Assembly: GCA_031276295.1 (NCBI GenBank)
Contig: JAISNI010000076.1
Span: 1 to 34,608 of the forward strand
Source of the DNA: Treponema sp.
GTDB lineage: Bacteria > Spirochaetota > Spirochaetia > Treponematales > Breznakiellaceae
Length of the DNA stretch: 34,608 bases
Direction: 5' to 3'
The translations under genes and the position numbers were made by a program. Of this stretch, positions 1-34,608 are shown piece by piece (the stretch's first letter is position 1; each line of letters begins with the position of its first letter). The notes beneath the pieces were generated by a model. It did not search any database. It was not told where the DNA came from and worked only from the letters and a program-made list of their open reading frames with translations.

Positions 1-4
1 AAAG

Positions 5-39
5 TCCGATGCAAAAAATCCACAAGTGCGACAGGCTGC
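5..39. repeat. Partial copy of the dispersed palindromic element (copy 1)
   Basis: The segment carries the element's 'B' end: a GATGCAAAAAATC half-palindrome followed by CACAAGTGCGACAGGCTGC and then TA. It matches the corresponding end of the fullest copy at 28475-28613 read in reverse. The rest of the element is missing or lies outside the window. It sits about 50 nt beyond the stop codon of the neighbouring lipoprotein gene. Confidence 0.7.
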
Positions 40-89
40 TAGGGCCGCCACGCCTCCACTCCGGGACAGCCCCGAAATTTTTGCGGAAC

Positions 90-1547
90 TCAGGGACACA
101 CCACCCGGAAACCCAGATACGTGGCCCCGGCGTCGGGGTAGGCGCTGAACCGACAGGACACCGCGCAGTAGGACGCACTGTAGTACCAACTACCGCCCCG
201 GAACACCCGGTCCGCACCTGAAGCGGCTCCATCATAGTCGGTCCTTTCCCCGGCGGGATAGCTGTCATACCAGTCCCAGCACCACTCGAACACGTTCCCG
301 CTCATGTCTTTAAGCTCTAACTCATTGGCGTTCTTCTTCCCTACCTCATGGGTTTTACTGTCGGAATTAGTATCATACCAGGCATAATCGTTTATGCTGT
401 TACTCCCGGTACTCCCCGCAAAGGCTTTAGTGCGCCCCGTGGTATTGGGCTGTGCCGCCGTATCCGCCCCCATGGCCGCCCACATCCACTCCATCTCCGT
501 GGGCAGCCGGTACCCGTTTGTGCTCTTGTCCCATGTAGCGGCGTTCCAGTCGGCGCTATTGCTTGCTGGTATGGAATTATAGGCCAGTGCTGCCCAATCG
601 CTTACCCCGCTTACGCTATACACCGGCTCCTTCCCGTTGGCTATGCTCAGCTTGTTGCAAAAGGCAATAGCATGATACCAGTTTATATTCTCCACAGGCC
701 GCCAGTTCTGGGTCTCACCGGCAGCCGCCCCGCTGGTAAAACTGCTGGGATTGGTTCCCATCACCGCCTGGAACAATTCCTGGGTTACTTCGGTCTCGCC
801 CATCCAGTAGCCCCCGGTGATGATGCTTACATTTGCTGCCGTACCGTCCCGCTGAAAACTCCCGGCGGGAACGTACCGGAAGGGAACGCTTATGCCGCTC
901 AGAGTACGGGTCGATAAAGCGCCGGCGGAAGGAATCGTTACCGTTACGGCGCAGGTTGCCGTATAGCCGCCGTCTGCCGTGGTTACGGTAATCGTCGCCG
1001 TCCCTTCAGCCACGCCTTTTACTACCCCAGCAGCGCTGACGGTTGCTACACCTTCATTATCGCTGGTCCAGCTCACCGCTTTGTTTGTGGCGTTTGCGGG
1101 CGTTATCGTGGCGGTGAGGGTTTCCGTATCGCCCACATACACGGACAGCGTAGTCTTGTTCAGGCTTACCCCGGTAACGTCCACGGGGGGTGTTACCGTT
1201 ATGGTGCAGGTTGCCGTATAGCCGCCGTCCACCGTGGTTACGGTAATTGTCGTCGTTCCTTCAGCCACGCCGGTTACTACACCGCTCCCGCTGACGGTCG
1301 CTTTTGCCGGGTCGCTGCTGGTCCAGGTAACGTTTTTGTTCGCGGCGTCCGCGGGCGCTACCGTGGCATTCAGGGTTTCCGTTCCGCCCACAGCCACAGA
1401 CAGCGTAGTTTTATTCAGGCTTACCCCCGTAACCGCTCTGTCATTGCTCCCCGCAGGGCTCTCGCAGGCCGTAACGCACAGCGTCATTACGCACAACGCC
1501 GTCAGCAGGGCAATGCCCGTCCCGGCGATCTTCCGTACATTCTTCAT
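90..1547 (-). CDS. Lipoprotein with two BIG2 domains and a formylglycine-generating-enzyme-like (SUMF1) domain
   Basis: The predicted product is a 485-residue surface lipoprotein. A lysine-containing signal peptide ends at a lipobox-like CVTAC, with lipidated Cys28. Two bacterial Ig-like (BIG2) domains follow at about 38-118 and 122-202, each with VTGVSLNKTTLSV near its start and the GVAEGT-TITVTT signature near its end. Residues about 208-485 form an FGE-sulfatase/SUMF1 domain, with YWMGETEVTQ, GYRLPTEMEW, MSGNVFEWCWDW, FRGGSWY and the terminal LGFRVV. Such domains in spirochaete surface proteins are usually binding folds rather than active enzymes; that role is inferred here. The start is supported by TAAGGAG eight nt upstream. 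A GA microsatellite lies about 170 nt upstream of the gene. Confidence 0.9.
   Translation of the reverse strand: MKNVRKIAGTGIALLTALCVMTLCVTACESPAGSNDRAVTGVSLNKTTLSVAVGGTETLNATVAPADAANKNVTWTSSDPAKATVSGSGVVTGVAEGTTTITVTTVDGGYTATCTITVTPPVDVTGVSLNKTTLSVYVGDTETLTATITPANATNKAVSWTSDNEGVATVSAAGVVKGVAEGTATITVTTADGGYTATCAVTVTIPSAGALSTRTLSGISVPFRYVPAGSFQRDGTAANVSIITGGYWMGETEVTQELFQAVMGTNPSSFTSGAAAGETQNWRPVENINWYHAIAFCNKLSIANGKEPVYSVSGVSDWAALAYNSIPASNSADWNAATWDKSTNGYRLPTEMEWMWAAMGADTAAQPNTTGRTKAFAGSTGSNSINDYAWYDTNSDSKTHEVGKKNANELELKDMSGNVFEWCWDWYDSYPAGERTDYDGAASGADRVFRGGSWYYSASYCAVSCRFSAYPDAGATYLGFRVVCP
940..1440 (-). repeat. Intragenic tandem repeat encoding the two BIG2 domains
   Basis: Two units offset by 255 nt are close to identical over long stretches, for example around GCAGGTTGCCGTATAGCCGC at about 951 and 1206. 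They encode the paired Ig-like domains of the lipoprotein. The high identity suggests recent duplication or homogenisation, so domain number could vary between strains. Confidence 0.85.
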
Positions 1548-1711
1548 GCTTTTCTCCTTAAAAATTACATTACGCCCGGAAACCCGGACGGGTTTTGAAG
1601 GCTCTTTATGGTGGAGGTCATTGGCGTCCTGCGGACAGATCTATCCCCGGACAGGAGACGCAGGCGTACTACGCCGGAGCGCCCTGTGCCTAATAAGAGA
1701 TTCAGGTGAGT

Positions 1712-1766
<55 letters not shown>

Positions 1767-1929
1767 AAAAACCGAGCCAAGCCGGGCGAATTTGAGCAAT
1801 GTCAGAAAGAATTCGTTATTTTTTTCCGGGCTGTGCAACATGGGGAAACTCTACCATGCGGGGGGCAGGGGTGTCAACTAAAAAGGGAAATTTTGGCGCA
1901 CGAAAAGCAAGTGCTGCTGCCCGGGGATT

Positions 1930-2868
1930 TTACCTGTCGATATCCTCTTCACAGAGGCCGTAGCCCTCCCCCGCCTTGCTGTCTCCCCGCGGTTCGATGT
2001 GGATCATTATATCATAGACATTATCCAGCCGCATTTTAATTTCGTTTTCAAGCTGCGACGCGATGGCATGAGCTTGGTCAACCCTCAGCAGCGGATCAAC
2101 TTCGATGTCAATATCAATGTCCCAGAATCCCGCGATACGGCGCATCCTGGTACGGTGCGGGCTGGCCGCGCCTTTTACCGATTTGACCGCGTCAAAAACA
2201 ATTTTATAGGACTCGGTATTGGCGCTGCCGTCCATCAATTCAAGATTCGCCTCGATAAAGATATTCACCGCCGTTCGTATAATCCATATACCTATGAGCA
2301 GCGCGGCGATAGAATCCACCGCGCCTATACCGGTAAGCGCGGAAAGGCCGAGCCCGATAAGAACCGCCAGGGAGACAAGCACGTCTCCCGCCATGTTCTT
2401 TGCGTTGGCCTTGAGAAGGGCGGAATCCGCTTTTCTGCCGAAGAAGTACTGGCTCCACGCGAGAAAGACCTTGCCGGCAATGGAGACAAGCGCGACGATT
2501 ACCGCACCGCCGGAAGGAACGGCCTCTTCCCGGCGGGAGATAAGGCTGAGCGCCGAATTGAAGATAAGCTGCGCCCCCGCAAAAAAGATGAGGAACGACA
2601 GAAGCGCGGTCGCCACCGTTTCCGCCCTGCCGTGCCCCCAGGGATGCCCCAAATCGGCAGGCCGGGCTATAATCTTGATAAGTACAAGCGTGATAACCGC
2701 AATAAGCACATCCGTCGAGGAGTCGATGCCGTCTCCTATGAGGGCGTCGCTGCCGGAAACAATGCCGGCGGCTATCTTGAGGGCGGCGAGCAGCGCGTTG
2801 CCCGCCAGAGCGGTGATTGCGGCAAGACGTATATACGCCGTTTTTTGCCCGGTCGGAATGGATGCCAT
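1930..2868 (-). CDS. Cation diffusion facilitator (CDF) metal/proton antiporter
   Basis: The 312-residue product has the CDF layout: about six membrane helices in residues 10-205, then a cytoplasmic domain containing WDIDIDIEVD and MIHIEPR. The TM2 metal site is D49-x3-D53 in GDGIDSSTD, and HPWGHGRAE is the conserved loop. The TM5 site reads N158-x3-D162, where E. coli FieF has His-x3-Asp. Loss of that histidine argues against a standard zinc transporter. Asn/Asp-type sites are known from manganese-exporting CDF proteins, so Mn export is a reasonable but unproven guess. AGGAAAAG precedes the ATG. It follows the HEAT-repeat gene on the same strand, with a 66-nt gap holding a copy of the dispersed palindrome. 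Confidence 0.92.
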   Translation of the reverse strand: MASIPTGQKTAYIRLAAITALAGNALLAALKIAAGIVSGSDALIGDGIDSSTDVLIAVITLVLIKIIARPADLGHPWGHGRAETVATALLSFLIFFAGAQLIFNSALSLISRREEAVPSGGAVIVALVSIAGKVFLAWSQYFFGRKADSALLKANAKNMAGDVLVSLAVLIGLGLSALTGIGAVDSIAALLIGIWIIRTAVNIFIEANLELMDGSANTESYKIVFDAVKSVKGAASPHRTRMRRIAGFWDIDIDIEVDPLLRVDQAHAIASQLENEIKMRLDNVYDIMIHIEPRGDSKAGEGYGLCEEDIDR

Positions 2869-2894
2869 CGCTTTTCCTGTAAAGGGCCGATGTT

Positions 2895-2935
2895 GAGCCC
2901 CGATCAGCCTGTTGCACTTCAGCGCGACAGGCTCC
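2895..2935. repeat. Short palindromic copy of the dispersed element (copy 2)
   Basis: GAGCCCCGAT is followed by an inverted pair, AGCCTGTTGC (2906-2915) and GCGACAGGCT (2924-2933). These correspond to the element's terminal repeats brought close together. The last base joins TA at 2936-2937, which forms the TAG stop codon of the HEAT-repeat gene. As RNA it would fold into a roughly 10-bp hairpin between that gene and the CDF gene. Confidence 0.65.
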
Positions 2936-4608
2936 TATATTGCCGCGTTCCGTATAGCCTCGTCCAGTTGGCTTTGGGATAATCCTGCGGCGATAAACTT
3001 GTTGTAGTATTCTTCCGCCTCCGGGCGTTTGCGGTCAAAGGCGAGGCACAGCAATTTACCGTAATGGTAAACGGAAATGTTCCCGCCTTTTTTGAGCGCC
3101 TGTTCCGCTTCCCGCAGTTCCACCGCGAAGAGCTTCTTCCACACGGCATCGTCGTCGTCATAGATAAAGTAAATTGCCGGGCGGGTGTAATTGCCGTCCC
3201 TGGACAGGAACAATCCCGCCCAGCGCCGGTCCCATTTCTTTTCACTATCGGGAGGGGATAACAAAATTGATGAAAGATAATTCAAATTGCCGTAGGCTTC
3301 GGCCAGGTGGTTTGCAAAGGCAAAGCTGCCGCGCTTCAATTTTTTAAGAACAGGCGCAAGCATATCGTATACTTCCCCCGGGGAATGGATCCTTGCGGCG
3401 GAGAGTACCCGGTAACGCAGCGCATAATCGTCGTGTTCGGGAAGATTGCAGAGGATTTCCAGCTTCGCCCTTGAAGGCGGCGGCGCGTCCCCCCTGCCGA
3501 AGAGCAGTTCATAGAGGCCGGTAAGGTCAAGAATATGCGCCGTTTTTGCGTATGTATCCTTGTCGTACAGGATGTTCTTTACCGTTTCGAGGCCGGCTTC
3601 TTCATGACGGCGGGCAAATACCCGGAGCAGGACTTTCAGTTTTGCCGCGTCCTTCTCCCCCGCGGGAAGCGCCGCCCCGCCCGGAGCGGGTATCAGGTTG
3701 TCAATAAGACGAGATGCCGTGCCTATCATCTTGTCATAAACGGCTGAACTTTCTATAAGGCTTAAAGGTATCTCCAGGGCGCTTATCTGCTTTTTGTCCA
3801 GTTCCGCAAGCAACAGGGCTTCAACCTTTGCCGACTTCATTTTGGCAAGGGCCGTATAGGCCGCTTCCCGTATCTCGGCCTTTCTGTCCCCGGCAAACGC
3901 AACGAGCGTTTCCTCGTAGCGGGAATCCTCCCACAGACAGCGCAGGGCTTCGGCTTTTACCTCGGTTTCCCCTTCGGAGAGGGCCTTTTCCGCAAGCGGG
4001 TACACGGCCTTTCCTTCAATACGGCAAATGGCCCTGAAAACAGCCGCATGTTGGACATTTCCTTTAAGATCGAGGACCGCCTTGAGCGCGGGAACTATCT
4101 CCTTTCCCAGCGCGGGGATGATCGTTTCCGTTACCGTCGTATATGCGGGATTATTTTTGAGGAAGAAAAACGAACAGTAAAAGGGAAACAAGCGGTGATC
4201 GGTATAGATCCCCTCATTGTAGAGGGCTTCCACGGCCTCTTTGCCGCCGGCCTCCCTGCTCCCAAGCTGCTCAAACCTGGACCAGGGTATGCCGTGCTGT
4301 TTAAGGGGACGGGAAGCGTAGGCCATTTCCGAAAGCCCGCCGCCCGTATCGGTACTGCCCTGGGTATAGCGCAGGCTGTAGAGCAGAACGCCCGCTTCGA
4401 GGAGCGCTTCCGGGCCGGCCTTCCCGTCCCCGCCGCAAAGGGCCTCAAGCCTTTCGGCAAGGGCATTGAAGACCGGCGCCTTTTCCCCCAGCTTGCGCAG
4501 GGGGGCGGCGAATTTCTTTATCCGCGGATCGCCTGCGGCAAGGGAACTGCCCGCTATGCACAGGCGGTTAAGTTCTTCCTGTATCTCGTTCAATATTGCC
4601 AAAGCCAT
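2935..4608 (-). CDS. HEAT-repeat protein paired with a SWIM zinc-finger protein
   Basis: This is a 557-residue soluble alpha-helical protein. HEAT-like repeats are clearest at about 160-275 (AEKALSEGETEVKAEALRCL; EIREAAYTALAKMKSAKVEA). The rest is helical with no recognised catalytic motif. It begins 10 nt after the SWIM gene, and its GGAGG overlaps the end of that gene, so the two are almost certainly co-transcribed and may be translationally coupled. SWIM proteins are found with HEAT-repeat, MoxR-type AAA and VWA proteins in other bacteria (E. coli yehI-yehQ is one example). No AAA or VWA partner is present here. A scaffold role is inferred. Its TAG stop is formed at the junction with a copy of the dispersed element. 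Confidence 0.8.
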   Translation of the reverse strand: MALAILNEIQEELNRLCIAGSSLAAGDPRIKKFAAPLRKLGEKAPVFNALAERLEALCGGDGKAGPEALLEAGVLLYSLRYTQGSTDTGGGLSEMAYASRPLKQHGIPWSRFEQLGSREAGGKEAVEALYNEGIYTDHRLFPFYCSFFFLKNNPAYTTVTETIIPALGKEIVPALKAVLDLKGNVQHAAVFRAICRIEGKAVYPLAEKALSEGETEVKAEALRCLWEDSRYEETLVAFAGDRKAEIREAAYTALAKMKSAKVEALLLAELDKKQISALEIPLSLIESSAVYDKMIGTASRLIDNLIPAPGGAALPAGEKDAAKLKVLLRVFARRHEEAGLETVKNILYDKDTYAKTAHILDLTGLYELLFGRGDAPPPSRAKLEILCNLPEHDDYALRYRVLSAARIHSPGEVYDMLAPVLKKLKRGSFAFANHLAEAYGNLNYLSSILLSPPDSEKKWDRRWAGLFLSRDGNYTRPAIYFIYDDDDAVWKKLFAVELREAEQALKKGGNISVYHYGKLLCLAFDRKRPEAEEYYNKFIAAGLSQSQLDEAIRNAAI

Positions 4609-4618
4609 AACCGTCCTC

Positions 4619-6181
4619 CTAATAGGTAAACCGTAAAACCTGTTCGTCCGTGATCAGCGCGATGGGAACGGCCCGGAGCATGTCGGTTTTCATGTCCTGG
4701 TCGAAACGCACGATGAGGGTGTTCCCCTCGGCCTGTTCCCTGCTGATTTCCCTGATAAGGCCGCCGAAATTGGTAAGTTTAAGCGGAATCCCCGCGCCCT
4801 TCCCATCGCAAACATGAACCGTCCCCCCGGCGTCCCCGGCGGAATCCCCCTCGGTCATAAACCCGGCCGTTTTGAGGGCGAAGACGGGGTTCTTGCAGGC
4901 AAGCGGTGAACGTATCTGGTTCTTGACCGCCTTGATAACGCCGGCAAAGTCATCCGCGCCTGACGCGGCGGCTTTTTTCAGGTCTTCCGCGCTTACGGGC
5001 CGGCCCTCGCACGCGTCCCAGCGGACACGGGGCGGATTATCGCCCGGATACACGTAGAGCATTCCGATACGGAGCAGGGAGAAGCGGCTGTCGTCGGGGG
5101 GTATGTGTTTGAGGGCCTTAAAGGGACGGAGATTCTGCGTGCGGTATATCCGCCCGTTTGTCAGGCACAGCCAGATGCCTTCGTCTATAAACTGGCGGCC
5201 CGCATTGTCCTCAATGACCTCGAAGCCTACCTGCAGCATCTCCGCATCCTTTACAAAGAGCCCTTCCTCAAGCAGTTCGGTAAGTTTCCACGCGTAGCCC
5301 ATCTGTTCCTCAATGGACGAATGCAGCCTCGCCTCCCTGAAGGCTTTGGCCGCGTCCGTTTCGGCGGCCTCCCCGTCCGCGCCGGGGGCGGCCTGTTCCT
5401 GGTATGCGGCGGCAAGCTCCCCGTAAAAGGCGGCTTTATGTTCCGTATAGGAGCGGCTCTTTTTAAGGAGGGCGTAGAGGTAGTTTACGTTTCCTATGGT
5501 TTCGGTAAAGTCCTGGCCCCCGGACGAGCCCTTCTGGGCTTCAACCGCGGAGAGGATCACGGCATTGAGGCTTGCCTGAATCCCCTCTATGGAGTAGTTG
5601 CCTAACTCTTTTGCCTGATCCATGTAGAGTTCCCGGTTTTTCATATCCATGCGGTGAAGGCCGATAAGCATGATGTTGTGGAGTATCTTTTCGGCAAGGC
5701 TTATGCCTTCAAGCTGAACACGGCATTTTTTAAGGGCCGCCGCGTTCCTGCTCTTCGCGCCGGACGGAACCTTTTGAGGCCCCTCCCCGCTGTTCCTGCC
5801 TTCCGCCGCGGCCTTTTCCTTTTCGGCCTTTCTCTCCTCCCGCTGCCGTATTTTGTTCCGCTTACCGGTAATATCCGCGGGGGCCTCCGCCACGGTGAAA
5901 TCCTTGCCCTGGAGGCGGCAGAAGAGCAGCCCCGCTACATGTTTGCAGGGTATCTGCCGGCTTGGGCAGGAACAGCGCGGTACCGGGTTCGCGGGGTCGG
6001 AAAAATCAACGGAACACGCATAGGGGGTCTTGCCGCTTCCGGCGCAGCTTCCAAAGAGCAGGTCGCCTTCTTTGTTGATATTGAGAGAAACAAAACTCCC
6101 CTTGCCCGCAAGCTGCCTGCCGTTTGTAACGGTAGACGGGTTTCCGGTAAACCGGGCGATAAAATCTTCGGTAATATTCAT
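4619..6181 (-). CDS. SWIM zinc-finger domain protein
   Basis: The 520-residue product has a SWIM motif, C70-x-C72-x6-C79-x-H81 (CSCPSRQIPCKHV). SWIM domains bind zinc and are thought to mediate DNA or protein contacts. A charged, Lys/Glu-rich helical stretch follows at about 105-140; the remainder is unrecognised. The reading frame is open for 37 more codons upstream, but MNITEDF is chosen as the start because AGGAAAGCC lies directly before it and the upstream residues are not protein-like. A promoter, TTGCAT-17-TATCTT, lies just upstream. The gene heads a probable operon with the HEAT-repeat and CDF genes. Its exact function is unknown. Confidence 0.82.
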   Translation of the reverse strand: MNITEDFIARFTGNPSTVTNGRQLAGKGSFVSLNINKEGDLLFGSCAGSGKTPYACSVDFSDPANPVPRCSCPSRQIPCKHVAGLLFCRLQGKDFTVAEAPADITGKRNKIRQREERKAEKEKAAAEGRNSGEGPQKVPSGAKSRNAAALKKCRVQLEGISLAEKILHNIMLIGLHRMDMKNRELYMDQAKELGNYSIEGIQASLNAVILSAVEAQKGSSGGQDFTETIGNVNYLYALLKKSRSYTEHKAAFYGELAAAYQEQAAPGADGEAAETDAAKAFREARLHSSIEEQMGYAWKLTELLEEGLFVKDAEMLQVGFEVIEDNAGRQFIDEGIWLCLTNGRIYRTQNLRPFKALKHIPPDDSRFSLLRIGMLYVYPGDNPPRVRWDACEGRPVSAEDLKKAAASGADDFAGVIKAVKNQIRSPLACKNPVFALKTAGFMTEGDSAGDAGGTVHVCDGKGAGIPLKLTNFGGLIREISREQAEGNTLIVRFDQDMKTDMLRAVPIALITDEQVLRFTY

Positions 6182-6206
6182 GGCTTTCCTGTATGTTAAT
6201 GAAACA

Positions 6207-6235
6207 AAGATACCAAAAAAATTATTGTTATGCAA
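6207..6235 (-). promoter_or_regulatory. Sigma-70-type promoter for the SWIM/HEAT operon
   Basis: TTGCAT (6230-6235) is separated by 17 nt from TATCTT (6207-6212) on the minus strand. A 25-nt stretch separates the -10 box from the ATG and contains AGGAAAGCC. The arrangement supports the chosen start of the SWIM gene. Confidence 0.6.
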
Positions 6236-6372
6236 GGAAAGGGGTACGAAGCGCAGGCGGAGCGGTACGCAAAAGGTTGTCGCCGCCATCATTCTTCGGT
6301 ACGTATTGGACGATCCGTGAACGGTGCAAAGTTATCTGTATAGAGCCTTTCCCAAAAGCCGGTCGGTTTCGG

Positions 6373-6422
6373 AAACTGTTCTGAGAAAAGCGGTATAAAG
6401 CCCGCTTTTCTCAGAACAGTTT
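6373..6422. terminator. 21-bp perfect inverted repeat, possible bidirectional terminator
   Basis: Arms 6373-6393 and 6402-6422 are perfectly complementary, starting AAACTGTTCTGAG, around the 8-nt loop TATAAAGC. The stem lies downstream of the CsgG/DUF1566 lipoprotein gene and merges with the dispersed element at 6417. No clear U-tract follows on either strand, so terminator function is uncertain. It could instead be a variant arm of the element. Confidence 0.55.
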
Positions 6423-6473
6423 GTTGCGCTTCAGCGCAGAATCGTATAAAAATCCACAAGTACAACAGGCTGC
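6417..6473. repeat. Internally deleted copy of the dispersed element (copy 3)
   Basis: CAGTTTGTTGCGCTTCAGCG, then a half-palindrome GTATAAAAAT, is joined directly to CCACAAGTACAACAGGCTGC. Both terminal repeats are present but the centre is lost. TA follows at 6474-6475, and the terminal C plus TA is the complement of the TAG stop codon of the adjacent lipoprotein gene. Confidence 0.8.
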
Positions 6474-7702
6474 TAAAACTGCCGGATGGGACGGATACGA
6501 AATAAGTTGTTTATATCACCGCCATAACTACCGGCATATCTATTTCCACACTGAGCTGCTTGCTTTCCATTTGAAAAGTTTTCCGCCCACCAATAATGCC
6601 TATTAGCATAGGTATAAAGCTCTCGCTCGTTATAATGCGAATAGGTTGACGACCAATACCAGTCGAGACTGAAGCCGCCAAGGTTCCGCATGTGCAGATT
6701 ACCGTACATATAGTGAAGTTCATCCCGGGAAGGAAGGAACCAGTCGTCAAAACCGTTGACTTCCAGGGCATCGCAGGCCTGGGCCGCCCAGCCAAACCCG
6801 CCGCCCCGGTTGTTTGCCTGAACCATGATGGCCTGTGTGTTTGCCTTTCCTGTTCCCACGGCACGCTGCGCTTCGATCCCAATCCCCTCCTCAGTTTCAG
6901 CTAACCTGCGACTAATATCTTCCGGCGCCGCTTCCAGATACCGCCAGCCGCCGGAATTATTCCCCTTGTCGTAGAAGATAAGCCCGCCGGCGGGGCCGGT
7001 GTCGCCGATTTTGTAGGTAACGGACGCGGGCGGCCGCGCCGCCGGAGTTGCCTGCACGGGAGATGCAGCCGGTTTAGCCGCAGCCGGTCTAGCCGTCGTA
7101 CCGCCACTGGCGAGTAAAGTCTCTATCCGTATGCTTTTGGCGATGTCCGCGGGGTAGGACGCGGCTATCGCCGCGGTTTCCATGTTGATGGCTTTGAGGC
7201 TTAGGCCGTATACGTCCCCCAGGTTGATAAACGAGCCGGTAACGATGGCGCCCGCTCCCAGCAGCCTGCCGATGGCTTTGGCCGAATTGTCGTCCACCTC
7301 GCCGGAAATCTGGAAGCCCTGCTCCTCGCGGACACGGTCCAGGTTCGCCCGATCCAGCACAATGAGCTTTCCGTCGTCCACCAGCGCCGCCTCAAGCCGC
7401 GAGATAACATATTCGGAAAACAGCGTCGAAGTCGAAGCCAGGCTGACCAGAGCCACCTCGGTCTTTGCCGGCAGATTCGTCCCCATTTTGAGCGCCGCCG
7501 CTTTGATTGCCGCGTCCAGATCCATCGCGGACATCTGGGCAAGAATAATCTCGGCCTTCGCCGCGGAGTCCGCCGGTTTTCTTACCGAGTCCTTGTCCGT
7601 TACGGGGGAAGTCTCCTGTACCGCCGGTACGGGCGCGCTGCTGCTTGTGCAGGCTATAACAGCCGCGAGCAAGGCAACAATGCACAATACTATTTTTTTC
7701 AT
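6473..7702 (-). CDS. Lipoprotein: CsgG/LpoB-like N-terminal domain fused to DUF1566
   Basis: The 409-residue predicted lipoprotein has a lipobox AVIAC (Cys18). Residues about 60-190 resemble the CsgG/LpoB-like fold of spirochaete lipoproteins, with LIVLDRANLDRVREEQGF, ISGEVDDNSAKAIGRLLGA and AIVTGSF. An Ala/Pro-rich linker spans about 195-235. The C-terminal part is a DUF1566 (Lcl) domain with YKIGDTGPAGGLIFYD, GFDDWFLPSRDEL, YWSSTY and FRIRPIRQF. The frame continues 72 codons upstream, but the ATG at 7702 is preferred because GGAGG precedes it and the signal peptide starts there. The LpoB-like half is related to the broken gene at 17979-18778. Its TAG stop lies at the junction with element copy 3. 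A cell-envelope role is inferred. Confidence 0.87.
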   Translation of the reverse strand: MKKIVLCIVALLAAVIACTSSSAPVPAVQETSPVTDKDSVRKPADSAAKAEIILAQMSAMDLDAAIKAAALKMGTNLPAKTEVALVSLASTSTLFSEYVISRLEAALVDDGKLIVLDRANLDRVREEQGFQISGEVDDNSAKAIGRLLGAGAIVTGSFINLGDVYGLSLKAINMETAAIAASYPADIAKSIRIETLLASGGTTARPAAAKPAASPVQATPAARPPASVTYKIGDTGPAGGLIFYDKGNNSGGWRYLEAAPEDISRRLAETEEGIGIEAQRAVGTGKANTQAIMVQANNRGGGFGWAAQACDALEVNGFDDWFLPSRDELHYMYGNLHMRNLGGFSLDWYWSSTYSHYNERELYTYANRHYWWAENFSNGKQAAQCGNRYAGSYGGDINNLFRIRPIRQF

Positions 7703-7796
7703 AACTATAAACCTCCAATTATATGTAATAATATAACCGCTATGCGGTTTAACCGCCCGAACGGGCTGGTTTCCTGTGTTATGGGTACGCCGAGGC

Positions 7797-8231
7797 TCAT
7801 TCTTCAATCCGTTTGAAGGTCTCATCGACAGCGCCGCCGCCGGTAAGGGTGAGCATTTTGACTTTGGGATAGCCGCCCGATAGCCAGTACCGGTAACCGA
7901 CGGGGCTTTGCAATACACCCCTGTCTCTGATGTAGAGCAGGCCGGGTTCGCCGTCTTCGCCCTCTTCCGTGTAGGCTTCCAGGGGAATATCGCGGGTAAA
8001 GCCCCGCAAATGCGCCACGGGGCCGGTTATGGTGATGGTGTCGTAATCCAACACGAGGGTTCCCTTTTCCTTTTTCCACCACTGGCTCTCGGGCCAAGGG
8101 GCCTCTTCCGTACATTCCCATCTGCCGCGCAGGTCATAATCAACCCATTTGAAAGCGCCGGGGGCGTAGTCGCAGGAAGCAAGCAGCAGGAGAAGCGCGG
8201 CAATCCCCGCGGGAACTTTTTTACTTGCCAT
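7797..8231 (-). CDS. Small hypothetical lipoprotein
   Basis: This 144-residue protein has a signal peptide and lipobox LLASC (Cys20). The mature part is rich in Trp, Tyr and acidic residues, with a predicted beta-rich pattern (KGTLVLDYDTITITGP). No domain family was recognised. GGAGG lies 6 nt before the ATG. It sits upstream of the CsgG/DUF1566 lipoprotein on the same strand, with a 94-nt gap, and diverges from the alpha/beta hydrolase gene. The 292-nt gap to that gene holds nothing recognisable beyond the hydrolase Shine-Dalgarno. Confidence 0.8.
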   Translation of the reverse strand: MASKKVPAGIAALLLLLASCDYAPGAFKWVDYDLRGRWECTEEAPWPESQWWKKEKGTLVLDYDTITITGPVAHLRGFTRDIPLEAYTEEGEDGEPGLLYIRDRGVLQSPVGYRYWLSGGYPKVKMLTLTGGGAVDETFKRIEE

Positions 8232-8523
8232 GTTTGCCTCCTTGGTTTTTTCCTAAAATACAGAAAATCGGAACTTTACGGTAATTATAGACCTTTGACG
8301 CTTTTTTGGAAAGGGGGAATACGGGGAATGGTGTACGGAGGGCGGTTTTCGGCGGTATTAACGCTGAAGCGCCGAATGAAATTCCGCGAGGTCTTGCCGC
8401 GGCGCGTCATAACGGGTAAACTTTTGTCATGCAGGTAAAACGAGTGTCCATGCCAATATCCCGGAAAACAAACGCCGGCGGATATTTGAAACCGGGCGGA
8501 TGTTTTATGCAGGAGGATGTTTT

Positions 8524-10458
8524 ATGAAACGGATTTCCAAACCCCTTATCGTTTTTTCCATCTGTATTGCGGTTGCGGCGGCTTCCATGTATGTTGCCTC
8601 GCTGGTGCAGACCGCTTTCGGCACGATCAAGGTCGATACCGGGTATCTTGAAACGCCGGAAGGTTTTATCACCTATAAACTCTATGTTCCCGCCGGAGCC
8701 TCCGCGCAACGGCCCGTCCCGGCGGTACTGGTCATGCACGGTTATCAAAACGACAAGGAAACCTCCGCGGCCTACGGCATTGAACTTGCCCGCCGGGGTA
8801 TCGCCGCCCTCTCGATAGACGAATACGGCCACGGCGGTACTTCCATCGGAATGCGGGCCCGCGGGTATACCAACCGGAAACTCAGCAACTTACGGAAAAC
8901 CATCTCCGGTCCCGAACGCTTCCTTACCATGATGAATTTCAGCACCCTGGAATTTTTTAAGCCCGATATTTCTACGGGGATTAAGGACAGTTCTATGGGC
9001 GGCAAGGACGCCTACCGTTTCCTGCAATCCCTGGACTTTGTGGATTCCTCCAGAATCGGCGTTACCGGACATTCCATGGGGACCTGGTCGTCCTGGACCG
9101 TGGGGGCCGCCTTCCCCGAACACCGGGCCATAATCCTCCAGTGCGGGGAGATGCTTGTGCCCGATTATTATGATGCGGTAAACATCACCTTTAACAACGT
9201 GCTGCTGATCCAGGCCCGGTATGATGAATTCGACTACTTTCGGGATTATCAACGGGATGTGATGGGGCTTGAACAGACGCCCCTGCGGTACCGCGATTTT
9301 ATGGGGCAGGATGCCCCGGTGGAATGGAACCGTACCTACGGCTCTTTCGCAGACGGCAGCGCCCGGCGGATGGAGCTTGTGCAGAACAACCACCGCCTGG
9401 CCACCCACGACGGGCACGCTTTAAACGCCGCCATGTACTGGTTTACCGGCGCGCTGGATGTCCAAACCTCCCTGGCGGATTCGGATCATATCTATATGAT
9501 CAAGGAAGTCCTGGTTCTGGCGGCCATGCTTGCGGCCCTGGTTTCCATGCTGCCCGCCTTTCTCCTGCTTACCCGCCTTAAATTTTTCGCCCCCCTCGTC
9601 CAGGACGCGGAACGGGAACCGCACAAACTGCTTTCCCCGAAAAGCCGGCGGCAAACCGCGCTGCTTTCCATCCTGATAAGCGGCCTGACCTTCCCCTTCC
9701 TCTGCCAGCTTGGCCACGGCCTTTTACCGGTACCGGAAAGCATCTTCCGCATGACCGTCGGCAACGGCTTTATTACCTGGCTCACCTTCCTGATGCTCAC
9801 CGCCCTTGCCATGCTCCTTTTCTGGTACAAAAGGGGCGGGGGAAAACGCATGGGGATAAACCTCTACGATCTCGGCCTTGCGGATAAGGAACAGCCCGAC
9901 AGGATCAAAGGGGCCGTCATCGGCAAGTCGGTCTTGGCGGCCTTTCTGCTTACCGGCATGATGTACGGATTCGTCAGTATCGGCTCCGCCCTGTTTCAAC
10001 TGGACTTCCGGTTTATCTGGCCCTTCTTCAAACCCTTTACGGCCGAAAGGCTGGGGCAATTCTTTGTCTACCTGCCCTTCTACGCCGCTTTTTTTACGGT
10101 GAACGCCGGGGTCAAGCTCTACGGGCAGATGCGGCTTCCCGAAAAAAAGACCCCCGCCGGGACCCAGCTTGCATGGTGGGGCTACGCCGTTTTTATCATG
10201 CTGGGCGGGGTCTTCCTCATTGTATTGATTGAGTATATCCCGTTTTTCCTGGGGCTCGGCCCCGGAGCGGACCTGCTCTTTTCCCCCCTTTTCGGCGGGC
10301 CCTTCATGTCGGTGATGATCCTCCTCATCCCCCAGTTTGCGGTGTTCTTCTTTCTGTCCACCTATCTTTACCGTAAAACGGGGCGGATCTACGCGGGTTC
10401 CTTTATGACGGCAATTCTGGCAAGCTGGGTACTCGCGGGGGGATCGGCGATGTTTTGA
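8524..10458 (+). CDS. Membrane-anchored alpha/beta hydrolase with C-terminal transmembrane domain
   Basis: The 644-residue product begins with a signal anchor (about 5-30), then an alpha/beta hydrolase domain. Visible features are VLVMHGYQ near the oxyanion region, GHSMGTW with the nucleophile serine, an acidic residue candidate in IQARYDEFD, and a histidine candidate in THDGHALN. About eight hydrophobic helices fill residues 320-644. The fold indicates an esterase or peptidase-like enzyme at the outer face of the inner membrane, possibly acting on lipids or envelope material; the substrate is unknown. The ATG at 8524 has AGGAGG directly upstream and is preferred over an in-frame ATG at 8500. 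The next gene, yggS, begins 57 nt downstream. Confidence 0.85.
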   Translation: MKRISKPLIVFSICIAVAAASMYVASLVQTAFGTIKVDTGYLETPEGFITYKLYVPAGASAQRPVPAVLVMHGYQNDKETSAAYGIELARRGIAALSIDEYGHGGTSIGMRARGYTNRKLSNLRKTISGPERFLTMMNFSTLEFFKPDISTGIKDSSMGGKDAYRFLQSLDFVDSSRIGVTGHSMGTWSSWTVGAAFPEHRAIILQCGEMLVPDYYDAVNITFNNVLLIQARYDEFDYFRDYQRDVMGLEQTPLRYRDFMGQDAPVEWNRTYGSFADGSARRMELVQNNHRLATHDGHALNAAMYWFTGALDVQTSLADSDHIYMIKEVLVLAAMLAALVSMLPAFLLLTRLKFFAPLVQDAEREPHKLLSPKSRRQTALLSILISGLTFPFLCQLGHGLLPVPESIFRMTVGNGFITWLTFLMLTALAMLLFWYKRGGGKRMGINLYDLGLADKEQPDRIKGAVIGKSVLAAFLLTGMMYGFVSIGSALFQLDFRFIWPFFKPFTAERLGQFFVYLPFYAAFFTVNAGVKLYGQMRLPEKKTPAGTQLAWWGYAVFIMLGGVFLIVLIEYIPFFLGLGPGADLLFSPLFGGPFMSVMILLIPQFAVFFFLSTYLYRKTGRIYAGSFMTAILASWVLAGGSAMF

Positions 10459-10515
10459 CGGCCGGCGCGGGCGTTACTTTCAAAAAATTTGGTATTCCAA
10501 ATAAAGGAGCATTTC

Positions 10516-11211
10516 TTGGCTATTTCCGAAGCGGTAAAACGTATAAACGAGCGTATCGGCGAAGCCTGCCTTCGCGCGGGCAGGAGGCCGTCCGAGGTAC
10601 GGCTTATGGCGGTGTCGAAATTCCATACGCTTCCTGAGATCGAAGAGGCGTGGCAGGCGGGAATCCGGCTTTTCGGTGAAAACCGGGTGCAGGAGGCGGC
10701 GGCGAAATTCGCCGATTTCCGGGCAAGGCATCCGGGGGCGGAGCTGCACCTGATTGGTTCTTTGCAGCGCAACAAGGCCAAAACGGCGGCGGCTTTCTTT
10801 GACCTTATCCAGTCGGTGGACCGGGAAGCGTTGATTGAGGAACTGGGAACGGCGGCTGCCAGGCGTAGCGAACCCTTGCAGGTGCTGCTTGAACTGCATA
10901 CGGGGGAGGATTCAAAGGCCGGATTCCCGGATACGGACAGCCTTTGCCGGGCGGCGGAGAGGCTGCTCTCGTGTCCGGCGCTTATCCCCGCGGGGCTTAT
11001 GACCATGGCGCCCTTTACCGGCGATGAGGGGCGCATCCGCGCGTCTTTCCGCGCGCTCAGGGCGGCGGCGGAGCGTCTGAGCGCGCGTTTCCCGGAAGCC
11101 TGCTGGTCGTGCCTTTCCATGGGAATGTCCAATGATTTTGAGATTGCCATTGAGGAAGGTTCAACCCTCGTCCGCATCGGAACGGCTCTTTTTGGAGAGC
11201 GGCATACGTGA
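10516..11211 (+). CDS. yggS: YggS/PROSC family PLP homeostasis protein
   Basis: This family binds pyridoxal 5'-phosphate on an alanine-racemase-like barrel and helps maintain vitamin B6 and amino-acid balance; it is not a racemase. Visible features are the PLP lysine in MAVSK (Lys35), IRLFGENRVQEA, HLIGSLQRNKA, GLMTMAP, LSMGMSNDFEIAIEEGST and VRIGTALFG. The start is a TTG preceded by AAGGAG at 7 nt. This gives 231 residues, typical of the family. An alternative TTG at 10489 lacks a site. A pyridoxine kinase gene near 32.5 kb also serves B6 metabolism. The histidine kinase gene follows immediately. Confidence 0.95.
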   Translation: MAISEAVKRINERIGEACLRAGRRPSEVRLMAVSKFHTLPEIEEAWQAGIRLFGENRVQEAAAKFADFRARHPGAELHLIGSLQRNKAKTAAAFFDLIQSVDREALIEELGTAAARRSEPLQVLLELHTGEDSKAGFPDTDSLCRAAERLLSCPALIPAGLMTMAPFTGDEGRIRASFRALRAAAERLSARFPEACWSCLSMGMSNDFEIAIEEGSTLVRIGTALFGERHT

Positions 11212-11226
11212 TTGAAGAAAGATACT

Positions 11227-13482
11227 ATGAAAAATGCAAAGATTAATTGCGCTCAGAAGGAAAGCGTTTCGTTGAATAAAAAGAATCTTGTTCCGGTTTT
11301 ATTTTTTATTTCCTCGTTTATAGTTTTACTGCTCTCCCTCATTGCCAACAAGATCAGGGGGCATACCGTTGCGATGATGGAAAACGCCATCCAATACCAC
11401 CTTCTCAGTACCGCCATAGCCGCGTCGGAATATATTCCCGCCGAAAACCTTGACCGCTATCACAGTCAGGCGGATATTAACACGCCCGAATACGAAACCT
11501 TGCGGGCAAAGCTGATGGCGTTTGCCCAAAAATATAATGTCCTCTACGTGTATTACTGGCGGGATTTCGGGGACGGCAGGATACAGTACATTGTTGATAA
11601 CGATTTGGACCCCGCAACCCAAATGACCCCCGCCAATTTTTTTGAAATAGACGGGATAGCCCTGGCAGTCCTTTCCGGTAAACCGACGATTACCGATCTT
11701 GGACAATACACTCCCACCTGGGACGGTTTGCTTTCCGCCCTTGCCCCCGTTTACGATGCGGAAGGGAAGCTGTACTGTGTGGCCGGAGTCGACATCACCG
11801 ACGAGGTGATCCTCGCCCAACATAAGGACACCTTTTTACTTAATACCGTACAATTTATCGCGCTGTTTGTTTCTATCGTTATGGGCGGCCTGAGTATGCA
11901 ATTATACCGTAAAAGCGCCTTGAAAAGTGAACTTGCCAGCATTGCGAAGAGTAATTTTCTTGCCAATACAAGCCATGAAATCCGCACCCCCATGAATGCC
12001 ATTATCGGCATGAGCGATCTGGCACTGCGGCAGGAACTGCCCGAGACCGCAAAAAAATATGTTTTAAACATACGCCAGGCGGGGTTAAACCTGCTTTCCA
12101 TCATCAACGATATTCTCGATATTTCAAAAATTGAATCGGGCAAAATGACCATTCAAAATACCGAATATTCTTTTATATCCCTCATCGACGACTGTATCAA
12201 TATAATCCGTATGCGCCTTGAGGGAAGACACATCCGTTTTATCACCGGGATAGACTCCAATATTCCAAACGCCATGATCGGGGACGTAGTCCGTATCAGA
12301 CAGATCCTGCTTAACATCCTGGGCAACGCGGTTAAATACACCAGGGAAGGTTACATGAGTTTAACCGTTACCATGGAACTGCCCCAACGGGCTGCGGAGG
12401 AACATACGGGGAACAGCATTATATTGACCTTTAAAATAACGGATACGGGAGTAGGGATAAAAAAAGAGGATATGGAAAAACTATTCACCGACTACATTCA
12501 ATTTGACAGCCATAAAAACAGGGGGATAGAGGGAACGGGCCTGGGGCTTGCCATAAGCCGGAATCTTTGCCGGCTTATGGGCGGAGACATTACCGTGGAA
12601 AGCATCTATGAAAAGGGAAGCACATTCACCGTTACCATACCCCAAACCGTTAAGGATCCTCAACCCATCGCCAAGATACGGAACGCCGAATCCGTGAAGG
12701 TATTGCTTTATGAACGGCGGGAAATATACGCGGATTCTCTACTCTATTCCTTTCAAAACTTGGGCGTGGATGTTACAAAAACATCGGGGGAAGATCTATG
12801 CGTTTTACTTGAAAAAAAAGATTATTCATTTGTCTTCACGTCTCCCGACATGGCCGAAAAAGTTTTGGAACACATACAAACAAAAAATTTGAAAACCGTT
12901 CCGGTGCTTCTGGCAAGCCTTGACGACATAGACACGTTCCAAAATACCCCCATGTTAAGTATTCCAACCTATACGGCTCCCATCGCCAATATCCTTAACG
13001 GTATAACGGAAAGCTGTTTTCAGGAAAATACGGGAATCTCCTTTACCGCCCCGTCGGCGAAGATACTCATAGTTGACGACATAAGCATCAACATTGAAGT
13101 AGCCAGGAGCCTTCTGGAATTATATCAAACGGATATCGACACCGCTTTAAGCGGAAAGGAGGCGGTACAACTGGCGGAAAAAAACAATTACGACATTATT
13201 TTCATGGATCACATGATGCCGGAAATGGACGGCATAGAAGCGGCGGGGCTCATCCGGGAGGAAGAAAACAGATCGTCCCGCAGGAATGTTCCCATCATCG
13301 CCCTAACCGCAAACGCTCTTGCGGGAATGAAAGAGATGTTTATAGAGAACGGTTTTAACGATTATATCTCCAAACCCATTGAAATTTCCCAAATGGATGC
13401 CGTTATGGCAAAATGGATACCGCTGGAGAAGCGTATAGAGGCCCGGCGGAATAGCGGCCCCTCCCCTCCCCCCCGAATATAA
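11227..13482 (+). CDS. Hybrid sensor histidine kinase with pseudo-receiver and receiver domains
   Basis: The 751-residue membrane sensor has TM1 at about 21-41, an extracytoplasmic region to about 205, and TM2 (FIALFVSIVMGGLSM). The HisKA domain has phospho-acceptor His250 in TSHEIRTPMNAI. The HATPase domain shows ILGNAVKYT, DTGVGI and GTGLGLAIS. Next is a receiver-like segment (about 485-595) without the usual Asp signature, then a full receiver with VDD, Asp661 in IFMDHMMPEMDG, and a late Lys (YISKP). No HPt domain or DNA-binding output is visible, so a separate partner is expected. The ATG at 11227 is taken; a TTG at 11212 adds five residues. AAGAAAG gives weak ribosome-binding support. 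It starts 15 nt after yggS. Confidence 0.93.
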   Translation: MKNAKINCAQKESVSLNKKNLVPVLFFISSFIVLLLSLIANKIRGHTVAMMENAIQYHLLSTAIAASEYIPAENLDRYHSQADINTPEYETLRAKLMAFAQKYNVLYVYYWRDFGDGRIQYIVDNDLDPATQMTPANFFEIDGIALAVLSGKPTITDLGQYTPTWDGLLSALAPVYDAEGKLYCVAGVDITDEVILAQHKDTFLLNTVQFIALFVSIVMGGLSMQLYRKSALKSELASIAKSNFLANTSHEIRTPMNAIIGMSDLALRQELPETAKKYVLNIRQAGLNLLSIINDILDISKIESGKMTIQNTEYSFISLIDDCINIIRMRLEGRHIRFITGIDSNIPNAMIGDVVRIRQILLNILGNAVKYTREGYMSLTVTMELPQRAAEEHTGNSIILTFKITDTGVGIKKEDMEKLFTDYIQFDSHKNRGIEGTGLGLAISRNLCRLMGGDITVESIYEKGSTFTVTIPQTVKDPQPIAKIRNAESVKVLLYERREIYADSLLYSFQNLGVDVTKTSGEDLCVLLEKKDYSFVFTSPDMAEKVLEHIQTKNLKTVPVLLASLDDIDTFQNTPMLSIPTYTAPIANILNGITESCFQENTGISFTAPSAKILIVDDISINIEVARSLLELYQTDIDTALSGKEAVQLAEKNNYDIIFMDHMMPEMDGIEAAGLIREEENRSSRRNVPIIALTANALAGMKEMFIENGFNDYISKPIEISQMDAVMAKWIPLEKRIEARRNSGPSPPPRI

Positions 13483-13507
13483 AAAAGAAAAAAAACGCGA
13501 TTCGCTC

Positions 13508-13536
13508 TTGACATTTTTTTGTTAGTAAATTATAAC
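13508..13536 (+). promoter_or_regulatory. Strong sigma-70-type promoter for a short transcript
   Basis: TTGACA (13508-13513), 17 nt and TATAAC (13531-13536) form a near-consensus promoter after the histidine kinase gene. Transcription should start around 13543. The first gene downstream has its own start region beyond an intrinsic terminator. Confidence 0.8.
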
Positions 13537-13542
13537 ATTATT

Positions 13543-13721
13543 GTAAGTCCTATATAACACATACGGGGTATGTTACTCACCTCTCTTGGCATACCCTGTA
13601 TCCCATTGCCGGAAACCAGCCATTTCCGGCGGTATTTTCCCATAGGCCGGGGAATTTAAAAATAGCCCTCTTTCAGAACCGGGGGTACCATGCCCCAAGG
13701 CATGGTATTTCCGGTTTTTTT
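13543..13721 (+). ncRNA. Candidate small RNA, about 180 nt, of unknown family
   Basis: The segment runs from a near-consensus promoter to an intrinsic terminator in a 300-nt gap. It contains a 12-bp hairpin (13561-13572 with 13590-13601, one G-U pair), an 8-bp hairpin (13608-13615 with 13623-13630), and the terminator hairpin. I could not match it to 6S, SRP, tmRNA, RNase P or a known riboswitch. A 29-codon reading frame (13570-13659) lies inside, but its only ribosome-site-like sequence is a weak GGGG. It could also be an attenuator leader for the downstream polyprenyl synthetase. Confidence 0.6.
13677..13721 (+). terminator. Intrinsic terminator of the candidate small RNA
   Basis: AACCGG (13677-13682), GGG and TACCATGCC pair across the loop CCAA with GGCATGGTA, TTT and CCGGTT, giving an 18-bp stem with three G-U pairs. 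The stem runs into seven T residues (13715-13721). It ends about 60 nt before the polyprenyl synthetase start. Confidence 0.87.
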
Positions 13722-13782
13722 ATGCTTCCGCGCCGGCGGGCCGCAGGCTTCCCCTTTTCGGCCTCCCTGTGTATTATACATC

Positions 13783-14895
13783 ATGCAGCATGAATATATT
13801 GAACGGATTGCAAAGATCGACGCGGTTTTAAACCGCTATTTGCCGGAAAATCCGGGGGATGAGTGGCTTTCGGATTTCTTCCCCGGCCTTGAGGGGAAGG
13901 TTTCCCCGGCCTTGCTCAGTTCCCTTACCCTGCCGGCCCGGGACCTGGTAAACCGGGGCGGAAAACGGTGGCGGCCCCTGCTTACCGTGCTGGTATGCGA
14001 AAGCCTGGGCGGCGGCGATGCCGGTCTGGCATTGACGCCTTTGGTGGAATTTCCCCATAACGCAAGCCTCATTCATGACGATATTGAAGATAATTCCGAC
14101 GAACGCCGGGGAAAACCGGCGGTTCACATCGTATACGGGGTGGACTCCGCCGTCAATTCCGGCTGTTTCCTGTACTTCCTCCCGCTGCTCTCTTTAAGTT
14201 CATGGGAGGAACATCTGGTAAAAGAGCTTAACGTACCGGCGGATAGGGCAACGGAAAGGAAGAATCTGGTGTATTCGCTCTGGGGCGATTACCTGAGACG
14301 GCTCCATCTGGGGCAGGCTATGGATATAACCTGGCATAGGGACTTTGATTCCCTTCCCGCTTTGCCTGAATATTACACCATGTGCGGTATGAAAACCGGA
14401 TGCCTTGCCCGCCTTGCGGCGGTTTTGGGGGCGGTTGCGGCTTTTTCGGTACGGAATGTTCCGCGGCGGGAAGAAGCGGCCCTGCGCGAACGCATAGGGA
14501 GCGCGTCTGAAAACCTCGGCGTGGGGTTTCAGATACTTGACGACGTGAAGAACCTTGAAACCGGCGTTGCCGGCAAGAAACGCGGGGATGATGTCGTCGA
14601 GGGCAAGAAAAGCCTTCCGGTGCTGCTGTACCTTCACCGCAAGCCCGACAAAAGGGAGTTTGTAAGCCGCTGTTTCCGCGCGGCCCGGAACGGCGGGACC
14701 GGGGTTCCTGAAGTGGAGGCCTTGATCGGGGAACTGGCCGCGGAAGGCTGCATAGCCGAAGCCCGGGAGAAGGGTCTGGCCCTCATTAAGGAAGCGGAAG
14801 ATCAATTTGCCGGAATAGTCAACCTGCCTGCTTTCAATTCTGGCACGGAGGCGGGCCGCCGCCTGCTGCTGGGATTCACGGATTTACTCGGTTAG
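13783..14895 (+). CDS. Polyprenyl (isoprenoid) diphosphate synthase
   Basis: The 370-residue enzyme of the trans-prenyltransferase family would condense isopentenyl diphosphate with allylic diphosphates. GGKRWRPLL and the first aspartate-rich motif (LIHDDIEDNSDERRGKPAVH) are present. The second motif reads DDVKN within FQILDDVKN, where DDxxD is more usual. Chain length cannot be read from sequence. The frame extends upstream to an ATG inside the intrinsic terminator, so the ATG at 13783 is preferred. No Shine-Dalgarno is visible; TATTAT ends 5 nt before the ATG, so the mRNA may be leaderless. It heads a run with the bifunctional nuclease and YitT genes. Its TAG stop is the junction with element copy 4. 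Confidence 0.9.
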   Translation: MQHEYIERIAKIDAVLNRYLPENPGDEWLSDFFPGLEGKVSPALLSSLTLPARDLVNRGGKRWRPLLTVLVCESLGGGDAGLALTPLVEFPHNASLIHDDIEDNSDERRGKPAVHIVYGVDSAVNSGCFLYFLPLLSLSSWEEHLVKELNVPADRATERKNLVYSLWGDYLRRLHLGQAMDITWHRDFDSLPALPEYYTMCGMKTGCLARLAAVLGAVAAFSVRNVPRREEAALRERIGSASENLGVGFQILDDVKNLETGVAGKKRGDDVVEGKKSLPVLLYLHRKPDKREFVSRCFRAARNGGTGVPEVEALIGELAAEGCIAEAREKGLALIKEAEDQFAGIVNLPAFNSGTEAGRRLLLGFTDLLG

Positions 14896-14910
14896 CAGTT
14901 TGTTGCGCTT
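14895..14910 (+). repeat. Terminal fragment of the dispersed element (copy 4)
   Basis: Only GCAGTTTGTTGCGCTT, the 16-nt 'A' terminal repeat, remains. TA at 14893-14894 plus its first G makes the TAG stop of the polyprenyl synthetase gene. The Shine-Dalgarno of the next gene (AGGAG) follows 8 nt later. Confidence 0.75.
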
Positions 14911-14927
14911 AAAAGACAGGAGCGGTT

Positions 14928-15596
14928 ATGCAACAATTTGAAAAAGCGGAGATATGGTTCATCAAACGGCAGCCCGGAGGCGGCGCCGTTTTTCTACAGC
15001 CGGATGCCTCGGATTATGTGGTCCCCGTCTTCATCGATCAGGCGGAGTTCCATACGATAAAGGCCTGTTCCGGGAAAAAAGACGCGGCGCGGCCTTTAAC
15101 TTACGACCTCATCCGGGTATTGCTGGAAACGTGCGGCCTGCGCTTATTCAGGATTGAGCTGAAGGTGAGGGGCGGCCTTTTCCATGCCCGGCTGTTTATA
15201 AGCGGATCCGTAAACGGCAGGGATTATACCGAAGACGCGCCCCTCGCCCTGGACGCGCGGCCTGCGGACGCGCTGGCGCTGGCGGTACGGGACAATTATC
15301 CGCTTTACATTCCCGCGCGGCTTATTGATACAAACGGCGTCCCCATGAGTTATATTATGAATAACGGGAGTACGGATGATGACGCGCTGTACAACTACCG
15401 GGACGGCGGTTCTTTTTCACAGGAGCCGGAGGCCGGTACGGGGACGGACGGCCTTCAACCTGAAAAAGAGGAGGGCCCCTTGACGGAAGAGACCCTTTTG
15501 CACCGGGAGCTTGACCAGGCAATAGCGCTGGAAGAATACGAGCGGGCCGCTAAGATTCGGGACAGGCTCAACCTCCTCAATCAAAAGCCCGACTGA
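14928..15596 (+). CDS. Bifunctional nuclease (BFN/DUF151) domain protein with C-terminal UVR motif
   Basis: The 222-residue protein has an N-terminal BFN domain (about 1-145), including VVPVFIDQAEF, a conserved hydrophobic core, and DARPADALALAVR. A UVR-like helical hairpin lies at about 188-218 (LDQAIALEEYERAAKIRDRL), the motif that mediates UvrB-UvrC contacts and also occurs in other proteins. Some BFN members degrade DNA and RNA; activity here is inferred. AGGAG sits 6 nt before the ATG. It lies 32 nt after the polyprenyl synthetase gene and 12 nt before the yitT-like gene, so the three probably share a transcript. Confidence 0.9.
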   Translation: MQQFEKAEIWFIKRQPGGGAVFLQPDASDYVVPVFIDQAEFHTIKACSGKKDAARPLTYDLIRVLLETCGLRLFRIELKVRGGLFHARLFISGSVNGRDYTEDAPLALDARPADALALAVRDNYPLYIPARLIDTNGVPMSYIMNNGSTDDDALYNYRDGGSFSQEPEAGTGTDGLQPEKEEGPLTEETLLHRELDQAIALEEYERAAKIRDRLNLLNQKPD

Positions 15597-15608
15597 CGGA
15601 TCATAGTT

Positions 15609-16484
15609 ATGAAAGCGAACGGCCCTTTTTACACGGTAAGGCGCCTCTTGTTGATACTGACGGGGGCTTTTCTGATGGCCTTTAACATCAACACCTTTGT
15701 CCGTGCCGGCGCCCTTATTCCCGGCGGTTTTACCGGTATAACCCTGCTCATTCAGGAGGTTCTTCAACGCTATGCCGGTATTGCCGTGCCCTTCAGCGTT
15801 ATCCTCTATATATTGAACGCGGTACCCGCCGTTATCTGCTTCCGGTCTATAGGGAAACGGTTTGCACTCTACTCCGGCCTGATGGTTGCGGTAAGCGGCC
15901 TGCTGACCGATTTTATGCCGGCGATGTTCATTGAATACATACAACTCCACGATACGCTTTTGGCGGCGGTGTTCGGCGGCATACTGAACGCGGTCTCCAT
16001 CAGCCTCTGCCTTTTCGCGGACGCGACGAGCGGCGGTACGGATTTTATCGCCATATTTATCTCGGAAAAGTACCGCAGGGACGCGTGGAACTACATCTTT
16101 GCCGGGAACTGCATCATCCTCATTCTGGCCGGTTATCTGTTTGCCCTGGACAAAGCCCTCTATTCGATTATCTTTCAGTTTACCACGACCATGGCCTTGG
16201 GTTTCCTGTACCGGGGCTATCAGCAGAGGACGCTTCTCATTATCACCGGCAAGGCGGACGAGGTTTACGCCCTTATCCGCGACGAGACCAACCACGACGC
16301 GACTTCTTTTACCGGTATAGGCTATTACCAAAAGAAGGAACGCGTCATGCTTTACTCGGTCGTTACCGCCAGCGAGGTGAACAGGCTGGTTACGTTGATA
16401 AAAAAAGCCGATCCCCATTCGTTTATCAACGTACTTAAAACCGAGCAGCTCAACGGCCTTTTCTACAAGCGCCCTAAAGATTGA
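15609..16484 (+). CDS. YitT family membrane protein (DUF161 with DUF2179)
   Basis: The 291-residue integral membrane protein opens with a helix followed by NINTFVRAGALIPGGFTGI, the family's glycine-rich signature, and has several further helices up to residue 205. A SGGTDFIAI motif appears in mid-protein. The C-terminal cytoplasmic DUF2179 domain (about 210-285) includes TSFTGIGYYQKKER and DPHSFINV. The transported substrate is not established for the family. No strong Shine-Dalgarno precedes the ATG, which is 12 nt after the preceding stop, so translation may be coupled. The 3' end overlaps the convergent Nudix gene by 22 nt. Confidence 0.92.
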   Translation: MKANGPFYTVRRLLLILTGAFLMAFNINTFVRAGALIPGGFTGITLLIQEVLQRYAGIAVPFSVILYILNAVPAVICFRSIGKRFALYSGLMVAVSGLLTDFMPAMFIEYIQLHDTLLAAVFGGILNAVSISLCLFADATSGGTDFIAIFISEKYRRDAWNYIFAGNCIILILAGYLFALDKALYSIIFQFTTTMALGFLYRGYQQRTLLIITGKADEVYALIRDETNHDATSFTGIGYYQKKERVMLYSVVTASEVNRLVTLIKKADPHSFINVLKTEQLNGLFYKRPKD

Positions 16485-16981
16485 AACGCGGTAATTGCCC
16501 GCCGGGTGGAATCGAAGGCCAGATCATCCGGCGCTATATCTTGCGCGCGGACAAAACGTATCCCGCCTATCTCCCGCGGGTCTACCGAAAGGCGGCTTGC
16601 CCGCAGGTCCGGCGCGGAAACGGTGAAAAAAAGATCGCAGGTATTGTAGACGATGCCCTTATACGGGTAGCTGTTGGGGAAAGACGCGTACAGCTTGATG
16701 TCCGGGCCGGGATCCCAGCCTATCTCTTCGCGGCACTCGCGGCGCAGGCCCTCTACGGCGCCTTCACCCGGATCCACAAAACCGCCGGGAACGGCAAACT
16801 TCCCCTTTGCGGGTTCCTTTACCCGTTCTATCAGCAGGACGCCCCGGTCCGTAGCGATAAGCAGCCCTCCCGCCGCCGCGGTGTTATGGTAGTAGACAAA
16901 ACCGCAGTCGGGGCAACGGAAAACACGGTTCCGCTCGAATTTGATATTCCGCGAAGCGCATTGGGGACAGTACTTAAACAT
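16463..16981 (-). CDS. Nudix hydrolase with N-terminal zinc ribbon
   Basis: The 172-residue enzyme opens with a zinc ribbon (CPQC at about 5-8, CPDC about 18 residues on). The Nudix box follows the G-x5-E-x7-REUxEExGU pattern, from GGFVDPGE to RECREEIGW. Members hydrolyse nucleoside diphosphates linked to another moiety, such as NADH or ADP-ribose; the substrate here is unknown. The ATG at 16981 matches the usual MFKYCPQC start; a GTG six codons upstream is possible. No Shine-Dalgarno is visible, and a promoter places transcription start at or next to the ATG, so the mRNA may be leaderless. It is divergent from the thioesterase gene and overlaps yitT at its 3' end. Confidence 0.92.
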   Translation of the reverse strand: MFKYCPQCASRNIKFERNRVFRCPDCGFVYYHNTAAAGGLLIATDRGVLLIERVKEPAKGKFAVPGGFVDPGEGAVEGLRRECREEIGWDPGPDIKLYASFPNSYPYKGIVYNTCDLFFTVSAPDLRASRLSVDPREIGGIRFVRAQDIAPDDLAFDSTRRAITAFQSLGRL

Positions 16982-16989
16982 AATTAAGA

Positions 16990-17018
16990 AAAATATCACC
17001 GTTCTTGAATATAAACAA
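16990..17018 (-). promoter_or_regulatory. Promoter of the Nudix gene, interlocked with the divergent one
   Basis: TTGTTT (17013-17018), 17 nt, TATTTT (16990-16995), then 8 nt to the ATG. The -35 box lies inside the spacer of the opposing thioesterase promoter, so the two polymerase sites overlap and should compete. Confidence 0.65.
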
Positions 17019-17033
17019 GGCCCCGATTATACT
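17005..17033 (+). promoter_or_regulatory. Promoter of the thioesterase gene
   Basis: TTGAAT (17005-17010), 17 nt, TATACT (17028-17033), then 8 nt to the ATG. The predicted transcription start falls on or just before the A of the start codon. Confidence 0.7.
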
Positions 17034-17041
17034 GGTACATT

Positions 17042-17440
17042 ATGAGTGTTTGCACCATTCAGGTCCGTACCTACGAATGCGATAGTTACGGCCACGTCAA
17101 CAACGCCAATTATCTTAACTATCTGGAATACGCACGCTACGAATTTCTAAAAGACATAGACTTTGATTACAACGCCGCGCTTAAAGCCGGTTACGGTGTG
17201 TATATCGCCCGGATAGAAATTGACTACAAAAGGCCGGCCTTTACCGACGACACCCTGACCATTGAGACGCTGCCCGTAAAGAAGGGCGCGGTAAGCGGGA
17301 CGGTACGGCAGCGGATCACCTGCGGCGGAGATACCGTCGCTGAAGCAGAGGTTACCTGGGCCTTTGTGGATTCCAGGGGGATACCCGCCCGTCTGCCCAG
17401 GGAATGGGACGTACCGGGCCTCTACCCAGCAAAAACCTGA
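17042..17440 (+). CDS. Acyl-CoA thioesterase of the 4HBT (hot-dog) family
   Basis: The 132-residue single-domain hot-dog protein has the YbgC/4-hydroxybenzoyl-CoA thioesterase signature YECDSYGHVNNANYLNYLEY, which includes the catalytic-site Asp, plus IEIDYKRPAF. It should hydrolyse acyl-CoA or acyl-ACP thioesters; the specific acyl group is unknown. Length is normal for the family. No Shine-Dalgarno is visible, and a good promoter ends 8 nt before the ATG, suggesting a leaderless mRNA. A GC-rich hairpin follows the stop codon. Confidence 0.92.
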   Translation: MSVCTIQVRTYECDSYGHVNNANYLNYLEYARYEFLKDIDFDYNAALKAGYGVYIARIEIDYKRPAFTDDTLTIETLPVKKGAVSGTVRQRITCGGDTVAEAEVTWAFVDSRGIPARLPREWDVPGLYPAKT

Positions 17441-17466
17441 AAAACGCCGCTTCTCAAACCGCGCGG

Positions 17467-17511
17467 GCCCCCGCCTGCGGGCTGCGGTTTGGCGGGCCCG
17501 CAGGCGGGGGC
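17467..17511 (+). terminator. GC-rich hairpin, probable terminator of the thioesterase gene
   Basis: A perfect 16-bp stem (GCCCCCGCCTGCGGGC, 17467-17482, with 17496-17511) encloses a 13-nt loop and is followed by TTCTTT. The stem is very stable but the T-tract is weak. Confidence 0.7.
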
Positions 17512-17537
17512 TTCTTTCCGAAAAAGAACAAAAGGTC

Positions 17538-17638
17538 TATAATGCTCTACAAGGAATAACGTGATGAAAGCCTTCCGCAAGCCGCGCGCGGTGTTACATT
17601 TTCTATCCCTCCCCTGCACATTTAAGGCGGTTTTATAA
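17538..17638 (+). other. Possible promoter and 24-codon reading frame in a 538-nt gap
   Basis: TATAAT at 17538-17543 is followed by AAGGA and an ATG at 17564 that opens 24 codons ending at 17636-17638. No clear -35 box and no recognisable product were found. The rest of the gap (to 17978) holds a hairpin at 17874-17908 and no supported gene. Confidence 0.2.
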
Positions 17639-17873
17639 CGGTTGGTTACGGAGATACTTTCCAGACCCGACCGACGTTGAACGTATCCCTACAGTTTTCA
17701 AAGAACCCTTCCAGGTAACCGCAAAACCGCGCGTATATAAGCGTTTTAAAATCAATTTTACCTCATATCCAACCGCTTCCGCGGTAAGGGGGCTTCCCTT
17801 TACCCCTACGCCCGCGGCGGATGCGGGTGCGGAGCGCGAAGGAGGTCGCCTATGACGTAATGAATTTTGAAGA

Positions 17874-17908
17874 CAATCCGCCGTCCGGCGTGGACGGACG
17901 GCGGATTG
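17874..17908. terminator. 14-bp perfect hairpin upstream of the broken lipoprotein gene
   Basis: CAATCCGCCGTCCG (17874-17887) pairs with 17895-17908 around a 7-nt loop. No T-tract follows on the plus strand, so it may be a terminator remnant, an operator or an mRNA structure. Confidence 0.4.
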
Positions 17909-17978
17909 CCCGGGATGCAGGTACGCGCATGGGGGCGTACAAAACAGCATCAGCATAATTTTAACACGGAGGATATTT

Positions 17979-18778
17979 ATGGATAAGAGAAGAACTTTTG
18001 TGGGCCTAATCGCTATACTACTGGTTTGCGGTTTCGGCTTGCCTGGTTGTTCCACACCGCCGACCCAGCTATCTAAAGCATTGACGGATAGGGCCGGCGA
18101 CGGCGATTCGGAAATAGTCATTGAACGAAAAGCAAATTTTTTTAGCGCGATGCATTCAATGAATATTTTTATTGACGGCGAGTTGAAACTGCATATCGAC
18201 AACGGGAAGCGGGCAAAAATAGTGATACCTAACGGACGCCATATCATTCACGCCGGGGTGCGTAACAACGTAACGGAAGAGATAGCCGTCGAATCAAACT
18301 CGAACCTCATTCCCTTTATGGCGAAGGTAAGCACAATGGGGGCCGTTAAATTAACAAAGGTAAGCGAAGTAGCGCTGGAAGATCTTTTCACTAAGGGAGG
18401 AATCGTAGAAGCGCTCGAGAAGGCAACTCAAATATTAATCCCCTCGCTTCAAAAGGGCGTAAAAACGGCCATCGTCAATGTTTCTTCCGCCGATAAGGAT
18501 CAGGCCGTGTTTATCGCGGGGAACTGGAATATATGCTGGTTAATGCGGAGTTTGCCATTGTGGACCGGAGCGAACTGGATAAAATACGCCAGGAACAGAA
18601 TTTCCAGTTGAGCGGGGAGGTGGACGATGCGTCCGCCGTCTCCATAGGAAAGTTCGCCGGGGCCGCGATAGCTATAACCGGCTCGGTCAGCGGGAGCAAC
18701 GAAACAAGAAGGCTGCGCCTGCGGGCATTGAACACCGAGGACGGACAGGTACTGGCCGTGGCATCGGAACAGTTTTAA
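17979..18778 (+). pseudogene. CsgG/LpoB-like lipoprotein gene interrupted by a frameshift
   Basis: The first frame encodes a signal peptide with lipobox LPGC (Cys24) and a PEGA-like segment (MNIFIDGELKLHIDNGKRAK), then an LpoB-like start (KTAIVNVSSADKDQAVFI). At the G-run 18518-18521 it leaves frame and reads unrelated residues to 18611. The family sequence resumes in another frame (GELEYMLVNAEFAIVDRSEL, then IRQEQNFQLSGEVDD) and ends at 18778. Adding one G restores a single protein of about 266 residues. The second half matches the CsgG-like part of the lipoprotein at 6473-7702. GGAGG precedes the ATG. It could be a pseudogene, a phase-variable gene or a sequencing error. Confidence 0.82.
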
Positions 18779-18801
18779 CGGCTAAAAGGCAACCGGCGTC
18801 T

Positions 18802-18827
18802 GTCAATAATGGGGAGCCCTTATTGAC
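18802..18827. terminator. 8-bp hairpin after the broken lipoprotein gene
   Basis: GTCAATAA (18802-18809) and TTATTGAC (18820-18827) flank a 10-nt loop. There is no T-tract, so terminator function is uncertain. Confidence 0.4.
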
Positions 18828-18838
18828 GGCCCGCCTTA

Positions 18839-18877
18839 AAAGACGCGCCGTGTACGAAGGAACGTACAAGCGTCTTT
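18839..18877. terminator. Two-part hairpin in the gap before the NDK-like gene
   Basis: AAAGACGC (18839-18846) pairs with GCGTCTTT (18870-18877), enclosing TGTACG/CGTACA around AAGGAA. It could be a terminator of the lipoprotein transcript or part of a leader. Apart from these hairpins and promoter-like sites, the 312-nt gap (18779-19090) shows nothing. Confidence 0.4.
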
Positions 18878-18929
18878 GTACCGGTAAACTGACGGTACTA
18901 AAGGAGCCGATTTGATACGTGAGCTACTA

Positions 18930-18958
18930 TTACAATTCGATTAAATTTTAGATACTGT
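18930..18958 (+). promoter_or_regulatory. Probable promoter of the NDK-like gene
   Basis: TTACAA (18930-18935), 17 nt, TACTGT (18953-18958). A second candidate, TTGCTA-17-TATACG (19022-19050), lies closer to the gene. One or both may be used. Confidence 0.45.
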
Positions 18959-19090
18959 AAGGGAATCGAACGTCATCTTGGCAGGAGCCCGCGGGGCTTT
19001 GGTATGGTTTCGTACAAACGGTTGCTATGTAATATCGTGCATAGTATACGGAACCCCCCGCAAATTCCTCGTATCAAATCTGGAGAATCC

Positions 19091-20266
19091 ATGAAAGAAA
19101 CTCTTTCCTATGTTTTAGTCAGCCCTTATACCATTGCAAAAAGCAGAACCGGCGGGGTTATCGCGCGCCTCCTTTCCCGCCTGGATCTGGAACTGGCCGG
19201 CGCCCAGATGATCGCGCCGGACGAGGCTTTCGCGCGGGAATACGCAGCATATCTGCGGGGCGGCAACAGCGGGGATATTTCTCTGCTCGCCGATTATGTG
19301 GAACAGAAGATAGCGCCTTCTGAGGGGAGAAGGCACCGGTCCCTGCTTCTCCTTTTCCGCGGGGAGAATTCCTGCGGCAAACTGGTGGATATCTGCGGCC
19401 ACCTGTACGCCGAACATATCGACACCGATTCCATCACCGGGGAAACCATACGGGATACCTATGCCGATCTTATTCTTTCCCCCAAGGATCACGGAACGGT
19501 AACCTACTTTGAGCCCGCGGTAATAACGCCGAGAAATCAGGAAGACGCGGACCGGGACATGCGTCTTTTTGCGCGGTTCCTGAAAGGCAAAGAGAACATC
19601 ATCAGGAACATAGCCTACAGCAACCCTGAAAAGATAGAACAGACCCTGGTTATCCTTAAACCGGACAACTGGAAATACGCCTCGTCCCGGCCCGGAACGA
19701 TAATCGATATGTTTTCCAGAACCGGCCTCCGTATCACCGGCGTTAAAGTGTACGGCTTTTCCCTGTCCAAGGCGCTGGAATTCTACGCGCCGGTGGAAAC
19801 GGCTTTAAAAGAAAAGCTCGCCCCGGTCTTCGGTAGAAAGGCCAGGGAAACGCTTGAAAGGGAATTCCTTATCCCCCTCAACAGCCGGATTGAAGAGGTT
19901 TTAACCGAAAGTTTCGGCTCGGAATATGCGGAGGAGCAGTTCCGGCTGCTTGTCGAATTCATGTCGGGCGTCAAACCGGGAACCTGTCCGCCGGAAAAGG
20001 CCGACGTTCCCGGCGCCGTCAAGTGTATGATACTTATCTATGAAGGAGAAAACGCGGTTAAAAAGATACGGGATGTACTGGGCCCTACCGATCCGCTCAA
20101 GGCCCCCGGCGGAACGGTCAGACGGGAATTCGGCAGCAGTATCATGGTCAACACGGCCCACGCATCGGATTCCCCTGAAAGTTTTAACCGGGAAAAGGAC
20201 ATTGTTAAGATAAATGAAAATTCCCTCTGTTCAATCATTGAAAACTTCCTGGAACGGCGGGGATGA
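19091..20266 (+). CDS. Tandem nucleoside-diphosphate-kinase-like protein
   Basis: The 391-residue protein appears to hold two NDK folds. The C-terminal copy (from about residue 180) has QTLVILKPDNW, GPTDPLKAPGGTVRREFGSS and NTAHASDSPES with His357 at the phospho-histidine position, so it could move phosphate between NTPs and NDPs. It carries a long insertion before GPTDP. The N-terminal copy resembles the fold (SYVLVSPYTIAKSRTGGVIA; ETIRDTYADL) but lacks KPD and the HGSDS-type histidine, reading EPAVITPRN, so it is probably inactive or regulatory. Typical NDK is about 140-150 residues. TGGAGA precedes the ATG at 19091; the frame is open further upstream without such a site. Confidence 0.8.
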   Translation: MKETLSYVLVSPYTIAKSRTGGVIARLLSRLDLELAGAQMIAPDEAFAREYAAYLRGGNSGDISLLADYVEQKIAPSEGRRHRSLLLLFRGENSCGKLVDICGHLYAEHIDTDSITGETIRDTYADLILSPKDHGTVTYFEPAVITPRNQEDADRDMRLFARFLKGKENIIRNIAYSNPEKIEQTLVILKPDNWKYASSRPGTIIDMFSRTGLRITGVKVYGFSLSKALEFYAPVETALKEKLAPVFGRKARETLEREFLIPLNSRIEEVLTESFGSEYAEEQFRLLVEFMSGVKPGTCPPEKADVPGAVKCMILIYEGENAVKKIRDVLGPTDPLKAPGGTVRREFGSSIMVNTAHASDSPESFNREKDIVKINENSLCSIIENFLERRG

Positions 20267-20448
20267 GGACGCCCGGACAGGCGCGCACGTCCCCGCCGAA
20301 CGGCAAGGCCCTAAAAAGCCGCGGTACGGAGTAGAGGCGTGGGACCGCAGAAGATCAAAGAAAAACGGCTGTTATTTCCTGACAATTTAAGGAGCTAACA
20401 AAGCAAAAACCCTTCCCCGTTTGTTATCCGGCAATTGCCTGCGCGGTA

Positions 20449-21174
20449 TTACCCCTCCTGGTCAGGCTCGGAGACGCCTTTCTCCTCTGGCAGTTCTTCC
20501 AGGATTTCCATAAGCTCAACGCGGAAGATAAGCGGTGAATAGGGAGGGATTATATCGCCACCGCCCCGTTCACCGTAGGCCAAGCCGGAGGGGATATAGA
20601 AACGGTAAACGCTGCCAGTATTCATAAGCTGGACGCCCTCGGACCATCCGGGGATAACCTGGTTGAGGGGGATTTCCTCCGGCCCGTCCCGCAGAAAAGT
20701 GCTGTCGAAAACAGTACCGTCGATCAAAACGCCCTCGTACTGAACAACCACCACGGTATCCTTTGAAGGTTTAGGGCCGCTTCCCTCCGAGATAACCTCG
20801 TACTGAAGCCCGCTGTTCGTGGTTATGATCCCTTCCTTTTTGGCATTTTCCTCAAAATAGTGCGCTTCCCTTTCCTGGCTCTTCCGTTTCTGCTCCGTCA
20901 GAGCCTCCCTGAATGCGCTTTGTACCTTTTCGACGGCTTCTTCTTTGGTAATGCTGGTTTCATAGCCTTCAAGCGCGTCCCTGAGCCCCCGCGTAAAAGC
21001 ATTGTAAGAAAAACTCAGACCGGTTTGTTTAAGGTCCTCCCCTATGGCCATGCCGAAGGCGTAGCTTAAATCTATTCTGTCTTTTAACGCGGCCGATTCA
21101 TCGGCTATACCTTCGGCGCCGCAGACAAATACAAGTATAAATAACAATACAAAAGAACACCATAAATTTTTCAT
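20449..21174 (-). CDS. Exported FKBP-type peptidyl-prolyl isomerase (1)
   Basis: The 241-residue protein has a hydrophobic signal sequence (to about 20), an N-terminal helical FKBP_N region (SYAFGMAIGEDLKQTGLSF) and a C-terminal FKBP domain (GLQYEVISEGSG, VQYEGVLIDGTVFDST, VIPGWSEGVQLM, YIPSGLAYGERGG, PLIFRVELMEI). It should catalyse proline isomerisation during protein folding in the periplasm. The Cys in VFVCGAEG is a poor lipobox. It is a close paralogue of the adjacent upstream gene, 79 nt away, and most likely arose by tandem duplication. AAGGGGAA lies before the ATG. The 182-nt gap to the NDK-like gene shows nothing firm. Confidence 0.94.
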   Translation of the reverse strand: MKNLWCSFVLLFILVFVCGAEGIADESAALKDRIDLSYAFGMAIGEDLKQTGLSFSYNAFTRGLRDALEGYETSITKEEAVEKVQSAFREALTEQKRKSQEREAHYFEENAKKEGIITTNSGLQYEVISEGSGPKPSKDTVVVVQYEGVLIDGTVFDSTFLRDGPEEIPLNQVIPGWSEGVQLMNTGSVYRFYIPSGLAYGERGGGDIIPPYSPLIFRVELMEILEELPEEKGVSEPDQEG

Positions 21175-21253
21175 CGTTTCCCCTTAATGAGACATCATTC
21201 AAATTTTTATAACCGCCCAATGAATAATTTGGAAGCAAGCTCCGGGCAAAACC

Positions 21254-21967
21254 CTATTCCTGGGGGATAATATCCAGCAGATCTATTTTAAAGATCAGCA
21301 CCGAATTGGGCGGGATGGCCTCTCTTCCCGCTTCCCCATAGGCCAGATTGGATGGAATAAAGAACCGGTAAGAACTGCCCACCCGCATGAGCTGTAATCC
21401 CTCCGTCCAGCCGGATATAACCTGATTCAGGGGGAATTCAACCGGTTCCCCCCTCGTGTACGAACTGTCAAACACAACGCCGTCTATGAAGGTCCCTTCA
21501 TAGTTTACCCGTACCATGTCGCCGGCTCCAGGCGTTTCACCGGATCCTTCGTTGAGCACTTCATATTGAAGACCGCTGGGGGTAATGCTGATTCCCGGTT
21601 TCTTACCATTTTCAGTTAAAAAGGCATTCCCCTTTTCCATATTGGCCGAGGCTTCTTTTTCCATTACACGGGCAAAGATCTGCTGTACTTTCATCCCGGC
21701 TTCTTCAAGGGAAATCCGCGGATTAACGCCCTCCATCGAATCCTTAAGGCCCCGGGCCACTTCGTCGTAATCAAAACGGATACTGAGGTCCCCGAATTGA
21801 GAGGCAAGCAGCAAACCGAATGCATAACTGGTATCCTTATCGGCGGCTTCCGCCGACGCGGAATCAGATTTCCCCTCCATATTGAAAATCCCCGAAAGTC
21901 TATCGCACGATCCAAGGGATACAACGGCAAGGAAGATAAGCGCTCCAAGCGCATAATTCTTAATCAT
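21254..21967 (-). CDS. FKBP-type peptidyl-prolyl isomerase lipoprotein (2)
   Basis: The 237-residue protein resembles its downstream neighbour throughout, but has a clear lipobox (SLGSC, Cys21), so it is probably membrane-tethered. FKBP_N helices are followed by GLQYEVLNEGSGE, VNYEGTFIDGVVFDSSY, VISGWTEGLQLMRVG, FIPSNLAYGEAG and VLIFKIDLLDI. No Shine-Dalgarno is visible. A promoter ends 6 nt before the ATG, so the mRNA may be leaderless. The -35 box overlaps the stop codon of the upstream MBL gene. Confidence 0.94.
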   Translation of the reverse strand: MIKNYALGALIFLAVVSLGSCDRLSGIFNMEGKSDSASAEAADKDTSYAFGLLLASQFGDLSIRFDYDEVARGLKDSMEGVNPRISLEEAGMKVQQIFARVMEKEASANMEKGNAFLTENGKKPGISITPSGLQYEVLNEGSGETPGAGDMVRVNYEGTFIDGVVFDSSYTRGEPVEFPLNQVISGWTEGLQLMRVGSSYRFFIPSNLAYGEAGREAIPPNSVLIFKIDLLDIIPQE

Positions 21968-21973
21968 TTATAT

Positions 21974-22002
21974 AGCATAACGATTAATCGAAAGGAGTTC
22001 AA
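21974..22002 (-). promoter_or_regulatory. Promoter of the FKBP lipoprotein gene
   Basis: TTGAAC (21997-22002), 17 nt, TATGCT (21974-21979), then 6 nt to the ATG. It is embedded in the 3' end of the MBL hydrolase gene. Confidence 0.6.
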
Positions 22003-22844
22003 GGAGCCAATTTGTAGCCCGCTCCGTCCCTCCGCACGTTGCCGACGGCCGGGTATACCAGGTGCATACCCGCAATCGGTACGTTGTTGGTAACGGCCCA
22101 GTCCAGGAGCCGCCTGCGTATGGCGGCGGCGGCGGTAGGATCGGTATCGTAAGTAACCGAAACATCCGGCAGGGGGAACTGGATATCCTGGACGTGCATC
22201 AAATCGCCCCAGATGAGGAGTTTATCCCCGGCTGACTCAAGCAGAAAAACCGTATGTCCCGGTGTATGGCCGAAAGCGGCGATGGCGCTTATGCAGGGGA
22301 ACAGCCTGATGCCTCCGGTACCCAGATCCGCGGGAAGGAAATTTTCTATTCTGCTCCCGTAAGGTCTCAGCGCATTCACGGCGCCCTGATTCACCCTGGA
22401 CACCGTCCAATACTCCCGTTCCTGTAAGGCAACGTATATCCTGGCATTGGGGAACAGCGCCTTGCCGTCTTTGGCCAGGCCGCCTATGTGGTCCCCGTGC
22501 ATGTGGGTCAGCAGTACCGCGTCCACATCCCCAGGGTCTACCCCCAGTGTTTTCATGCTGTCAAAGATCGTGGTTCCAAATCCGGTATCCACCACCATCG
22601 TTTTTCCGCCGCCGCGAATAAGAAAGGTATTGGTCTCCGACCGGTACGTCCCGCCGGGCAGGTAACGGTTGGCATCCGCCTCGGACGCGCCGACTAAAAT
22701 GGATCCGTTCCCCTGCCCGCGGTTTTCCACCAGCATATATACGTCAAATTCCCCTACTTTATAGGGAAATATCAGATCCTCGCCTGCAACGCCGCCGATT
22801 ACCATGCTTGTCATCAGAATACCCCATATCCCACGCAATTTCAT
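21999..22844 (-). CDS. Exported metallo-beta-lactamase-fold hydrolase
   Basis: The 281-residue protein has an N-terminal signal sequence ending near GGVAGED. MBL-fold metal ligands are visible in THMHGDHIGG (HxHxDH), FGHTPGHT, the Asp of IWGDLMH, and a late His in AGMHLVYP. The family includes lactonases and other hydrolases; substrate is not evident, and the export signal places it outside the cytoplasm. GGAGG lies 6 nt before the ATG. It heads a same-strand group with the two FKBP genes. The 244-nt gap to the divergent MFS gene holds only weak promoter-like sequences. Confidence 0.9.
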   Translation of the reverse strand: MKLRGIWGILMTSMVIGGVAGEDLIFPYKVGEFDVYMLVENRGQGNGSILVGASEADANRYLPGGTYRSETNTFLIRGGGKTMVVDTGFGTTIFDSMKTLGVDPGDVDAVLLTHMHGDHIGGLAKDGKALFPNARIYVALQEREYWTVSRVNQGAVNALRPYGSRIENFLPADLGTGGIRLFPCISAIAAFGHTPGHTVFLLESAGDKLLIWGDLMHVQDIQFPLPDVSVTYDTDPTAAAAIRRRLLDWAVTNNVPIAGMHLVYPAVGNVRRDGAGYKLAP

Positions 22845-23088
22845 AAAACCTCCGATTTATATGAAGCGGTTCCAAAACCGGCCACGTTTAAAGCAGGATT
22901 TGAAAGAGATCATATATTTACTATTTTACGTCTTTTTGTACTTTCCGCAAGTAAGAAGCGCGCCGGACGCGCCGGTAAAATCCACGCAATGCCAGGGGCC
23001 GCAACCCCAAATATCAGGCGGTTTGTACCGCTCTTACCGGCATCAAGGTCTATGCAAAACTTCAAGAAGATTGCATAATTTTTAATCT

Positions 23089-24387
23089 ATGATACAAACA
23101 GCTAAGCGGCGCGCTGAAAATCAAACGGTCCGGAAAAATACGGCGCCGTGCGCCGGAAAACCCGGCCTTTCGTCCCTTTCGCTCTGGAAGGATATCTACC
23201 GGCCCGAAGCCAAATTCGGGCGTTTTTTAAGCGTTTTGGCCCTTTTCGGAATTTCCTATGGACTCTACAGGGGAATACAGGATAATTACCTTTCGGAAGT
23301 CGTGAATATCTCCAGGTTTGAGCGGGGTATCGTGGAATTCTTCAGGGAAACCCCGGGACTCCTCGTCGTGTTTATCCTTGCCTGGATGTATAAATTTACC
23401 GAAAGCCGTATCTTTAAGATCGGCATTGCTTTTATGACGGCGGGTCTTGTCGGCCTGCTCCTTACGGGCGGCCTGAAGGTTGTCGTGGTGCTCTTTATGG
23501 TACTGTTCAGCTTTGGCGAACATATCATCATGCCGGTACGGACTTCCATTTCTCTGGACCTGTCCAAGCCGGAAAAAGGAGGGGCAAGCCTCGGCATAAC
23601 CAGCGCCATAAGCCATATCGGGAATATAGCCGGCTATATCATTGTTACCGGCCTCTTCATCTTCTTTAACGCGCGGGGTTTTAAACGGACGGATATTGTT
23701 CAATTTAAGATTGTTTTTGCCATATCTGCAGCCCTCATGCTGGCCGCAGTCCTTATTGCGCTTGCCATTAAAGATACCACGGTAAAAGGGCCGCGGAGGC
23801 GTTTTTACTTTGCAAAAAAATTTACTATCTTTTATATGCTGGAGGTCTTCTACGGGGCGCGCAAGCAGATATTCATCACCTTTGCGCCCTATGTGCTTAT
23901 CCGTGAATACGGCGCGAGCACCTCGCTGATCTCGCTGCTGCTGGCTATCTGTGCCGTCTGCGGTACCTTGTTCAGCCCCCTTATCGGAAGGCTTATAGAC
24001 AAGGCGGGCTACAAGATAGTTATGGTAACGGACACCCTTATCCTCGTCATCGTCTGTCTTTTGTACGGCTTTTCCCACCGTATCTTTCCGGTACAGGTAG
24101 CCTTTATCGTGGTCTGCGTCAACTACGTGCTCGATTCGATCATCTCCCTGGCAAGCATGGCTTCCAACGTCTACGTTCAATCTATTGCTTCAAGCCGGGA
24201 AGAAGTTACCGCAACCCTTTCCACCGGTATTTCCGTGAATCATGTTATCTCCATTGTTATCGCGCTGATGGGCGGGTTTATTTGGGAAGCGGTCGGTATA
24301 GAAGTACTCTTTTCTTTATCTGCATTTTTAGGTATTCTTAACAGTGTATACGCCGCAACAATCAAGGTGAAGAAGACGGCTTCATAA
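23089..24387 (+). CDS. Major facilitator superfamily transporter
   Basis: The 432-residue protein has about 12 transmembrane helices starting near residue 50, after a charged cytoplasmic N-terminus of about 45 residues. Two six-helix halves are separated by a basic loop near KDTTVKGPRRRFYFAKK. An RxxDKxG-like motif appears in GRLIDKAGYKI. The substrate is unknown. No Shine-Dalgarno precedes the ATG; CATAAT ends 9 nt upstream with a poor -35, so a leaderless start is possible but weakly supported. An internal start cannot be excluded. It is divergent from the MBL gene and followed after 59 nt by the coiled-coil protein gene. Confidence 0.87.
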   Translation: MIQTAKRRAENQTVRKNTAPCAGKPGLSSLSLWKDIYRPEAKFGRFLSVLALFGISYGLYRGIQDNYLSEVVNISRFERGIVEFFRETPGLLVVFILAWMYKFTESRIFKIGIAFMTAGLVGLLLTGGLKVVVVLFMVLFSFGEHIIMPVRTSISLDLSKPEKGGASLGITSAISHIGNIAGYIIVTGLFIFFNARGFKRTDIVQFKIVFAISAALMLAAVLIALAIKDTTVKGPRRRFYFAKKFTIFYMLEVFYGARKQIFITFAPYVLIREYGASTSLISLLLAICAVCGTLFSPLIGRLIDKAGYKIVMVTDTLILVIVCLLYGFSHRIFPVQVAFIVVCVNYVLDSIISLASMASNVYVQSIASSREEVTATLSTGISVNHVISIVIALMGGFIWEAVGIEVLFSLSAFLGILNSVYAATIKVKKTAS

Positions 24388-24446
24388 GGCTGTTTCAAAA
24401 CCTCAGTGGTAAAGCAGCTGCTACTTTAACTGGTAAGGAGGATGGT

Positions 24447-25160
24447 ATGCCGCCGGCTAACGAATTAACAATCCAAGATATTTGGGCCCTGTTTCAGGAA
24501 ACGGATCAACTTATTAAAGAAGGGGCCAAGGAAACAACCCGGAGATTCCAGGAAACCGATAAGAAGTTTCAGGAAACGGATCAGCTTATTAAAGAAGGGG
24601 CCAAAGAAACAACCCGAAAATTCCAGGAAACAGATAAGAAGTTTCAGGAAACAGACCGGCAATTTCAGGAAATAGCTCAGAGATTTCGGGAAACCGAACG
24701 CCTTGTTGATAAAACCAGTAAGAGCATCGGCGATCTGAACAACCGTATCGGCGAAATTGTAGAGCATCTCATGTCCCCCGATCTTAAAGCAAAATTCGGC
24801 GCTTTAGGCTATCGATTTGAGAAAACAGCGCGGGACATTTCCATCAGCGATGCGGAGGGCGGATTCATAGCGGAAGTCGATGTGCTGCTTGAAAACACCA
24901 GCCTCGCTATAGCGGTAGAGGTTAAGACCAAGTTGAGCCAGCACGATGTTGACGAGCATGTCAACCGCATGGAAAAACTCCGTCGCCATGCCGATACCCA
25001 CAATGACACGCGACACTACCTGGGGGCGGTGTCGGCGGCGGTGATAAAAGACGAGGTCAGGGATTATGCCTTTAAAAAAGGCTTTTTTGTGATTGTGCTG
25101 TCGGGGGATACGGTGAATATAGTACGGCCCTCCGCGGACTGGAAGCCCCGGACCTGGTGA
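24447..25160 (+). CDS. Coiled-coil protein with PD-(D/E)XK nuclease-like C-terminal domain
   Basis: The 237-residue protein has an N-terminal coiled coil (about 15-100) made of QETD-type repeats, including a 25-residue unit present twice. The C-terminal domain (about 120-235) has EVDVLLENTSLAIAVEVKTK, in which Glu/Asp, then Glu-x-Lys on a beta strand, fit the PD-(D/E)XK nuclease fold. Similar coiled-coil/nuclease-like proteins are common and often multicopy in cyanobacteria and spirochaetes; their role is unknown. Whether this one cuts DNA is not shown. AAGGAGG precedes the ATG at 24447. It lies between transporter genes with no obvious functional link. Confidence 0.8.
   Translation: MPPANELTIQDIWALFQETDQLIKEGAKETTRRFQETDKKFQETDQLIKEGAKETTRKFQETDKKFQETDRQFQEIAQRFRETERLVDKTSKSIGDLNNRIGEIVEHLMSPDLKAKFGALGYRFEKTARDISISDAEGGFIAEVDVLLENTSLAIAVEVKTKLSQHDVDEHVNRMEKLRRHADTHNDTRHYLGAVSAAVIKDEVRDYAFKKGFFVIVLSGDTVNIVRPSADWKPRTW
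24492..24641 (+). repeat. 75-nt tandem duplication within the coiled-coil region
   Basis: Two 75-nt units (24492-24566 and 24567-24641) encode nearly identical 25-residue blocks, each opening FQETDQLIKEGAKETTR. The units differ at only a few bases. Because each is a multiple of three, copy number can change without breaking the frame. Confidence 0.9.
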
Positions 25161-25230
25161 TGGTTATACGGCAGGGCCGGAGTAGGCCCGGCAAGGTGCG
25201 GCAGACTGCCTGCCGGGGAAGACCGGTACT

Positions 25231-26127
25231 ATGCCCCGTATAGGCCAGAGCGCCATTTTTTTATGCGCGGTACTCTGGAGTACCTCCGGCCTCTTCATCA
25301 AGCTCCTGGACTGGCATCCTGTCGTTATTGCCGGGAGCAGGAGTTTGGTCGCGGCCCTGTTTTTGTTGGGCGTCAGGCTGCTCTTCCCCCGAATGCGGCG
25401 CGGAAAGAATAACCTTGCGTATACCCTCGCAGGCGCTCTGACCTATGCGGCTACCATGCTGACCTTTGTCAGCGCCAATAAACTTACGTCTTCGGCAAAC
25501 GCCATTCTCCTCCAGTATACCGCTCCGGTATGGGCCGCCGTGCTTGGCGCGCTTATACTCAAGGAAAGACCGTATTGGGAACACTGGATAGCCCTTGTCA
25601 TGGTGATGGGCGGCCTTATCCTCTTCTTTAAGGATAGCCTTGGGCAGGGCCGTCTGGCCGGCGACTGTCTTGCCCTTGTTTCAGGCTTTTTCTTCGGCTT
25701 TCATTCCGTATGTTTAAGGTTGCAAAGGGAAGGGAACCCGCAGGATTCCCTCCTGTTTGCCCACGTTATATCGGCAGGTTTCGCCCTGCCTTTTCTCTTC
25801 TTTTTTCCTCCGGCCCTGAGCCTGCCCGCAACAGGCGCCGTACTCTTTATGGGAACCGTACAGATCGGTCTTGCGTCTTTTCTCTTTGCCTACGGCATCA
25901 AGCGGGTAACCGCAATCCAGGCCATGCTTACCGCCATGATAGAACCTATCCTCAATCCGGTATGGGTATTGCTTATCACCGGGGAAAAACCCGCGCTTTC
26001 GGCGCTCGCAGGCGGCGGGATCATCATCGCGGCGGTGGCGTTCTCCTCGATACTCGGCAGGAGGCGCGCTTCCCCTAGCAGTTTGTTGCGCTTCAGCGCA
26101 AAATCGTATAAAAATTCACGAAAGTGA
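25231..26127 (+). CDS. EamA-family (DMT) transporter with a repeat-encoded C-terminal tail
   Basis: The 298-residue protein has about ten membrane helices in two EamA halves, including SAIFLCAVLWSTSGLFIKLL, TSSANAILLQYTAPVWAA and MLTAMIEPILNPVW. Members export amino acids or other metabolites; the substrate is unknown. The family part ends near SILGRRRASP. The last 16 residues (SSLLRFSAKSYKNSRK) are encoded entirely by element copy 5, so the tail is an insertion product. Only a weak GGGAAG precedes the ATG. Convergent with queA. Confidence 0.9.
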   Translation: MPRIGQSAIFLCAVLWSTSGLFIKLLDWHPVVIAGSRSLVAALFLLGVRLLFPRMRRGKNNLAYTLAGALTYAATMLTFVSANKLTSSANAILLQYTAPVWAAVLGALILKERPYWEHWIALVMVMGGLILFFKDSLGQGRLAGDCLALVSGFFFGFHSVCLRLQREGNPQDSLLFAHVISAGFALPFLFFFPPALSLPATGAVLFMGTVQIGLASFLFAYGIKRVTAIQAMLTAMIEPILNPVWVLLITGEKPALSALAGGGIIIAAVAFSSILGRRRASPSSLLRFSAKSYKNSRK

Positions 26128-26176
26128 ATTTTTATACCTTGCAGACTGCATAAGCAGCCCCGATGCGACAGGCTGC
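26078..26176. mobile_element. MITE-like palindromic element, 99 nt (copy 5)
   Basis: The element starts GCAGTTTGTTGCGCTT and ends with the inverted counterpart GCGACAGGCTGC. It carries GTATAAAAATTCAC paired with GTGAATTTTTATAC at its centre. TA borders it on both sides (26076-26077 and 26177-26178), consistent with a TA target duplication. Compared with copy 6 it lacks about 40 nt containing two of the inner palindromes. It separates the convergent EamA and queA genes, encodes the EamA tail on one strand and forms the queA stop on the other. Confidence 0.82.
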
Positions 26177-27228
26177 TACAGGATCAGCATAGCATCCCCG
26201 TAGCTATAGAAGCGGTACTCCTGCCGTACCGCTTCGGCATAGCTTTCCAGGATGAATTCCCTGCCGGCAAAGGCTGAAACAAGCATGAGCAGGGTGGATT
26301 CCGGCGTGTGGAAATTGGTAAACAGGGCGTCAACGACCTTGAAAGTATAGCCAGGGTAGATGAAGATCGAGGTACTCCCCTCCCCCCGCTGTAAGAAACC
26401 GTCCTTCCAGGCGGATTCCAGGGTACGGACGCAGGTGGTCCCTACCGCGGCTATCTTCCGCCTTTCGGCCTTGGCCTTCTCAATAAGGGCGGCGGTTTCC
26501 TCGGCAATATCGAACGCTTCTTCGTGCATAAGGTGATCCTCTATATTATCCGCACGGACAGGCAGAAAAGTTCCCAAGCCCACATGGAGGGTAACAAACG
26601 CCGTTTCTATGCCGCGGGCGCGCAGACGGTCAATGAGTTCTTCCGTAAAATGCAGCCCCGCCGTGGGGGCCGCGATGGATTTACCTTCGTCATTACCGGA
26701 ATCGCTTCGGGAGTAAACCGTCTGATAGCGTTCGCCGTCCAGAGGCGTATCCTCACGCTTGATATAGGGCGGAAGGGGAATACGGCCGTAGGTTTCAAGC
26801 CATCCGTCGTCAATAACGCGGTCAAAGCGGAGTAACCGCTCCCCTCCTCCGCCCTCGGCAATCTCCGCTTCCGCAACGATATTCCCCCGTGTATCGAAAA
26901 AATCATAGACGCTACCGGGCCGCCGCCGTTTGGCCCGCTGAACCATGACCTTCCAGGTATGGGGATCGGATCTTTTAACCAGCAGGAACTGGGTTTTTAC
27001 ACCGCTTGAACGGGAAATGCCGTAGAGCCGCGCCTTCCGTACCCGTGAATTGTTGAATACAAGGACGGTTCCCGGCTCCAGAAGCTCAGGCAGGCTGCCC
27101 ATCATGCAATGGGCGAGGCTACGCCCGGAACGGTCCAGCACCATGAGCCTGTCCTGCCCCCGCAGGGGCGCGGGATACCGGGCGATAAACCGCTCCGGCA
27201 ATTCAAAGGAAAAATCGCTGCGTTTCAC
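26176..27228 (-). CDS. queA: tRNA preQ1(34) S-adenosylmethionine ribosyltransferase-isomerase
   Basis: QueA transfers and isomerises the ribosyl group of SAM onto preQ1 at the tRNA wobble position, giving epoxyqueuosine. The 350-residue protein begins FELPERFIARYPAPLRGQDR and shows FNNSRVRKARLYG, IAAPTAGLHFTEEL, TLHVGLGTFLPV, HEEAFDI, VGTTCVRTLES and the ending FYSYGDAMLIL, so it is full length. The start is a GTG 9 nt after the ruvB stop, with TAAGGCAG as a modest site. The two genes form an operon. The TAG stop is formed at the junction with element copy 5. Confidence 0.98.
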   Translation of the reverse strand: MKRSDFSFELPERFIARYPAPLRGQDRLMVLDRSGRSLAHCMMGSLPELLEPGTVLVFNNSRVRKARLYGISRSSGVKTQFLLVKRSDPHTWKVMVQRAKRRRPGSVYDFFDTRGNIVAEAEIAEGGGGERLLRFDRVIDDGWLETYGRIPLPPYIKREDTPLDGERYQTVYSRSDSGNDEGKSIAAPTAGLHFTEELIDRLRARGIETAFVTLHVGLGTFLPVRADNIEDHLMHEEAFDIAEETAALIEKAKAERRKIAAVGTTCVRTLESAWKDGFLQRGEGSTSIFIYPGYTFKVVDALFTNFHTPESTLLMLVSAFAGREFILESYAEAVRQEYRFYSYGDAMLIL

Positions 27229-27237
27229 GTAACTGCC

Positions 27238-28371
27238 TTAGAATAGCCCCGGTTCCTCCGGCCTCCGATCACGGCCAAGTTTAAGGTGTTCGTAGGCCAG
27301 GGCGGTAACCATTCTGCCGCGGGGGGTTCTCTGGATAAGGCCGGCCTGGATGAGAAAAGGTTCGTAGTAATCTTCCAGGGTCTCTATCGATTCGCCTATA
27401 GAAATAGCCAGGGTTTCCGCGCCGACCGGCCCTCCCTTGTACCGTTCGATGATCATGCGCAAAATTTCCCGATCATGCTTTTCAAGGCCCAGTTCGTCTA
27501 TTTCGAGCCGGCTTAGCCCCTCCTCGACAACCTTTCTGGTGATGGTTTCCTCGTGCCAAGCCTGGGCAAAATCCCGCATACGGCGGAGCAGGCGGTTTAC
27601 TACACGGGGCGTTCCCCGGGAAGAACGGGCAAGGCGGGCCGCCGCGTCGTCATCAATTTTTACCTTGAAGATACCCGCCGAACGGCGGACTATGGCTTCC
27701 ACATCGGTCTGTTCGTAGAAAGAAAAATGACAGGTTATACCAAAGCGACTTATAAGGGGGCTTGCCACGTTGCCTGCCTTGGTGGTTGCCCCGATCAGGG
27801 TAAAAGGCTTAACGGGAAGCCGCATGGTACGCGCTCCCGGCCCCTGCCCTATTATCCAGTCGATTTCGTAGTCCTCCATTGCGATATAGAGCATCTCCTC
27901 TATGGCCGGTTTAAGGCGGTGTATCTCGTCAATGAAAAACACGGTCTTATCGGTTACCGCCGTAAGTATCCCCACCAGATCCTTTGCCTTTTCCATGGCG
28001 GGGGCTATGGTGTGGACAAAATCCACCCCCAGTTCACCCGCCACCACCTGGGCAAGGGTGGTTTTTCCAAGGCCCGGCGGCCCAATCAGAAAGAGATGAT
28101 CCAGGGCCTCGTTCCGTTCCCTGGCCGCTTTGATAAAGATGCCGAGATTCTCCTTAACAGCCCGCTGCCCCAGGAATTCCCGGAGGGAACGAGGGCGCAG
28201 CATCCCGTCGGCGTCGTCTTCCGCCCTTCTTTCCGGGCGGGCCAGACCGGAAGACGGCGCGGGGGCGCGCGCTCCCGTTTGCGGGGCCTCCTGTTCCGCG
28301 TTTAGTTTCTCCCCGCCCTGTGCCGCCTGTGCCGCCTGTACCGCAGACCGTGTTGCCCGTGCTTTTGCCAT
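27238..28371 (-). CDS. ruvB: Holliday junction branch-migration ATPase RuvB
   Basis: RuvB is the hexameric AAA+ motor that, with RuvA, moves Holliday junctions. The 377-residue protein has Walker [12 protein letters not shown], Walker [10 protein letters not shown], the sensor region [19 protein letters not shown], and a C-terminal winged helix ending [17 protein letters not shown] low-complexity Ala/Gln/Pro-rich N-terminal extension of about 50 residues precedes [12 protein letters not shown], longer than in E. coli RuvB. The ATG at 28371 is chosen. No Shine-Dalgarno is visible; a strong promoter ends 5 nt upstream. ruvA is separate, near 33.4-34.0 kb. Confidence 0.98.
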
Positions 28372-28376
28372 AATCA

Positions 28377-28406
28377 ACTATAACCCAATACGAACAGGAT
28401 TTTCAA
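28377..28406 (-). promoter_or_regulatory. Promoter of ruvB-queA
   Basis: TTGAAA (28401-28406), 18 nt, TATAGT (28377-28382), then 5 nt to the ruvB ATG. Element copy 6 lies 69 nt upstream of the -35 box. Confidence 0.75.
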
Positions 28407-28474
28407 GCGCGCCGCCTGATGATTTTTCCGGCCTACAAGGGTCGTTTATCCTGTCCTGCGGCGCTTATTCCCTA

Positions 28475-28613
28475 GCAGCCTGTTGCACTTGTAGATTTTT
28501 TGCATGTTCATGCAAAAAATCCCGATTATCGGGGCTGCTTATGCAGTTTGCAGGTATAAAAATTCACTAAAGTGAATTTTTATACAATTTTGCGCTGAAG
28601 CGCAACAAACTGC
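28475..28613. mobile_element. MITE-like palindromic element, 139 nt, fullest copy (copy 6)
   Basis: The ends are near-identical inverted repeats: GCAGCCTGTTGCACTT at one and GCAGTTTGTTGCGCTT (reversed) at the other, 13 of 16 positions alike. Between them lie nested palindromes: GATTTTTTGCATG with CATGCAAAAAATC; CCCGAT with ATCGGG; GTATAAAAATTCACT with AGTGAATTTTTATAC; TTGCGCT with AGCGCAA. TA precedes the left end; TG follows the right end. No coding capacity is present. It lies between ruvB and the second EamA gene. Confidence 0.88.
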
Positions 28614-28619
28614 TGGCGA

Positions 28620-29546
28620 TTATTCCTTCATGGCAAGATACACCCCCGCAAGCACCAGCGCGGCCCCGGCCCACTGGACAGGATTGAGGTGTTCCCCCAG
28701 CATGAAAAAACCCGCGACAACCGTAACTACGGGGACAAAATTGAGGAAAAGCGCGGAGAGCGGGATCCCCAAGACCGCCAGGGATTGGGCGTAGAACCGG
28801 TAGGCGAGGGCGGAACAGAAGATGCCCAGAAAAGCGGTATGCACGGCGGATACGAGGTCGGGGCTGCCCCAGCGGGGGAATTCGATGATCGCAAAGGGAA
28901 TGAAGGCGAGGAAGCCGAAGACCGTCTGCCAAAACACAATGTAAATGCGGGAACGGCGGCCGAAGAGGGGCCGTGAAAGAAAGCAATAGGCTACCCAACT
29001 GAGGGCCGCGCCGGCCATACACAGATACCCAAGGACATTTCCGCCTCCCGGAAGAGGAGCCGAACCATGAGCGGTCAGGGCAACCCCAATCATGGAGATG
29101 AGCGCGCCCAGCCAGCGCCGGCCTCTTATCCGCGGCGGCGCCCCTCCGGATGCGGGCGCTTCCCCCCGCTTCTTTCCAAGAGGCGCGAACTTTCCTCCCA
29201 GCCATTCCGCAGCCAGGGTAAGCGCCGGGATAGACGCAACGATGATCGACGCTTCCGAGGCGCTTATCAGGCCGAGCCCGGTATTCTCAAAGAAAAAATA
29301 GAGCGTTACCCCCGTAAGTCCCGCCCCAATGAGCAAGGGAAGGTCCCCGGCTTTAAGTTCTTCCCGTAAGGCGGAACGGCTCTTTATAAAAACAAGAACC
29401 GCCGACGCCAGGGCAAAACGAATCGCGCCCAGGGACATAGGGGGGAAGACCGTTCCCGCGATTTTTGTGGAGACAAAGGAGACTCCCCACAATAAAATAC
29501 AGACGATAAGGGCAAAAAGAGCCTTGGAACGTTCAGTCATACTCAC
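28620..29546 (-). CDS. EamA-family (DMT) transporter (2)
   Basis: The 308-residue membrane protein has about ten helices in two EamA halves, for example ALIVCILLWGVSFVSTKIAG and GLGLISASEASIIVASIPAL, then FCSALAYRFYAQSLAVLGI and WAGAALVLAGVYLAM. A hydrophilic Gly/Arg-rich loop of about 25 residues separates the halves. The substrate is unknown; it is a distant paralogue of the gene at 25231. Two starts are possible: GTG at 29546, 5 nt after a good -10 box (leaderless), or ATG at 29540. The stop is 6 nt from element copy 6. Confidence 0.92.
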   Translation of the reverse strand: MSMTERSKALFALIVCILLWGVSFVSTKIAGTVFPPMSLGAIRFALASAVLVFIKSRSALREELKAGDLPLLIGAGLTGVTLYFFFENTGLGLISASEASIIVASIPALTLAAEWLGGKFAPLGKKRGEAPASGGAPPRIRGRRWLGALISMIGVALTAHGSAPLPGGGNVLGYLCMAGAALSWVAYCFLSRPLFGRRSRIYIVFWQTVFGFLAFIPFAIIEFPRWGSPDLVSAVHTAFLGIFCSALAYRFYAQSLAVLGIPLSALFLNFVPVVTVVAGFFMLGEHLNPVQWAGAALVLAGVYLAMKE

Positions 29547-29551
29547 CCTGA

Positions 29552-29580
29552 ACAGTACACAGAACCCGCCGCCGCGTCAA
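29552..29580 (-). promoter_or_regulatory. Promoter of the second EamA gene
   Basis: TTGACG (29575-29580), 17 nt, TACTGT (29552-29557). The GTG start lies 5 nt downstream and the alternative ATG 11 nt downstream. Confidence 0.65.
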
Positions 29581-29628
29581 CAGCGGGGGAACACGGAGAC
29601 ATGGCCAAAGAAAAACCGTTCGTTCGTA

Positions 29629-30825
29629 TCATACGGGGCCGGTGCGCCCCTTCTCCTTACCGGGTAAGATAATCCCGCCGGCAAAAACCGTAAGAGGCGC
29701 GACGAGGACAAGGCCGAAACAGCCCACCAGGGTATGCACCGTCTCGGAGGAAACCCAGACCATGTTGATAACGTTTTCGAGAGGAATCCCCTGGGCGATG
29801 AAGGTCATGATCATGGCCGTGTATTCCGCCGAATATGCCAGAAGCAGGGTGGTACTCATGGTTCCCGCCACGTGGCGGGACACGGAAACTCCGCTTTTAA
29901 TGAGGTTGAGGCGGCTTACGGCGGGGTACTGCTTCTTGATCTCGTCCATAGCCGAGGCAATGTCCATAGAAAGATCCATCATGGCCCCCGAAGACGCAAG
30001 AAAGATGCCGGAGATAAAAAGATGCGCCAGGTTCAGGTGGGTGTACCCCGAATAGAGCAGGGATTCGGCAAAGGGCCGCACGGCCCCGTGTATCTTGAAC
30101 CAGTAGGTAAAGAAAAAAGCCAGGAGGGAGGTGAGAAGCACGCCTCCCATAGAGCCGGCAAACGCGGTAACCCCCCGGCGGGTGAGCCCTCCCACAAGGA
30201 AGATGATAACCGCGGTTAAGAGAGCGGTTAAAAGCACCGAGGCAAATATCGGGTCCCAGCCCCGCAGCATGGCGGGGAAGAGGACGCGGATCAAAGCCGC
30301 CGCGGTAAACACAAAAGAAATAACTATCTTCACCCCCATCCATCCCATGACAAAGATGATGAAAAGGAAAAACAGCGCGCAGAGGAACACCGTCTTGCCG
30401 GTGCGGTAATGATCGTAGACCTGGGCGTGGCTGAGCGAGCCGTTTTCTTCCGAGACGCTCACTATCACCAGTACCGAATCCCCGGGCGAAAAGATTTTGT
30501 CCAGTTCGATTTTACCCATAAGGTTATTTGAGCCGGAAAAGACCTGTCCTTTAAACCTCCCCGAACGGATCTCCACCTCAAGCTGCTGTTCGCCCTGTTT
30601 TACCGGGCCTATGCTTATAAGCCGCTCGTTATTCACTTCGATAATCCTGCCCCGCGCCCGCTCTCCGCCCGCCGCACCAGCCCCTTCAAATCCCGTCGGA
30701 AGGATAAAAAACAGAAGGGTCAACAAAACGGATATCAATACAAAAATCATATCCCTCCGCGGCTCATGTATTCTCCGCCGCGGCAGCCCATTCTGATCTT
30801 CTGCTTTTAGTTCTATACCCGTCAT
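29629..30825 (-). CDS. YibE/F family membrane protein
   Basis: The 398-residue protein has an N-terminal signal/anchor helix (FVLISVLLTLLFFILP), an extracytoplasmic domain of about 80 residues, then about eight helices. Family features include GWDPIFASVLLTALLTAVIIFLVGG read as separate helices, LLTSLLAFFFTYWF, and a SSGAMMDLSMDIASAM motif. The biological role is not known. The ATG at 30825 is chosen because GGGAGGG lies just upstream; an earlier in-frame ATG has no site. It begins 19 nt after the alkaline phosphatase stop, so the two are probably co-transcribed. Confidence 0.9.
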   Translation of the reverse strand: MTGIELKAEDQNGLPRRRIHEPRRDMIFVLISVLLTLLFFILPTGFEGAGAAGGERARGRIIEVNNERLISIGPVKQGEQQLEVEIRSGRFKGQVFSGSNNLMGKIELDKIFSPGDSVLVIVSVSEENGSLSHAQVYDHYRTGKTVFLCALFFLFIIFVMGWMGVKIVISFVFTAAALIRVLFPAMLRGWDPIFASVLLTALLTAVIIFLVGGLTRRGVTAFAGSMGGVLLTSLLAFFFTYWFKIHGAVRPFAESLLYSGYTHLNLAHLFISGIFLASSGAMMDLSMDIASAMDEIKKQYPAVSRLNLIKSGVSVSRHVAGTMSTTLLLAYSAEYTAMIMTFIAQGIPLENVINMVWVSSETVHTLVGCFGLVLVAPLTVFAGGIILPGKEKGRTGPV

Positions 30826-30844
30826 AGTCAACCCTCCCATTTTT

Positions 30845-32359
30845 TTACAGCGTAAGGTTCATCGCCGAGATGAGCTTTCTGAAAATATCGGTGTTGTCGT
30901 AATAACCGCTGAAAAGCTCCTGGTGGACGCCCGCGGCAAAGGTGCTGACCGGAACGCCGGTATGGGCGTAGGAAGTCCAGCCTATACCCGCGGTCTGGTT
31001 CATTATCTGGGTGATCTTCACCGTAAGGGGTTCGTAGCCGCCGTAGAGGAGGTACTGATCCTCCGCAACCGGACGTTCAATCTCGTCCCCCATAGAACGC
31101 CGGAAGGCGAATTCAAGCTGCTCCTTCTGGAAGTCCGAAAGGCTGTTGTAGTCCAGACCGAAGGCGTCCCGTATCGCGGGGATAAGATCGGCCGGTTTCG
31201 CCTGAACCCTGGGGGTGTTTTTCTTGTAGGGGATGAGGACTTCATTGTTAAAGGCGATGAAGGATTTCTTTTGCAGGGCAACCTTGTCAAAGAAGGTGCT
31301 GTACTGGGTTCCCGCAAAACCTATGGTCATTCCGCCGGTCTCATGGTCGCCGGTAACGATGATGAGGGTTTCCTCTGGGTGCGCCTGGGCAAAATCAAGC
31401 GCCTCCTTGACGGCGTTGTCAAAGGCGATAACATCGTGGATGGCCGCTCCCGCGTCGTTGGCGTGGCAGGCCCAGTCGATCTTCCCGCCTTCAACGGACA
31501 TGAAAAAGCCCCTGGGGTTGTCTTCGAGAAGCTCAATCCCCTTGCGGGTATAGTCCGCGAGGGAAAGATCGCCGCTTTTGCGGTCCAACTCATAGGGCAT
31601 AGAGCCTGAATCCTGGAGAGTCGCGTTTACGGCGAGCACTTTACCCGCGCCGGGCTTTAATGCGTTAAAATCCTCCCTGGAATTGACGTAGGTATAGCCC
31701 TCTTCCTTCGCCATCCGTATCACATCGATCTGGTCCTTGTTCTTTCCCGTAGGCTGCAAGAGGCCGCCGCCCGCAAAGTATTCAAAGCCGCTTTTTACCA
31801 TCTGGACTGCGATGTCGTAGTAGTTGCTCCGGGAAGGGACCTTGGCGAAGAAGCCCGCGGGGGTCGCGTGGTCAAGGGTAACGCTGGAGACCACGCCGAC
31901 TTTCATCCCCGCCTCGTGCGCGTATTCGGCAATGGTCTTGAAGCGTTGCTTTTTCGCCGGGTCCATATTGAGAACTCCGCTTAAGGTCTTGTTCCCCGTA
32001 GCAATGGCCGTTATCGCTGAGGCGGAATCGGTGATAAAGGTTCCCGCATCATAGGTGGTGGTAAGCCCCGATACCGGAAACCTGGTAAAGCCCAGCTTGG
32101 TGATGCCGATGTCCTTGGAAGATCGGGCGGTGGTATAGACCTCCGTAGAGCTGATTTGGGCCATAGCCATTCCGTCCCCGATAAAGAGGAACACGTATTT
32201 GGCCTGTCCCGACCGGGCCGTGGCGGTATTCCGTTCCGTCCCGTCGGATGAGGCCCGCGCCGACACGGATTGGGCGGCAAACATAACGAGAAGGGCGCCT
32301 ATAAGAAAACCCTTCGTCCATACCGGAAGCATAGTCCGGTTTTTCACATCTTTCATCAT
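30845..32359 (-). CDS. phoA: Alkaline phosphatase
   Basis: The 504-residue exported phosphomonoesterase has a signal peptide to about residue 34 (FLIGALLVMFAAQSVSA). Active-site features are the metal-binding Asp62 in FIGDGM, the nucleophile Ser112 in DSASAITA, SSVTLDHATPAGFFA, DWACHANDAGAAIHD, VTGDHETGGM and YAHTGVPVSTFAAG. It should release phosphate from organic esters in the periplasm. GAGGAG lies 7 nt before the first of two adjacent ATG codons. It is followed by yibE/F in the same direction and diverges from pdxK. No Pho-box-like direct repeat was recognised in the 176-nt upstream gap. Confidence 0.96.
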   Translation of the reverse strand: MMKDVKNRTMLPVWTKGFLIGALLVMFAAQSVSARASSDGTERNTATARSGQAKYVFLFIGDGMAMAQISSTEVYTTARSSKDIGITKLGFTRFPVSGLTTTYDAGTFITDSASAITAIATGNKTLSGVLNMDPAKKQRFKTIAEYAHEAGMKVGVVSSVTLDHATPAGFFAKVPSRSNYYDIAVQMVKSGFEYFAGGGLLQPTGKNKDQIDVIRMAKEEGYTYVNSREDFNALKPGAGKVLAVNATLQDSGSMPYELDRKSGDLSLADYTRKGIELLEDNPRGFFMSVEGGKIDWACHANDAGAAIHDVIAFDNAVKEALDFAQAHPEETLIIVTGDHETGGMTIGFAGTQYSTFFDKVALQKKSFIAFNNEVLIPYKKNTPRVQAKPADLIPAIRDAFGLDYNSLSDFQKEQLEFAFRRSMGDEIERPVAEDQYLLYGGYEPLTVKITQIMNQTAGIGWTSYAHTGVPVSTFAAGVHQELFSGYYDNTDIFRKLISAMNLTL

Positions 32360-32479
32360 GGTATTACTCCTCGGAGTTTAAGATTAAAGATATTATGAAT
32401 GATATTTGTTAAAGATCTATGTGAAGACGGTAAAATTACGATAAGAAATTTCCGACCGTGAACCGCGTGTATCGACTTA

Positions 32480-32507
32480 TTTACAGGATTCTGCTAACGT
32501 ATACACT
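32480..32507 (+). promoter_or_regulatory. Probable promoter of the pyridoxine kinase gene
   Basis: TTTACA (32480-32485), 16 nt, TACACT (32502-32507), then about 28 nt to the ATG with GGGAGAGG as the ribosome-binding site. Confidence 0.5.
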
Positions 32508-32535
32508 ACTTTAACACGAAACCGGGAGAGGTTGT

Positions 32536-33360
32536 ATGATAAAGATTGCGACGATTGCGGGTTCCGATGCGTCAGGCGGCGCGGGACTGGAAGCGGATCT
32601 AAAAACCTTTGAGGAATACGGAATGTACGGCATGGCCGCGGTAACCTTAATCGCGGCTATGGATAGCCGGCATGAATGGGCCCATAAGGTGTTTCCGGTT
32701 GCCGAGGATGCGCTTCGCGCCCAGTTGGAAACGGTGTTCCGCGGTGTGGGGGTAGACACGGTAAAATCGGGGATGCTCGGCACGTTCTATGCCGTTGAAC
32801 TTGCGGCAGAGTACCTTGACGCCTGGCATATCAGAAACTACGTGCTCGATCCGGTGATGATATGCAAGGGGGCCGAGGCCCTGAACCCCGAATTGAACGT
32901 GGTAATCGCGGAAAAACTGTTGCCCCTGGCCGAACTGGTAACGCCGAATCTCTTTGAGGCCGCGCAGCTTGCGGGAATGAGGGAAGTTGCAAGCATTGAA
33001 CAGATGAGGGAAGCCGCCCGCATTATTGCCGGTAAAGGGGCGCGGAACGTCTTTATCAAAGGCGGCTCCAAGCTGCACGAAATCGAAGCCGGTACGCCTA
33101 AGGCCCTCGACTTACTCTACGACGGCAGGGACTTTCATCTTATAGAAGACGAGCTCTTTGACACCGCATGGACCCACGGAGCGGGCTGTACCGTATCCGC
33201 GGCGGCTGCGGCGGGCATCGCGCGCGGGCTTTCCGTCCACGACGCCGTTCTATCGGCGAAAAGATTCATCACCGAAAGCCTCCGCCGCAGTTTCGCCCTT
33301 AACCGGTGGGTAGGCCCCGGAAACCCAAGCGGCTGGCGCGCCGGGCATCTTTTCCGTTAA
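32536..33360 (+). CDS. pdxK: Pyridoxine/pyridoxal kinase of the ThiD-like type
   Basis: The 274-residue ribokinase-family enzyme would phosphorylate B6 vitamers to feed PLP synthesis; HMP kinase (ThiD) activity is the main alternative because the families are similar. Visible motifs are AGSDASGGAGLEADLKTF, VKSGMLGT, VLDPVMICKG, LVTPNLFEA, IKGGS and the anion-hole/catalytic TWTHGAGCT. VMICKG resembles Gram-positive PdxK enzymes. GGGAGAGG precedes the ATG. Convergent with ruvA, whose stop lies directly next to its own. No thiamin genes were seen nearby. Confidence 0.87.
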   Translation: MIKIATIAGSDASGGAGLEADLKTFEEYGMYGMAAVTLIAAMDSRHEWAHKVFPVAEDALRAQLETVFRGVGVDTVKSGMLGTFYAVELAAEYLDAWHIRNYVLDPVMICKGAEALNPELNVVIAEKLLPLAELVTPNLFEAAQLAGMREVASIEQMREAARIIAGKGARNVFIKGGSKLHEIEAGTPKALDLLYDGRDFHLIEDELFDTAWTHGAGCTVSAAAAAGIARGLSVHDAVLSAKRFITESLRRSFALNRWVGPGNPSGWRAGHLFR

Positions 33361-33953
33361 GCCCCCGACTGGCCCCCCAGACTGAGTATGGCCTCCCGAA
33401 ACACGGCCTGCTCCTTCTGCGCGCCGCTCAGACCGGGGTACGCTCCGGCGGCGGCTTTTTCCATGGCCGCAGCTGCCTGCCGCCGGTCATAGCCCATTTC
33501 TTCCAGGGCTTTGACAAGATCGCCGTAGGGGCCGGACGCCGGTTGCGGCAGACGGGTAAGTTTACCCTTGAGGCTCAGTATCATCTTCTGGGCCGTCTTC
33601 TTTCCCAGACCCGGAACCTGTTCAAGCCGTACCAGGTCTTCCGCCTCCAGGGCCCGTTCCAGTTCTTCCCTGTCTATGTTTCCCATGATCTTAATGCCGC
33701 CGCGGGGGCCTATACCTTCTACCTTGATAAGTTCCAGAAAGGTAGTACGCCCGGCCTCGTCCGCAAAACCGTAAAGCCGCATCTGGTCATCCTTGTGGTA
33801 GAGCCAGGTATAGACCCTTCCCTCCCCGCCCGGCGGCGGGAGTTTTTCAATATCTTTTGCCGGAACCGAAATATCCCACTCTATACCGCCGGTTAAAATA
33901 TACACGGTATCGGACGATTTTCCGGTTATAAGGCCCCGTATGCTGTTGAACAT
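33357..33953 (-). CDS. ruvA: Holliday junction branch-migration protein RuvA
   Basis: RuvA binds four-way DNA junctions as a tetramer and loads RuvB. The 198-residue protein has the N-terminal OB fold (MFNSIRGLITGK; YTWLYHKDDQMRLYGF), the helix-hairpin-helix motifs (VEGIGPRGGIKIM and VPGLGKKTAQKMI) and a C-terminal three-helix domain (DLVKALEEMGYDRRQAAAAM). It overlaps the 3' end of convergent pdxK by 4 nt. No Shine-Dalgarno is visible; TATAGT (33960-33965) ends 6 nt before the ATG, with a weak -35. The 161-nt gap upstream holds element copy 7 and the next promoter. Confidence 0.98.
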   Translation of the reverse strand: MFNSIRGLITGKSSDTVYILTGGIEWDISVPAKDIEKLPPPGGEGRVYTWLYHKDDQMRLYGFADEAGRTTFLELIKVEGIGPRGGIKIMGNIDREELERALEAEDLVRLEQVPGLGKKTAQKMILSLKGKLTRLPQPASGPYGDLVKALEEMGYDRRQAAAAMEKAAAGAYPGLSGAQKEQAVFREAILSLGGQSGA

Positions 33954-33959
33954 AGGTAC

Positions 33960-33965
33960 ACTATA
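33960..33965 (-). promoter_or_regulatory. -10 box of ruvA
   Basis: TATAGT lies 6 nt before the ATG. A -35 at 17 nt would be TTCCCT, a poor match. A second overlapping TATAGT sits five bases further upstream. Confidence 0.45.
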
Positions 33966-34027
33966 CTATACAAAAGGCGGACAGGGAAGACGGAACTCAT
34001 CGGGGGGCTTCAATATAAAGGGCATTT

Positions 34028-34056
34028 AAAGTGAATTTTTATACCGCGCAAACTGC
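34028..34056. repeat. Fragment of the dispersed element (copy 7)
   Basis: AAAGTGAATTTTTATACC followed by GCAAACTGC matches the central palindrome and adjoining arm of copies 5 and 6. Terminal repeats are absent. Confidence 0.6.
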
Positions 34057-34076
34057 CGCCGGCCAAAGGCCCGCCC

Positions 34077-34105
34077 TTGCGTAAACGGCCCTCATGGGTC
34101 ATACT
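34077..34105 (+). promoter_or_regulatory. Possible promoter of the DUF1703 gene
   Basis: TTGCGT (34077-34082), 17 nt, CATACT (34100-34105), then 9 nt to the ATG. Both boxes are moderate matches. Confidence 0.4.
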
Positions 34106-34114
34106 GAATAATAT

Positions 34115-34608
34115 ATGGAACAAAAATTACCTATCGGTATACAGGACTTTGTGAAGATTCGTGAAGGGGGCTATTGTTATGTGGATAAGACCGCGCGGAT
34201 CCATGACCTTATCACCGGATCGGGGGGCGTTTTTTTTCTGTCCCGTCCCCGGCGCTTCGGGAAGTCCCTGCTCTGTTCGACCCTGGGAGCTCTCTTCGAG
34301 GGCCGGCGGGAACTGTTCGGCGCCGTCGGGGGGCGGCCGCCCCTGGCCGTCGATTCCCTCGACTGGGAATGGAAAAAGTACCCGGTCATCCGCATGGATC
34401 TGAATCCGGGCAATTATGCCCTCGGGATAGACCAGCTTACCGCACGGCTGCACGGCCTCTTGGCTGAAACCGCTCAGGCCGCGGGCCTGCCCCTGCGCGG
34501 CGGGACTATTGTATCGGAACAGTTTTATAGCCTTATCAGGGATATGGCTGAACAGGCGGGGGAACGCGTCGTCGTTATTATCGATGAGTACGACAAACCC
34601 TTGCTTTC
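34115..34608 (+). CDS. DUF1703/AAA-ATPase-like protein, cut by the window end
   Basis: Only the first 164 codons are present; the frame is open at the window end. LPIGIQDFVKIREGGYCYVDKT (two overlapping blocks of a longer match) is the usual opening of the AAA-ATPase-like/DUF1703 family. SRPRRFGKSLL is a Walker A variant, and VVIIDEYDKPL is the Walker B region. The missing C-terminal part normally holds a PD-(D/E)XK-like domain. The family is multicopy in many gut bacteria and spirochaetes; its role is unresolved. No Shine-Dalgarno is visible, and a moderate promoter ends 9 nt before the ATG. Confidence 0.9.
   Translation, partial: MEQKLPIGIQDFVKIREGGYCYVDKTARIHDLITGSGGVFFLSRPRRFGKSLLCSTLGALFEGRRELFGAVGGRPPLAVDSLDWEWKKYPVIRMDLNPGNYALGIDQLTARLHGLLAETAQAAGLPLRGGTIVSEQFYSLIRDMAEQAGERVVVIIDEYDKPLL

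Follow-up and report, generated by a model that had tools for sequence, protein, structure and literature searches.

A predicted, probably iron-regulated small RNA gene in a Treponema genome with relatives in flavodoxin 3'UTRs

Results

A predicted small RNA gene lies between a histidine kinase and a polyprenyl synthetase gene

The window analysed here is a stretch of 34,608 nucleotides from a Treponema genome. A first-pass annotation had placed an unassigned small RNA (sRNA) within it, between a histidine kinase and a prenyl synthase gene. Our analysis identified the following features at the locus:

11212-13482, + strand: hybrid histidine kinase (Pfam HisKA, HATPase_c, Response_reg), upstream; no functional link shown
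13508-13536, + strand: sigma-70 promoter, -35 box TTGACA (13508-13513), 17-bp spacer, -10 box TATAAC (13531-13536)
13520-13537, + strand: operator 1, TGTTAGT-AAAT-TATAACA, of the 7-4-7 palindrome type, overlapping the -10 box
13542-13559, + strand: operator 2, TGTAAGT-CCTA-TATAACA, a two-mismatch copy 22 bp downstream of operator 1, at the predicted transcription start
13543-13722, + strand: predicted small RNA of about 178-180 nt (from promoter, fold and terminator)
13561-13601, + strand: hairpin 1, 15-bp stem, loop CUCACCUCUCU at 13576-13586 (fold)
13605-13633, + strand: hairpin 2, 11 bp, loop in the ACCAGCC region (fold)
13605-13721, + strand: block homologous to the flavodoxin 3'UTR in genomes G402 and G073 and to other iron-regulon RNAs (local alignment, profile)
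13637-13654, + strand: weak third hairpin (fold)
13641-13674, + strand: conserved tract, A-rich then C/U-rich, CATAGG..GGG.ATTTAAAAA.AGC..CTCTTTC, mostly unpaired in the fold
13675-13718, + strand: intrinsic terminator, 20-bp stem and 4-nt loop, then a T run
13783-14895, + strand: polyprenyl synthetase (Pfam), downstream, with its own -10 box TATTAT (13772-13777) abutting the start codon

The promoter, described earlier as near-consensus, proved to be the best in the window: TTGACA-17-TATAAC matches the consensus at 11 of 12 positions, a score that no other promoter in the 34,608 nt attained and that was reached by 0.085% of local shuffles (13483-13545). A scan demanding T as the final -10 base misses this TATAAC. 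Across roughly 306 kb of the same genome, a score of at least 11/12 was reached by 12 promoters, and a strong terminator within 350 nt was found for the sRNA promoter only. The strong intrinsic terminator of the first-pass annotation was recovered as a stem of 20 pairs followed by a T run. Together with the fold, promoter and terminator support a self-contained transcript of about 180 nt, as had been proposed. At the level of sequence, 13508-13722 is thus a real small-RNA gene; its transcription itself is inferred. The unit was also said to lack a convincing coding sequence, and indeed the longest plus-strand open reading frame (ORF) inside it encodes 29 amino acids (13570-13659), with a start inside the hairpin 1 stem and no usable Shine-Dalgarno spacing.

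The transcript 13543-13722 folds at -72.3 kcal/mol compared to -47.9 kcal/mol for shuffled sequences (z = -5.84; 0 of 200 shuffles as good), and the fold without the terminator still stood out from shuffles (z = -2.78; 1 of 200). Hairpin 1 was located exactly where it had been annotated, whereas hairpin 2 extends over 13605-13633 instead of 13608-13630. The tract at 13641-13674 is near invariant among the window and loci L175 and L176. The transcript had matched no recognisable RNA family, and the Rfam covariance search correspondingly returned nothing at gathering thresholds and, with lax filters, nothing above chance in the window; the sRNA relatives described below did not match any RNA family either. 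Elsewhere in the same genome (contig C2, L105 8007-8132, minus strand), a TPP riboswitch above the Rfam gathering score is located behind another TTGACA-17-TATAAC promoter.

With regard to the flanking genes, the histidine kinase (11212-13482) has no close orthologue in G001, the sole other genome of the same genus, where the segment upstream of the prenyl synthase is wholly different. Kinase relatives in other genomes did not exceed about 58% identity and offered no further clue. The box in front of the synthetase gene (13772-13783) and those of its orthologues (L007-L035) from many genera are positioned 5-6 nt before the start codon, which suggests that the polyprenyl synthetase mRNA is leaderless in gut treponemes.

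The sRNA promoter carries a tandem operator shared with a predicted iron regulon

The sRNA promoter contains a tandem 18-bp palindrome of the TGTTAGTnnnnACTAACA type, at 13520-13537 and 13542-13559. When the own genome was scanned for equally strong promoters, a near copy surfaced ahead of the genes for a DUF6110 protein and a heavy-metal P1B-ATPase. Within the 3.38-Mb genome, TGTTAGTNNNTTATAACA has just two exact matches, operator 1 and the P1B-ATPase promoter, and the shared element TGTTAGTnnnTTATAACA occurs exactly only at the sRNA and DUF6110/P1B-ATPase promoters. The ATPase promoter retains the element in other genera, with a near identical tandem layout in G099, and the second operator site is also kept in other regulon promoters, even though it lies outside the search pattern used below. 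The ideal palindrome TGTTAGTnnnnACTAACA has four sites with up to two mismatches in the own genome, three of them at promoters; the bare count of such sites was not above that of a reversed-pattern control. The best operator-type palindrome of the genome, TGTTAGTTTATACTAACT (C12:61894-61911; L133 1501-1518), is found at the promoter of a gene that encodes a small membrane protein and precedes an FtsX-like permease gene, and this locus is likely another regulon member.

To search other genomes, we used the pattern TTGACA-N6-TGTTAGT-N4-TATAACA with up to two mismatches. Among 200 family genomes it was found at about 48 places in 41 genomes, compared to one for the reversed control. The genes behind it encode mostly flavodoxin, and also FeoA, the DUF6110 protein, ABC transporters and DUF3793. 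When 84,980 named genomes were scanned for exact matches, Treponema and other spirochaete metagenome-assembled genomes (MAGs) were returned, many of these hits being the same loci. A rumen Treponema, a Lachnospiraceae MAG and a Clostridiales MAG also matched, and in these the element precedes feoA-feoA-feoB. Flavodoxin and feo together are a signature of iron starvation. As the pattern is found before flavodoxin, feoA/feoB and the DUF6110/P1B-ATPase pair, it defines an iron regulon, to which the sRNA promoter would belong by its sequence; iron control is inferred, without binding or expression data.

The same pattern also precedes several noncoding, terminated units. In G013, G358 and G002, three genomes of genus g4, two of g14 (before DUF3793) and one Defluviitaleaceae MAG, the regulon promoter leads into 90-225 nt without an ORF, closed by a terminator. 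At the g4 and g14 loci (L179, L180, L181, L184 and L185; operator at about 1501), the structured, terminated segment of 105-122 nt upstream of the DUF3793 gene may be either an sRNA or a leader acting by attenuation. In the Defluviitaleaceae (Firmicutes) MAG (L237, minus strand, from 3511 downwards), the same operator is followed by about 120 noncoding nt with the C-rich stretch CCCCACCACCTTCC and a terminator, making this unit a candidate for another iron sRNA.

The regulator is probably a DtxR-type repressor

An 18-bp dyad beside the promoter is a feature of TroR/DtxR-type operators, and the 7-4-7 palindrome of the sRNA operator meets it. In L234, the gene after feoB encodes a DtxR-type repressor (PF01325/PF02742), and in L237 a DtxR-family gene with the same domains directly precedes the iron promoter and noncoding unit. 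Since DtxR-type genes adjoin the operator at these two Firmicutes loci, the regulator is probably of the DtxR type. A DtxR gene is also present in one family genome; none was found in the 1.36 Mb (about 40%) of the 3.38-Mb own genome that were examined. In the spirochaete Treponema denticola, the DtxR-type regulator TroR uses an 18-bp dyad operator at a sigma-70 promoter, the published tro operator being of the AATTTTGATATATCAAAA type, and regulates a transport operon in response to Mn and Fe (PMC2628430). Both systems thus have a DtxR-type 18-bp dyad by a sigma-70 promoter in a treponeme. However, the sRNA operator does not match the sequence of the published TroR site, AATTTTGATATATCAAAA being unlike TGTTAGTnnnnACTAACA, and no sRNA is described in the TroR regulon. 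The repressor would accordingly not act via the published TroR site, and in the absence of binding data its identity remains an inference.

Relatives of the sRNA follow flavodoxin genes in other treponemes

The block from hairpin 2 to the terminator (13605-13721) aligned locally with the flavodoxin 3'UTR of G402 (Treponema sp. Ct408_bin23), which represents another Treponema genus (score 75.8; z = 22; 0 of 500 shuffles), and with that of its congener G073 (z about 6-7). In both genomes the homologous block comes immediately after the flavodoxin stop codon. A profile built from these three sequences, i.e. window, G402 and G073, matched loci L208, L205, L190 and L198 above the best background in 1.25 Mb of the own genome (13.5 bits), with scores of 31 bits for L208, 25 for the G013 RNA, 18 for the G002 RNA and 15 for L198. 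Part of the signal stems from the terminator and part from the A-rich and C/U tract upstream of it. At L208 (G091:C207; 574-826 and 2342-2450), an apparently broken flavodoxin gene lies behind the iron operator, with the sRNA relative further downstream, past another ORF. The own genome showed no flavodoxin gene within the 1.36 Mb examined.

Other searches were less productive. BLASTN of the RNA gave short matches only, whether against the same genus, 100 genomes of the family or 394 of the order. Most of those inspected fall within ORFs, and the intergenic match L040 and locus L038 likewise led nowhere. G001 holds no detectable sRNA copy. A one-sequence covariance model produced chance-level matches only in 150 genomes, and a pattern scan for hairpin 1 in genome and viral collections found nothing.

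The first hairpin provides a second connection. Its loop (CUCACCUCUCU-UGGC) has ACCUCUCU-YGGC in common, exactly, with a second hairpin family, here termed module A (GGAATTTGCCGCUACCUCUCUCGGCGGATTC), whose members lie either in flavodoxin 3'UTRs or downstream of the iron promoter: it is found in the flavodoxin 3'UTRs of G289, G019, G352, G066 and G048 (the latter with CAACCUCUCUC) and near the ATPase gene in G054. In 2.2 Mb of DNA examined, CT[N]ACCTCTCT[CT]GGC occurred solely in the window and in this flavodoxin-3'UTR hairpin family; in G013 and G358 the hairpins carry variants of the C/U loop. That hairpin 1 and the module-A family share an ancestor appears likely from these motifs. It is not proven, because the stems differ and an nhmmer sequence profile of the module-A family alone does not match the window. 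Covariation of hairpin 2 in the module-A family was modestly above shuffles (94% of cells paired; two pairs with double changes). The conservation of both hairpins in relatives, named in the first-pass annotation as a check on its reading, thus held in part: the hairpin 1 stem is not conserved, whereas its loop motif is kept, as is the block from hairpin 2 to the terminator in the flavodoxin 3'UTR of another genus. The window RNA hence meets both traits of the flavodoxin-3'UTR RNA family, the homology to the 3'UTR block and the ACCUCUCU loop in the first hairpin, and the sRNA very probably belongs to an undescribed family with relatives in flavodoxin 3'UTRs.

Complementarity points to mRNAs of Fe-S proteins

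Potential targets were sought by two tests among 1085 genes, from about 40% of the own genome (1.36 of 3.38 Mb). In an energy-based scan, the loop showed no preference for ribosome-binding sites beyond composition (63 of 200 shuffles as good). Contiguous complementarity of at least 9 nt between the two C/U tracts and ribosome-binding sites was found for seven genes, three of which encode Fe-S proteins: a chemoreceptor with a hydrogenase domain (L316:14352), an aldo/keto reductase (L115:5083) that carries a 4Fe-4S dicluster domain, and a protein of the radical SAM type (L264, minus strand, start at 3857). The enrichment compares to a motif-based baseline of 1.4% (hypergeometric p = 7e-5), and none of 300 shuffled tract pairs was as good. 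As the 9-nt threshold was chosen post hoc, after the matches were known, and the Fe-S baseline motif is crude, we take this enrichment only as a pointer; pairing with targets is inferred.

A model for the sRNA and its alternatives

Taken together, we consider it likely that 13508-13722 is a free-standing, iron-starvation-induced sRNA gene that is repressed by a DtxR-type regulator and pairs with mRNAs of iron-rich proteins to spare iron. When iron is plentiful, the iron-dependent repressor would occupy both operators, covering the -10 box and the start site, and keep the sRNA off. At low iron, the sRNA would be made alongside flavodoxin, Feo and the metal-transport genes; its accumulation under this condition is again an inference. 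The exposed C/U-rich loop CUCACCUCUCU and the tail AGCCCUCUUUC may then pair with the ribosome-binding sites of iron-rich-protein mRNAs, by which translation of these proteins would be stopped and iron spared.

The flavodoxin 3'UTRs allow another explanation. The conserved block might be no more than the terminator and 3'UTR stability element of the flavodoxin mRNA, and the window copy a relic that lost the flavodoxin ORF behind its promoter, without any target regulation. That the block comes directly after the stop codon of flavodoxin in both G402 and G073, and that the examined 1.36 Mb yielded no flavodoxin gene, fits such a history. In a relic, however, one would not expect both operators and an 11/12 promoter to persist. 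ORF-less units with the iron promoter recur in several genera, the C/U loop is identical to the letter in a hairpin with an otherwise different stem, and Fe-S genes have ribosome-binding sites that match the C/U tracts. We therefore regard the relic as unlikely, without dismissing it.

That the iron-regulated RNA acts through a very short peptide, alone or in addition to a function as RNA, appears quite improbable. The 29-aa ORF at 13570-13659 exists, but the position of its start in the hairpin 1 stem and the lack of usable Shine-Dalgarno spacing speak against translation, and the homologous flavodoxin 3'UTR conserves this region as RNA sequence but not as protein.

Even less credit is due to the sRNA being a cis-acting leader of the polyprenyl synthetase gene, i.e. 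an attenuator or riboswitch with the terminator as off switch. The terminator does lie on the same strand, 65 nt upstream of the synthetase gene. Nevertheless, the -10-like box before the synthetase start codon is kept across the family, including the 87%-identical orthologue in G001, whose homology to the window reaches upstream of the gene only as far as about 13740, with neither kinase nor sRNA there. Because the synthetase has its own promoter and exists in G001 without sRNA or kinase, the sRNA is a separate unit. In other genomes, RNA and operator are found beside flavodoxin, not beside the synthetase gene, and an Rfam riboswitch match is absent.

It is scarcely credible that Rfam overlooked a divergent housekeeping RNA, 6S or another: the length of about 180 nt would fit and RF00013 finds no 6S RNA in the own genome, a silence that says little because the model detects 6S in only 5 of 14 control genomes, but RF00013 does not match the window RNA either, the fold comprises three hairpins and a terminator and not a long rod with a central bubble, and the promoter belongs to the iron regulon.

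Discussion

Iron-sparing sRNAs are known from proteobacteria and Firmicutes, where RNAs such as RyhB, PrrF and FsrA are made when iron is short and repress iron-rich proteins. The same logic is expected for the sRNA identified here, which differs from these RNAs in that it has no Rfam match and that its controlling site is not a Fur box. The closest described parallel is IsrR of Staphylococcus aureus, an iron-repressed RNA with Fe-S targets that folds into stem-loops whose loops are C-rich; of its two repressor boxes, the first lies within the promoter and the second shortly after the start site (PMC9410917). The window gene shares the two-box layout (PMC9410917). It would likewise encode an iron-repressed sRNA of about 175-180 nt with stem-loops and a terminator, with C-rich unpaired regions, one of them in the first hairpin loop, and with Fe-S enzyme mRNAs as predicted targets. 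In contrast, sequence and operator are unlike those of IsrR, which is under Fur control, whereas the window sRNA is probably under a DtxR-type repressor and has its relatives in flavodoxin 3'UTRs. By analogy, we infer that the sRNA may work like IsrR or RyhB, outside their sequence families.

As with 3'UTR-derived sRNAs, related hairpins come after the flavodoxin stop codon in at least five genomes, whereas the window RNA has its own promoter and no ORF ahead. The chances appear even that these RNAs form an undescribed spirochaete family of iron-sparing sRNAs that is governed by a DtxR-type rather than a Fur operator and alternates between flavodoxin 3'UTR and free gene, the window copy having arisen when an iron promoter was joined onto a 3'UTR RNA that outlived its messenger. 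The open-access literature describes no iron-sparing sRNA in treponemes (subscription literature was not covered).

Gut treponemes are major members of the termite hindgut community, with an iron-hungry hydrogenase and Fe-S metabolism. If our model is correct, they possess a post-transcriptional iron switch. The operator in turn defines an iron regulon in a group with little experimental data on regulation. Finally, the loci would provide a natural series, from an mRNA tail via a tail with its own promoter to a free gene, for the birth of an sRNA gene from a 3'UTR.
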